Below are positions 1 through 64,000 of a stretch of DNA of 64,000 nt, one piece after another. The position numbers were made by a program, and so were the translations under genes. The DNA is from Liolophura sinensis (taxonomy: Eukaryota; Mollusca; Polyplacophora; Chitonida; Chitonidae), in assembly GCF_032854445.1 (NCBI RefSeq), contig NC_088299.1, forward strand, positions 1,277,001 through 1,341,000, read 5' to 3'. The notes under the pieces were generated by a model. It made no database searches. It was not told the DNA's origin and saw only the letters and a program-made list of their open reading frames with translations. The first letter of the stretch is position 1. Every line of letters begins with the position of its first letter.

Positions 1-133
1 TTAAGCGGTCTCACGGCAACCAATGACAATGACGTCAACTTTCTAGTATGTAAATCAAAACAAAACATACCCCGCTGCCGTCACAGCTTATATAACAAAA
101 TACATAGGCCTGCATGTTTAGGCCTATATGTCT

Positions 134-229
134 GAACCTTGACTTGGAGTGAGTGAGTGAGTGAGTGCTTGGGGTTTAACGTCGTACTCAACAATTTTTC
201 AGTCATATGACGACGAACCTTGACTTGGA
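134..229 (-). mobile_element. SINE-B 3' fragment with target-site duplication
   Basis: The segment 149-214 is the 3' end of SINE-B in reverse orientation: a GAGT-type simple tail, then GGTTTAACGTCGTACTCAAC and the TTTTTCAGTCATATGACGAC domain. A 15-bp direct repeat, GAACCTTGACTTGGA, lies on both sides (134-148 and 215-229). This is a target-site duplication, so it is a severely 5'-truncated retrotransposed copy rather than a random fragment. Confidence 0.85.
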
Positions 230-1297
230 CTTGAACCACGTAAAACATAACACTTCACATAGTTTAACATGTTGTTTTAGTAACTTTAAGTACTTCTAGT
301 ATAAATATGTTCTAAATATAGTTCTGACTCAACCAAATCCGGCTGCATGCGTTTGATCTGTAGGTTAAAACACTATTTATTCGAACTCGATTTCGCAAGA
401 CAAAAGATGGCCTAAATAAGCTATTGATACACACCGAATAACCAGACTTTGTCAGGTCTCCTCAGTATTAATAATACCACTCTAACTTTAAGTTGTTGAC
501 CGAGATGAAATTAAAAAATGAGGGCCTCTGAAGAGTTTCTCAGAAGACTTTGAGCGAGGTCACACATACCGCAGTTTGGTGTGTGTTTACAAACACTCTG
601 CCGGTTGTAGACGGGTCACTGGGGTCATCACGTCCTCTTCTCGGAGGGCGGGAGAGAAGCAATCTGCTTACTGCTACAATTATAATTTCTAACGGACTAA
701 AACGCATTATTCGGCCATTTAGCATCAGAAATTTAGAGTATAATCGAATAACAATGTCTTTACTGATGATAAAATGTTATGAATGCGTTAAGCCACCTTT
801 AAATGTTCCAAAGTAAAGAAAGAGGTTTGTCGGCAAATATCAGCTCTATTTTCCCAAAATACAAAGCTGCAGAGATCAGAATGTGACGGTTCCAGACCCG
901 CTTGGAGTGTGTCAGTGTCTCATTCACATGCGCACTACCCCGGTAAACAATTCCATGCGGTCAGTGCGTGTAACATATTCATACACTATGTTTACGTTTT
1001 GTAACACTGCCAAAATACAAAAGCTAATAAGTAATAAGGACTACTTTTCCTCGTTCCGGAAACAAAATACATATAAATTATATTTTAGTATGAATTTATT
1101 GAAGAATTTGAACACAAGATTCAGAAATGGTTGAAAATTGTTGAAACTACTTTTTGACGCGCATGAAAACACCGGCATAGTTATGTGGTCCATTCAAAAC
1201 AGTGCACCTTGGGAAGGAAGTTGTTTTGGTATGTGGCGAGAGTGAAGGCGTGTTGTACAGCAAGCGGTGGGGGAAATTTTCACCTAAAACTACAGCC
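230..1297. other. No identified gene
   Basis: AT-rich sequence with short open frames only, none with splice signals or a family I recognise. It may include the upstream region of the ORF that begins at 1298, but no TATA box or other promoter element is convincing. Confidence 0.5.
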
Positions 1298-1747
1298 ATG
1301 CCTATCAGAGTGGACCAAAGCAATATGGTATCTTCAAATGCATGTGTCTTGGCAGCCGAAATGGACGGTTTAATCATGAAAATTCAGCAAGGACTGAGAC
1401 TTAAAGCGAAGGAGAAACAGCACACGTATCGTCATGCCAGTACGACGCCATATTCGTTTCCCTGTTTTGGTAGTAAACAGAGTCGGAGTTCCTCAGGGCA
1501 TTTAGAAATGGTGTTTAAGCCGAGGTGTCGAAGAATTATGAAACGCACAAACAAGATTGATCTCGAACCGCACAAACTTTTACAAAAATTGCTCAAAGAA
1601 CAAACTCTGATTCAAGAAGCTGTGAAGAGACTTCAAGAGCGAACATCGTCGTGTGAACTGAACGATTACTCCGACTATGAGCACGAGTCAAGCGATTGTG
1701 AGATGGAGTTGAACAGTAATACAACCCGTGTGAGTAAAGAGAGCTGA
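1298..1747 (+). CDS. Candidate small protein, 149 aa, unknown family
   Basis: The frame opens at an ATG in a good context (GCCATG, G at -3) and runs 149 codons to TGA; a longer reading from 1202 would need GTG as start, which is unlikely in an animal. The protein is basic in the middle and contains a predicted amphipathic helix around residues 91-113 (HKLLQKLLKEQTLIQEAVKR), followed by an acidic Ser/Tyr/Asp/Glu-rich tail. The N-terminal part has a segment AAEMDGLIMKIQQGLRLKAK that also looks helical. There is no signal peptide or membrane segment, so a cytosolic or nuclear adaptor-like protein is possible. No family is recognised. It could be a single-exon gene or one exon of a larger gene. 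The protein looks non-repetitive and composition-balanced, unlike most open frames nearby, which are SINE or minisatellite shadows. Confidence 0.45.
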   Translation: MPIRVDQSNMVSSNACVLAAEMDGLIMKIQQGLRLKAKEKQHTYRHASTTPYSFPCFGSKQSRSSSGHLEMVFKPRCRRIMKRTNKIDLEPHKLLQKLLKEQTLIQEAVKRLQERTSSCELNDYSDYEHESSDCEMELNSNTTRVSKES

Positions 1748-3428
1748 TTATCAGCTTGAAAAAGTGCTTGTTTTCATCAAAGTGCAGGCATATCTCTGTT
1801 ACATTGTTGGAAGAATCGTCCAGCTTGAGGTGGAGAAATGTGGAGGGACCTACAAGCAGTTGGTGGAGAGATCGATGAGGCTGTAAACAGAAATGCTATC
1901 CCAGGGCGGTTGTATGTCCCGGACAGTAGGTGTATTTGACCCACAAACCACACAGCTTGGTGTTTACGGCATTGCTACAGACAACTGATCTACTAACGCG
2001 AACGAGCGACCAACATGACCTACATTATTCGAGCAGAGGCAAGGCGCTACAGTCTGTTTTTTTCGCAGTCCAGTACAAATACCCAAGTGAAGGAACCAAC
2101 CTCTGTTTTGAGTTACTGTACACAGATGATTAGCAGTGCATATCTTGGACAGTTGGCGATTGTTTTGGGAGCTGCTGAAGCATAACTAGTTTTATTTTGA
2201 CTGCACTCAGTGTGAGGTCAGGAGACCTATTTGTGTTTATGACCAATGTGAAATGTCAGCAAATCTCATTTTTTTGTTCACGAGTCGTTACATGGTTATT
2301 ATTGTGTATCATGATAGTGTTAATTTACATTTATTGTAATGAAAACGCCATTTTTGCATCGTTAACGAATTCATAGGTTCATTCAGTAGATTTACCTGCA
2401 GATAGCTGAGTTTTGTTTTCATTCAATTCACCGAGAAGCTGTTTATTAAGGTTTATTAATGCACAAGGTATTTCCTGTGTGAAACAAAAAAAAAAAAAAT
2501 AGGGAAATATGAAGGGAATGTTAATATAGACCTACAGATGAGATCGTCAATGAGTAAGGAGACAGCCATGCACTGCCTTCATTGTGATAAGACATGTTGT
2601 TTTTGTAATAATGGTTAAGCTCTCAAATGAACCAATTTTTTTTTTTTTTTTTACAGTAGTTTTGTGCAATATGAAAATGCTGTATGAAAGTGTTAACAGA
2701 AATATAACGGTTATTGTTTTCCAGTAGCTTGATTGTTGGCTTGACTTTTGTATGTTGCATTGCAAACCTTTACTTAAAGTTTAACATTAGTTAGACATAT
2801 AGTGTAATGTGTAACTATGCTGTCTAGACTATCAAGCAGCGTGTTGGATATAGTCATATGTCGGACTGAAAATATTGAACAGTTTTAGGAAGCTGCCAGA
2901 ATTATTAACTTGATTGGAGTTGAACACCGTACTCAGATTTTCATTTATAGGATGGTCAGCTGGTCAGTTTTGTGGGGTGAAGACCTTAAAAGGATACATG
3001 AAAACACACTTAGAAACAAAGATTATGAAGGAATTATGCAAAAAAAAATTTTTTTGAAGTTGAGTTTTTACGACATATTTTACATATCCTGTCTCCCCCT
3101 TGAGTTTATGCATATCTTGTGTAAATGGTCAGAAATGATTAACTGACTGGAAAAGCAGGACCACCTTTGCCTGGGGATCTTTCTCTACATAGTTGTCTGG
3201 ACAGCTACCCTCCTTGACATGCAGGCTACTAAACTTTCAGACTGACCACATGGGAATGAGGACATGGGTAGTTTAAAACCATTTTTACGCCTAAACAAGA
3301 AACCCAAGAAGCGTTTTTCTGCTTTTATGCATAAGGGCAGATCTTAAACTGCATATTAAGGAATGGAATCAAGCGTTTCATGTATCTTGTAAACGGAGCA
3401 TAGAAGTACATAGCTTGACAAATACATC
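1748..3428. other. No identified gene; possible 3' UTR
   Basis: Sequence following the 149-aa ORF, with homopolymer runs of A (about 2487-2500) and T (about 2637-2652). Some of it may be 3' UTR. No coding potential or repeat family is recognised. Confidence 0.4.
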
Positions 3429-3647
3429 TCAAAGCAGCATGGGGCCTCCGTGGCTCAGTCGGTTAGCGCGCTAGCGCAGCGTAATGACCCAGGAATCTCT
3501 CACCAATGCGGTCGCTGCGAGTTCAAGTTTCCCCCGGGCTCTGCCTGGTTTCCACCCACCATAATGCTGGCCGCCGTCGTATAAGTGAAATATTCTTGAG
3601 TACGGCGTAAAACACCAATCAAATAAATAAATAAATCAAAGCAGCAT
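3429..3647 (+). mobile_element. SINE-A, internally deleted, with TSD
   Basis: 3441-3635 is a SINE-A: tRNA-like head with A-box region TGGCTCAGTCGGTTAGCGCG, B-box region ending GAGTTCAAGT, then the 3' domain and a CAAATAAATAAATAA tail. The target-site duplication TCAAAGCAGCAT is at 3429-3440 and 3636-3647. About 75 bp of the usual middle part is missing just after the B box. Confidence 0.9.
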
Positions 3648-3778
3648 CGGCCTGCCAGCAACCTGCGGATGGTCTGCCCGCTTTCCTCCCACCATAACGC
3701 TGGCCGCCGTGAAATAAGTGAAATATTCTTGAGTACGGTGTAAAACACCAATGAAATCAAAATATAATTAAAGCAGCT
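3648..3778 (+). mobile_element. Second, 5'-truncated SINE-A next to the first
   Basis: Begins with CGGCCTGCCAGCAACCTGCG and runs through the SINE-A 3' domain to a degraded A/T tail. AAAGCAGC, the core of the neighbouring target-site duplication, appears a third time at about 3769-3777, so two insertions used the same site or one dimeric unit was inserted. Confidence 0.8.
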
Positions 3779-4437
3779 TTCAAAATTTTGTAGTAGTTGG
3801 GGTAGCTTGAGTTAAACAGGCAACCTCATTAAGTACTCAACAGTGCTTAAAAATGAACTGCAAGTGTTTCTCATGTGAGACTGAAAGTGGAAGGAACTAT
3901 CAAAGGAAATACATGATGATTGTTGTGTTACATTCCTCTCTTATTCAGTGGATGGTACATGTATTCTTTGACATGTGTATCTGGCCAGAAATAAGCGGCA
4001 GAAATCCGGACAGCACAAAATACCCTCCAACACCATGGGTTGTTCCATGTGGATTTTGGAACGCTGTGACTAGCGTTGCCCTCGTTCAACAAAGACTGCT
4101 GAAATCTATTAAAACATGAAAGACGGGCACCACCGATGACGTTCAATGTGTAAATAAAGACAAACACATATAAATTCCATACATTGGATACGTGTAAAAA
4201 TTGATATTAAAAATACTGGATGAAGTTTTTCAGAAAAAAGAATTCCACACCCCTTTACAATTTCTTGTTAACTTTCGAAAACTTTGAAAGTGTTTCGTTT
4301 TGTTTTTAAGTGATGATTGATCCAGTGAGGGGCCATAAACTTGAAGGAAATGTTTTCGTTGTTGGGTTATATCAAAACTGTCCCCTTTTTGCAGGCTGGT
4401 TTGAAAGCCGACATCTTTTACTAAAAATGGGGGAACA

Positions 4438-4630
4438 AAGGCCTCCATGGCTGGAGCTCTCTCATCTGGGTAGTAGCTGTGAATTCAAGTCCACCTCATG
4501 CTGGCTTCTTCTCTGGCTGTACATTGGAAGATTTGCCATCAAAATGTGGATGATCCTTTCCTGCAACCATACATGTAATGCTGGCTGCTATTGTGTACGT
4601 GTAAAACACCAATCAAACAAATCAACTTAT
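4438..4630 (+). mobile_element. Old SINE-A copy
   Basis: Diverged head (GGCCTCCATGGCTGGAGCTC), recognisable B box (TGTGAATTCAAGTCCA), and a tail AAACACCAATCAAACAAATC. Heavily mutated in the middle. Confidence 0.7.
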
Positions 4631-5590
4631 AATGCTACATGTCCTCACTGAAAGGCCATTTGATCAGAAAGACACCTGTCAGGTGTGATCGCCTTTTCCT
4701 CAATAACAGAATACTGACAGGTTTTGTCATTGACAAGTGTTTTTCAACGCATTTTATTTTACGTCTGCGTGAACGGTCACATGGTTATGCTGTCAAGGCA
4801 ATAAACATATTCCCTATCCAAGGCCGAGACTCGACATGCTCCTCACATGTTAAAGAAAAATAAGCATGTTAACCACTTGGCCACAATCCATTCCCATGAT
4901 GCTCTTAACTTGACAGCTTGTTGAGTCATTGACTGGCCTGACAATGAAATTTGCTCCATGTACATGTATAAGCCAAAGATGACACAATACGATACGACAC
5001 ATCAACCATGACACGGATTTGGGGACATAATGCATTTCATCCAAAGTTTGTCCTCAGAAGCACAAAAGACCATAAAATTATACTTTTGGTGGCAACACTT
5101 CAGTTTTTTCTAATGAGAAATTAATCAAAACTTTTCAAGTGGCCCTAAAAGGTTCATTTATTTGATAAGTGTTTATGCCACAGTCAAGAATATTTCACTA
5201 GGCTGAAGAATAACTCAGAATCAAGAAAATTGTGTCAAAAAGCTGAACTAATGATAAAATAGAGTATTTCACATGAGTGTAGTCATCCTGTTGAACGAAT
5301 CAAAAAATCTGTAGCATACAACAAAAGTCATACACAAATTACAGAAAAAAACACCCTAGCTGAAAGAAAGCAAACATTGGAAGCGAATAAGTGAAAACTT
5401 GTTGTTTGTCAAACTATCATGTTGTCAATCAGCAGAGCTGTCAATAGCAAGTAGTAAGTTTTTCTAGTTGTTTTATCCAGCTGTCGCCTTGTGTGGTGCA
5501 GGTTGACTTGTCTCATATGGCATACTTGCATTCTCAAGCTGTTGTATGGCATCTGTTGCCCTGAGAGGAAGTCTTTATTGTCCATTGTAC
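4631..5590. other. No identified feature
   Basis: Unique-looking sequence with short frames only. Nothing recognised on either strand. Confidence 0.4.
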
Positions 5591-5705
5591 GAGTAAGTGA
5601 GTGAGTGCTTAGGGTTTAACATGGTACTTAACAATTTTTCAGTCCCATGACAACAAAGGATAGCTTAGAGTGCATGTACGTATAACATGCCTCCTTGAAC
5701 TTCCC
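5591..5705 (-). mobile_element. SINE-B 3' fragment
   Basis: Reverse-oriented SINE-B 3' domain starting with the GAGT-type tail, then a diverged GGGTTTAACATGGTACTTAA and the region that in other copies precedes the tail. Truncated. Confidence 0.75.
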
Positions 5706-6289
5706 GGTTTGACGATGAAGTGATCTTTTGTGTGGAGGTCAGAATCGACTCCGAAAGGTTGTTGTTGAAGTCGCACATCTGCGTGGTGTAACGTACGTGT
5801 TTCAAAACCTCTACACAGTTAAAGCTCTCTGTTTGTTTCTGTTACTAAGGCAGGTATGGCGCTTCATCAGTGTTGTGTACTTTAAGGTTCAAGAAATAGG
5901 CGCTAACATGGTTTTAATACTGTAAACATTGGTGACATCATCATACACGTCATGTTTGTTACTTACACAGGAGCTCTAATCTTATCTATCCGTGGCGTTA
6001 GCCCATTTGGTTTCTCAATACATTCATAATTTCGAGCAGTTGATTTTTGCCGATTCCTTAAGTTTAAGGCTTTCCCGATGAGGCATTTGTCAGAAAATGT
6101 ACATATGTGTATTTGACTGTGTCTCTGTCCCTATTTCACACAGCACAACAACCAACTCCTTAAAATAAGACCCAGAGCACATAGAGTATACAGTTCAGAC
6201 TATACACTAATTAAACCCATTCTGTTTATATGGCATTATCTTGTAAGACAATGGAACCAACAAGAATATGCAGATCTTTATAAATTTTA

Positions 6290-7030
6290 GTTCCTGAATG
6301 TAACTCTCGCACTGAGCAACACAAAGTGTTGGGAGATTTACGGAGAGAAACTGCTTCTAATGTGTCGGATCGATAGTAAGGAACATTTACCGCATCTTCA
6401 GACGCGCACTTTCAGACTTCCTGGACATAAATCAGCATCAAACAAGTGGTTCCCATAATCAACTAACCTGTTCTAAATCTCGCTGAACCAAAAACAATCC
6501 ATGACAACCACACAAATTCACAAAGTAAATACATTTACAAAAACCGCCATCTTGTTCTGATAGTCATGTATACAAGTCACGTAATCAGTGTGAGCGTAGA
6601 AAAAAATATGGTCGTTCAAGGGAGATAATACCTATGGCAAGCATTATAGCAACACTAGATAAATGTACTCACCCATTTGGCTGATTCCCGACCGCAGATG
6701 GCGCTAATCACTTCAGTCTCATTCGTTCTCGCAAGTGATCAACATGGTAACAGATGGCTTCCAGTCGTAATGGGTGTGATATCTTAAAATGTATTTATTT
6801 TGTGAATTTGTGCAGTTGTCATGGTTTTTGGTTGGGAGAGACTCAGAACAGGTTATTTGATTATGGAGACCACTCTGTTGACATCGATTTGCGCAAGGGA
6901 AATTTTAATGCACGTGTGAAGATACAAAAATGTTCTCTACCATCGATCCAAAACATTAGAAGCAGTTTCTCTCTGTAACTCTCCCAACACTTTGTGCTGC
7001 TCAGTGTGGGAGTTACACTCCGTAAGCATA
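6290..7030. repeat. Imperfect long inverted repeat
   Basis: The reverse complement of about 6290-6560 aligns to about 6760-7030. Shared blocks include TTGTGAATTTGTG, GTTGTCATGG, AGAACAGGTTA, ATCGATCC, ATTAGAAGCAGTTTCTCTC and CTCCCAACACTTTGTG. Arms are roughly 260-270 bp with indels, around a spacer of about 190 bp. The right arm has an open frame of 74 codons (6754-6978), but the matching frame in the left arm is stopped early, so coding function is not supported. Confidence 0.8.
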
Positions 7031-7994
7031 CAAATTCTTAACCAAATGATGCACACTATGACACAAAACAAGCCTTGTACATCCCTCTATGGCTCATCCA
7101 CATTTTTGAAAATTTCGGACAATTTCAGTGTCAAATTAATCATCCAAAGTGTACATTTTGTGTCGGGTACTTACATTTCTATAAGTGTTTAATGATATAA
7201 AATATGATCTTTCAAAAAGGAAAGGTGGAATGCCCTACATTACTTTTCCAGAATGAATTACTTACCTAAAAGGTATATTTTTCATTTTTTATGCTAAACT
7301 TGTCTTTAGTGCACACAAAAAACAACAGATTTCAGGCAGATATCACTTGCATAATATGATTAATCAGACTTAAGCTGAAAATTTGTGTTGGAGTTACTCT
7401 GGATGGGCCAAATAACATATAGTATGTAGTCACCTGTTTTTATAGGGAATAATTTTATTATATTTTTAGACCCATGTTCATATGTTAGGCTTGTTTGTTG
7501 AACACAGACGGCCGGTGCGGAAGTTAGAAAACATCATGATCGTCGCACATAATACCATATGACAGGACGAGAATTTGAGCACGTTTATAACAGCAAATAC
7601 ATACACCTGAGCCCTCTCAGTATACACGAGTGCTTGAATTCTTCTAATTTTTGAAACACCTGGCCTGCCAATTTTTTTTAGCCAGTACACATTTAATTGT
7701 ACCTGGAATAACTAGTCTCTTTCTAGTTTTTTTCCACATGGTTAGTCCACCAAATGAAGAATATATTCAAATCTTCACTTTTCCAAAAAACTAGGAGAGA
7801 ATTGTAATTCTTGTTGATTCCAGAAAGACTGAGTCAGAGAGTAACAGTACTTTATACCGTCCCAACAAATCCTGCCAACAAGTTTGCATTTTCTTATTTC
7901 CTATTTACTTCTCTCCTTCTTATATGTATGCTATTTACACACACAAAAGAACTGCCCTGTTTTGTCTTCATGAGCAAGAGGTTTTGGGTTGTTT
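7031..7994. other. No identified feature
   Basis: AT-rich, short frames only; nothing recognised on either strand. Confidence 0.4.
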
Positions 7995-8293
7995 AAATGG
8001 TAAAAGAGTTAGTGAGTGAGTGCTTGGGGTTTAACGTCGTACTCAGCAATTTTTCAGTCATATGACGACGAAGGCATCCTTAGGGTGCATATACGTGTAA
8101 TGTGCCTCCTTGTTGCAGGACAGATTTCCACCGCTCTTTTATTTAGTGCTGCTTCACTGAGACGACTTACCAAAGTCAAGTAAGCCGCCCCGCCCGAGCC
8201 ATTATACTGATACGGGTCAACCAGTCGTTGCACTATCCCCTTCATGCTGAATGCCAAGCGGGGAAGTTACAACTTCCTCTTTTAAAAATGGTA
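7995..8293 (-). mobile_element. SINE-B lacking its tRNA head, with TSD
   Basis: Reverse-oriented SINE-B body and 3' domain (about 8003-8285). It is truncated at the point where the tRNA-like head would begin. An 8-bp repeat AAATGGTA at 7995-8002 and 8286-8293 is the likely target-site duplication. The body carries a 67-codon open frame on the minus strand (8054-8257), nearly identical to that of the full-length SINE-B at 31866-32226. Confidence 0.85.
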
Positions 8294-8599
8294 GAAGAAT
8301 GAGAAGACGTAAAAATTTAACTGGTCAGAAATTTTCTTGACAATTGGGCAACACCAGTTTTATATTATGTTAATAATAAAAATAATTAAAACATCGAAAA
8401 TGGAATAAAAATAAATCTGAAAATCCACATTTGTATAATTTTTTAATAATTTCTATGAAAAATAGTTATGATTCTGCCCTTCAAGCAAATATGAAATTGG
8501 TTTGGCGTAAATAGTATAAGTGTGACAAAGAAACCAATGTATTGTTGCGTTACTGACATGCCATGACATGATTTGCAGCTGAATACCGTATTAACTTTG

Positions 8600-8716
8600 G
8601 TTTGTTTCCCCTTGTGCTCTGCCCAGATTCTTCCCACCATAATGTTGCAGCCATTGTGTAAGGGAAATAGTCTTGGGTACGGTGTAAAATACCAATCAAA
8701 TAAATAAATAGATAAA
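8600..8716 (+). mobile_element. SINE-A 3' fragment
   Basis: Contains TGCTCTGCCCAGATTCTTCC, CACCATAATG and the end AATACCAATCAAATAAATAA. The 5' half is absent. Confidence 0.8.
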
Positions 8717-9485
8717 TTCTTTGGTTTGCCTGGCCTCCATTATTTATTTCCCACAATTCAAATGCTGTTACAGTGCTTCTCAGCTAATTTCAGTGATCAT
8801 GACAGGGCTGGATGTCTTATGATAAGTATGTCACTGTGGCTATAATTTGTTGGAGGAGGTGAAACACAGTGGGCAAATGTTAGATCAAAGGAAGCACAAT
8901 GTTTATCTGTGAATTACAGCATTGCACAACAGGTATAAATGACTTAACAAATGCACTGAAAATAAAAAATGATGTAATTAAAATCAGAAATCACCCTAAT
9001 TCCTCAACTTTTTCAACCGCCTGAGTGCAACCAATATTTTGAAATGTTGTAAGAGAACTGTGCGGAGTAGAGAAATAATTCAAACAGTTTCATGAAGCTT
9101 ACACCTTTAATGACAGAAACAAGTCATGTTTAGCATCATTTTCATAATAATTATACGCATAAATACCACTGAAAAAAAGTGCTGTAGTGGTTAAAAAGGT
9201 TGAAGATTTACAGTAGCAGTTACAAAACCTCAATTATATTCTAGATTTTTAAGTCGCGCCTGAACAAGATTTGAAGACACAACATTGATCAAGAGCTTTG
9301 TTGAGTGTGACACTTTAACTGAATGAGCCAGCAAATGGCATGAGCTAATCAGCAAAACAAACCCATGTCCCTTTCAAAAGCCAGGTGTAACAGTATGCAC
9401 GCATAACAGCCCCCAAAATATGATATCTGTATGTAATATGGTGTTTCTACTTTGTGAAATGGTTGAAGATGTCAAAATATGCCTG
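8717..9485. other. No identified feature
   Basis: No coding potential or recognised repeat; presumably upstream flank or first-intron sequence of the CLPTM1L gene. Confidence 0.4.
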
Positions 9486-9750
9486 TATTAATATTAGAAA
9501 GGGGCCCTCGTTGTCTTAGACAGTTAAAAATATTGCTCACTGCAAGTATTCTTGAACAACGTGGCTGCATGTTCGACTCCAGGTTTCGCTGCCTCGGCTT
9601 TCAGTGAGAAGATCACTCAGGTACCTCATGAAGCGTGATGCTATACTTTGGGCTCTTCAGTTTCCCCCATCAATCAACCTGAATGCGGTCACATAAGTGA
9701 ATTTTGGAGAAATAAGTAAATAACAGAATAAATAAATAAATAAACAATTA
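9486..9750 (+). mobile_element. Degenerate tRNA-derived SINE, other family
   Basis: Head GGGCCCTCGTTGTCTTAGAC, a B-box-like GCATGTTCGACTCCAG and a tail of AATAAATAAATAAATA suggest an old tRNA-derived SINE. The head differs from SINE-A, B and D. The copy is too decayed to assign further. Confidence 0.5.
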
Positions 9751-9792
9751 ATTTTTAAAGTGCTAATCACAGAGTAAAATAAGTGTCCAAAA

Positions 9793-10044
9793 ATATTTAT
9801 TTGATTGGTGTTTTACACCGTACTCAAGAATATTTCACTTATATGACGGCGGCCAGCATTATGGTGGGAGGAAACCGGACAGAGCCCAGGGGAAACTCAC
9901 GACCATCCGCAGGTTGCTGGAGACCTTCCCACTTACAGCCGGAGAGGAAGCCAGCATGAGCTGGACTTGAACTCACAGCGACCGCATTGGTGAGAGACTC
10001 CTGGGTCATTACGCTGCGCTAGTGCGCTAACCAACTGAGCCACG
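9793..10044 (-). mobile_element. SINE-A, near full length, just upstream of first CLPTM1L coding exon
   Basis: Reverse-oriented: the tail ATTTATTTGATTGGTGTTTT comes first, then the 3' domain, the body, and the tRNA-like head ending CAACTGAGCCACG. It ends 37 bp before the polypyrimidine-CAG acceptor (exon begins at 10082) of the exon that carries the CLPTM1L start codon. Confidence 0.9.
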
Positions 10045-10141
10045 TTAGTCATATTAAATGTTTTTTTCTTTTCCTTTTCAGATATGAGAGTACATATATG
10101 ACTGTGTATTGGACTGAAGGATAGGTTACAGACAGTTTACC

Positions 10142-13100
10142 ATGAAGCCATCATTTACTCTGATTATATCGGGGTTGTTCGCTGCCTATTTAACACATTC
10201 TATTTGGACTATGTACACCTTGTTCCACCCATCCCAGTGCACAAGTCCAAAGCCTTGTCTGCAGCCATTCATTGCAAGCAAACCAGCATTGAAGGTGAAT
10301 AACTAAGACATATACATGTATATCTGTTCATTTCAAAAGTATAATACTGGAAAATGTTATACCATGAAAGAACCATAGAATTGAGCCATTTACCACATAC
10401 TAGTATCTCATCATTCTGTCTGGAATTTGTTTGCACTCATTGATCATGGAAATGTCTGAGCAACTTTTGTTAACATTTACCGTTGAAAAACCTAAAGTTT
10501 AAGCATAGCTTGCATCCACAAAAAAGTGTAACCATAGTCAGTTTGCATCCTTTTGTCTTGGAAAGGTCCAAGAAATGTTTGCATCCATTTATCACTGAAA
10601 TATCCGAGCAATGTGTGCATTAAGTTAGAATGGGAATATCTAAGCAATGTTTGCATCCATTTATCATGGTTAGTTGAAAGCAATGATTGCATCCTTTTCA
10701 AAAGGGAATTGCTTAAGCAATGTTTGTACACATTTATCATGAATAGATGAGTACAGTGTTTGCATCCATTTAACGAGGGTCATGTCTAAGCAATGTTTGC
10801 AAGGATGAAACATTTCTCTGCTTAAGTGAGATGAGGGGATCAGTGAATTATTTCCAGTTGTTAGTTTTCAGTTTGAAAGTTTGCCAACAAGAGCAATTGA
10901 AAGCCATGATGCATGGATATTGGTTTGTGTATCTGTGTTTCAAGGTACTGTTAAAATCCAATCATGTTGAAAACATTGCTTTTGAATGACAACTTTCTTT
11001 GAAAAGCCTGAGAGAGATGATTGCTTTGTAACTTGGCATCCCTGTAAAGAAATAGGTGATCTGACAATGACAGGTGATTTCACAGTTCACATGTTGTTGT
11101 GAATGTAAAACAGCTACAAGGATGCATTCAGGTTGAATCTGCTTCTTGCTTGTGGCTTTTGTTGACTCTGCAGTGACAATAAGAAATATCAGAAATGTTT
11201 CATCAGACATTGTGCAGTTTTAATATGTTACCTTCAGACTGGTTTTATTGATTTTGTAGATGCATGTTTACACATCTCAGACTAAGAACATTAGAGAGGG
11301 TAAATTGAATCTCGTCTGGCAATATGACAACTTTTCCATTGCTGTACCAGAGACCAGGTAATTGTACATGTGAGTTATGAGAATGCATAGTTGGTTAGCA
11401 TGTTAACGCAGCATAATGACCCAGAAGTCTCACCAGTGCGGACGCTGCGAGTTCAAGTCCAGCTCATGCTGTTTTCCTCTCTGGCCGTACATGGGAAGGT
11501 CTCCAGCAACCTACGGATGGTCGTGGGTTTTCCCCCGGGCTCTGCCCAGTTTCCTCCCACCATAATGCTGGCCACCGTTGTATAAGTGAAATATTCTTGA
11601 GTACGGCGTAAAACACCAATCAAATAAATATATAAATATAAGAATGCATGTGTTGCAATGTTTCACCCTAAGTTTGTACAGAATATGTATACTCCATCAC
11701 ATCAAGCAAATGCTTTCCATTTTGAACGTTTTACTCTGTAAAGTTTGCAGTATAATTTTGAGGGAACAAAGTCCTTTTTAAGGCCTTCCTTGTCTTTTGC
11801 TGGCTAGGGATAGATTTTGGTTTTAAACTGTATTGTATGTAAATTCCAGAGTAATTTTATTTCTTATGTACCATATCATAAATTTTTGACAGTATTATGT
11901 ACAGAACATTTTTATCTGTCATATTTGTCAAAAAATTTTCTGCCTCTTGTTTACAGAACATTCAATGTTAGTATTCCTGTGAAGACTCGCCAGAATGGAA
12001 CCTTATTTGCCCATGTGTTTGTGTTTCCTCGCGGAGAAAATCCACTTAGCTCTGTTCATCGATCTTATCAGTCATCAGCTCTGACAACATATACATATCC
12101 ACGGTCTCAAACCTTCAACCTTCTTACTGAGGATCAATCTGCAGTAAGTCTATACACACCCTCCGTCCCAAAACTTGACCTTCTCAGTGAGGATCATTCT
12201 GGGGTAAGTCTATACAAACCCTCAGTCCCAAAACTTGACCTCCTCAGTGAGGATCAATCTGGGGTAAGTCTATACACACCCTCAGTCCCAAAACTTGACC
12301 TCCTCAGTGAGGATCAATCTGGGGTAAGTCTATACACCCTCAGTCCCAAAACTTGACCTCCTCAGTGAGGATCAATCTGGGGTAATCTATACACACCCTC
12401 AGTCCCCAAACCTGACCTCCTCAGTGAGGATCAATCTGGGGTAAGTCTATACACCCTCAGTCCCCAAACTTGACCTCCTCAGTGAGGATCAATCTGGGGT
12501 AAGTCTATACACACCCTCAGTCCCCAAACTTGACCTCCTCAGTGAGGATCAATCTGCAGTAAGTCTATACACCCTCAGTCCCCAAACTTGACCTCCTCAG
12601 TGAGGATCAATCTGGGGTAAGTCTATACACCCTCAGTCCCCAAACTTGACCTCCTCAGTGAGGATCAATCTGGGGTAAGTCTATACACCCTCAGTCCCCA
12701 AACTTGACCTCCTCAGTAAGGATCAATCTGGGATAAGTCTATACACACCCTCAGTCCCAAAACTTGACCTCCTCAGTGAGGATCAATGTGGGGTAAGTCT
12801 ATACACGCCCTCAGTCCCAGAACTTGACCTCCTCAGTGAGGATCAATCTGGGGTAAGCCTATACACACCCTCAGTCCCAAAACTTAACCTTCTCAGTGAG
12901 GATCAATGTGGGGTAAGTCTATACACACCCTCAGTCCCAAAACCTAACCTTCTCAGTGAGGATCAATCTGGGGTAAGTCTGTATATACGCTCAGTCCCAA
13001 AACTTGACCTTCTCAGTGAGGATCAATCTGGGGTAAGTCTATACACCCTCATGAAACTTAACCTCCTCAGTGAGGATCAATCTGGGGTAAGTCTATACAC

Positions 13101-16100
13101 CCTCAGTCCCCAAACTTGACCTTCTCAGTGAGGATCAATCTGCAGTAAGTCTGTATACCCTCAGCCCCAAAACTTGACCTCCTCAGTGAGGATCAATATG
13201 GGATAAGTCTATACACACCCTCAGTCCCAAAACTTGACCTCCTCAGTGAGGATCAATCTGGGGTAAGTCTATACACACCCTCAGTCCCCAAACTTAACCT
13301 CCTCAGTGAGGATCAATGTGGGGTAAGTCTATACACACCCTCAGTCCCAAAACTTGACCTCCTCAGTGAGGATCAATCTGGGTTAAGTCTGTACACACCC
13401 TCAGTTCCGAAACTTGACCTCCTCAGTGAGGATCAATACCAGTGTGTCAGTGATACACATGCTTTAGCTTAGCCCTAAAACCTCAGGTGCCTTCACTGAT
13501 GATAAATCATCAATGTGTCAGTGACTGAGACAGTTTGTGAATGCATGACTCGTTGATCATAATTTTCTAATTATCAGTTTTCAGTATGAAATTTGGATTA
13601 ACTTTATGTCAGTATCTTGTGTTCTTGCTCAATGTAAGTATCAGAAAGTAAGACAAATCTGGTTGTTAACCGCAAAATTTGTATGTGAGAGTCTATAAAT
13701 GAGTACTTCTGTATTTTTTTTTTTGTTGGTTTTCATATTGTTCTCATCCTGTCTGTATTTGAATGCTTTTAGGTAAATGTAACAGAACCTGTGAAGATGA
13801 GGCCGGTGACTCACTGGAGACAGAAGCTTGCAATCTCTGTACTGGATGAAGAAGTGTCAATAGATCAGACTGCCATACCAGGAGAGATTTACCCACTCCT
13901 CAGGTGTGTTACAAGCTGACGTCTGCTACTAACAACTGACAGCTCTAAAACATCATATACCTGTGTGCATGTGCCTTCAAATCAGACTGCTAGCATCGGC
14001 TGACAGCGTGTGCTGCGGGCATTTGAATCAGATTCTCTCTGACATGGTCTTGCCATTATCAAGGATGTTTTATAAAGTACATGTTCGTACTTTCTCCTTG
14101 GCAGACCATTCAAATGTCTTGATTCAATGCTCTGCCGAATGATACCCGGTTTTCTGATATTAGTGAAAAAAGTACTTTCGGAAACAGGTACAGATTTTTA
14201 TTGGTTAAAGTGCAGGTGTGTCTTAATCATTATTCCCACAACTTTACACACAGTGTCGACTTCTGTCCCTCGCACGTCCCCGAAAACTGGCACCATTGAT
14301 TGCTCACAAGTTAACCATAAATAATCTCCAAACCCAATCTCCATCAAAGAATTCCTTAAAACTGGCCACATATTCACTTTCTTGCTTCGTTTAGAGCTGC
14401 GGCTGTCCTGTACTGTCACAGTAACAATGTGTTTCGTCTTACGATGGTACAGTCATTTCCATTGGTCTTTCTGGATTATGTTAATTGGTGATCTGTGTCA
14501 AATTTGTGTGTCGTTTCACCAGTGGTAGTAGATGGATGACTATTGTTCTGTACAAGAGGAGAGTATCAAGTACTGTTCTAGTGGAAGTGTGATAGCTAGT
14601 TCGGGAATCGCATTCTCTTCCTGACCCAAAACTAAAAACTGTAAAGTTACCAAAACTAATGAAATCCACTTGTATCCCTGCAGAAAAAACCACATTGAAA
14701 TTAATATTTTTATTTTAATAGAATATACCTTGCTCAAGATTATTGAAGTTATGAACAGGAAATCACCAAAATGTATTTTATTTGTATTAAAACCTTGACT
14801 TGAAGCCACAAATGTGAGGTGATTCTCATAAGGCAGATTTACCGGAATCGATATATAGATGTATATTATCATTGAGGTAATGTTTATGGTGGAACCCACC
14901 CTTCAGTAAGAAGTCATAAATGTTACGGTTGTATTGTAAAGTTATTTATGGATTGTTATGCTACTTTTAAACAGAACTTGATATTGAAATCATCTTGTGC
15001 TTAAACATGTTAGATGATAACTTGACAAAATGAGGTACACTGTGATGCTGAAAGGGCGCAGACACATCGTTAAGGGTGCTTGCTTCTCAATTTCTATCAG
15101 GGGGGCCTCCGTGGCTCAGGTGGTTACCATGCTAGCGCAGCATAATGACCAGGAGCCTCTCACCAATGCGGTTGCTGTGAGTTCAAGTCCAGCCCATGCT
15201 GGTTTCCACTCCAGGTGAACGTGGGAAGGTCTGTCAGCAACCGGTGTGCCCGGTTTCCTCCCACCATTTTGCTGGCTGTCGTCATATAAGTGAAATATTC
15301 TTGAGTATGGCATAAAACACCAATCAAATAAATATATAAATATAAGAATGCAATTGTTGCAATGTTTCACCCTAAGTTTGTACAGAATATGTATACCATT
15401 AATTTCTATCACACATGATGTGCTTGTTGGAAGCTTAAATCAACGATTGCATTGTCTAAAGTTCAGTAAAACTTGGTCAGTAACTTTACTGCACGCACTG
15501 CTGTTTCCTTTATACATAAAGCTGACTGCCAGCATATAAATGAAAATGAAAGAGTCCGGCGAGGTTTAAGCAACAATCAGAAACATAAGTTAAATGAAGT
15601 TGAAAGGCAGATCACTGATATAAAAAGAGAATATTTAGGAACACATTGTCATGATCATGTATCTTGTTTCAGTATGTCTCGAGATGGCAGCTACTTGCCT
15701 GTACTCTACATTGATGTGCTGAGTAATAGGGTACGAGATTTAACTGTAAGTGGTTATATTTGAAAGTATTTTTGTTTTGTTAAAGGACAAGACAGCACCC
15801 GGCTAAAACATATTTCAATCGAAAGCAGGATACTCAAGCTTTCTAAAAAGTATCATACTTTATTATTTTCATGACATTTCACTGAATAACATGTGGAAGA
15901 AAATGATAATACTGCACAAATGGCCAATGTACATGTAGCCAAAGGGCCCTTTCACAAGGTGTTGTGACTAACATATATTCAGCGATAGCATACCTTATCA
16001 GCCCAAACCGCATTCATCTCACCGAATACATTTTCAGTGATGATCTTTCAGTGGATATAAAAATTAGTCAGGTGCTGTCTTTTATTTTAAGATAGAGTTT

Positions 16101-19100
16101 TCCATTAATTTACTATTTGGGAACTATGGAAAGCCTACTTACATTTGGACTCAGACAGATAGTCATAACAAACTCCTTGCTACACACATTCTCACCTGCA
16201 TGCATACTCGTACAGAAAGCCGTAACAAACTCCTTGCTACACACATTCTCACCTGCATGCATACCCCTACAGAAAGCCGTAACGAACTCCATGCTACATT
16301 TTCACCTGCATGCATACTCCTACAGAAAGCCGTAACAAACTCCATGCTACATTTTCACCTGCATGCATACTCCTACAGAAAGGCGTAATGAACTCCATGC
16401 TACATTTTCTCCTGCATGCATACTCCTACAGAAACCGTAACGAACTTTTTGCTACATTTTCACCTGCATGCATACTCCTACAGAAAGCCATAACGAACTC
16501 CTTGCTACATTTTCACCTGCATGCATACTCCTACAGAAAGCCATAACAAACTCCTTGCTACACACATTTTCACCTGCATGCATACCCCCTACAGAAAACC
16601 ATAATGAACTTGTTGCTTCTCACATTTCCACCTGCATTCACACTCCTACAGAAAACCATAATGAACTTGTTGCTTCTCACATTTCCACCTGCATTCACAC
16701 TCCTACAGAAAACCATAATGAACTTGTTGCTTCTCACATTTCCACCTGCATGCACACTCCTACAAAAAGCCATAAAGTACTTATTACTTCTCACATTTCC
16801 ACCTGCATGCATACCCTTACAGAAAACCATAATGAACTTGTTGCTTCTCACATTTCCACCTACATGCACACTCCTACAGAAAACCATAATGAACTTGTTG
16901 CTTCTCACATTTCCACCTGCATGCATACTCATACAGAAAACCATAATGAACTTGTTGCTTCTCACATTCCCACCTGCATGCATACCCTTACAGAAAACCA
17001 TAATGAACTTGTTGCTTCTCACATTTCCACCTGCATGCACACTCCTACAAAAAGCCATAAAGTACTTATTACTTCTCACATTTCCACCTGCATGCATACT
17101 CATACAGAAAACCATAATGAACTTGTTGCTTCTCACATTTCCACCTGCATTCACACTCCTACAGAAAACCATAATGAACTTGTTGCTTCTCACATTTCCA
17201 CCTGCATGCACACTCCTACAGAAAACCATAATGAACTTGTTGCTTCTCACATTTCCACCTGCATGCATACCCTTACAGAAAACCATAATGAACTTGTTGC
17301 TTCTCACATTTCCACCTACATGCACACTCCTACAGAAAACCATAATGAACTTGTTGCTTCTCACATTTCCACCTGCATGCATACTCATACAGAAAACCAT
17401 AATGAACTTGTTGCTTCTCACATTTCCACCTGCATGCATACCCTTACAGAAAACCATAATGAACTTGTTGCTTCTCACATTTCCACCTGCATGCACACTC
17501 CTACAAAAAGCCATAAAGTACTTATTACTTCTCACATTTCCACCTGCATGCATACTCATACAGAAAACCATAATGAACTTGTTGCTTCTCACATTTCCAC
17601 CTGCATTCACACTCCTACAGAAAACCATAATGAACTTGTTGCTTCTCACATTTCCACCTGCATGCACACTCCTACAGAAAACCATAATGAACTTGTTGCT
17701 TCTCACATTTCCACCTGCATGCATACTCATACAGAAAGCCATAATGAACTTGTTGCTTCTCACATTTCCACCTCCACAGAAAGCCATAATGAACTTGTTG
17801 CTTCTCACATATCCACCTTGCTTCTCACATTTCCACCTCCACAGAAAGCCATAATGAGTATGTCACTTCACATACAAGTATCTGCAAGTGGGCAAACATT
17901 TTGCTTAAGGTATTTTATAGGTTTAACTTGTGATAATCCTGAGCCTAGTTTCCAAAGCTTTTATTACAGAAAGAAAAAAAGAAAATGAAACATATGCACA
18001 AACATTTCGCAAAACATTGAACAAAACTTAACTATATCAGACATCAGCTACAAGTTATGGCAAATTCCACAGGCGCCCATAACCATATCTGATGGAAGAT
18101 ATCCCTAACCATCTTTAGCTATCATGTATCATTAAGGCAATATTCTATATCAGACAGAAGATATCTATAACCGTCCGCTACATGTATCATTAAGGCAACA
18201 TTCTATATCAGATGGAAGACATCCATAACCGTCCGCTACATGTATCATTAAGGCAACATTCTATATCAGACAGAAGATATCTATAACCGTCCGCTACATG
18301 TATCATTAAGGCAACATTCTATATCAGATGGAAGATATCCAACCCAGTATTTATCTGTAAATTAAACAATATTCTATAACCGCTGAATTATGGTTTACCC
18401 TCAGCATATACATGTACATATGCAAACTTAGGTATATCGCATCATTATCTTTGCAAAAAAAACAGCTGAAGATATGGACAAATTTAACCTGTCTCCTGCG
18501 AAAGTACAGACTTGCAGGACTACACACATCTAATCCTACATGTCTCCTGCGAAAGTACAGAGCTGCGTAAATATGCGTGCTAGAATTTAGGAGACCTCAC
18601 CTTCATTCTTTAGTAGCCTGCTAACCCCTAAGATCATCACCGAATAAAGAACGTCAAAAAAAAAAAAAAATTTGAATCCTATGTAATGACAACAATATGC
18701 CATTTGAAAATAGTGTCATGTGACATCTGTGCTTTTGATGGAACATGTGTTTAGCCCTGTGTATTTTGTAGACTGGAATTAGTGAGTTATTGTTGACTCA
18801 AAGCTGATATCTGTGTTGATAAATCTTGTGGTAGGGTTAGCATTCAAAATGAGCTGAGGCCTCCTTGGCTCACTTGGTTAGCGCGCTAGCACAGAGTAAT
18901 AGCGGTCACTGTGAGTTCAAGTCCAGCTCATGCTGGCTTCCCCTCCGGCCGTACGTGGGAAGGTCTGCTGCCAACCTGCAGAATGTTGTGGGTTTGCCCT
19001 GGGCTCTGCCCGGTTTCCTCCCACCATAATGCTGGCTGCGGTCGCATAAGTGAAATATTTTGAGTATGGCGTAAAACACCAATCAAGTAAATAAATCAAA

Positions 19101-22100
19101 ATGAGCTATCTTGGATTGGCAGATATGCAGCCTAGTGACAAGATGGAGGTAACATGGTTTAAGCGCGCCTTGGCCGCTATCACGGGTTAGTTTTTGTGTT
19201 CGCATCAAAGTTGGCAGGTTGCTAAGGAATGATGGTGTAGATGTAGCTACCAGTATATATGATATCAGTACCAGGAGACATGCAGTAAGTACCTGAGTTG
19301 CGAAGCAGCAGAAAAGTAAGGATGTATGAATAGGCCAAAATCGGTTTATCAAATACTGGAGGGAAAATAATTGAAAAATTAGACCATGTACAAGTACTTG
19401 GCATGCTTGGTATTTGCACATGTATATTTTAGTGCTGTTTTGCTTTGACATGTAAAATATCAACTATAGTCCAATATGAAAAGCTCAGAGACCAGTATTG
19501 TTAAAAGCTGGTCGAATATATAATTACAAATTTACGAAAATGTAAAAGTAAGTAAATAAATGCCTGCTGACTTACACAACTGTCAAATTATAATTTTAAT
19601 GAGATATTTGGATTACATTACTTAGATGTACTGATGTGTTTCCATTTTCAGCCGGTGAATAAAACTTCCCAGAAGTTGCCTTTGGAGATCAGTTACACCC
19701 CTATATCATTCGGGAAACTGCGATTATGGAGGAATATGGAGGAGTCCATCAAAATTCTTCAATCACTGGGTCAGTGTGAAAGTGCATGTATTTCAGAACC
19801 CCCTTTGGTAAGGTCTGTTAACAAGTGGAAAGAAAAAGTACAGTAGTGCGAACGTGGTTGCATTTCCATGAACTACATGTATCTCCATTGTATCGTTGTT
19901 GTGTTTACAGTTTCTGAGATAGAGGACTGTTTTAATGTAAGGGAATTCTCTAACTCAGATTCTGCATGTGTTATACTGTGTTTACAGTTTCTGAAATAGA
20001 GGACTGTTTTATTGTAAGGGAATTCTCTAACTCAGATTCTGCATGTGTTATACTGTTTACAGTTTCTGAGATAGAGGACTGTTTTATTGTAAGGGAATTC
20101 TCTAACTCAGATTCTGCATGTGTTATACTGTTTACAGTTTCTGAGATAGAGGACTGTTTTATTGTAAGGGAATTCTCTAACTCAGATTCTGCATGTGTTA
20201 TACTGTGTTTACAGTTTCTGAGATAGAGGACTGTTTTATTGTAAGGGAATTCTCTAACTCAGATTCTGCATGTGTTATACATGTACCTGATTGACCTTAA
20301 TTGGTTCTCAGTCAGGATATGTGGCTGAGCAGTTTGGATTGATCTGACCTTGTACAAACATGGAAAAGTCATATGAGAGCCAAGGGATTTGCCAACAATT
20401 TGCGCCCTATTATAGGATATTGCACACTGAATGGTGAATATCATAAATATGGTGATTCGGGGGTTATCATTTCCATCATTTCCACCTTTCACAAGAAGAT
20501 ATTTATGATATTCAACCTACACTGTGCAGCAGTCTGTGTATTATTTCTATTTTGACACTTTCATGATTTTGTGTATTTGAACAAGGTTAAGCAATGTTTT
20601 TAGCTGTTCATCTTCACAGACTTGTGTATGTAGCATGACATCACACATGACATCTTGTACGTCTTTTCATGTCTGGTTGCGTGACGTAAGAAATGTTAAA
20701 AGTTGACTGAACTTGTATTATGATGTCATTCTCGGATTAAAACGTCATAGAACAAAATGTTTCTTTTTGACGTCATGGCATCGGGGTGTGTAATAACAAA
20801 AGTGATATCTAACTCTAGCCAGTGAGAAATCACTTTTTTATCAGTGTAGGAATCCTGACATTTCACCTTTTTATAAATAACAAAAAGTTAAACCCTGTTT
20901 TCAAATTTAACACGCCTTCTTGTAGAGTACCTCTAGTTAAACAGACACGATGGTGGAGAAAATTTTATAATTGTGGCGGTAGATTGTAGATGTGTTTACA
21001 CATGTTGTTTGCTAAAAGTGTTAGGCCTTGTTTCACAAATATATAACAAGAGCAGCCAGTTAACACAAAATTTGTATTTTTTCTGTGCAGGGTTTTCAGA
21101 GAAGGATACAGATGAAATCAAAGGGATATTTGCAGATACAAACTTTTATTTCCTAATTCTGACATTCATTGTGGCTGCTGTTCATGTAAGTCTATTGTGT
21201 AATATAATATCTAATGAAACCAGCAAAGCTAGCAGATAATCAAAGGATATATGTCAGTAGAAACATACAACATGCATTTGATATAACAGGAGATCATGGA
21301 TCAAACCTGGTTCAGACTGTAACAAAAGAATTTAATAATGGTACTTGTTGGTGCCAGATATTATTAAGTATGATGTGAAAAAGCAAAGCATTCAGACATG
21401 TACATATATCAATTATATAATAAATATTTATTTATTTGATTTGTGTTTTACGCTGTACTCAAGAATATTTCACTTATACGATGGCAGCCAGCATTATGGT
21501 GGGTGGAAACCGGGCACAGCCCGGGGGAAACCCACGACCATCCGCAGGTTGATGCCAGACCTTCCCATGTACGGCCGGCGAGGAAGCCAGCATGAGCTGA
21601 ACTTGAACTCACAGCGACCGCATTGGTGAGAGGCTCCTGGGTCATTACGCTACGGGCAAATGTAATAAATGATAGATGATAACTTCTTCCTCTGATATAA
21701 CAAAGTATGTGACAAATCTCTCTGAAGGTTTGCTGACCTTCATGAACGTTATCCCATGGAAATCAAAAATGCTCAGTTAACATTAGAAATGCTGTTGAGA
21801 TATTCAAAGTGACATCTGTCATAAAAAGCATTCAAAAGTTAAGCAGTTGTATGGAGAGCTGAAACCCTTGAACTCACAGCGACCGCATTGGTGAGAGACT
21901 CCTGGGTCATTACGCTGTGCCAGCGCGCTAACCAACTGAGCCACGGAGGCTCCCCTATATAATAAATACATAAAATTTATATATAATAAATACATATACA
22001 TAAAATTTATATATAAATACATATACATATAATTACTATATAATAAATACATATACATATTATTTTTCTATAATAAATACATATACATATAATTTATATA

Positions 22101-25100
22101 TAATAAATACATTTTGAACTACATGGGGGATCATGTATACATATATTGTTGAGAAAAGATACACTAAGACTATTATAAGACACGGGTATGGGATCAATCT
22201 GTAAAATATCCGCCATTCTGGCCTTATTAAGCATATTGTAATAAACGTACGCAAAGACAGTATGTAGCTTCACTCAGATCAAATAGTGCCTGACAAATGG
22301 CACATGCAGTTTGCGTTTTACAAACGATTAAAAATTAGGCAACAGGGAAGCAGGTGACTAACTCTTCATACTTTGGGTATGCATAATAAAAAAAATTATA
22401 GTGCAATTCAGCTTTTGTAAAAATCACCTTTGTCTCAAATGGAAAACTCAGAAATTTCATAAAGCGATACGCACAAGTACATTGTATCAGGCTAGTTTTG
22501 CAGAAAATAATGTAGGGGAAGTCAAGTGGATATATGGATTGCAATTTTTCTTTCAGTTGCTTTTTGACTTTTTGGCCTTCAAAAATGACATTAGTTATTG
22601 GAAGAATCGAGAGACCATGGTTGGACTGTCTACCCGAGCAGGTATGAAGCGGTGTCAGTTGTAATATGATCGCTTTTTGACAGAAAATTAACAGCCAAAA
22701 GAATTGCCCAAGGTCTTTCGTAAAGCATCACCATATCTTGAATCATTCTGATGATGGAGTATGTAACTTTTTACACATATCTGAGGCAGAAGCATTGCTA
22801 AAGAGTATTTGTTGTTCATGAGGCAGAAACATTGGCAAAGAGCATTCTTTGTTCATGAGGCAGAAACATTGTTAAAAAGTGATCTTTGTTTATGAGGCAG
22901 AAGCGTTGGTAAAGAGCATTCATTGTTCATGAGGCAGAGGCATTGCCAAAAAGCGTTTTTTGTTTATGGGGCAAAAGCATTGCTAAAGAGTGTTCTTTGT
23001 TCATGAGGCAGAAGCATTGCTAAAGAGTGGTCTTTGTTCATGAGGCAGAAGCATTGCTAAAGAGTGCTCTTGGTTCATGAGGCAGAAATATTGCTAAAAA
23101 GTGTTCTTCTCTCATGAGGCAGAAACATTGCTAAAGAGTGCTCCAGGTTCATGAGGCAGAAATATTGCTGAAAAGTGTTCTTCTCTCATGAGGCAGAAAC
23201 ATTGCTAAAGAGTGCTCTTTGTTCATGTGGCAGAAACTTTGCTAAAGAGTGGTTTTTGTTCATGAGGCAGAAGTATTGCTAAAGAGTGGTCTTTGTTCAT
23301 GAGCCGGAAACTTTGCTAAAGAGTGGTCTTTGTTCATGAGGCAGAAACTTGCTAAAGAGTGATCTTTGTTCAATAGGCAAAAGTGTACAATGTATTTGTG
23401 GGTATCGTGTGTTTTACAGTTATATGGCGTTGTGTGAGCACACTGATCATCTTTGTCTACCTGATGGATGAAGAGACGAGTTTGTTAGTGTTAATACCAG
23501 CTGGTATAGGCACACTGATTGAGGTGAGAGCAGTGTTTTGTGTGTCATATAAACCACAACCAGAATCGTAAAACCAGCTTGATCCATACATAAGCTTTGT
23601 ATGTATTTATAGTGGGATATAAATTCTCTAGGAGCAGGTCGGAGCAGAGTGGTAAAATGTGCTTGCCTTTTAATGTACAAGGTATGGATTCAGTCCTTTA
23701 GCAGATATTTTGAACACATATTCCCCAGCTCCCACTATTTGTGAGGCCTTAGTGACAATAAGCAGTCAGCATTTGTTGAAGACCACTTGTCTTCCACCAA
23801 TATGATGCGTCGTAGGTGAGAATGTTGGTCAGTAACTCGCCAAAGGTTGATGGTTTTAGCTGAGCAATACAGTTTCCTCCACCCATAAAACTGACTGTCA
23901 TTTTATAAGTGAAAAATTCTTAAGTATAGCTTTAAACATCAATGAAATAAATAAATACATCCTCTGAATTAGCTTGCTGGTGGCTCTAATTCCCAGTGAT
24001 AGTCAATTAACACAGTGGTTAACTTGCCTCTTGTAAATGTTGAGAGTACCTGCTGCGTAATTTTCAGAGCTATGAATGTACTACAATGTATGTATCTGCT
24101 CATGGTTGTCTTTGATTACTTTATTTTACACTTACATGTAATGTGTTGAATGTGTTGCTAATACCAAGGTTATTGGCTTACATGTAATGTGTTGAATGTG
24201 TTGCTAATACCAAGATTATTGGCTTCCACAGATATAGGATATAGCTTGGGGTCTGTAAATATTTTGTTCACATATTATTGGTATACATGTAGCAGCCGTC
24301 TCACATTTGGACAGAATGAAAAATTTGCAGTGACTCTTTTTAATGATAATGATGTGGTTGATGGTTACTGAATAACTCTCTGTGAAGTTTTTTCCCTATT
24401 ATGTGGTATATTGAAAAGATAGGCATGTTCATACTTAGAATTACATTTGTTCCATTTCCCCAAATATCCATCATTTATTGGGTTGAGTGTCCATCAACGT
24501 TTTAGAGAAACATACATGTATTGTTTGATCACAGTTCATATTTCTACATGTATATGTCAATATTGTCTGGTTCAGCTTTGTGTTTTGCATTAATATTCAG
24601 AGAAATGTTTACATCCAATCTCTTTAAAAACATTTAGATGTGGAAAGTAAAGAAAGCATTTAAGGTGAAGGTACACTGGACCGGATCAAAGCCTTCAATA
24701 GAAGTAAGTGTTGTGTGAAAATGTTCATTACAATATGTTAAAAAAGTACTGCTTCGTGAGTGTTGAGCAGACAAATATGTTTTCATTCCTGTCTATGTTA
24801 TAAAGTTCTAACAGGTACATGTACATACATTTTGTATTGGATGTGCAGTAAAAATGACTATAACATGCATTTAAAGATATTTATTGAGGTCATTAATCCA
24901 TTAATCAATTTGAATCAAGTCTGTGTTCAGATAACTAATAAACATTTTGGTTTTAAAAATAGCTACAGGGTATTAAACCATACCTTATGATTACCTGGAG
25001 AATGTGCTAATACAGTTTGTTTTCGTTTCCAGTTTGGTGGGACTTCAGATAAAGAGAAGGAGACAAACCAGTTTGATTCTCAGGTTGGTGATCAACTAAA

Positions 25101-28100
25101 ATTTAAATACATAATTATACCATCTTTTCACTCAATACGTGAACTAAAGGGCCGCAGGAGTGGGTGGTAGCAAAGTAGTTAAAGTGCTTGCCTTTAGTTC
25201 CTTGGACACATAAGGTGTGGGTTCAAACCCATCCTTGAACACATAAGGTGTAGGTTCAAACCCTTCCTTGGACACATAAGGTGTAGGTTCAAACCCATTG
25301 AACAAATAAGGTGTGGGTTCAAACCCATCCTTGGACACATAAGGTGTAGGTTCCTCTTGGCCCTGGGGATAATGCTTGTGGGATCGTTTGCAGAATAAAA
25401 CTGTTGTTGAAGACGACTTCTCCTCCGCTTGTAGGGTGTACATATCTGTATGTCATATCTGTATGTGAGAAACTGTGTCATAACTTGCCAAAGGTCAGTG
25501 GTTTACCCTGAACACTACTGTTTCCCCCATTCATAATACTGACCAGCATTGCTTCTTCACATGCACACTGTCAGTGCTATTCATCTCTTCACAGGCCATA
25601 AAGCACCTGAACTGTGTGCTGCATTCGCTGTGCCTAATCTGGAGCAGTCTGTTCTCTGTTATACCTCCAGTACACGCTTGTCTGACCTGTCAGTGCTCTT
25701 CATCTTTTCACAGGCCATGAAATACCTGTCCAATGTGCTGTATCCACTGTGCCTAGCTGGAGCAGTCTATTCTCTGTTATGCCTCGAGTACTCACTTGTC
25801 TGACCTGTCAATGCTCTTCGTCTCTTCACAGGCCATGAAATACCTGTCCTATGTGCTGTATCCACTGTGCCTAGCAGGAGCAGTCTATTCCCTATTATAC
25901 CTTCAGTACAAAAGGTTGGTTTACTGTCTTAGCTATTCCAGTATTTTAGGCCTTTTGGTTGTTAGCAGTGAATGAAGTAAGTATATGTAAGGAGCTGAAA
26001 TGAATGTACAAAACTTTAATCACTTGAAATCCTAGCATTGAAAGTAAACGTTTGAATAGTTTAGTTCATCATGTGGTTTTTTAGTCTTTCATACTTCATG
26101 TGACATCAGAAAATGTTATATCTATTCTTTATGCCATTCACTGAACAGCGGTCGCATTACACCTGTGAGTTATTTAGCTTGCAAGGTTAAAGACTAAAGT
26201 ATGAGTACAACAGTCCACTCATTTTAATGTATCAATTTCTCATCTTTAGCTCTGATAATGTAATCTAAGCTGATGTGTAGTTTTTGTTTTCTTGTAGCTG
26301 GTATTCATGGTGTATAAACAGTCTAGTTAACGGTGAGTCCTGCATACTGATCAAAGATATTAGCTACAGAAATATCTCACTTTTGCCCGAAGACATAAAA
26401 AGTGAAACATATCAAGTTTAGAAGATGACAGGAAACATGGCGGTGACAATATTACCTGGTCGTGTTTATGATATGAATGCTTGTGTCATTGTCATACATG
26501 TACCAGACATCCACCTTCATGTTACATGTCACACAACGAAGAATAAGGTCATTTGTCTGGACAATAACTTGGACTTTTTCACATGCATTCAGACATCTCA
26601 TATATTTTTGCATAAAATAAAATGTGCACTGCAGCCATCATTTCCTGGTAGTTTAGTTTTGCCCCGAAAATATTCTTGAAAACGGTGATGGATTGCGTTG
26701 AAACTGTTAAAGTGGGCCATGGACTAGAAAATTGGAGTGGTGATGGAGCAATAAAATAAAAATGAACTTTGTATGCGTTTTAAAGTATCAAAAAGGTGCC
26801 ATTCCATTTCCTGAACTAAGCACAATTGTGATGGCAAATTATCAGTGAATAATTGTAAACAAACAGTAAATAACAACTATGGAGGAGCAAGTGTAATTTT
26901 TTGCATAAGCAGTAATATTCTATTGACCTGATTTTTTTGGCTCTGACATTTATAAGTATAATTATCAGTATAACAGAAAAAAGATATGAATACAGAGTTA
27001 TTTTATGTTCTGGTCTTTGTTTACTTTTCAGGTGTTTATGCATTTGGATTTTTGTTCATGCTGCCACAGCTGTTTGTAAATTATAAGGTATGGAAAATAA
27101 GCGGGGCAAAAGTGGCAATACGCTTTTAACTTAAATGTGACCTGTAAATTTGTACATTTAATTTGGATGCATAGAAGCATAAGGGAACTTCATCATTCAG
27201 ATTCTTTATGTGAAATGCCAAAGACAAAAATTACAGAAGACTGACACTTTATGATGGCTCATAGACATGGATTGTGCAGTTCGCTGTTTTATAATAACAT
27301 TGTGGACTGATGTAAGTTGACGGAGGTCTAAAATAGTATAAAGCGCAATACGATGCTTGTGCCTTGGCACTGGACTAATTTCATTGGCTAGGAAAGTTAT
27401 AGTGCACATACCAAAGTGCCAGAGTTTACCTGGGATCTCTCACCATCAAAGCTGACTGTGTTTAAGAGAGGGCTAATTTTCTATAGTGTTCAGAGAAATT
27501 CAGACACTGGTATATCTGGATAAATATAAAAGGTAAATAAACTTAACTTTAATGTATATTTTGATTTCAGTTAAAATCTGTGGCACACCTGCCCTGGAGA
27601 GCATTCATGTATAAGGTAAGTAACTGATGTCTGTGTACAGCTCTATGTAAGGCTGTATAAGGTGGTTCAGTGCCAGCCTGCAATGTAGGACTGGCCATGT
27701 AGGACTGGCCTTGTAAGACTGGCAATGTAGGACTGGCCATGTAGGACTGGCCATGTAGGACTGGCAATGTAGGACTTAGAATCCCTGTATCAGGACTTGG
27801 TAGCAATAAGGCGTGGGCAGCACTGACAGATCCTACATGTAGACTGTGCAACTTTACAGAAGACAGCTTGCCAAAGTTTCATCACCCTCTTGCCAGTGCC
27901 CCATGGTTTCCTCCACACCTAAAACTTACATTTCCTAAGGAAAATATCATAGAGCATTCTTAAAGGTACTATGTGACATTTGTCAGAAAATGTGCAGACC
28001 TCAGGACTTTTTGTCCCTGTTTTACCTAACAACCAACCCATCAATGTAACCTTCAAAAAACCTGGAATTATACAGATACTGTCCCTTATAAACAGGCATA

Positions 28101-30523
28101 TATGGGACTCTGCTAAGAATTAACCCACATAAGAATTAAACCACTAGAAAATGAAACAACCTATTAAAATATAGTGTATTTATTTATTTATTTATTCATT
28201 TATTTGATTGGTGTTTTACGCCGTACTCAAGAATATTTCACATATGGTGAGAGGAAACCGGGCAGAGCCCGGGGGATACCCATGACCATCAGCAGGTTGC
28301 TGGCAGACCTTCCCACGTACGGCCGGAGAGGAAGGTAGCATGAGCTGGACTTGAACACAGAGCGACCACATTGGTGAGAGGCTCCTGGGTCATTACGCTG
28401 TGCTAACCAAATGAGCCATGGAGGCCCCATAATATAGTGTAAGTTCGAAAATTGAATAGGTGTGTGGTAGTGCAGCAAGACACCAATAATCCCTGAGTAA
28501 CAATACTGAATCTTCCCATGGCCGAGGATAGGGTGCAGTAGCAGGGCAGAAAATCCAGTGTTCAGGAAAAATGCCTGACCCATTATCGTTTGTCGGATCC
28601 AACATTTCGCTTGTCAGTATAGACACAACAATCCCTTATGTAATCCCTACTCAACCTGACCCGCCAATTACACGCAAAGTTGATTTCTGTCAGACTTGTG
28701 TTGCAAAGAAATTCTCATGTAATACAGTGTGTTCAAGGGGTAGAATTGATGACATGTGACCAGATTTGTCTAAGTACATGTGCTTGTATGGTGGGAAGTT
28801 GGGGACCTTTTGTGTTGTCCTGTCCATAAGGTCAGTTACAGTTCCCTGTTTAAACAACTGCCTTCATTGTAAGTAATATGTGATTATCTTTTCAGGCCTT
28901 TAATACATTTATTGATGACATCTTTGCCTTTATCATCACCATGCCGACGGCCCATCGCCTGGCTTGTTTCCGTGACGACATTGTTTTCCTTGTGTACTTA
29001 TACCAGCGCTGGTAAGATTGTACCTTTGTATTCTAGTAATATCAGTTGGTCATTGATATGTGGACGTATGTAGCTGCTGTGAACACACATGGTCATAGTT
29101 TAATAGTAAATAAACAGTTTGTTTGCTGATTATCAAAAAACATGGTCAGTGAGTTTGGGCAGTCTGGATCAGTTTTTAAGATTTAGAAGTCATCATCTGT
29201 GTTTGATTTTACTACAAATATTCTTCTCCTTTAAAGTGGACATAAAGTCTGCCACTGTATACATATAGAAAGAAAGGAAATATGGCACAGGTATCACAGA
29301 ATAATATTTTTTTAAAATTCTGTAAAGTTTTGGTGGTTTTGACTAGGTACACATGTAACTGAAAAGTGTGCCTCAGCCATCTTCATCCCAGAGCATCTTG
29401 GGGGTAATGACTAGGTACACATGTAACTGAAAAGTGTGCCAACCATCTTTGTCCCAGAGAATCCTGGTGGTTATGACTAGGTACACATGTAACTGAAAAG
29501 TGTGCCAACCATCTTTGTCCCAGAGAATCCTGGTGATTATGACTAGGTACACATGTAAGTGCAAAATGTGCCTCAGCCATCTTCATCCCAGAGAATCCTG
29601 GTGGTTATGACTAGGTACACATGTAACTAAAAAGTGTGCCTCAGCCATCTTCATCCCAGAGAATCCTGGTGATTATGACTAGGTACACATGTAAGTGCAA
29701 AATGTGCCTCAGCCATCTTCATCCCAGAGCATCCTGGGGGTAATGACTAGGTACACATGTAAGTGCAAAATGTGCCTCAGCCATCTTCATCCCAGAGCAT
29801 CCTGGGGGTAATGACTAGGTACACATGTAAGTGCAAAATGTGCCTCAGCCATCTTCATCCCAGAGCATCCTGGGGGTAATGACTAGGTACACATGTAACT
29901 AAAAAGTGTGCCTCAGCCATCTTCATCCCAGTGCATCCTGGTGGTTATGACTAGGTACACATGTAACTAAAAAGTGTGCCTCAGCCATCTTCATCCCAGT
30001 GCATCCTGGTGGTTATGACTAGGTACACATGTAAGTGCAAAGTGTGCCTCAGCCATCTTCATCCCAGAGCATCCTGGGGGTAATGACTAGGTACACATGT
30101 AAGTGCAAAATGTGCCTCAGCCATCTTCATCCCAGTGCATCCTGGTGGTTATGACTAGGTACACATGTAACTAAAAAGTGTGCCTCAGCCATCTTCATCC
30201 CAGTGCATCCTGGTGGTTATGACTAGGTACACATGTAAGTGCAAAATGTGCCTCAGCCATCTTTATCCCAGAGCATCCTGGGGATTATGACAACATACAC
30301 ATTCTTCTAGAAATGCAGATCCCAAAGGCACTATGAATCCTGAATTTCGTGTGCATTACTAGAAATGTGTCTCTGCTCATCCTGTATTAAAATGTTTATA
30401 TGTTATCATTTCAGGTTGTACCCTGTAGACAAGAAGAGAGTGAATGAGTATGGCGTATCCTATGGTGACGAGGATTTAAACGAGCAATCAAAAGCAAATC
30501 CGTCAAAATCAAAGAAAGATTAA
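10142..30523 (+). CDS. CLPTM1L: CLPTM1-like protein (CLPTM1L/CRR9), 17 coding exons, complete
   Basis: Multi-pass membrane protein of the CLPTM1 family. The human orthologue is reported as an ER lipid scramblase and as a survival factor. Coding exons: 10142-10294, 11260-11357, 11957-12143, 13773-13903, 15673-15745, 19652-19769, 21091-21185, 22557-22641, 23420-23523, 24638-24703, 25033-25083, 25832-25914, 26298-26332, 27032-27087, 27571-27615, 28896-29011, 30415-30523. All have AG acceptors and GT donors with agreeing phases and give 534 aa (human 538). An N-terminal membrane segment (about 6-25) precedes a luminal domain with sequons N87VS, N97GT, N148VT and N217KT. Hydrophobic segments follow at about 272-293, 318-348, 391-410 and 427-442. 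Conserved blocks include [33 protein letters not shown] and [20 protein letters not shown]; the tail is Lys/Ser-rich. A CAG acceptor at 10080-10081 shows that a 5' UTR exon lies upstream, not located. I aligned to the human protein from memory. Confidence 0.97.
10480..10805. repeat. Imperfect minisatellite in CLPTM1L intron 1
   Basis: About five diverged units of roughly 60 bp built around GCAATGTTTGCATCCATTTA. Located between coding exons 1 and 2. The short open frames on both strands here are by-products of the repeat. Confidence 0.75.
11380..11692 (+). mobile_element. SINE-A in CLPTM1L intron 2, with TSD
   Basis: SINE-A at 11389-11640, slightly truncated in the tRNA head, with a 9-bp target-site duplication AGAATGCAT at 11380-11388 and 11641-11649. 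Its 3' flank (11641-11692) recurs after another SINE-A in intron 5 (see 15089-15411). Confidence 0.9.
11957..12143 (+). CDS. CLPTM1L: CLPTM1L coding exon 3, source of the downstream tandem array
   Basis: Encodes part of the luminal domain, including the sequons NVS and NGT. It ends in LLTEDQSA just before the donor GTAAGT at 12144. The last roughly 40 bp of the exon plus the first roughly 20 bp of the intron form the founder unit of the array that follows. The reading frame stays open past the donor to 12356. Use of the donors of units 1-3 would therefore add 20, 40 or 60 residues of the type [20 protein letters not shown] without changing the join to exon 4 (phase 0). Confidence 0.9.
12121..13440 (+). 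repeat. Minisatellite of exon 3/intron 3 junction: about 23 copies, each with a splice donor
   Basis: Unit of 58-60 bp containing CTCAGTGAGGATCAATCTGG followed by a donor-like GTAAGTCTATACAC. Twenty-three copies of the GGATCAAT core can be counted, the first lying inside exon 3. The first four are spaced 60 bp apart; later units often lack 2 bp and break the frame. The array occupies most of intron 3 (12144-13772). Confidence 0.95.
13904..15088. other. CLPTM1L intron 4, unique sequence
   Basis: No gene or repeat recognised apart from the SINE-A that follows. The open frames on both strands show no splice signals or protein similarity. Confidence 0.4.
15089..15411 (+). mobile_element. SINE-A with 3'-transduced flank, bounded by TSD
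   Basis: SINE-A with intact head (GGCCTCCGTGGCTCAGGTGG) at 15100-15340, followed by about 55 bp (15341-15396) that match the 3' flank of the intron 2 SINE-A (11641-11692). Shared stretches include TTGCAATGTTTCACCCTAAG and TTTGTACAGAATATGTATAC. A target-site duplication AATTTCTATCA flanks the whole unit at 15089-15099 and 15401-15411. It lies in CLPTM1L intron 4, whose following coding exon begins at 15673. Confidence 0.88.
16150..17865. repeat. Minisatellite with an 8-unit higher-order repeat, CLPTM1L intron 5
   Basis: About eight units of 51-57 bp (16160-16600, core CTGCATGCATACTCCTACAG) are followed by about twenty 57-bp units (16600-17800, core CATAATGAACTTGTTGCTTC). Because 57 is divisible by three, all frames stay open, giving spurious frames of up to 506 codons on both strands. 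Unit variants recur in the same order every eight units (456 bp; for example the ATACCCTTAC variant at 16811 and 17267). Confidence 0.95.
18080..18350. repeat. 58-bp tandem repeat
   Basis: About 4.5 copies of a 58-bp unit containing CTACATGTATCATTAAGGCA, with alternating CAGACAGAAGATATC and CAGATGGAAGA variants. In CLPTM1L intron 5. Confidence 0.9.
18844..19107 (+). mobile_element. SINE-A with 12-bp TSD, CLPTM1L intron 5
   Basis: SINE-A at 18856-19095 with head, body and tail. The target-site duplication TCAAAATGAGCT lies at 18844-18855 and 19096-19107. A short deletion removes part of the head between the A and B boxes. Confidence 0.93.
19901..20280. repeat. 75-77-bp tandem repeat with splice-like motifs, CLPTM1L intron 6
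   Basis: Five copies starting at about 19911, 19988, 20063, 20138 and 20215 (reference point TTTCTGAGATAGAGG). Each unit has an acceptor-like GTTTACAG about 26 bp before a donor-like GTAAGG. Confidence 0.92.
21414..21968 (-). mobile_element. Chimeric SINE-A retrocopy with DNA from the CLPTM1L 3' region
   Basis: Reading the minus strand from 21955 down: a SINE-A tRNA head (to about 21868); about 200 bp matching 30721-30936 just downstream of the CLPTM1L stop codon; and then the 5'-truncated SINE-A of 30937-31165 with its tail. The whole unit is flanked by a perfect 13-bp duplication, TATATAATAAATA (21414-21426 and 21956-21968). It lies in CLPTM1L intron 7, antisense to the gene. Confidence 0.9.
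21956..22110. repeat. AT-rich short tandem repeat
   Basis: Units of about 25-30 bp made of TATAATAAATACATATACAT. This AT-rich tract is the insertion target of the chimeric SINE beside it. Confidence 0.8.
22780..23376. repeat. 37-bp minisatellite, 16 copies, filling most of CLPTM1L intron 8
   Basis: Sixteen units of 36-38 bp containing CATTGCTAAAGAGTG and TGTTCATGAGGCAGAA. Intron 8 (22642-23419) is 778 bp, so the array makes up about three quarters of it and stops about 45 bp before the exon 9 acceptor. Confidence 0.95.
23636..23960 (+). mobile_element. SINE-D, diverged, CLPTM1L intron 9
   Basis: tRNA-like head with GAGTGGTAAAATGTGCTTGC and a B-box-like GGTATGGATTCAGTCC. A middle section contains GAAGACCACTTGTCTTCCAC. 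The 3' end, TTATAAGTGAAAAATTCTTA then AACATCAATGAAATAAATAA, resembles the SINE-A 3' domain. Confidence 0.75.
25145..25560 (+). mobile_element. SINE-D copy with tandem-expanded B-box region
   Basis: Head GTAGTTAAAGTGCTTGCCTT, then the B-box region ATAAGGTGTGGGTTCAAACC repeated about five times (25200-25350, roughly 30-33 bp apart). The SINE-D middle (GAAGACGACTTCTCCTCCGC) and a diverged 3' part follow. It sits in CLPTM1L intron 11, directly before the triplicated exon 12. Confidence 0.75.
25560..25915 (+). repeat. Tandem triplication of CLPTM1L exon 12
   Basis: Three copies of a 118-119-bp unit, each with a pyrimidine tract, ACAG acceptor and exon 12 sequence; exon starts are at 25595, 25714 and 25832. 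Copy 3 is the working exon (donor AAAAG|GTTGGT, end 25914). Copy 2 reads nearly the same protein ([20 protein letters not shown]) but has lost the donor and runs into a stop. Copy 1 has an extra base that shifts the frame and also lacks a donor. Confidence 0.93.
25595..25800 (+). pseudogene. Two decayed duplicates of CLPTM1L exon 12
   Basis: Copies 1 (from 25595) and 2 (from 25714) keep acceptors but have TACACG or TACTCA in place of the functional TACAAAAG|GTTGGT at the exon end. Copy 1 also has ATA for the first Met codon and a +1 frameshift. They could be included only if a new donor were used, and would then truncate the protein. Confidence 0.85.
27690..27778. repeat. Short tandem repeat of about 14 bp
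   Basis: Several copies of ATGTAGGACTGGCC with small variations, in CLPTM1L intron 15. Confidence 0.8.
28168..28441 (-). mobile_element. SINE-A with 11-bp TSD, CLPTM1L intron 15
   Basis: Reverse-oriented SINE-A (28179-28430) with a long ATTT-type tail at 28179-28205 and head ending GAGCCATGGAGGCCCC. The duplication AATATAGTGTA is at 28168-28178 and 28431-28441. Short deletions lie in the head and 3' domain. Confidence 0.92.
29343..30295. repeat. 68-bp minisatellite, 14 copies, CLPTM1L intron 16
   Basis: Fourteen units of 66-69 bp starting TGACTAGGTACACATGTAA and containing CAGCCATCTTCATCCCAG. Two main variants occur: CATGTAACTAAAAAGTG, and CATGTAAGTGCAAAATG, which contains a donor-like GTAAGT. 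The array fills about two thirds of intron 16 (29012-30414). Confidence 0.95.
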
Positions 30524-30682
30524 AGACATCTCAAAAAACAGCTGATTTAGCAACAGATTGTGAAGTGGTGTCATCTATGCATTGTGGGCCTTCAAGGGGC
30601 GAATGAGTTGGTCACATCATGAGAGTGCTGTATACATCATACTGTTAGTATCCATACGACTACTTTTTTGTATGAGAAGCTA

Positions 30683-30688
30683 AATAAA
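30683..30688 (+). promoter_or_regulatory. Putative polyadenylation signal of CLPTM1L
   Basis: AATAAA 160 bp after the CLPTM1L stop codon, the first such hexamer downstream. Transcripts may also run further, because sequence at 30721-31165 was copied into intron 7 by retrotransposition. Confidence 0.55.
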
Positions 30689-30924
30689 TGCCTAGATGAC
30701 AGTGCTGGTCATGGGGAGATCAAGGGTTTCAGTTCTTCGTATAATTGCTTAATTTTTGAACGCTTTTTACGACAGATGTCACTTTGAATATCTCAACAGC
30801 ATTTCTAATGTTGACTGAGCATTTTTGATTTGCATGGGTTAACATTCATGATGGTCAGCAAACCTTCAGAGAGATTTGTCACATACTTTGTTATATCAGA
30901 GGAAGAAGTTATCATCTATCATTT

Positions 30925-31177
30925 ATTACATTTGCCCTTAGCGTAATGACCCAGGAGCCTCTCACCAATGCTGTCGCTGTGAGTTCAAGTTCAGCTCATG
31001 CTGGCTTCCTCGCCGGCCGTACATGGGAAAGTCTGGCATCAACCTGCGGATGGTTGTTGGTTCACCAGGCTCTGTCAGGTGTCCTCCCACCATAATGCTG
31101 GCCGCCATCGTACAAGTGAAATATTGTTGAGTATGGCGTAAAACACCAATCAAATAAATAAATAAATTACATTTGCC
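30925..31177 (+). mobile_element. 5'-truncated SINE-A downstream of CLPTM1L, with TSD
   Basis: SINE-A at 30937-31165 missing its A box, with a 12-bp duplication ATTACATTTGCC at 30925-30936 and 31166-31177. Together with its 5' flank from 30721 it is the template for the chimeric retrocopy at 21427-21955. Confidence 0.92.
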
Positions 31178-31319
31178 TGCACCCTGCTTTTCATCACACT
31201 TTCATGATGAGTTAAGAGATTTTCACAGGCACAGTGATTTTCCTGACCATTTAATGCATGTAGTAAGTTTGTCAAACATCAGCTCAACCGTTATGTTTGC
31301 AAACTTGTGTGCAGTACTA

Positions 31320-31670
31320 TGACATACCAGCACACACAGTTTGCACTTTGCAGTATCACGTGTCAAAATTCAAACTAGCATTAGGCTAAGGCTCTGTCGC
31401 CATGGTAATATGTGTAGTAAATTTGTCAAACTTCAGCTCAAAAATTATATTTACAAACATTCATGTAGTACTGTGACATACCAACACACACAGTTTGCAC
31501 TTTGCTGTATCATCTGTCAAAATTCAAACTAGCTTTAGGCTAAGGCTCCGTCGCCATGGTAATATGTGTAGTAAATTTGTCAAACTTCAGCTCAAAAATT
31601 ATATTTACAAACATTCAAGTAGTACTATGACATACCAACACACGAAGTTTGCACTTTGCTGTATCGCTTC
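31320..31670. repeat. 154-bp tandem repeat
   Basis: About 2.3 copies; GTTTGCACTTTGC recurs at about 31339, 31493 and 31647. Units contain GGCTAAGGCTCCGTCGCCAT. The open frames here are repeat by-products. Confidence 0.9.
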
Positions 31671-31850
31671 TCAGCATTATGTGAAGTCTTGGCATTTTGT
31701 CAACACGGGAACCTCCAGGGGGTGGGTTGTAATACAGGGCATGCTTCTGTCCAGACCAAATACAAATTTATTAGGGGTCAGGTTTAAGAGAAGAAAATAT
31801 ACATTAATACCAATTTATAATGTATGTGTGATAGTATTATCCAGTCAGTG

Positions 31851-32241
31851 CCCTGGCTCTTATCACCGGCCCGGATAGCACAGTTGGTAGAGCGTCCGCT
31901 TCGGGGCCGGTAGATCCAGGATCAATCCTTGATCGAGTCACACCTAAGACTTTAAAAGAGGAAGTTGTAACTTCCTCGCTTGGCGTTCAGCATGAAGGGG
32001 ATAGTGCAACGACTGGTTGACCCGTATCAGTATAATGGCTCGGGCGGGGCGGCTTACTTGCCTTCGGTAAGTCGTCTCAGTGAAGCAGCACTAAATAAAA
32101 GAGCGGTGGAAATCCGTCCTGCAACAAGGAGGCACATTACGCGTACATGCACCCTAATGATTCCTTCGTCGTCATATGACTGAAAAATTGTTGAGTACGA
32201 CGTTAAACCCCAAGCACTTACTCACTCCCTGGCTCTTATCA
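31851..32241 (+). mobile_element. Full-length SINE-B with 15-bp TSD
   Basis: 361-bp SINE (31866-32226): tRNA-like head with A box TAGCACAGTTGGTAGAGCG and B box GGTAGATCCAGGATCAATCC, a body, the 3' domain (ATATGACTGAAAAATTGTTG, GTACGACGTTAAACCCCAAG) and an ACTC-type tail. The duplication CCCTGGCTCTTATCA lies at 31851-31865 and 32227-32241. Best reference copy of this family in the window. Confidence 0.95.
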
Positions 32242-32729
32242 GTTTGAAGTCAAATCTTCGACCAAATTCAGTGAATTGGACATTTGTAACCTGCAAGAGG
32301 ACAAACTGTCTTATTATTTCTTTGTCAGTAATACGTCATGAGATGCTTTTAATGAAATCTAAATATTCAGTTGTTCAGGGCAAGCACAAAAATAAAATTT
32401 GACCAATTTTCAGAATGGTTTGTGTCATTTTTTTGCCAGAAGTGAAGATATTGAATTTTTGGAATTTTACTACTGAATTCTCATACTCTTTAAATTGTTT
32501 CATATATCAAACCCATGTTTCTAAAAAAGGAATAAAATAGTCTGTATTAACGATATGTAAAAAATAAGTTAACTTAAATTCATTTTTATTATTTAATTAT
32601 TGTAATCACATGTAGTGAACATTTCTGGGCTCTGGATTCATCCTTGTATTTTTTTTTCTCATATTGTATGAAATGTTGGCTTTGCTCACTGCACTTCTTA
32701 AAATTATGAAGAGTTAAGATATCCCTCCT

Positions 32730-34327
32730 CATAAGCGGTGGAAAAAAGGTTAGAGTGTCAGCCACATATGAAAGGGGTGGAAGAAAGGCTAGTCTGCCTC
32801 ATAAGTGGTAGAAGAAAGGTTAGAATGTCTGTCTCATCAACGGTAAAAGAAAGGTTAAAATGCCTGCCTCATAAGCGGTAGAAGAAATGTTAAAATGCCT
32901 GCTTCATAAGCTGTAGAAGAAAGGTTAAAATGTCTGCCTCATAAGCGGTAGAAGAAAGGTTAGAATGTCTGCGTCATAAACAGTAGAAGAAAGGTTAGAA
33001 TGTCTGCCTCATAAACGGCAGAAGAAAGGTTAGAATGTCTGCCTCATAAACAGTAGAAGAAAGGTTAGAATGTCTGCCTCATAAACGGAAGAATGAAAGG
33101 TTAGAATGTCTGCCTCATAAGGGGTAGAAGGAAGGTTGGAATGTCTGCCTCATAAACGGTAGAAGAAAGGTTAGAATGTCTGTCTCATAAGGGGTAGAAG
33201 AAAGGTTAAAATGTCTGCCTCATAAGCGGTAGAAGAAAGGTTAGAATGTCTGCCTCATAAGCGGTAGAAGAAAGGTTAGAATGTCTGCCTCATAAACGGT
33301 AGAAAAAAGGTTAGAATGTCTGCCTCATAAACAGTAGAAGAAAGGTTAGAATGTCTGCCTCATAAGGGGTAGAAGAAAGGTTAGAATGTCTGCCTCATAA
33401 ACGGTAGAAGAAAGGTTAGAATGCCTGCCTCATCAACGGTAAAAGAAAGGTTAGAATGTCTGCCTCATAAACAGTAGAAGAAAGGTTAGAATGTCCGTCT
33501 CATAAACGGCAGAAGAAAGGTTAGAATGTCTGCCTCATAAGTGGTAGAAGAAAGGTTAGAATGTTTGCCTGATGAACGGTAGAAGAAAGGTTAGAATGTC
33601 TGCCTCATAAACAGTAGAAGAAAGGTTAAAATGTCTGCCTCATCAACAGTAGAAGAAAGGTTAGAATGTCTGCCTCATAAACAGTAGAAGAAAGGTTAGA
33701 ATGTCCGCATCATAAACGGCAGAAGAAAGGTTAGAATGTCTGCCTCATAAGCGGTAGAAGGAAGGTTAGAATGTCTGCCTCATAAACGGTAGAAAAAAGG
33801 TTAGAATGTCTGCCTCATAAACAGTAGAAGAAAGGTTAGAATGTCTGCCTCATAAGCGGTAGAAGAAAGGTTAGAATGTCTGCCACATAAACGGTAGAAA
33901 GGTTAGAATGTCTGCCTCATCAACAGTAGAAGAAAGGTTAGAATGTCTGCCTCATAAACGGAAGAATGAAAGGTTAGAATGTCTGCCTCATAAGCGGTAG
34001 AAGAAAGGTTAGAATGTCTGCCTCACAAACGGTAGAAGAAAGGTTAGAATGTCTGCCTCATAAACGGTAGAAGAAAGATCAGAATGTCTGCCTCATAAAC
34101 GCTAACAGGAAGGTTAGACTGTCTGCCTCATAAACAGTAGAATAAAGGTTAAAATGTCTGCCTCATAAACGGTAGAAGAAAGATTAAAATGTCTGCCTCA
34201 TAAACGGTAGAAGAAAGGTTAAAATGTCTGCCTCATAAGCGGTAGAAGAAAGGTTAAAATGTCTGCCCCATAAACACTAGAAGAAAGGTTAGAATGTCTG
34301 CTTCATAAGCAGTAGAAGAAAGGTAGG
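32730..34327. repeat. 35-bp minisatellite, about 45 copies
   Basis: Units of 35 bp (some 34-39) built on GGTTAGAATGTCTGCCTCAT plus a purine-rich part GGTAGAAGAAA. The largest array in the window. The unit resembles the A-box half of the SINE-D head (GTGGTAGCAAAGTAGTTAAA then GTGCTTGCCT). Confidence 0.95.
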
Positions 34328-34339
34328 ATACAGTATAAT

Positions 34340-35415
34340 GACCGTCCTTGTACAAGTATAAACATAACTTAACATAACATAAGATATAAAGATACAGTTC
34401 TGGCCGTGGCCGGATTCTTCAGACTTATTTTAATTAACATCTGTACATGAATTCTGTTTCCTCGTGTACTGTTGTCACTTTTCGCTGATATTCTGTGACG
34501 TTCATGTTTGCTGCATGTCCACACCTGGAGAATCTGGCTGCTGTACTTCTGTAAGTGAAGACGGATAATGTAGAGATGCTTAAAAGCCATATTTCCTTCT
34601 CATCCGATAGAATCATGTTAACATGTCAGTCCCATCGTTTTTACTTTCATGTTGAAAAGCGAGATTTTGATCATATGAACTGCATCCCACCCGACTTGCA
34701 GGCTGCAGTTATTTTAGCAGTTGTAAAGAATTCGGTGAACTGTGCTCGGTGTGAAAATCTGGTGGTGTAACCTTGACAAGAGTGACCCAGTCTTCTCACA
34801 ACGTTTCTAAGTGTGTGCATCCGCCAATATTTCAACTTATGCCCACCAAAAGACGCGTGGTTCGAAATGACGCCCAACCCTGCGCGATATCGGGTATCCT
34901 CTAATGGGCCAATCCGCGATGTGACTTCGTTGATTTGCCGTTCTACAGCGACATGCAAAGGGCTAGCATATCGCATGGATGCGGACATGTAGTCGATGGC
35001 TTGCAGGAATTGCTGGCTTCGTCAGCAGTCCCTCGTATCAGCTGATCGTGCATGCGGCTGAAAGTAAAAACAGAATGCTTGCAGGTGAGGTTCGAGTGGA
35101 GGCATGACGTAAGTTTGTTGACGATTATAGCTTTTCTTTGACAGCAGATATCTACTGGCTAGGACTTGTGTGGAAATGTGTGACTGCTAAATTTGCTCAC
35201 TTTAAGTATCCTCCAACACACCTGTTAAATTTAAGTTTGTCTTCAATTATAAAACACTGGTGAAAAATTGTCAATTCTGAAGAAAGATAATACGCGAAGC
35301 TGAGTATAAGATGTTAAATTCAGACTTCAGAAGTAAGCATGAATGATATCTTCACATAAGATTAGAGATCGCTACAACATCGCTACTCCAGCAAAATTAG
35401 GTTAAACATATTTCG
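34340..35415. other. Unassigned region with a 105-codon minus-strand frame
   Basis: No recognised gene. A minus-strand frame of 105 codons (34671-34988) has a more GC-rich, protein-like composition than its surroundings but no signal peptide, motif or convincing splice sites. It could be an exon or chance. Confidence 0.25.
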
Positions 35416-35419
35416 GTAT

Positions 35420-35516
35420 ACTCTCCCATCGTGGGAAGGTTTGACAGCAATCTGCGGATGGTCCTGTTTTTCCCCCGAGCCCGTTGTCTTCCCACCTTAA
35501 TGCTGACTGTGTAAAT
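35420..35516 (+). mobile_element. SINE-A fragment, decayed
   Basis: Contains CGTGGGAAGGTTTGACAGCA, ATCTGCGGATGGTC and TTCCCACCTTAATGCTGACT in SINE-A order; both ends are missing. Confidence 0.7.
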
Positions 35517-35529
35517 AAAACTTAGGGTG

Positions 35530-36650
35530 TGCGACAAACCACCCAGAATTTTTCGCGACATACCGTACAGAATTCCCACAAAGACCGCCCAGAATTATCC
35601 ACGACAGACCGCCTAGAATTACCCATCACAGACGTCCCAGAGTTGCCTACGACATACCGACCAGACGTCCCCACGACAGACCGACCAGACATTCCCATCA
35701 CAGATGTCCCAGAGTTCCCCACGACAGACCGTCCAGAGTTCCCTACAACAGACCGACCAGAATTCCCCATAACAGACGACCCAGAATTTCCCACAATAGA
35801 TCAGCCAGAATTGCCCACAACAAACCACCCATAATTCTCTACATCAGACCGCCCAGAACTCTCCTCGACAGATTGACAAGAATTCCCTACGAAAGATCAC
35901 CCAGAATTCCCTACCACAGGCCACCCAGGATTCTCCACAACAGACCAAACGAATTACCCACCACAGGCCACCCAGAATTCTCCGCAACAGACCAAACGAA
36001 CTACCCACTACAGGCCACCCAGAATTCTCCACAACACACCAAACGAATTACCCACCACAGGCCACCCAAAATTCTCCACAACAGACCAAACGAACTACCC
36101 ACTACAGGCCACCCAGAATTCTCCACAACAGACCAAATGAATCCCCCACCACAGACCAAACGAATTCCCCACCACAGGCCACCCAGAATTCTCCACAACA
36201 GACCAAATGAATCCCCCACCACAGACCAAACGAATTACCCACCACAGGCCACCCAGATTTCTCTACAACAGACCAAACGAACTACCCACTACAGGGCACC
36301 CAGAATTCTCCACAACAGACCAAAGTAATCACCCAGCACAGGCAATCCAGAATTCTCCTCAACAGACCAAAGGAATTACCCGCTACAGACCGCCTAGAAT
36401 TAACCATATCAGACTGTCCAGAATAGGGCGGCAGACAACCCAGAATTCCCTTCGACAGACCTCCCAGAATTCCTCACCACAGACTGCCCAAAAATCGGCG
36501 TGACAGACCATCCACATTTACCTACGACAGACCGCCAGAATTCCCAACGACAGACTGCCAAGAAATCAGCATGACAGACCACTCACAATTCCTCACTCCA
36601 AACTGCCCACATTTTCCAACGACAAACCACCCAGAATTTCCGACGTGCTG
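35530..36650. repeat. 24-bp and 48-bp tandem repeats
   Basis: First part (35530-35900): about 24-bp units around CAGACCGCCCAGAATTCCC. Second part (35900-36370): a 48-bp dimer unit alternating AACAGACCAAACGAATTAC with CACAGGCCACCCAGAATTC. The first type returns to 36650. Units divisible by three keep frames open (Thr/Asp/Arg/Pro/Glu-rich), but there is no start, splice or family support for a protein. Confidence 0.9.
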
Positions 36651-37271
36651 TTGGAGATGAAATTTTCAGTGACATTTTGACGATGGGATTACACTGTTCT
36701 ATTCTATTAATTATGATGAATGATGGTCTGAAATCGCCTGATCTCATTTGTGTGAAATTAAAGAGGGCTTTGTTTATAACCAATTTGCAGTTTCGATGTT
36801 TTGGGTTGGGACTCGGGACGTGGGGTTATAGGAATACAACAATGACGCAGTTATTGACAGAAATTGTTTATAAAATGGTTTGCCATTCACTGTAAGTGAG
36901 AAACACTGACCGGTATAAGAACCAGCAGGCCGTCACTCTGGTTCCTGCTGGACATGAAGCCTCTGGGTATGTTGACACGGAACTGATGACGGTAAAGCCT
37001 CCAGGATCAGCCTCTCTACACGTAGCAATAGCCTATACAACACACAAATATACTTAAAAGAAAAGAAAAACAAGTAATGTACGGTAACTTAATTGCTTCG
37101 GAAGATGGGTGAAAACAGACCTATACCGCAACATTCATTTTATTCTTACGTGTTTAGTAACTGTAATAATCAACTTTTAATTTGGAATTCTTACTCGACC
37201 ATGAGATCCATCATGTTTGAGAAAGGCGATGTCGTGTCACTTGTACCCTACAACCATGGGGTTAAGAAGCA

Positions 37272-37611
37272 TAACATTCTGAGATACTTCCACAATCATT
37301 CAGTGTCAAGACTATCACATTCCCGTGTCTTAATACGGGGAGAGATACTTTCACAATCGTTCACCGCCAAGACTATCACATTCCCGTGTCTTAATACGGG
37401 GAGAGATACTTCCACAATCGTTCATTGTCAAGACTATCACATTCCCGTGTCTTAATACGGGGAGAGATACTTTCACAATCGTTCATTGTCAAGACTATCA
37501 CATTCCCGTGTCTTAATACGGGGAGAGATACTTTCACAATCGTTCATTGTCAAGACTATCACATTCCCGTGTCTTAATACCGGGAGAGATACTTCCACAA
37601 TCGTTCACCGG
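37272..37611. repeat. 60/61-bp minisatellite, block 1
   Basis: About five to six units of 61 bp: CAATCGTTCATTGTCAAGAC, then CACATTCCCGTGTCTTAATA, then a GGGGAGAGATACTT type end. The same unit resumes after 37948 and after 42080, so one ancestral array has been split by insertions. Confidence 0.92.
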
Positions 37612-37948
37612 ATCAGATGGCTCGGTAGCGCGTCCGCTTCGGGGCCGTAGACCCAGGGTCATTCCTGGGTCAGATCACACCTAAGACCCTAACAGAGGAA
37701 GGTGTAGCTTCTTCGCTTGGCATAGTGCAACGACTGGTTGACCCGTATCAGTAAAATTTCTTGGATGAGGTTGCTTACTCGCCTTCGCTTAGTCGTCTCA
37801 GTAAAGCAATACTAGATAAAAGAGCAATGGAAATCCGTCCTACAAGGAGACACGTTACACGTACATACACTCTAAGGACTCGTTTGTCGTCATAAGACTC
37901 AAAAATTGTTGAGTACGACGTTAAACCCTAAGAACTGACTCACAATCG
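37608..37948 (+). mobile_element. Diverged SINE-B inserted into the minisatellite
   Basis: Head GATGGCTCGGTAGCGCGTCC, B-box-like CGTAGACCCAGGGTCATTCC, SINE-B body with small deletions, and 3' domain to GTACGACGTTAAACCCTAAG. CACAATCGTTCA, part of the minisatellite unit, is present on both sides (37596-37607 and 37941-37952), as expected for insertion into the array. Confidence 0.9.
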
Positions 37949-38256
37949 TTCAACGTCTAGACTTTCACATTCACGTGTCTTACTACCGGGGGAGAGACTT
38001 CCACAATCGCGTCAATGTCAAGACTTTCACACTCCCTTGTCTCAATACCGGGGAAGACACTTCCACAATAGTTCACTGTCAAGACTCTCACATACGCGTG
38101 TCTTAATACCAGGGGACCCACTTCCACAATCGTTCACCGTCAAGACTTTCACACTCCTGTGTCTTAATACCGGGGGAGGTACTTCCACAATGGTTCGCCG
38201 GTCAAGACTCTCACACTCCCGTGTCATAATACCGGGGGAGACACTTCCACAGTTGT
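37949..38256. repeat. 60/61-bp minisatellite, block 2
   Basis: About five diverged units of the same array (CTTCCACAATCGTTCACCGT, then CACTCCTGTGTCTTAATACC). It is interrupted in mid-unit at CTTCCACA by the LINE. Confidence 0.9.
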
Positions 38257-38470
38257 TGTTGTTATTGTTTTTTGTTTATTCACCAATATAATGTACAAAA
38301 CATAAGATTCATATAAACATACAGAAACATACTGGCGGGAATAAAGCTCCATGGAGCTTGCTCTATCCCATTAACATACAATTTGTATATAACACAGGCA
38401 TGTGAACTATGGTGATTATAAACATCTTGATTATCTGTTCCTGTGAAAAAAAGGAAATAAATAAATAATA

Positions 38471-38630
38471 TATACAGGTGTTTATTTGATTTGTTTATTT
38501 ATTTGATTGGTGTTTTACGCCGTACTCAAGAATATTTCACTTATACGACGGTGGCCAGCATTATGGTGGGTGGAAGACGGGCACAGCCCGGGGGAAACCC
38601 ACGACGATCCGCAGGTTATACAGGTGTTTA
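38471..38630 (-). mobile_element. 5'-truncated SINE-A inside the LINE 3' UTR, with 14-bp TSD
   Basis: SINE-A 3' part at 38485-38616, reverse-oriented, ending at GATCCGCAGGT. The duplication TATACAGGTGTTTA is at 38471-38484 and 38617-38630. It must be younger than the LINE. Confidence 0.95.
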
Positions 38631-39091
38631 TAGTAACGACTATCAAGTATATTATTGTGTATTAGACTAAATGGAGAATAAGTGCTGCAGCATATACGAT
38701 TTCAGTTTAGATTTGAATAAGGAAATTCACTGGATAATGCGTAAGTACAAAGGGAGTTTGTTCCATTCCCGAGGGCCAGCTACTATAAGTGAACGATAGG
38801 ACCGATTGCAGATCTAATGGCCGACGTGTTGTGCGATAGTGACGTACGTCAATGTTTTTAATAATGTAATTATTAAAGCTAGGTGGTAATACTTCGGGGT
38901 GATAACAAAATTTATGCATTATCATATTAGTAGAAAAAATGTTCAATTCAGATAAAGGCAGAATTTCATGAGACAAAAAAGTGGATTTGTGTGTTCTAGA
39001 GGCCTAGACATAGTCACAATTCAAATTGTGACTATGTCACGCGTTTTTGCAATATTTGCAGAGGTTGCATGTGAGACTTGTATGTGTTTGC

Positions 39092-40111
39092 CTACAAAAT
39101 GCTCCCGTATGAAAAATAAGGGTAGATCAAAGAATAATAAAGGATAAAAAGTGTTTTTTTATTCACCGAGTCCTTAATGTTGTTTAATATACCTAGATTC
39201 CTCGAGATTTTTTTACGAATACAATCTATGTGTGACGTCCAATTTAGCTTTTCGTTAAACATAAAACCAAGAAATTTGAACTCCCTGACTCGTTTAACCT
39301 CTGTCCCAGAAACAGTCAAGGGAACAGTAATTTGTGGTCTATGTCTACTCGAGGGCGAGATTAACATATACTTTGTTTTGTTAACATTTAGTGAAAGGTC
39401 CCGGAAGCCATAGTGATCTAGTTTTGAAAGAGGAAAGTTATGACTGACAGTGTCAAAAGCCTTTGATAAGTCAAGGAAGGTAGCCACAGTATAATGCTTG
39501 TTCTCCCTAGCGGTTATAAGTTTGTCATATAATGAGCAGGCGGCGTACTGAGTGGAATGGTTCCTTCTGAAACCACACTGGTTAATGTCAATTATGTTAT
39601 ATGACTCGAGATAATCAGTCATAGAATAAGTAGCAAGATTTTCTAATATTTTGCTTAAACATGGAAGAATAGATATTGGTCTATAGTTTTCTAATAGGTC
39701 ATGTCTACCAGCTTTGTAAACCGGAAACACTTTTGCTCTTTTTAGAATATCGGGGACGACGCCTGATGAGAACGACAGATTAATAATGTGAGCTGGAAGA
39801 GTCGATATAAAGTCAAAAACAAGTTTCACAGTAGACATATGGATACCATCTAGTCCAACAGCAGCATTACATTTCAAAGATGTTAGGGCATTAAAGATGT
39901 CTGTTGGTGAAATGTATGGGGAGGAAAAATTACTGTCATCAGGATTTCCAAGATAATCTGAAAAAATTTTCTCCTCTGAAGGTATATTAGACTCAAGATT
40001 TGAGGACAAAAAGCTAAAATATTCGTTTAAACCCTTAGCTATTTCAGCTTTATCTGTTGACTGGCGCCCATCAATTTCAAAACACGAGGGTAAGTGATCC
40101 TTGTTTTTCAA
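39092..40111 (-). pseudogene. LINE reverse transcriptase fragment with catalytic-core deletion
   Basis: A 339-codon frame with non-LTR reverse transcriptase blocks: VFPVYKAGRHDLLENYRPIS, LPCLSKILE, QCGFRRNHST, and motif A in FLDLSKAFDTVSH, whose Asp is present. Directly after KLDHYGFRD the protein continues with SLNVNKTKYMLI, which normally lies after the FADD/YADD motif C. The block with the GxPQGS motif and the catalytic Asp-Asp pair is therefore missing in frame. The C-terminal part (EFKFLGFMFNEKLNWTSHI) is typical of the thumb region. The enzyme cannot be active. The frame is otherwise long and open, so the deletion may be relatively recent. Confidence 0.9.
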
Positions 40112-41839
40112 TTCCTTTAATGTTTTTCACGTGTTCTTGATATCATTGTTGTACTTTTTCTGGCCACGCTAAGAGTGGAATTTAGCCGATTTCTGTACAT
40201 TCTATATTGTTTTCGCGTTCGATCAGTTTTATTTATTAGCTGCTGACGGTAGAGTCTATTTTTCTCATTGATCGATATCAGGATGCTGTTGGTTACCCAC
40301 GGTTTGATTATTTTTTGTTTATTTACGCTAATCGTAGTTAATGGGAAACGTTCATTATACAGTGAACTAAACTTCTCAAAGAATACATCCATTGCTATGT
40401 TTACATCAGTAGTTTCTTGATGAACAAAATCCCAGTTTACATATTGAATTCACCGGAAAAATGTGTCTTTGTTAGCAATGGAGAATTTGCGAAAGCTGGT
40501 TTCATGTACGTGTGATTTTTGTTTATATTTGACTTTTAGAATATGGAATATGGGAAAATGCTCTGTGATGTCAGTTAGGAGAATGCCAGAAAGAAAGTGA
40601 TCAGTGTGAAAATTAGTAAAAATATTGTCGATTAAAGTGGCAGAGAGGGATTGGACCTTTGTCGGCTTGGTTATTTGACGAAAGAAAAAGTGTGAGGTCA
40701 TGATTTCTAGGAAATTTTTAAACTGTTGGTGGTCAGTTTTAAGAAGATTAATGTTAGTCGCCCATGATTACGCATTTTTTCGTTTCTCTTTGGCAGATTT
40801 GTACGGTTGATAATAGATGGGCATTAAATTCAGCTAAATCCTTACCAGGAGGGCGATACACGACTCCAAAGTGGTAGACCTTGCCAGAAAGTTCATTTTC
40901 CACGAAAAAAGTGTCTCACAGCTGCCATCATCTTTTAAAAAACTTAGGTCTTCCCTTACCGTGCATGACTCTATGGTGTTCTTAATATATAAAGCCAATC
41001 CACCGCCCCTCCTCCCTCCCTACAGTTTTGTAGAAGTGTTTCAGTGTTGAAAGCACTGGATGTGGAATAACTGGATTGCTGAGAACTAATGTCATTCCAA
41101 TAAGATATTTCATATCCATTATCATCCAAAGGAGTATGATTCTTAACAATATCAAATAGTTCTACGGCTTCGAAACTATTATTTTCTAATTCTTCTCTGT
41201 TAAAAGAATATTCAATTCTTCAATATAATGCATCTTATGTGACACTTGATCTTTATGTAGTGTGTTATCATCATGAAATGGAAGTGCTGATACTAGACTC
41301 GGGAAGGGAATATCATCATTGACGCTGCTCATTTGATCGGTTTGTAATTTCATATTCTACACAGCAATTATTTAATATAATCGCAGATAACATGAACAGA
41401 CTGACAAATAGTCGATCACCATGGTTAAAAATCAACCTACAATAATGCATCTTATGTGACAATTATTGTTACAACTGATTATGTTGCAATGAAAAGTCCT
41501 CTACACGATCAGTGAAAGTTACATGATTAAACTTAGTCCTATCACACAGTTTAGGGCAAATGTATACACATGTAAATATACACATATATCCATACAGATA
41601 TAAGCCTATTTATACCATGCGCACACGAAAGACAAGAAGATACTCACAAAAAATGAATAAATAAATAAACCAAGAAATAAAGAAAAAAGCCAGCAAGAGA
41701 AAAACATTTGTGTGATCTATCGAGTTTACATCAACGCATGATACTTATATACAGTATATGTTACACTGCTTCGGCTGTAGGGAAGTAGTGAATAATGTTG
41801 AGGGGTGCAGTAAATAGTACTTACTTCATTTAGGTAGGA

Positions 41840-42055
41840 CAAGATTGTAAATGATAGGATTCAGATATTTCATTGAATTAGAATAGTACTTATTCTATTT
41901 AGGTAGAGTAGTACTTATTACATTTAGGCAGAACAGTTCAAACTGATAAATGACAAGATTCAAGTATTTCATTTAGGTAGTGTAGTACATATTTCCTTTA
42001 GGTAGGACAGGATTCAGATATTTCTTTTAGTTAGAGTAAGATATATTTCATTTAG
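41840..42055. repeat. Short tandem repeats, possibly in the LINE 5' UTR
   Basis: About five imperfect units of 40-55 bp around CATTTAGGTAGAGTAGTACT and GATTCAGATATTTC. Their place at the presumed 5' end of the LINE suggests repeated 5' UTR segments, but an independent repeat is possible. Confidence 0.6.
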
Positions 42056-42084
42056 ACGCATAATGGAATAGAAGTGTACATTGA

Positions 42085-42505
42085 CCACTGTTCACTGTCA
42101 AGACTCACACCCCCGTGTCTCAGTACCGGGGGAGATACTTCCACGATCGTTCACCTTCAAGACTTACACTCCAGTGTCTCAATACCGAGGGAGACACTTC
42201 CACAATCGTTCATTGTCAAGACTTTCACACCCCCGTGTCTCAGTACCGGGGGAGATACTTCCACGATCGTTCACCGTCAAGACTTACACTCCCGTGTCTC
42301 AATACCGAGGGAGACACTTCCACAATCGTTCACCGTCAAGACTTACACTCCCGTGTCTCAATACCGAGGGAGACACTTCCACAATCGTTCACCGACAAGA
42401 CTTACACTCCCGTGTCTCAATACCGAGGGAGACACTTCCACAATCGTTCAATGTCAAGACTTTCACACCTCCGTGTCTCAATACCGAGGAAGACACTTTC
42501 GCTAT
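42085..42505. repeat. 60-bp minisatellite, block 3
   Basis: Seven units of 60 bp (CTTCCACAATCGTTCACCGT, then CACTCCCGTGTCTCAATACC). It is the continuation of the array at 37272-38256. All three forward frames are open only because the unit is 60 bp. Confidence 0.93.
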
Positions 42506-42517
42506 TTGCACAATCTA

Positions 42518-42655
42518 ACGTTTATAGAAGACCACTTGTCTTCTACCTATATGCTTTGCATATCTGTACCAAAAGCCGGTGGTTTACGCTAGGCATTCTG
42601 GTTTCCTTAACCTCTTGAAATTGACCGTCAATAAATAAATAAATATCAGTTAAAC
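42518..42655 (+). mobile_element. SINE-D fragment
   Basis: Contains GAAGACCACTTGTCTTCTAC, GGTGGTTTACGCTAGGCATT and the remnant TTGACCGTCAATAAATAAAT. Confidence 0.7.
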
Positions 42656-42706
42656 AATTACGTATCACGTAAGAGCGAACTTACAGTTTGTTCAAAGATA
42701 TCTCAC

Positions 42707-42894
42707 CTGGATTCTAGCCGTTGAATCATAATGACTTTTCTGAGCTATACAAGTTCGCCCGTCAACACGGACACCATCGCAGGTCTTGTCCGAAATGCTG
42801 CATATACAGTCAACCACAACACTTCCATCGGTGCATGTGACAGAGGAAATGGTATCATCTGCTGTTCCACTTGGGTTTCCGGTAACAACGAATT
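42707..42894 (-). CDS. Candidate exon, cysteine-rich extracellular module
   Basis: 188 bp between an acceptor (TTATGATTTCCAG) and a donor (CAG|GTGAGA) on the minus strand. It is open in one frame for 62 codons, entering with one base from the previous exon and leaving in phase 0. The peptide has five Cys in the pattern VTCTDGSVVVDCIC...KTCDGVRVDGRTCIA. This recalls the VTCP-GY-LT-C-C / CDGAR / G-TC-A module seen in invertebrate proteins related to the PCSK9 C-terminal region; the comparison is from memory and tentative. The neighbouring signal-peptide exon at 46673-46909 leaves in phase 0 and so cannot be joined directly. Confidence 0.45.
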
Positions 42895-43189
42895 CTGGAA
42901 ATCATAAAGTCAATACCATACCTATGATGCTGATTGCCGCTTTATTCTATTCTTAAGTACCGCGCAAAACATCAAGCAAATCTATACCGTGTTTATGATG
43001 CTCGCAAGACCTGGTCATCGCATGACATCACCTCATTGGATGTCTAGTATAGCTCTAGCCTAGCGGATATACCGTTCACTCCCCAAAGGACAGTGTGTGA
43101 AGTGGGTTATATCCACGTGGTTAAGATGTCTACTTGTAGGTCACATTGGGTTGGAGTTCACTATCATTTTCGGACGGTGAATTGCTCAG

Positions 43190-43505
43190 CTTCCATTGTT
43201 CTTGGACCTTTTACTAGTAATAAGCGTTCGATGAGACTTGTTCGTTGGGGACTTGGCTGGCAATACTTGTTCGATGGGACTCTCTCTGTTGGGACCTTGG
43301 CTGGTAATACGCGTTCGGTGGGAATCTGTCGGTGAGGGCCTTGGCATCTAATAAGCGTTCGATGGGACTCCCTACGCTGGACTTTGGTTGGTAATACACG
43401 TTCGGTGGGACTCTTTCCGTGCGGGACTTGGCTGGTAATAAGCGATCGATGGGACTTTCTACGTGGGGACTTTGACTGGTAATAAATGTTTGATGATACC
43501 ATCTA
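43190..43505. repeat. 46-bp minisatellite
   Basis: About seven diverged units of 43-48 bp containing GGTAATAAGCGTTCGATGGG and TGGGGACTTGGCT. Confidence 0.88.
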
Positions 43506-43794
43506 TATATATTATATTGGTCAGCTTCAGTACATGGCGTATGCTGTTATGTTGTCAAGCCAAGAAAAGCTCTGTCATTAGCATGACTCTTAATGTTATG
43601 GTATTGCATAAAAGAGGTTGATCAGTATACATGACTACAACATGGAGAGCGGGCCTAAACATGGAACAGTGACGACAGTGGGATATAAATAGTGCAACAA
43701 AAGTAATTTTTCCCCAAAATGTTGTTTGGTGTTCTCCCGTGATATGTACCAGATCGCAATGAAATTTTGCACACACTATTCCAGTAATCAGGCG

Positions 43795-45269
43795 GACGCG
43801 GTATATCAAGGATTAACGTGCAGGTGCAGTTGTGCATTAATGGGCATGCACAAACTGAAAATCGGTCGATTTTGAAAATTTCATGAAAGGAGTCAACCAG
43901 ATTTTTCAACGGCAATTCTTTTTTATTTCATCAAATTTCCACTACGCGCTCGCATTGTGTTGATGAGGCGTGCGATCCGACGTTGCGGAGTGGCTAACCA
44001 CTCTTTTTGAAGGAGGCGTCTCACATCGTCAAGAGTGGACTACATCCCAGCTCTACAATAGACTGATTGTTTTCACTGATCCCAAAGATGTTCGATGGGG
44101 TTGAGATCCGGAGAACACGCGGGCCATTGGATCCGGTCAATGCCTTCAGCCTGGAAGAAGTCATTCACAATCCCTGCACTATGTGGACGCGCATTGTCGT
44201 CCATAAAGACAAATCCATCTCCAACGGCGGCTACGTAGAGCAAAACATGGGGTCTGAGAACTTGAGCAACGTAGCCAGCAGGGTTCAAGTTTCCCTCAGT
44301 AGGAACCAGATCGGTCTTGCCTGTCAAACTGATGCCTGTTTAGACCATTACGGTCCCACCACCAAAGGCTGTTACTGGCTGCATTCAATACTCTGCATGC
44401 TGTTCACTCTGCGGACGCCACACACGTCTCCCAAACTCAACTTAACGGAAGCACCCACGCGTTTTGTCGGTGAAAAGAACGTTGTCCCATTGCCGTCTCG
44501 TCCATCGAGTGTGATTTGTCGCCCACTGCAGACACGCTATCTTATGACGGTGGAGCAACAAGGCTTTCTTCACCAGCCGTCTGGGACGTATTCCCACGGC
44601 TTTTAGGTGTCTCCTGGTTGTTTGGGCATTCAACCGTCTCGCCTCGACACAGCATCTGCTCTAAGATGATCTCGAACCTCTGGTGCTGAAATTCAGAATG
44701 GATGTTAAGTGACATGACGAACGACGCGCTAGAGTCGAAAATGGCATTCGTTTTTTTTTTTTTCTGGCACACCCAGACCGTTATACCTAATGTCGTTCTG
44801 TTCCTTAATGCGACGTTTGCGGTTCGCCGATCTTGTGTGGTTGCCCTGGGCCTTCCACTTCTTGATAGGTTCTTAACATCTCCTGATGCGAGAAACTTCG
44901 CTCTACATTCCCAATAGTGTTAGCCTCCAAACGGCCAATTGCAATGGCTCTGTCCGTATTGCATAATCCAAGACTTGTAGACAGTAATGTGGGCGATTCA
45001 GGCCCGAGAAACTTTTATTGACCATCTCGGACCTGATGCTGGTTATGTTTAACCGCATGAATTTCTTGTGGTGTGTGTCATGTCCTTAATGCTCACTCGC
45101 ACGAATATTTCAGGACTAGTAACACGAATTTTGTGATGAAATAAAGAATTGCCGTTGAAAAATCTGGTTGACCCCTTTTATGAAATTTTCAAAATCGACC
45201 GATTTTCAGTTTGCGCATGCCCATTAATGCACAACTGCACCTGCACGTTAGTCCTTGATATACGGCGTC
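43795..45269 (-). mobile_element. Tc1-like DNA transposon with TIRs of about 125 bp, inactive
   Basis: Terminal inverted repeats of about 125 bp (43795-43933 and 45135-45269) match with few differences, including GTGCAGGTGCAGTTGTGCAT and GAAAATCGGTCGATTTTGAA. Minus-strand transposase remnants lie between them. The element is about 1.5 kb, the usual Tc1 size. The exact TA target duplication is not resolved. Confidence 0.9.
44073..44633 (-). pseudogene. Tc1-like transposase (DD34E), broken by stop codons
   Basis: One reading frame runs through 44633-44442 and 44327-44073 with at least three in-frame stops between the two parts. The first part has a first-Asp context (WDNVLFTDKTR). The second has FMDDNARPHSA and WPACSPDLNPIEHLWDQ; the spacing from the second Asp of FMDDN to the Glu of NPIEHLWD is 34 residues, as in Tc1. 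Function would be cut-and-paste transposition at TA sites, but the gene is dead. Confidence 0.9.
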
Positions 45270-45624
45270 TTTCCAGATCCAACATGGGTGCGAGGGCAAC
45301 TTGTCATATAGGACCATAATTAAAATAAGGCAGATTACACATTTTATTGATATATCAGAAAACATTAATCTACTAAACATTAATCTGTTAATTCTCTTTG
45401 TTATAAAAGTTCTACATACCTACCATAATTCCCGGATTCATGCAGATCTGTGGGAAATAAAAAAGGAGAAAGCAGCGTTTTCTAAAAATTGCGCCTTCAA
45501 CTGTATATAGGCTTATATATTTGAGAAAGCCAAAACTAAATATTTTGATCTCGATAAATGGCAGTAGCAACTATTAGGTATCACGTCTGATTCATTGGAA
45601 TTAACGTATGCATATATTTACACT

Positions 45625-45860
45625 GTATGTATGCGTCGTACTTGGCAATTTTTCAGTCATAGGACGACGGGCAGTCATTAGGTGTGTGCACATATACTGT
45701 GTCTTCTTATGGCAGGGCGAGTCAAAATGCTGCCGCCACTGAAGAACCATGGCGAAGACACCAGACATGACACCCCACCTAGTCACATTATACTGACACA
45801 AGGGCAACGAATCCTCTTCCCTTGCCCTAACCTCTCAGTGCTGAGAGCCAAGCGCCAAAA
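45625..45860 (-). mobile_element. SINE-C fragment
   Basis: Reverse-oriented. It shares the 3' domain with SINE-B (CGTCGTACTTGGCAATTTTT, CAGTCATAGGACGACG) but has its own body (CAGACATGACACCCCACCTA, ACATTATACTGACACAAG). Compare the better copy at 48462. Confidence 0.8.
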
Positions 45861-45909
45861 ACAAGTACTATTTTTAAAATATTTGGTATGATCCGACCCG
45901 CGGACTAAG

Positions 45910-46450
45910 TATGAAAAACGAACGAGGACTAAATTACAAATTATTCATATATCTATAACCTTGGATGGCTTTAAAAAGTCCATGTCACTGTTTTCCCTTT
46001 AGACTATACGTTCGTTACTTGAGAAGCAAAAAAGGCCATCTTCTTAGGACCTTACAAAAAAGACAACAGATTGGCATATCACACAATCAGTTTTACCATA
46101 CACTCAGTATTATTTATTTATTTATTTATTCATCTGATTGGTGTTTTATGCCGTAGTCAAGAATATTTCACTTATACTGTTCTGGCGGTCCGAGCTAACC
46201 GCGCCCACACGAAACAAGGATTATTACTTATGTCTGACACCGATTGTGCCACACTGATAGGCACAGTCAGATTGGCAGAGCTGCAAAGTGGCATTTCTCC
46301 ACATAATCCACCACTGCCACGAAACACAGAGTGACGCGTTCCTCAACTGGTTTTACTTATATCACATTTAAGCATGAATTGGAAATGTTTGCTGATACTA
46401 ACAGTTACGTATCGTTCACAAGATACAACATAGGTTTGTAGTCATTTATG
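45910..46450 (+). repeat. Unnamed dispersed repeat R1, copy 1
   Basis: Shares with the inverted copy at 49010-49815 the ordered blocks AAACGAACGAGGACTAA, TTACTTGAGAAGCAAAAAAG, TCTTCTTAGGACCTT, CTAACCGCGCCCACACGA and TTTGCTGATACTAAC. The 5' part present in the other copies is missing. A SINE-A 3' end is inserted at about 46105-46178. Confidence 0.75.
46105..46178 (-). mobile_element. SINE-A 3' fragment inside R1
   Basis: ATTT-type tail, then GATTGGTGTTTTATGCCGTA and AAGAATATTTCACTTATAC. Only the 3' end is present. Confidence 0.85.
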
Positions 46451-46672
46451 TACGTTTATTTCATAATTTATCGCAATTTTTCTTTTGTATGCGTTTCACT
46501 TAATTTTCGTTCTCTTTTACTTTTGAGGGCGCACGCGAGTTATGCATTTCCTATCAAGTTGTTTTAACCCTTTGCATATAACTATAAAAATTCGTATGCA
46601 TCTAATACTTACAAGTATGCATTAGATTTTGTAACAACCAAACCTCACCAAAAACTCATACAGGATACTCAC

Positions 46673-46909
46673 GGGCCGATGGAAGTGGTTGCAGCCGGAG
46701 CTGGGTGCAAACAACTCAGGCGGGGTGTCCCCGGTGTAAGTGTAGCAAGCCTTCCTCTCCGGGCACCAAATGGTCCGGGTTAGATCCAAGCGGGCGGTCA
46801 GGCTCTCACGCGCACAGTTGAGTCTCGAGTGGCCTTCAATCTGCACAAGACTCGTCATGGAGGCTACGATTTCGCCACACAGCGCGAGGACAATCCACGG
46901 AAAATCCAT
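46673..46909 (-). CDS. Candidate first exon of a secreted protein, 79 codons
   Basis: Minus-strand ATG at 46909 followed by a hydrophobic stretch MDFPWIVLALCGEIVASMTS, which fits a signal peptide, then a Cys-containing segment with WCPERKACYTYTGDTPPELF and SSGCNHFHRP. It ends at a good donor (CCC|GTGAGT) in phase 0. GC content and codon use look more coding than the surroundings. The family is not recognised. The next exon may lie between here and 42895; that interval now contains the Tc1 element. Confidence 0.45.
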
Positions 46910-47352
46910 GTGTGCGAATTGGCATCCAACCGTACAACTGAATCCAAGTTCAGTATACAAGAGTGACGAACGAAGAAATTCTGCCTGGAAAAATCATCGT
47001 TAAATTTTCATCACATATAGCTCTTAGCCTGATGGAGTGTATGAAACTCTAAAACATTCATAACAGTGCGAAACAAAATTGAAGCTAATTGGCCGACACA
47101 ATGGAAGTCATCGCAGTCAGATTCTTTATTAATATTCAATCCTCGTGTAGTGATTTTCTGCTGCGATACGGACGGGTTCAGCGTTTCTAATGGACTGTAG
47201 GGGCAAAACAGCAACGTAGCACTCATATTGGGCATAATACCCGTGGAAATTAAGTGCGTTCTTTCATTGAGCTTATTCAATCGCTGAAACTATAGTCTAA
47301 AAACAACAACCAGGCGCCATGCATCAGTCGTAACACACAGTGCTATGGAAGC

Positions 47353-47950
47353 CGGGTGCGGCCACTCACGTTATCTTACTTTCGACCTTATAAATGAAAA
47401 GTCGAAAACTCGAAAGGGAGAAGGTCGAAAACGCGAAAAAACGAACAAAGGGCGAAAACGCGAATGTGCGAATGTTGAAAACACGAAAATGCGATGCGAA
47501 AGTAAGAAAATACGAGGACAAAAACCAAAGTGGGAAGTTGGTTCAGCATCGCACTTTCCAATTTTCCCTCCGCATTTTTGGGTTTTTGCCCCGCACGTTC
47601 GGATTTTCGACCTTTCCCAAATCGAAAATACGAAGATGTGACTTCGCTCTTTCGCCCTTTTAGAAAGGTCAAAAACGCGAAAGAGTCTCCCGGTTTCTGC
47701 TGTTCATTTTTTTGGTCTGAGTGTGGTGTCAGCGTGCTGCATCAAACTACTACTAACCCTTTTGGGCGTCATTGCAGAAGCAAAATCATGAGTGTAGAAC
47801 TAAAAATAAAAAACGAACGAGGACCAACTCGTATCATGTTATACCTACATAACAGTTTAAGCCTAAGCATGTTGTCCCCGATTTCCGTTAAGTCTATGGT
47901 TCGTTACATAAGATATAAAAAGGGCCACCTTTTTGAGACTGATTAAGAAA
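47353..47950 (+). repeat. Unnamed dispersed repeat R1, copy 3 (5' part)
   Basis: Begins GTGCGGCCACTCACG and runs through a low-complexity part rich in GAAAACGCGAA and TTTTCGAC words, then AACTACTACTAACCC, AAACGAACGAGGACCAAC and AAAAAGGGCCACCTTTTTGA. It matches the reverse complement of 49395-49815. The open frames here are a product of its CG-rich word repetition. Confidence 0.75.
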
Positions 47951-48149
47951 TTAAGCTCGATAAAAGATGTTTTCATTTTTAGCGTAATACAACAAAAACA
48001 CGTGGGAAATTCAAATCCTTTCTATTTCATTGTTGTATAACTGATCGAAATTAAAAATAAATGGTGTAGTTTTTGAGTTTACATAGTTTTTGCATATCCC
48101 ATAATAAATGATAGAATTATATATGAGTTCATTTATATTCTTAACCCGA

Positions 48150-48245
48150 GCTCATGATGATTTCCTCTCCGGACGTACGTGAGAAGATCTGTCGGCAACC
48201 AGCGGATGGTCGTGGATTTCCCCCAGGCTCTATCCAGTTCCACGG
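48150..48245 (+). mobile_element. SINE-A fragment, decayed
   Basis: GAGCTCATGATGATTTCCTC, ACCAGCGGATGGTCGTGG and TTCCCCCAGGCTCTATCCAG are in SINE-A order; ends are missing. Confidence 0.75.
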
Positions 48246-48461
48246 CTTCTATTCTCAAATATAGCAGAATTGTGTGTATACACTTGTGCAGAGTGCAACG
48301 TTGAATCACTAGTGTAGCCAAGCAGTTTAACCTGTGGGTCAGCATTTGACTCAGTCCCAAAACCAGACAGGACTGTGGAAAGTTGTGTAAGTTGTATAGA
48401 CAGGACTGTGGGAAGTTGTATAAAATGAATCTTCTGAAGGTATCCTGCGGTTTCAATGCGA

Positions 48462-48718
48462 ATGAATGAATGAATGAATGAATGAATGCTTGGGGTTTAA
48501 CGTCGTACTTAACAATTTTCAGTCATATGACGACGAGGAGTCATTAGGTCTGTGTACAGTGTCTGTGTCTTCTTATGGCGTGGCCACTGAAGTATCATGC
48601 CAACGTCACCAGACATGACACCCCACCTAGTTACATTATACTGACACCAGTCCTTGCTCCTAACCTCTCCGTGCAGAGCGCCAAGCGAGGCAACAAGTGC
48701 CATTTTCCTAAGTCTCTC
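48462..48718 (-). mobile_element. SINE-C copy with GAAT-type tail
   Basis: Tail of (GAAT)n, then GGGGTTTAACGTCGTACTTA, TTTTCAGTCATATGACGACG (the 3' domain shared with SINE-B), then a SINE-C body with CAGACATGACACCCCACCTA and ACATTATACTGACACCAG. It ends near CCAAGCGAGGCAACAAGTGC, which resembles the SINE-B body. Confidence 0.85.
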
Positions 48719-48849
48719 CGCCCAGCTTAATTGAGTTACGTTGACTCGGCTGGGGGGTGGGGTGACTGATAGTACATACTTGTATTACATGTATACATAG
48801 TTTAAAGTTACGTATACCGGGCTAACAAACCGCATATATCCAGGTTTTC

Positions 48850-48925
48850 CGTTTTTTTTTTGTTTGTTTGTTTGTTTTTTTTTGTTTGTTTGTTTGTTTG
48901 TTTGTTTTTTTTTTGTTTTTTTACC
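48850..48925. repeat. T-rich simple repeat
   Basis: Runs of TTTG and poly-T. Confidence 0.95.
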
Positions 48926-49009
48926 TGGTATAGTCCTGGTCGGATTATATAAAACAATCATTTAGCTTTTGCAGAGATGAATTGTTAATGTCTTCTGTAC
49001 TTGTGAATA

Positions 49010-49815
49010 AAATGAATTAAAACTACAACTTCACAAGATATTGTGTATATTGTATGTTGTGAACGGTATATATTTGTTAGTATCAGCAAAAACTTCAAAT
49101 TCATGCTTAAATGTAACATAAACTGTGTTTTGTAGCAGTGATAGGGCAAAACGTGGGAGAAACGACAGCGTTTGCCAATCGACCTTTGTCTACTAAGGTG
49201 GAACATTAAATGTCACACATAACACAAGTAATCCTTCTTAAATCGTATGGGCGCGGTTACCTCTGCTGGGAATTGGTCAGTTGTACGGTAATGAAAAAAA
49301 AAGGCTTCGAACGTCAAATGTATTTTAGTTGTATTATAGTAATACTGAGTGTAATACCCATTAAAACTGATTGTCCCATATGCCGACCTACTGTCTTTAT
49401 TTCAAGGTCCTAAGAAGGTGGCCTTTTTGCTTCTCAAGTAACCAACTATAGTATAAAAGGAAGACATTGACATACACATCCCAAGTCATCCCAGGTTAGG
49501 GATAGAAGCATAATTTGCTAAGAGTTGGCCCTCGTTTGTTTTTATGTTTAGTCTTACCCTCTTGAACTGGCTTGTGTAGCGGCACGCTAAGGGTTAGTGG
49601 CAGCTTGATGCACCACGCCGCCCACACTCTTAGACCGGAAATAAAAATAGCGGAAATCGGAAGTTAACTTCGCTCTTAACGTTTTTGACCTTTTCGATTA
49701 AAGGGCGAAAGAGTGATGTAAGCTTCGCAATTTCTTCTTTCGTATTTTCGCTTCGCGTTTTCGCGTTTTCTAACTTTTATTTATAAGGCCGAAAGTCAAA
49801 CGCGAGTGGCCGCAT
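49010..49815 (-). repeat. Unnamed dispersed repeat R1, copy 2 (longest, inverted)
   Basis: On the minus strand it starts GATGCGGCCACTCGCG (49815) and contains, in order, the parts found separately in copies 3 and 1. These are the GCGAAAACGCGAA tract, GCATCAAGCTGCCACTAACC, AAACAAACGAGGGCCAACTC, CTTGAGAAGCAAAAAGGCCA, CCGCGCCCATACG and GCTGATACTAAC. No transposase frame is present, so the repeat is probably non-autonomous. Confidence 0.75.
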
Positions 49816-50185
49816 CCGTTTTCCATACAATACAGTACATATCAACTATATACAGCATATATTCCATGTTATATAACGGATACTGCCACAGGAAACCGGA
49901 GCGCCCGGGGCCAACCGTTAGCCGTTGGGGAGTTAGTGATGCACATCATATTTGATGGAAGTGGTTAAGTGTTTTCCAACAAACGTTAGATTGCGTTTTT
50001 ATAGCTCGTCATGAATCATTCAGTATGCCAGTATTCAAATCTGACGTTTAAAGCGGTAGTCGTCATGTGTTTTTAAACACCAAAACATTTAAACTTACTA
50101 TAGCTTTTGATAATATCTCGATGAGCAATATAGTTGTACAATAGAGTCGTGAAGTTCTGTGTGGATACATGTTTATATTCAAATG
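49816..50185. other. No identified feature
   Basis: Unique-looking sequence; nothing recognised. Confidence 0.4.
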
Positions 50186-50338
50186 TATAGCTGTTTGGTG
50201 TTTTACGCCGAACTCAAGAATATTTCACTTATACGACAGCGGCCAGCAATATGGTGGGAGGAAACCGGGCAGAGTCCAGAAAAAACCCACGACCATCCGC
50301 AGGTTACTAGAAGACCTTCCCACTATAGCTGTTTGGTG
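50186..50338 (-). mobile_element. 5'-truncated, tailless SINE-A with 15-bp TSD
   Basis: SINE-A 3' half in reverse orientation (about 50195-50323), flanked by TATAGCTGTTTGGTG at 50186-50200 and 50324-50338. The usual AAAT tail is absent. Part of the duplication (TTGGTG) coincides with the SINE's own 3' end, suggesting priming by microhomology. Confidence 0.9.
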
Positions 50339-50399
50339 AATCTCTTCTAATTGCCTGATTTGCATTAGAGAATTTTTTTTTTTTGGCAAATAATTGAAC

Positions 50400-50565
50400 A
50401 ATTTATTCATTTATTTGATTGATGTCTTTGGCAATACTGAAGAATACTTCACGTATATGACAGCAGCCAACATTATGGTGGGAGGAAACCGGGCAGAGCC
50501 TTCCAACGTACGACCGGAGAAGAAAGGAACATGGCCTGGGCTTGAATTCACAGGCTTAACGGAAG
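50400..50565 (-). mobile_element. SINE-A, diverged
   Basis: Tail ATTTATTCATTTATTTGATT, CATTATGGTGGGAGGAAACC, and AACATGGCCTGGGCTTGAAT near the B box. The internal section and head are lost. Confidence 0.85.
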
Positions 50566-50741
50566 CAAGAAGTAATCCAGTTACAAATACTGTTTGTACG
50601 AGATGAAAAACGTTTCATTTGAGCCATTTCGCTCTATGGAGTCGGACATTCTCTAAACCTCTAAGTAACGGGAGTTTTAATCGATAGCCTTTTGAAAAAG
50701 CGACCTTACGCATTTTGGTGATGTCACTACCATAACCTGTA

Positions 50742-50818
50742 AGGATTCCTTCGTCGTCATATGACTAAAAATTGTTGAGTACGACGTTAAACCCCAAGCA
50801 CTCACTCACTCACTATCA
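50742..50818 (+). mobile_element. SINE-B 3' fragment
   Basis: TTCCTTCGTCGTCATATGAC, GTTGAGTACGACGTTAAACC and an ACTC-type tail. Confidence 0.9.
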
Positions 50819-51289
50819 TAACGATTTTCACATCGACATATTTTCTCCAATAATACTAGTATGTTGATTGTTATGTAGAAGATATATAGAATATAGAAGT
50901 GAAAAAAATGCTAAAAAGTAAAATGAGGTTCATCCAGTGGATAAGTGAAAACTCAGTGGTGTGGCCTAACACAGTCATTTGTACAGTTAGATATATTAAA
51001 AGTCTAAAACATGAAAAACTAGTGAGCAGTACAGAATACGTCTACCACTTGAGCCTTTACATATCAAGATATCAGTGAGAAGACGAGACAGTATAGTTGA
51101 GGTTTGGTCGGCTCTGGAAAATGTGCAGTAATTCGTTTATTTTAAGAATGCTGTCCTTGGGGGTGGTGTAAACATTACAGGATGATATCATGTGTGGACT
51201 GTGGCTAGTAACCAATCAATGACCACCAAAAGAGGTCAGAGAGCATGGTGTTTCCAGCATAAGTTACTTTAATAGAATTCATTTTTAAG

Positions 51290-53440
51290 AGACACAAAAT
51301 CCAGGTAACAGTAGGGCTCTATAGACAATGCTAAACTATAAACATTGGTTATTGTCTATTGTACCAAAGTTGAAAGCATTGCGATGTATGTTTCAAGTGT
51401 TCGACAAAGACATAATACTGTGTATTTTTTTGTCTTTATAGAGCGACAAAGAACAGATAATAATAGGTCTCTTTGAGATAATTCCTATCTACTCCAAAGA
51501 TATTATCTACGTACGAAAACAAGGCTGACAGCATTATCATGTATGTTTCATGTGGTGCACATCGATATGTTGCTATGTATTTTTCTGTCTTTAAAGAGAG
51601 ACAAAAACAGATAACAATAAGTCTTTAGAGAGCGTCTAGATAACAGTAAGTCTATAGAGAGCGTCCAGCCTTTAGAGAGCGTCTAGAAAACAGTTAGTCT
51701 TTAGAGAGCGTCTAGCCTTTAGAGAGACCTTGACGCCTTTAGAGAGCGTCTAGATAACAGTAAGTCTTTAGAGAGCGTCTAGTCTTTAGAGAGACCTTGA
51801 CGCCTTTAGAGAGCGTCTAGATAACCGTAAGCCTTTAGAGAGCGTCTAGTTCTTCAGTGAGACCTTGGCGCCTTTAAGAATCCACATACAGTTCACGCCT
51901 GAATTTTTGCAATTGCACAAAAGTACTTTTTCCAAAATGATTGGACTTCTTGCAGTGCCTTCGTTTAGAGAGTAGACATAAGTTTGGTAGTACGGCTTCT
52001 CGAGCCCGAAATAAATCAAGCTTTGTTTGGGGATTTATGCATTTATGAAATCCAGTGAAGTTGTGCTATGTCGGTGAGACGGGAGCGTACGGACATACTC
52101 CTCTGTTTGAGAAAGGACTGATGTTTTTTGTTAATAGTTCCTCCAGAGTATAGCTCGTTGTCGAATATGTTAATGTTGCAGCAGTTGTAGTCATATTTAG
52201 CGCCTCTAACAAGAAGCTGATTGTAATAATTCTTGTCGATAAATATTATATTATCAGGAGTTTTGTCCGCTGGAATAATAATGTATTTGCTCTGAAGGTC
52301 ATCACACGGTAGAATCCTTCAGAAATTGTTTGGCTTTTCCATGAACATTAGTATTAATATAGTAGATATGGCAACACTTTTCTTCACTCGCTCAAACCAA
52401 GTGTCAAGAACAGGAGGTTCTACCTCAAGATCGCAATGTATATGAAGTTGTCTTTGTTTGGAGATAGTAATAGATAGACCAACTGGAATTCAGGAAGTTT
52501 GCGTCATGTTAACACCTAGTTATATACCTTTCTTTAAAGGTAACATCCAAATAACAACAGGTAAAGAGACTGGAGGTTAAAAGAATCCTCGATATATGTT
52601 TCGTGTGTTAAACATGTCCACATAGCGATGTAGTTTTCTCTTTAAAGGGAGAAAATAGTCAAATATTTGGTCCCTGGAGACAAGTCTAAACTCAAGGGTT
52701 ATTAGGAAGGTTGAGAGCATTACGATGTATGTTCCATGTGTTAGACACCTTGCAATGTAATTTTCTATCTTTTCAGAGACAACAACCTAACAAACATAGG
52801 TCTCAACGTTAAAATGGTAAATCTAGTTTTACTGTCTACTCTGCCAAGGTTGAGTGCATTACATGGTTGACAGAATTACGTTTTAGGTTTTATGTATTGG
52901 GCATCAAACATCTTGCTTTGTGTTTTCCGTCTTCCAGAAAGACAAAATCCAGAAAACAGTATACCTCTAGACAACGGTAAATTAACCAAGGACTGCTGTC
53001 TACTCTACCAACGTTGACAGCATTGCGATGTATATTTCATGAGCTAGACATTAATGTTTTCCTATGTGGTTTTTTATATTATTTTTTTTAAATTTTTGTC
53101 TCTGGAGACAATGTTAAGTTAATGGAGGGTTATTATTTACTCCCCGAAAGTTAAGAACACCGCAATGTAGGTCTCATGTGTTGCCATGTTTTCTCTATTT
53201 TTTGAGAGAGACAAAATCCAGATGGTAATAGCTCTCCACAGACAATGCAAACTAATCACGGATTTTGACTACTCAACCAAGGTTTTTCATGTGTTTCTGT
53301 CTGTCTCTGGAGACAATACTGGACAATTCAAGGGTTATTGTCTGTATTTTTCTGTCTTTTAAGGCAGACAGAATGGGTTATTGTCTAATTACTAAGGCTG
53401 ACAGACTTCGGTTAGGGATTACACTCTCTGCGGTTCTATT
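51290..53440. repeat. Degenerate long-period tandem repeat, about 120-180 bp per unit
   Basis: Ten or so diverged units contain, in order, GACAAAATCCAG, an AACAGTAGGTCT/CTAGAGACAA part, GGTTATTGTCTA, ACCAAGGTTGACAGCATTGC, GATGTATGTTTCATGTG and TTTTCTGTCTTT. Copies can be followed at about 51295, 51455, 51590, 52535, 52665, 52780, 52930, 53090, 53210 and 53290. A short tandem array lies inside at 51600-51880. Confidence 0.75.
51600..51885. repeat. Short tandem repeat of TTTAGAGAGCGTCTAG
   Basis: About ten occurrences of CTTTAGAGAGCGTCTAG alternating with ATAACAGTAAGT and AGAGACCTTGACGC. It appears to be a local amplification of one part of the surrounding long repeat. Confidence 0.88.
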
Positions 53441-53454
53441 TTAGTGGGAGGCCT

Positions 53455-53545
53455 GTTGGCCGAGTGGTCTAGACGGTTGACTTTTATTACTGGCGATTTG
53501 TTGTCTGACTCTGAGGTCTCTGGTTCGAAACCTGCAGTTGTCTTA
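53455..53545 (+). other. tRNA-like sequence (Leu/Ser-type pol III promoter), probably SINE head or tRNA relic
   Basis: A box TGGCCGAGTGGTCTAGACGG and B box GGTTCGAAACC are close to those of long-variable-arm tRNAs. The 5' end (GGCCTGT) has no complementary 3' acceptor strand, and the anticodon stem is not convincing, so a working tRNA is unlikely. Confidence 0.6.
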
Positions 53546-53766
53546 GCCACATTTTAGCACTAGAATTTGTGCTATATTCAGAAAGTGTAATCCTATTAAC
53601 GATTATACGTTTAATAGCATTTTTGAACGGCAAAATTACAACCACTATGATTTTAAAACGCTTTTTTAGTCTGGTATGATTCATGCTTTTAAATGGAGAC
53701 GAGGGAACAGGGGGGACGCCTTTTTTAAAGGTCATAGAGAACATGAAGATTCCGTATTTCCCCGCC

Positions 53767-54060
53767 AAAAATGAGATTTATTTATTTATTTATTTGATTG
53801 GTGTTTTACGCCGTACTCAAGAATATTTCACTTATACGACGGCGCCCAGCATTATGGTGGGTGGAAACCGGGCACAGCCCGGGGCAAAACCCACGGCCAT
53901 CCGCAGGTTGCTGGGAGACCTTCCCACTTACGGCCGGAGAGGAAGCCAGCATGGGCTGGACTTGAGCTCACAGCGACCGCATTGGTGAGAGGCTCCTGGG
54001 TCATTGCGCTGCGCTAGGGCGCTAACCGACTGAGCCACAGAGGCCCCCCAAAAATGAGAT
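53767..54060 (-). mobile_element. Full-length SINE-A with 11-bp TSD
   Basis: Reference copy of SINE-A, 272 bp (53778-54049): ATTT-type tail, GATTGGTGTTTTACGCCGTA, the body, the B box as GGACTTGAGCTCACAGCGAC (reverse strand), and the A box in CGCTAACCGACTGAGCCACA. The duplication AAAAATGAGAT is at 53767-53777 and 54050-54060. Confidence 0.95.
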
Positions 54061-55175
54061 GTAGCCTTGACGTATTGAAAGTCTGTAGTGAGCAATGATG
54101 TTTTAGTGCACCACAAAGGGCAATTTTGTCACCAATGATATTGTAGCATTGCACATATTAGACTCCCGTCTTTTCTAAACAAATATGTGAATCGTGTGTG
54201 CTTTCCATAAATTGATAGAAGGACTTCATTTTTTAACCTGAAATAAACCATTTGTTCCGCCTTAAATTGGGCGGGTGAACAAGACACACGACATTGAAAG
54301 AGATTTATTAACATTTCAGAACCGGGAATAGGTAACAAATCACTCGATTTAGTTTCATGAGAAAAAAAATGTGAAACCTATGGAAGGGAGACAACTTTTG
54401 TCGGCTTTTTTGTTGGAATCTTCTCGAAGCCCGTGCATAGGCAAATGTGGTTCAAATAGACTTTGATTCTCACAAAGAGGTCTTAACCAAAGCTTGGCTA
54501 AATGTGGCATTACGAAAAGAGATTTCTGAAGATAACACGGCGTGGGACAAAGCGAGATGAAAGCGGTAACGTTGAGGAGAAGGTGTTGAGTGCGTGGGTA
54601 TCAGTGTCTGGAAGAAAGCAAACAACACAAGGGTTAGGTTTATCTAAACACTTTTCCTTCCGTAGAAGTGAAGTATAGCGCTCTCTCGCTGTGATATTAC
54701 GAAAACACTGCTGTCAGTCTGCGCTCGTTCGCCCCAACACCTCCGAGAGCTAGCGAAGTTTCATGCTAACACAGAGGGTATATTGCTTTCCAGTCTTCCT
54801 AGATATCCCGCAGCCACAAATGTCCCGTTATTCTAGTGCCAGGAATTCCGGTTCCCTCTGAGATCTCTATATATCTATGCAATCTATACAATCCAAACAG
54901 TCTATCTGGTATCTATTTTGAATCCTCTTAATCCACTAAATGCCAGGTTATTTGACCTATACGTTCGCCATCGAAACTCTTCCTAGTGCGTATATATTTT
55001 TCATGCCATGCTCGATAGTGTAGTAGTAAGCCTACAGATGTTTTCAAATTAATGATTGGAATTTCCCTAATGTATATGTATCTCTTTCTCCTACTTTCGC
55101 AATTTGTAGACACTTTGTGACAATAAGCACATGACCACACCCGTCTGGCCGTTTAATTGCAGTTTCAAAGATTCA
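54061..55175. other. No identified feature
   Basis: Unique-looking sequence with short frames; nothing recognised on either strand. Confidence 0.4.
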
Positions 55176-55345
55176 GGGAAGACCACTTGTCTTCCGCCAG
55201 TAAGTCACACATAGGGATGCTCGTTAGCAGCTAGGCATTTTTCGATGTTTGCTTGAGGCACTCCGGTTTCCGCCAGCCATAAAACTGACCGTCATTTCAT
55301 CAGGGAAAGATTCTTTACCACGGTGTTAAACAGGAATTACATACT
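55176..55345 (+). mobile_element. SINE-D 3' part
   Basis: GGGAAGACCACTTGTCTTCC, CACTCCGGTTTCCGCCAGCC, ATAAAACTGACCGTCATTTC and TTCTTTACCACGGTGTTAAA follow the SINE-D order seen at 23636-23960. Confidence 0.8.
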
Positions 55346-56995
55346 AAAATAAGTTTTGCCGCTTATTTGTCCAAGATGACCATTTTTGACCATTATGAAA
55401 GGTAACAGCTGGGAGGATTAACTTCGGCATTTAAAATAACGGATAATCATATACGAGCCAACTTAATTGACATGATGTATTTTGCAAAGGTATGTACCAA
55501 ACTTACACGGAACAGAAACGTTTTAGAAACGGGCTTCAGAAGTTACCTGCGGCCACAGTTATGCGGGTTAATGTTAATGTTTAGGAAAGCAGTGACTGCA
55601 TCATGTAGCACACAATGCTTCCGATGATTTTATTAGTGTCAAGAGAGCAAACAAATCTGAGACCTTACCTTTCCTTTTATCGACTGCATTAAGGATAATT
55701 TAACAACAACTCTGTTCAGCCGAAGGAAAAAAAACTGGATTTGAACAAGCGACTCATTAATTGGTCATGGTTTAGATGACTGGAGTGTTAGACGTGGACT
55801 ACAGACTCTCTGTAATCACAGGTCCTGAGCTCAGCTCAACATCACTCTATATTTCACACCCAAAGAGTGTGATAAAAGGGAATAGAACCAAAATGAAAAA
55901 AAATTGAAACTACAAGGATTAATCATTTATTAAGGAATATAATATATTCATCTAACAACAGAAACGATAACACTCATAAATGATCTAAAACATACAACAT
56001 TTGGAGCGCAGACATCCAAACGTGCAACGTGCGAAACGGTGACGTTCAGATGTACAACAAACGTACAACGTTCAGACGTACAGCATTACAAGATTGAGAA
56101 CGCAGACGTCCAAACATACTACGTGCAATGTGTCCTAAGCGCTACATCGATACAAATGCATATATATTCATTTCATAACGTTATAAACGGACACCTTGAT
56201 GTCATTTCACAGACGCTATAGTTGGACATCTCGACGTCATGGCAGAGACTAATCTCGATGACGTACATAACGTAACGAAGAGATTTGAATTAACGACCTA
56301 TAAGATCATTGTCTACCTCTAGACCAACAATTCATATTGCTGGATCGTATAGCCAGTACATATATCCTAATTGCAATAAGACAGAATCGTATTTCATCTT
56401 TTCCGTCACTTCAAATATTTACTAATAACATCAAAGCACGAGGTAGTCAGTTTTGACAACATACAAAAATAACTACAGCGCTCTCGCCGAATGCATGCAT
56501 GCTTCAGAGGTAACAGTGTTCTGTGCATGGAAATCTCAGGCAAATAATGCTGTTATGTCCATTTAATCCACTGGACTGCAGTTTTCATGCGTGTAGGCCA
56601 ACTGTCCTTGAGAGTAGCGTGTTCCGTGTGACATGTGAAAACGATTTCGACAGTGGTTTCTACCTGTAACACTCCTTGAGAGTATTCAAACCGCCCTTAC
56701 GTACTTTCTTCCGTGCTCTATACTCTGCCCTATCGTCCGCTACAGCTGTCACGTTACCGTATTGATCAATACACGTGTCACTCTACTACATCGTTCACTA
56801 TAACTGACTGGCTACCATGGAGTAAAATATACCTGTCACGCCACCGCATCATCCACTCTACCTGTTACGATAGTTACAGCGTTCGAAACAATGACCGGAG
56901 CGATACAAGTACAAGGCAGTGTTCAGGCTGCCATATCGCCAACGGAATTGTATCTGTTTTGGAATTGTTTTGGGATCTACTCAGAATGACTCACC
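55346..56995. other. Intergenic, no identified gene
   Basis: Contains weak internal repetition (ACGTACAACGTTCAGACGTA words at 55990-56240; CTGTCACG/TACATC words at 56730-56890) but no gene or mobile element that I recognise. It lies beyond the 3' end of APCDD1. Confidence 0.4.
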
Positions 56996-56999
56996 ATAT

Positions 57000-57215
57000 T
57001 TATTCATTTATTTGATTGGTGTTTTATGCTGTACTCAAAAATATTTCACTTATACGACGGGTAGAGACCCGAGGAAACGGATACGACCATCCACAGGTTG
57101 CTGCAAGACCTTCCCACCTACGACTGGAGAGGAAGTCAGCATGAGCTGGAATCTTGTCTACAACGCTTTGATGCATTGCCATTAATAAGGCAATAGTATC
57201 GCCTGTAGGTAACTG
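57000..57215 (-). mobile_element. SINE-A variant with a non-tRNA 5' part, downstream of APCDD1
   Basis: SINE-A 3' half joined to a 5' segment (CAGTTACCTACAGGCGATAC, TTAATGGCAATGCATCAAAG on the minus strand) instead of the tRNA head. The same combination occurs in opposite orientation at 62456-62675, inside the APCDD1 intron. Confidence 0.8.
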
Positions 57216-57334
57216 CTCCGAAAAAGGGTTTGAGTCGTTGTAAAGAATGAACAGATTTCAGTTGCTTTGGCGTCATAATAATGATGTTTAAGGATTTTAC
57301 GCAGCCGATTCTGGGTTTTACAGGTGTTTAGCAT

Positions 57335-57425
57335 GAGCTAATTATGGTGGGAGGAAACCGGGTAGAGCCCGCGGGAAACTCACGACCATCCGCAGGTTGC
57401 TGGTAGACTTCCCACGTATGCCTTA
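57335..57425 (-). mobile_element. SINE-A internal fragment
   Basis: AATTATGGTGGGAGGAAACC, GGGTAGAGCCCGCGGGAAAC and CCATCCGCAGGTTGCTGGTA. Both ends are missing. Confidence 0.85.
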
Positions 57426-57581
57426 ACACACTGATAACAGTCAAATCATCAACATCCAAAAGCTTTCTAACATAAATACCCGTTTTTATGTTAATATCTT
57501 CTTGCTATCTTATCCCAGGACGATTTTTGATATGCTGTAACATAATAAATTGAAATATCATTTTAAAAGAGCCTACTGGGA

Positions 57582-58355
57582 TTAACTTAATGCTCTTACT
57601 AAAAGCGTGATTACAGACAGCCAGACTCCAATCGAAGTCAGACCAGTGAGATGTAGTGAGTTAGCTGTCGAGCTGGGGTCATCTAGTGCACGACGATCGT
57701 GGTCCTTAGTGTACGCAAGCGCTACCATAATGGGTTCACACTTCACCAAAGGTGCTTGAAACGACGTCGGTCGTCTTTCAGGAGATTTGATTGGTTTTCC
57801 ATCCGTAGGTCTTTGTCCAATAAAAAGGTGATATTTCCAGTGCTTGTATTCCATTTTCATAAGGTCATATTCAATATATGGAAGTCGAATTCCCAGTGTT
57901 TCACATCCATTAGTATGTGTTACATCCTGCTCCACGTTGATTTTCCATGACTTTGGTTTCCCACAGCCATCTCCTGAGTACCCATTAAACAAGTCCGTAG
58001 TCTTCCGGTCGTTCGGCGTAACCTTTACCCTATTAACCTTAAAGTCGTAATGTTGAGCCCCGGAAATGACCCCTGAGATACTTCCAGGGGCATAGTTCCC
58101 CTGCGCGTAGAGCGTGAAGGTTTTGTCGCGACAGAGTGAGTCGTGGAAGAAGACATAATAACCCTCCCAGCGGTGACTGTTCTCCGGGAAGATGAGTCTA
58201 CGCGTTAAGAACATCCCGTGGGGACGGGCTTCACAACGCTGGCTGACCCACTCTCCGAACAGGCTTATCATAGTGCCGTGTCGATGATGCAACTCGGGCG
58301 GGAAGAAGACGTCAGCGTTGACCAGTCTGTCACATACTGCACAGCTTGACGACAT
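57582..58355 (-). CDS. APCDD1: APCDD1, last coding exon
   Basis: Encodes the second APCDD1 domain and C terminus (257 codons plus TAA). APCDD1 is a membrane-bound glycoprotein that binds Wnt ligands and LRP co-receptors and inhibits Wnt/BMP signalling in vertebrates. Human-like blocks include GEWVSQRCEARP, MFLTRRLIFPENSHRWEGYY, FKVNRVKVTPNDRKT, VEQDVTHTNGCETLGIRLP, YHLFIGQRPTDG and RRPTSFQAPLVKC. The acceptor is TTCTATGTTACAG at the 58355/58356 border; entry is phase 0, matching the donor at 62720. A hydrophobic C-terminal stretch (LTSIGVWLSVITLLVRALS) fits a membrane anchor or GPI signal. Antisense frames at 57699-58050 are shadows. Confidence 0.95.
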   Translation of the reverse strand: MSSSCAVCDRLVNADVFFPPELHHRHGTMISLFGEWVSQRCEARPHGMFLTRRLIFPENSHRWEGYYVFFHDSLCRDKTFTLYAQGNYAPGSISGVISGAQHYDFKVNRVKVTPNDRKTTDLFNGYSGDGCGKPKSWKINVEQDVTHTNGCETLGIRLPYIEYDLMKMEYKHWKYHLFIGQRPTDGKPIKSPERRPTSFQAPLVKCEPIMVALAYTKDHDRRALDDPSSTANSLHLTGLTSIGVWLSVITLLVRALS

Positions 58356-61300
58356 CTGTAACATAGAAAACATCCGTATCAATACACGTTATTCCAATTC
58401 TGATATCATTCCAAAGAATTTTGGTGATCAGGAATGCAATGTATAGCAACACTGCTTGAGAAGTATCCACCTCCGGGCAATTTAAAACTTGCCCTACTTG
58501 CGAAATACCTTCGCTGAAAAGAGTGCATGCACTGAACAAGACGCTAATCAATAAATTCAGAAATAAATCCATCTTCTTTAAAATGCTTGGAAATGACATT
58601 GTTTTTTCAAATAATGACAATGACGCGAGAAAGTATAATAAGCTGATGTTTAAAATTATTAAAGAAGAAAACTTATCCCATTAGATGTATTGCTTCATGT
58701 CGGTTACTGCAAAAAGGAAATCATTACATTACATGAATCAGACAACTCTGATATACCGTTATACGTGTATATTGAGTGTGGCCTATAGCCTATAGCCACA
58801 CGGCGATAAGGTCATGTTGTATTCAGGCGTAATGATACACAGCAGAAGACTGGTGGACACCTGTTAGAGAAATATACAACTCTGATCAACAACAACGTGT
58901 TGATCCAACTAATTGTCCAAACACGAGGTGCTGACGTCAAGATCCAGGGTAAATAGCGCACCTGGAAACAAGGTGGTGAAGAGAATTCCCCGTTCATTGT
59001 GTTTCGATGGAAGATTAAATGTTAAATTCTGGTGTCAACACGCCTGGTTACTGTTCCCGAAGAAAAGGCTCTTTCCCTTCTCCCACACCTCGCTTAGAAA
59101 AATAAGACGCTAAGAAGTGGGGGGATTAACTAGGTGCACGTTTGTATTTCACGTCGCAAGCCAAACAAAATTAAGCCCGCACACTGCAAAGTCCTGCAGT
59201 TCCGGAAGAAATGAGAAGAAACAATAAGATTCCAGTAAATCCCCAGTTGTGGGACTTCAGCATCTTTTCTGTGTCAGACTTTCAAATTAAGCTAGAAAAT
59301 CAATACGACGGAAAGATGGTTCGCAGAAGGATGTATACAAAATATCAACATAAGATCCTATAGCTTCACGCGCATCACTGCACTCGTAATGTGTGAGCTG
59401 GCATGGGGTCGCGCATTTTAGTCTGCGCATAAACCCAACTGATACTGAATAACATTTTAGATATTATGGCCTGAATTTACTAATTAATCGAATCTAAGCG
59501 TCAAGTCCGACATCCGTACACCATTAGCCATAAATAAACCATTAAACATAAGTAAACCATTAAACATAAATAAACCATTAACCATAAATAAACTATTAAA
59601 CATAAATAAACCATACACCATAACTAAATCATTAACCATAAATAAACCATTAACCATAACTAAACCATTAATCATACATGGCCGTTCCAGTTCAATTCAT
59701 TTCATGACAAATTAAGGTGAAATGATAATATATACTGCTTGTGTTTATTCTAGTTAGAGCATGTACCCATATTTATCAAACGCCTTAAGACTTAAGAAAA
59801 ATTATATAAGTTAAAGTAAAACAGCTATCATTAAAACATTTTATTCCAAGAAGTTCAAAATTTGTACAATGATTCTTTACAGCAGAACAATGTACCAGCC
59901 ACAATTTGACCTGTTTAGAGTTTCACTTTTCAATCACTTGAAATGTTTTAAGTCGCTTGGTAAATACGAGCCCTGATCTGTATGCACACCCAAAACTATA
60001 TAGCTTCTGTTGAAATAATTCTTGATGCTTTTCGAATCGTTATTCGTTTAGGATTAAACAATATTCATTAATTCTAGGCTAAGTTTTGAGAAAGGTAGAG
60101 ACAAGTGTATCAGATTAAACTGTGAAAATAATTTTTCTTTCTTTCCAGATGACTCGCTTAGCTTTCAAGGCATTTTTTAGCGAAAAATGGATTTCTCCAG
60201 ACATTCCCTTCAAGCAGGGCGAACGTTCATATCATTTTGTACACGCCAATAATCTTACTCGTCATCATATATGTAAGTACTGGCCGAATTACTGATGGCA
60301 ATGCAGAAATTATTTTGTAAAACCACAGTAAATGAAACGTAAAAAGGCTTCAGAACGCCAAAGAATTTATATCTGGACAGTAATCTGTACTGAAATAGTT
60401 GGCGCCTTCAGGTACCATGATGGGTGTACGTATTGCGTAGACCTGTCAGGAAACACTAACGACAATTAGCTATCAATGGAATCCTGAAACAAACGACCAA
60501 TGGGAGCTCCTCTTTACGTGGGGATAAATATATGAGGATGTCTTGACTAACAGCACAGTAGTCTTCACGAAATCCTCCTTCGAAACTTCTGTCAAAATGC
60601 GGAATTTTGGACGCAAAAAAGTCGAGGAAATTGGCTGAATATGAGAACGGAGAATTTTACAAGAGTTTGTCCGCTAATGGTTGTGGATTAACGCCTCAGA
60701 GACATACAAGCCAATCTCTGCCACTTGGACAGAAATCTTAACGCTAAGTTTATGTTTTCTTAACAACCTCCTTGGGAAAATTACTTTTCACTCGTTAGCG
60801 AAACCATTACAGAAGTAATATACGACCGGTGCAATTGACAAGAACATTCTGTTTGCATTTTTGCTGGTATGTTTTGACAGCTTATACGTTTACTTGGCAC
60901 CATCACAAGCAAACCGCGAAAAACGGATGTTAAACGGTTATGGGTTGAGTCCCATTGCTAAAGACCGTAGTTGTTTATTTGTATCTGATCAGCGGCTGAC
61001 GATGGGTGGCTGTTGTAGCTGACATTCGAACCTCGGATCCCCTCTACTAATGCTTACTCCTAGCTATATCGGAGAACTACTCGTCAACTTTCGCCTTCTT
61101 CGGCGGTGTCAACGACGCAGAATATCTTCCAATCAGCGTTTGTCCTTCTCAGTCATTCACTGAAAATGCCAACTTTGACCTGTGTCCAAAGATGTCTGTT
61201 TCTGCCAGATGGTGGCGATTCTCTGGCACACAGGACGCTGACATTCTTCAAGCTGCTATTTGGTGAACAGTTTATAACACGTGTCAAAGGGGATACTGGA

Positions 61301-62095
61301 TCTTCTCTTTAAACACAAACAAATTCATTTGAGTAGCTACGAGCGTGCAGTGGGATTCGGATGGAATCTTCTTTTTGTAGTCAGTAGTGAGACAACCGTT
61401 ACTGGACTGTCCGGAAAATTGAGGCCTACTCCGCTGACTTCTGTCATAACTGTTACATTTATGAACACTAGCGATTTACGAGTTTGTATATAAATCAGTT
61501 CACGAAGTGCACAACTGGTCGAGAATTAACCCATACAATATAACCTTGTTTAATCGGAAATCCGGCTTTTCACGGCGGAAGTCATCGCAGATCGCACTTC
61601 TCGCAAGAAGTGTAGAGGTCTGGCATAGATGCAGATCTAAGAGCTAGTAGATGAACACTACAGATTTTGCGAATTTAACCGTATCTGTTACAACATTGTC
61701 AAAATTGCCTGTAACTTCACCATAACTTTTAATATGAAATGTAACACATTAGAATTAAACGATAATTGGTGTATGCAATTAAAACGTATCTGCTGTATAA
61801 TACAAAGACCAAATTCACAGCATTGTTTTACACAAAAATATGTACAGTAAATTTTACACTAAAAAGTCTTGGTATAATAAAATTGCCAGTAGTTTTTACT
61901 GGAGTCTGAGTACTGCACCGTAATGTTTGAAACTGATCAGTGACCACAGATTTACATACCCATGCCATTACCACATAGCCTGTTTGCATATAGGATATAG
62001 GATGACATAGCTTCATAGTACAATGTATGAGTGACTGAGCACATGTACATATCAGAGAACAACCATTTCACATCAACAGCTGTGTATATAAGGAC
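58356..62095. other. APCDD1 intron, mostly unique sequence
   Basis: Contains a short ACCATAAATAAACCATTAA-type tandem repeat at 59515-59680 and an exon-like plus-strand segment at 60149-60272, but no recognised gene. Confidence 0.5.
59515..59685. repeat. Short tandem repeat, CCATTAAACATAAATAAA type
   Basis: About eight to nine units of 12-18 bp in the APCDD1 intron. Confidence 0.9.
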
Positions 62096-62104
62096 CTAAA
62101 AAAA

Positions 62105-62206
62105 AAACAGAACCCTGTTTCCTTCCACCATAATGCTAGCCGTCGTCCTACGAGTGAAATATTCTTGAGTACCACGTGGAAGACCAATCAAATAAATAAA
62201 TAATTT
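62105..62206 (+). mobile_element. SINE-A 3' fragment, APCDD1 intron
   Basis: CTTCCACCATAATGCTAGCC, GTGAAATATTCTTGAGTACC and GACCAATCAAATAAATAAAT. Confidence 0.85.
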
Positions 62207-62455
62207 TAAAAAGTCAATCCCGTTGAACCATCCGCTTGTTTCTACGTGTGATATGCCTATCAAGAGCTGCCGGATTGTGTGGTTGAGAAAAAACGAGAAA
62301 CTTATCAAGAGATCAAATACAATCTGTAATGATGAATGTAATAATGAGTGAATAGTAACACTAACCTATACTTGAAACACGGATAACTACAGATAATTAC
62401 AGACGGGCTAAGACTGTAACCAACACTGGCTCATGTTAAGCACCTATTTACCGGG

Positions 62456-62675
62456 TCAGTTACCTACAGGCGATACTATTGCCATATTAATGGCAATGCA
62501 TCAAAGAGTTGTAGACAGAGTCCAGCTCATGCTGTCTTCCTCTACAGTCGTAGGTGGGAAGGTCTTGCAGCAGGCTGTGGATGGTTGTGTAAGTTTCCTC
62601 CGATCCCCGTCCGTCGTATAAGTGAACTATTTTTGAGTACGACGTAAAACACCAATCAAATAAATAAATAAATAT
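62456..62675 (+). mobile_element. SINE-A variant with non-tRNA 5' part, APCDD1 intron
   Basis: Starts CAGTTACCTACAGGCGATAC, continues TTAATGGCAATGCATCAAAG, then joins SINE-A at GTCCAGCTCATGCTGTCTTC and ends in the AAAT tail. It is an inverted relative of 57000-57215. Confidence 0.82.
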
Positions 62676-62719
62676 ATCTGTAGATAGGATAAGCCAAGAT
62701 ATTTATATGTATACATCAC

Positions 62720-63338
62720 CTTTGGTTTTCTGAGGGCAATCTGGTAACTGCTGGGTCGATAATACCGTCTTTGTGACAATTCCGTATGAATATCCCCCAG
62801 GTAAAGTTCCTCAATTGTATCTTCTCCACTCTGGTTCAATTGTAAAATCTGATACCCCTCCTCACGCGCCACATGTGGATGACGTAGTCGAATTTCCCGC
62901 CTCATCAACTGAAGCTCGTGCAATGTAAAATCAGTCACGTGAGAACAATCGAAGTCAGCGCCCTCTGTGGGTGGTAGAGTCTCTTGGCCAATTTTTGGAG
63001 ATTTCTCTGGGAAATTGAAAATATCTTGAGCTTCGTAAGGTTTCCATTTTTGAAAATCCATAAAAGCACATCTTGTTTTGACTCTTTGGTTTAACAAGTC
63101 GGCCATGTCGACTGTGTAAGGCATCAGAGAGACCCGTAACAGTCTGTAGTCTATTTCTGTTCCACCTGGAACAGACCAGGCTTTTCGAACCGGCCGGTAT
63201 CGCCCGGATGCACGGACCGAGTACGTTGGACTGGTGCAATCCGGATCGGAATAGTAAAACTGGTAGACGACGAAAGTGGAATTGTTTTCGAACTTGTATT
63301 TCCTTAGGAGAAATTCCGGACCTGGCCGAACTTCACAT
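62720..63338 (-). CDS. APCDD1: APCDD1, penultimate coding exon (first domain)
   Basis: 206 codons plus one leading base. It begins with CEVRPGPEFLLRKYKF, matching the human GCEVRSGPEF region, and contains FENNSTFVVYQFYYSDPDCT, WSVPGGTEIDYRLLRV, DFTLHELQLMRREIRLRHP, EELYLGDIHTELSQRRYYRP and SSYQIALRKPK before the donor AAG|GTGATG. The acceptor is TTTTCAG. Cys residues line up with the human first domain, and there is an NNST sequon. The signal peptide and first roughly 50-90 residues are not in the window; no earlier exon is visible at 63339-64000. The intron to the last exon is 4.4 kb and holds SINE copies. Confidence 0.95.
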
Positions 63339-64000
63339 CTGAAAATTCAAAAATACATGATCAGTTGTCAGGAATAATATAATACATTCAACCAGTAACG
63401 AAATATTATTCACCGTAAATAGAGCATAGTTAATTTGCATTCTACAACTGACATTTCATAGATTTAACTGTGAAAAATTCATAAGTGACTGATTCAGTTT
63501 GTTTTGGATTTATCGAACAAGAAATATAATTCGACAAATTACTATCTCATCATTGCATTTTCTAGATATTTTCAAGATAAATTATGCACGGATATATAGA
63601 CAACAGTTCTATGTGCATTTGTTGCATAGTTTCTGACATTGTAGACCCTACAACTGAGTTAACAGTTGATTGTAAAAACGAGTTTTGTACATTTTTGAAG
63701 TTACTGTGAGTTTTATATCATAAAATGATTCCGCAGCTAATGACAACAACAAGTCTCATCTTTTTAGACAATTACATTGCACATCTTTGTAAACCGAGTC
63801 GAAAAATTTTAACCTAAGTCAAGCATTTGCACCTATTTGTATTTGTACTTAATACTGATAATATTATGGCGATTGTAAATATTTACAAATATCGTAAGGT
63901 AAAATCCATTCTTACAAGAGCGTGTCGATTGTAAGCTAAAGGCTACGGTCGTGATCCTGGTTATTTACTATCAACTTGATCCCTTTGTGCAACCATCCCT
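63339..64000. other. APCDD1 intron, no identified feature
   Basis: AT-rich; no upstream APCDD1 exon visible on the minus strand. Confidence 0.5.

Follow-up and report, generated by a model that had tools for sequence, protein, structure and literature searches.

Mirages, i.e. minisatellite-like repeats lying across an exon-intron boundary, have been described in the lancelet (amphioxus) genes Adh3, TnC, the globins BflGb6 and BflGb9, and PGBD5, with units of 10–72 bp in Adh3, 150–160 bp in the globins and 60 and 108 bp in PGBD5 (PMC3087553, PMC3902484). Regular splicing is reported to be undisturbed by the Adh, TnC and globin mirages (PMC3087553, PMC3902484), and the globin paper mentions that the extra sites could serve as cryptic splice sites. 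For the VNTR in intron 18 of human ABCA7, retention of exactly one unit was reported at 2 ± 1%, independently of the repeat number; since decay acts on this product, the figure may be too low. Skipping of exon 19 rose with the repeat number (PMC5954066). Internal tandem repeats at the exon-intron boundaries of human duplicated genes are reported to create novel introns (PMC2812944), while the work on C. elegans intronic minisatellites and alternative splicing concerns motif content and not arrays across exon edges (PMC4039745). No exon-edge array in a chiton or other mollusc was described in the literature searched, some of it accessible in part.

The array reported here lies in a CLPTM1L-like gene of the chiton Liolophura sinensis, within a window (the whole stretch of DNA analysed) of 64,000 nucleotides, and is a mirage of the kind known from lancelets; the ABCA7 array is comparable. 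As the lancelet mirages are described, it shares with them the repeat across the exon-intron boundary, AG/GT in many units, occurrence on both donor and acceptor sides and overlapping unit sizes, and differs in its molluscan host, its 23 copies, its three exact in-frame open units and a native donor weaker than the copies. Splicing is reported as normal for the lancelet mirage genes. Like the ABCA7 VNTR, the CLPTM1L array opens with the donor that closes the exon before it, and further donors come with its units; the ABCA7 unit, however, is described as 25 bp long, starting at GT and with no exon tail, and shifts the frame when one unit is added, whereas exon tail makes up most of the CLPTM1L unit, one of which would lengthen the protein by 20 residues without shifting the frame. 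The repeats of human duplicated genes are likewise minisatellites at exon edges and can give alternative splicing; the novel introns ascribed to them (PMC2812944) have no evident counterpart in CLPTM1L, where, as read in the genome, the reading frame continues when a single intron takes up the entire array, and no new intron is needed.

Results

The joined exons match Pfam PF05602 (E 3.7e-91), in accordance with a CLPTM1L-like host gene. We assigned the gene to CLPTM1L and not to CLPTM1 ourselves, taking a second copy, on contig C6, for CLPTM1. Residue patterns found no CLPTM1L exon upstream of position 11957, so that "exon 3" is only the number given by the first-pass annotation, and a PDB sequence search for a structure returned nothing meaningful (best E 1.8). 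The same genome also holds eight hemocyanin units of the molluscan type in a single cluster, which speaks against amphioxus, considered as the source because mirages are known there; a search for the GFP family gave no match, but as it gave none in any control genome either, it carries no weight. The features of the donor array, all on the + strand, are as follows.

11957..12143, +, CLPTM1L exon 5' of the array (exon 3 in the first-pass numbering); preceded by acceptor TTTACAG, frame open, 3' end in phase 0, PF05602 match 11949–12149, ending at donor GCA/GTAAGT
12090..12143, +, exonic repeat copy (copy 0), source of the unit; 12090–12141 aligned to unit positions 8–58
12144..13437, +, intronic part of the array, 22 further copies of 54–60 bp each (Tandem Repeats Finder, core spacing)
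12144..12323, +, three in-frame open 60-bp units (a 20-residue unit and two near-copies, by translation) between donors 12144, 12204, 12264 and 12324
12354..12356, +, in-frame stop (ORF 11814–12356), included from any donor-place at or beyond 12382; donor-places 4–22 all give a premature stop
13773..13903, +, next exon (exon 4 in the first-pass numbering); acceptor TTTTAG/GTAAATG, donor at 13904

Tandem Repeats Finder places the array at 12128–13437, with period 60, 22.2 copies and 92% matches, and a motif count gives 23 cores, spaced by 60, 60, 60, 58, 59, 58, 60, 58, 58, 58, 60, 60, 60, 60, 60, 54, 58, 58, 60, 60, 60 and 60 bp. The 60-bp unit consists of the last ≈54 bases of the exon and the first ≈7 of the intron: by local alignment the exon copy scores 58, against a best of 35 in 1000 shuffles, and unit positions 1–7 are the intron start, so that exon and adjoining intron sequence are both within the repeat. 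Neighbouring copies are not identical (mean adjacent identity 0.92). A dispersed repeat or transposon as source of the unit was rejected, since a genome-wide search, in which the best candidates were scored and counts are thus lower bounds, gave at least 11 matches, all 11 of those listed falling inside this array.

The first-pass annotation, made from the sequence, had proposed that the end of an exon and its donor were amplified into a 23-copy array, with first units of exactly 60 bp whose donors at 12144, 12204, 12264 and 12324 would be spliced in phase 0 to the acceptor at 13773, the later ones adding 20, 40 or 60 residues. This anatomy was confirmed throughout: all four donors are in phase 0 with 13773, and no stop interrupts the frame once the next exon is joined on. 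Its statement that nearly every unit has its own GTAAGT was slightly too strong, as 17 of the 23 cores retain the full motif and 19 any GT, the remaining units being without.

From every donor beyond 12324 the stop at 12354–12356 is crossed. Against the PF05602 profile the joined protein scores 306.7 bits without insert, and 299.0, 295.7 and 295.3 bits with 20, 40 and 60 added residues, the last split in two stretches, inserts thus costing 7.7 to 11.4 bits. The profile thus fits best when nothing is inserted, which makes 12144 look like the conserved exon junction, and an insert appears tolerable. The authentic donor scores 6.0 and the copies (GGG/GTAAGT) 9.2, by a human-style matrix. In-frame open copies with donors stronger than the authentic one make some use of 12204 and beyond plausible; position, not sequence, would have to let 12144 win.

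A second array in CLPTM1L, with the two features below, sits on an acceptor, so that 5' and 3' exon boundaries are both affected within this gene (donor array 12144–13437, acceptor array 25568–25910).

25568..25910, +, second exon-edge array, 118 bp × 2.9 (Tandem Repeats Finder), comprising acceptor and exon start, with the starts of the exon copies at 25595, 25714 and 25832
25832..25914, +, functional exon of the acceptor array, with donor at 25915; translation of the two copies upstream of it meets stops

CLPTM1L thus has two edge arrays, and the paralog CLPTM1 at least one: a donor array with 17 extra donors, each with the same nine bases as the authentic donor. In CLPTM1 an in-frame stop lies within the first added codons, any extra donor would truncate the protein, and the first donor must therefore presumably win.

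Exon-edge arrays are frequent in this genome. Among 213 myosin and kinesin exon matches, 17 (8%) carry one, 12 on the donor and 5 on the acceptor side, a bias that is not significant (two-sided binomial p = 0.14). Arrays near an exon edge but not across it (≈10 to 60 bp away) were left out of the 17: both arrays of L017, L018 and L020, three of L022, one of L033, and L080, L089, L074, L076, L100, L027 and L044; one counted case is thin, the L098 array covering only ≈6 exon bases. Under random shifts, 132 segments gave 11 edge arrays seen versus 10.6 ± 2.9 expected, and no array inside or over whole exons versus 13.6 expected. The test started from 137 segments, those other than the 76 of the third sample, and five of the 137 were dropped (four matches of more than 400 bases, probably with intron, and a second L030 match, itself one of the copies of an array); its output being counts only, its 8 donor and 3 acceptor cases were taken as those identified by eye.

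The copies break the frame in 12 of 14 donor arrays; the two in-frame open ones, CLPTM1L and one kinesin exon, compare with ≈1.6 expected by chance, a figure (1.56) slightly too low because the donor text patterns missed CLPTM1L 12204 (+60) and a few weak copies elsewhere, with the frame classes unchanged. By the same matrix, the authentic donor equals or exceeds every copy found in all 12 frame-breaking arrays. It is weaker than a copy in both in-frame open arrays and in none of those 12 (1/91 = 0.011), a pattern noticed after 10 of the 14 arrays had been inspected.

Discussion

From the anatomy, phase, sample frequency and donor scores observed, we infer, with a probability of roughly 0.7, that the array arose by tandem duplication and expansion and is a tolerated by-product, 12144 to 13773 being the main splice and the copies being removed with the intron, with minor leakage. 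A tandem duplication with breakpoints in the exon (≈12090) and ≈7 bases into the intron would have produced a 60-bp unit with its own donor, which unequal exchange or slippage may have multiplied, into the intron, to 23 copies. Exon and donor 12144 would have come through this intact, and splicing is thus expected to run still mainly from 12144. The array would be one of many at exon edges in a minisatellite-rich chiton genome, born blind to gene structure and surviving where the full exon and original splice site were spared. Agreement of the edge counts with random placement, together with the absence of interior and whole-exon arrays, favours such a by-product and 12144 as main donor; exon-edge arrays are probably mostly harmless. 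Given three leading units that are open and in frame, and donors there that outscore the original one, a small fraction of the mRNAs probably codes for 20 (or 40, 60) additional residues. We count against this explanation the weaker authentic donor (6.0 versus 9.2) and the stronger copies in both in-frame arrays, which could mean that the copies are used.

That only 12144 is ever used, exon definition picking the donor beside the full exon whatever its score, is possible, yet on the whole unlikely. CLPTM1 and the other frame-breaking arrays, several with identical downstream donors, presumably must work in this way, in accordance with the normal splicing reported for the lancelet Adh, TnC and globin mirages (PMC3087553, PMC3902484). 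However, the native CLPTM1L donor is weaker than its copies, the second donor of ABCA7 is used at a low level (PMC5954066), and cryptic use was considered in the lancelet globin paper.

It seems doubtful that the array works as a generator of isoforms, with later donors regularly used to add 20, 40 or 60 luminal residues in proportions governed by the strength of the donors and the number of copies. The first-pass annotation had seen here a natural candidate for length-variable isoforms, for which speak the three exact in-frame open units with donors stronger than the native one, a pairing that recurs in the only other in-frame open array, the kinesin exon, the small profile cost of the inserts (7.7 to 11.4 of 306.7 bits) and the one-unit retention of ABCA7. 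On the other hand, edge arrays are frequent and sit where random placement puts them, 12 of the 14 donor arrays break the frame, and in-frame open ones are no commoner than chance (2/14 versus ≈1.6). The further suggestion of a competition dependent on repeat number is only in part in line with ABCA7: one-unit retention (2 ± 1%) is independent of array length, which argues against a dose effect on donor choice, whereas exon 19 skipping rises with it (PMC5954066).

A wider version, which we likewise hold to be rather improbable, regards chiton exon-edge arrays as live splicing contests sorted by selection on frame. The in-frame CLPTM1L and kinesin copies would then be used, and CLPTM1L proteins would occur with 20-residue luminal inserts in a mix varying with the individual's copy number. 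Where a slip to a copy breaks the protein, the original donor would be held no weaker than any of the copies (12/12), and this guard would be lost in the open, in-frame arrays.

Still less probable is that donors, or the transcription or splicing machinery, promote the birth of arrays at exon edges: the excess of donor-side over acceptor-side arrays (12 versus 5) and the occurrence of two edge arrays in CLPTM1L and at least one in its paralog would suit it, but the edge counts equal the random-shift null and the side difference is not significant. Misassembly of the array or its copy number, to which tandem arrays judged from an assembly are prone, is hardly credible, given published PacBio HiFi reads (mean 8,347 bp at 14X) longer than the 1.3-kb array (PMC11068029), copies that differ mutually and the same kind of array at many independent loci.

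Exon-edge arrays have been recorded in lancelets and, one at a time, in human genes; in this chiton genome they are common (17/213 sampled exon matches) and, on the favoured reading, tolerated by-products, although through the CLPTM1L array further blocks of 20 residues could enter the protein. Each array amounts to a natural experiment, with closely spaced copies of a splice site, many of them equal to the authentic one or stronger, in competition. Chiton RNA-seq could show how the authentic site comes to be chosen by the splicing machinery, and whether births of minisatellites at exon edges are neutral.

Structure of the CLPTM1L donor array

An array of 23 copies of an exon end with its splice donor had been proposed inside CLPTM1L by the first-pass annotation, and its presence was confirmed by TRF, motif count and unit alignment. 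The window features considered here are:

11957..12143, CLPTM1L exon, with its donor at 12144
12128-13437, donor array (TRF: period 60, 22.2 copies, 92% matches)
13773, acceptor of the next exon
25568-25910, acceptor and start of another CLPTM1L exon in three copies of 118 bp (TRF, copy comparison)

The core motif of the donor array occurs 23 times at a spacing of 54-60 bases, with the first copy lying inside the exon. Alignment of exon positions 12090-12141 to positions 8-58 of the consensus unit scored 58, against a maximum of 35 in 1000 shuffles, and consensus positions 1-7 (GTAAGTC) correspond to the start of the intron; the repeat unit is the end of the exon plus the donor. Almost every unit had been said to carry GTAAGT: the complete motif stands in 17/23 copies and is missing from the other six, with GT at the donor place in 19/23. 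Mean unit identity is 0.92 for adjacent and 0.91 for non-adjacent pairs, and 0.64-0.74 between the exonic copy and the others. Among the whole-assembly matches listed for the unit, 11/11 fall inside this array.

Reading frame and donor strength

The donors at 12144, 12204, 12264 and 12324 all lie in phase 0, and the 20-residue units that the later ones would add are open, in agreement with the earlier suggestion that later donors would add 20, 40 or 60 residues in frame. From the donor-place at 12382 onward, all products would include the stop at 12354-12356. When compared with PF05602 (CLPTM1 family), the joined exons scored 306.7 bits without insert and 299.0, 295.7 and 295.3 bits with 20, 40 and 60 additional residues, the last match being broken into two stretches; the family profile thus fits the short form better, and the insert brings a modest loss. 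By a human-style donor matrix, the donor 12144 (GCA/GTAAGT) scores 6.0 and those at 12204, 12264 and 12324 (GGG/GTAAGT) score 9.2.

Second array, paralog and other repeats

In the acceptor array at 25568-25910, both upstream exon copies end in stops and are dead ends. The paralog CLPTM1 has its own, independent donor array (C6:2709455-2710170, end of region L008 and start of L007), with units of 42 and 28 bp and 17 extra donors whose nine bases are identical to the authentic donor. An in-frame stop occurs among the first added codons, so splicing from whichever extra donor would give a shortened protein.

A CLPTM1L intron also holds a 57-bp x 28 minisatellite (16177-17773) with three long open frames (515, 435 and 430 aa; two forward, one reverse), probably an accident of a unit length divisible by 3. 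Related minisatellite units of 59-61 bp at three separate sites (37281-37607, 37941-38251 and 42090-42498) suggest a spread array. A SINE-like element with the tail ATATTCTTGAGTATGGCATAAAACACCAATCAAATAAATA lies at 15100-15345, and translated pieces similar to it were found again elsewhere in the window. Elsewhere in the assembly, a single cluster holds eight hemocyanin domains of the mollusc type.

Survey of myosin and kinesin exons

Survey input was the myosin head matches listed, at least 81 (65 of 213 candidates scored), and the kinesin motor matches listed, at least 132 (122 of 207 candidates scored). The 213 segments came in three samples (53 in 12 regions, 84 in 24 regions and a last 76 with 370-base flanks), the first two (137 segments) being biased to regions with several closely spaced exons; one segment is a copy lying within the array of L030. 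Edge-crossing arrays, judged by eye, were found at 17/213 segments (6, 5 and 6 per sample), and the excess of donor over acceptor arrays was not significant (two-sided binomial p = 0.14). Edge arrays are common within the sampled part of the chiton genome.

Exon-edge arrays by genome region
Donor side, crossing (n=12): L019, L016, L013 (two), L010, L030, L035, L038, L095, L098 (exon part only about 6 bases), L056, L110
Acceptor side, crossing (n=5): L015, L024, L037, L059, L046
Near an edge without crossing, outside the 17 (12 loci): L017, L018, L020, L022, L033, L080, L089, L074, L076, L100, L027, L044

Single loci differ in form:

L015:1445-2805, myosin gene, 32-bp unit with acceptor TTTGTAG/GTTTGAGCG, about 43 copies immediately upstream of the exon
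L030:1987-3972, kinesin donor array, 73 bp unit, more than 20 copies
L095:432-935, myosin exon end in four 124-bp units, 97% matches, apparently young

Near its far end the L030 array includes a second, longer copy of the exon piece, and therefore nested duplications took place. In L010, adjacent myosin exons (C1:26642195 and C1:26643291) match a near-identical profile stretch (118-152 and 121-152), as would be expected of alternative exons.

Placement was compared with 2000 random circular shifts per region, using arrays of period at least 20 in 132 of the first 137 segments. Edge arrays numbered 11 against 10.6 +/- 2.9 expected, and arrays inside or over a whole exon 0 against 13.6. Thus, the birth of arrays appears indifferent to exon edges; those that hit exon bodies seem to be lost, and those at edges tolerated.

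Interpretation

The name mirages was given to exon-intron boundary tandem repeats in lancelet Adh3; such repeats also occur in lancelet globin genes at both exon edges, with length varying among haplotypes. Regular splicing is reportedly unaffected, the authors allowing that the extra sites might serve as cryptic ones (PMC3087553). Lancelet PGBD5 has repeats of 60 and 108 bp at splice sites (PMC3902484), and exon-edge repeats in human duplicated genes are able to create new introns (PMC2812944). In human ABCA7, a 25-bp VNTR starts with the exon 18 donor; retention of one unit is 2 +/- 1%, independent of length, its product being subject to decay, and exon 19 skipping increases with VNTR length (PMC5954066). 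No mollusc exon-edge array was found in the mainly open-access literature searched. Abalone TSSK1-like has a 27-bp minisatellite of variable length in intron 3, with no exon-edge crossing described (PMC6905558), and no similar array was found in the text examined for clam hemoglobin (PMC4732748) or cone-snail genes (PMC3862624). The CLPTM1L array belongs to this known class, here in a mollusc.

Frame and strength were compared across 14 donor arrays (those of CLPTM1L and CLPTM1 and the 12 of the survey). Two of them begin with an extra unit that is open and keeps the frame, namely the CLPTM1L array and that of the L038 kinesin exon; chance would give about 1.6. In both, the authentic donor is weaker than a copy, whereas in the 12 others it equals or exceeds every copy found by the search pattern (12/12); the chance of such a split is 1/91 = 0.011, its in-frame side being two cases. 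The pattern was first noticed on 10 arrays, and the four later additions were all frame-breaking and all consistent; a by-eye count of matches to CAG/GTAAGT instead of the matrix turns the kinesin case into a tie. This pattern counts against the CLPTM1L array being simply inert. Regular use of the copy donors may occur. Most likely, the CLPTM1L array is a by-product that the gene tolerates: 12144 would be the main donor, with some leakage in frame.
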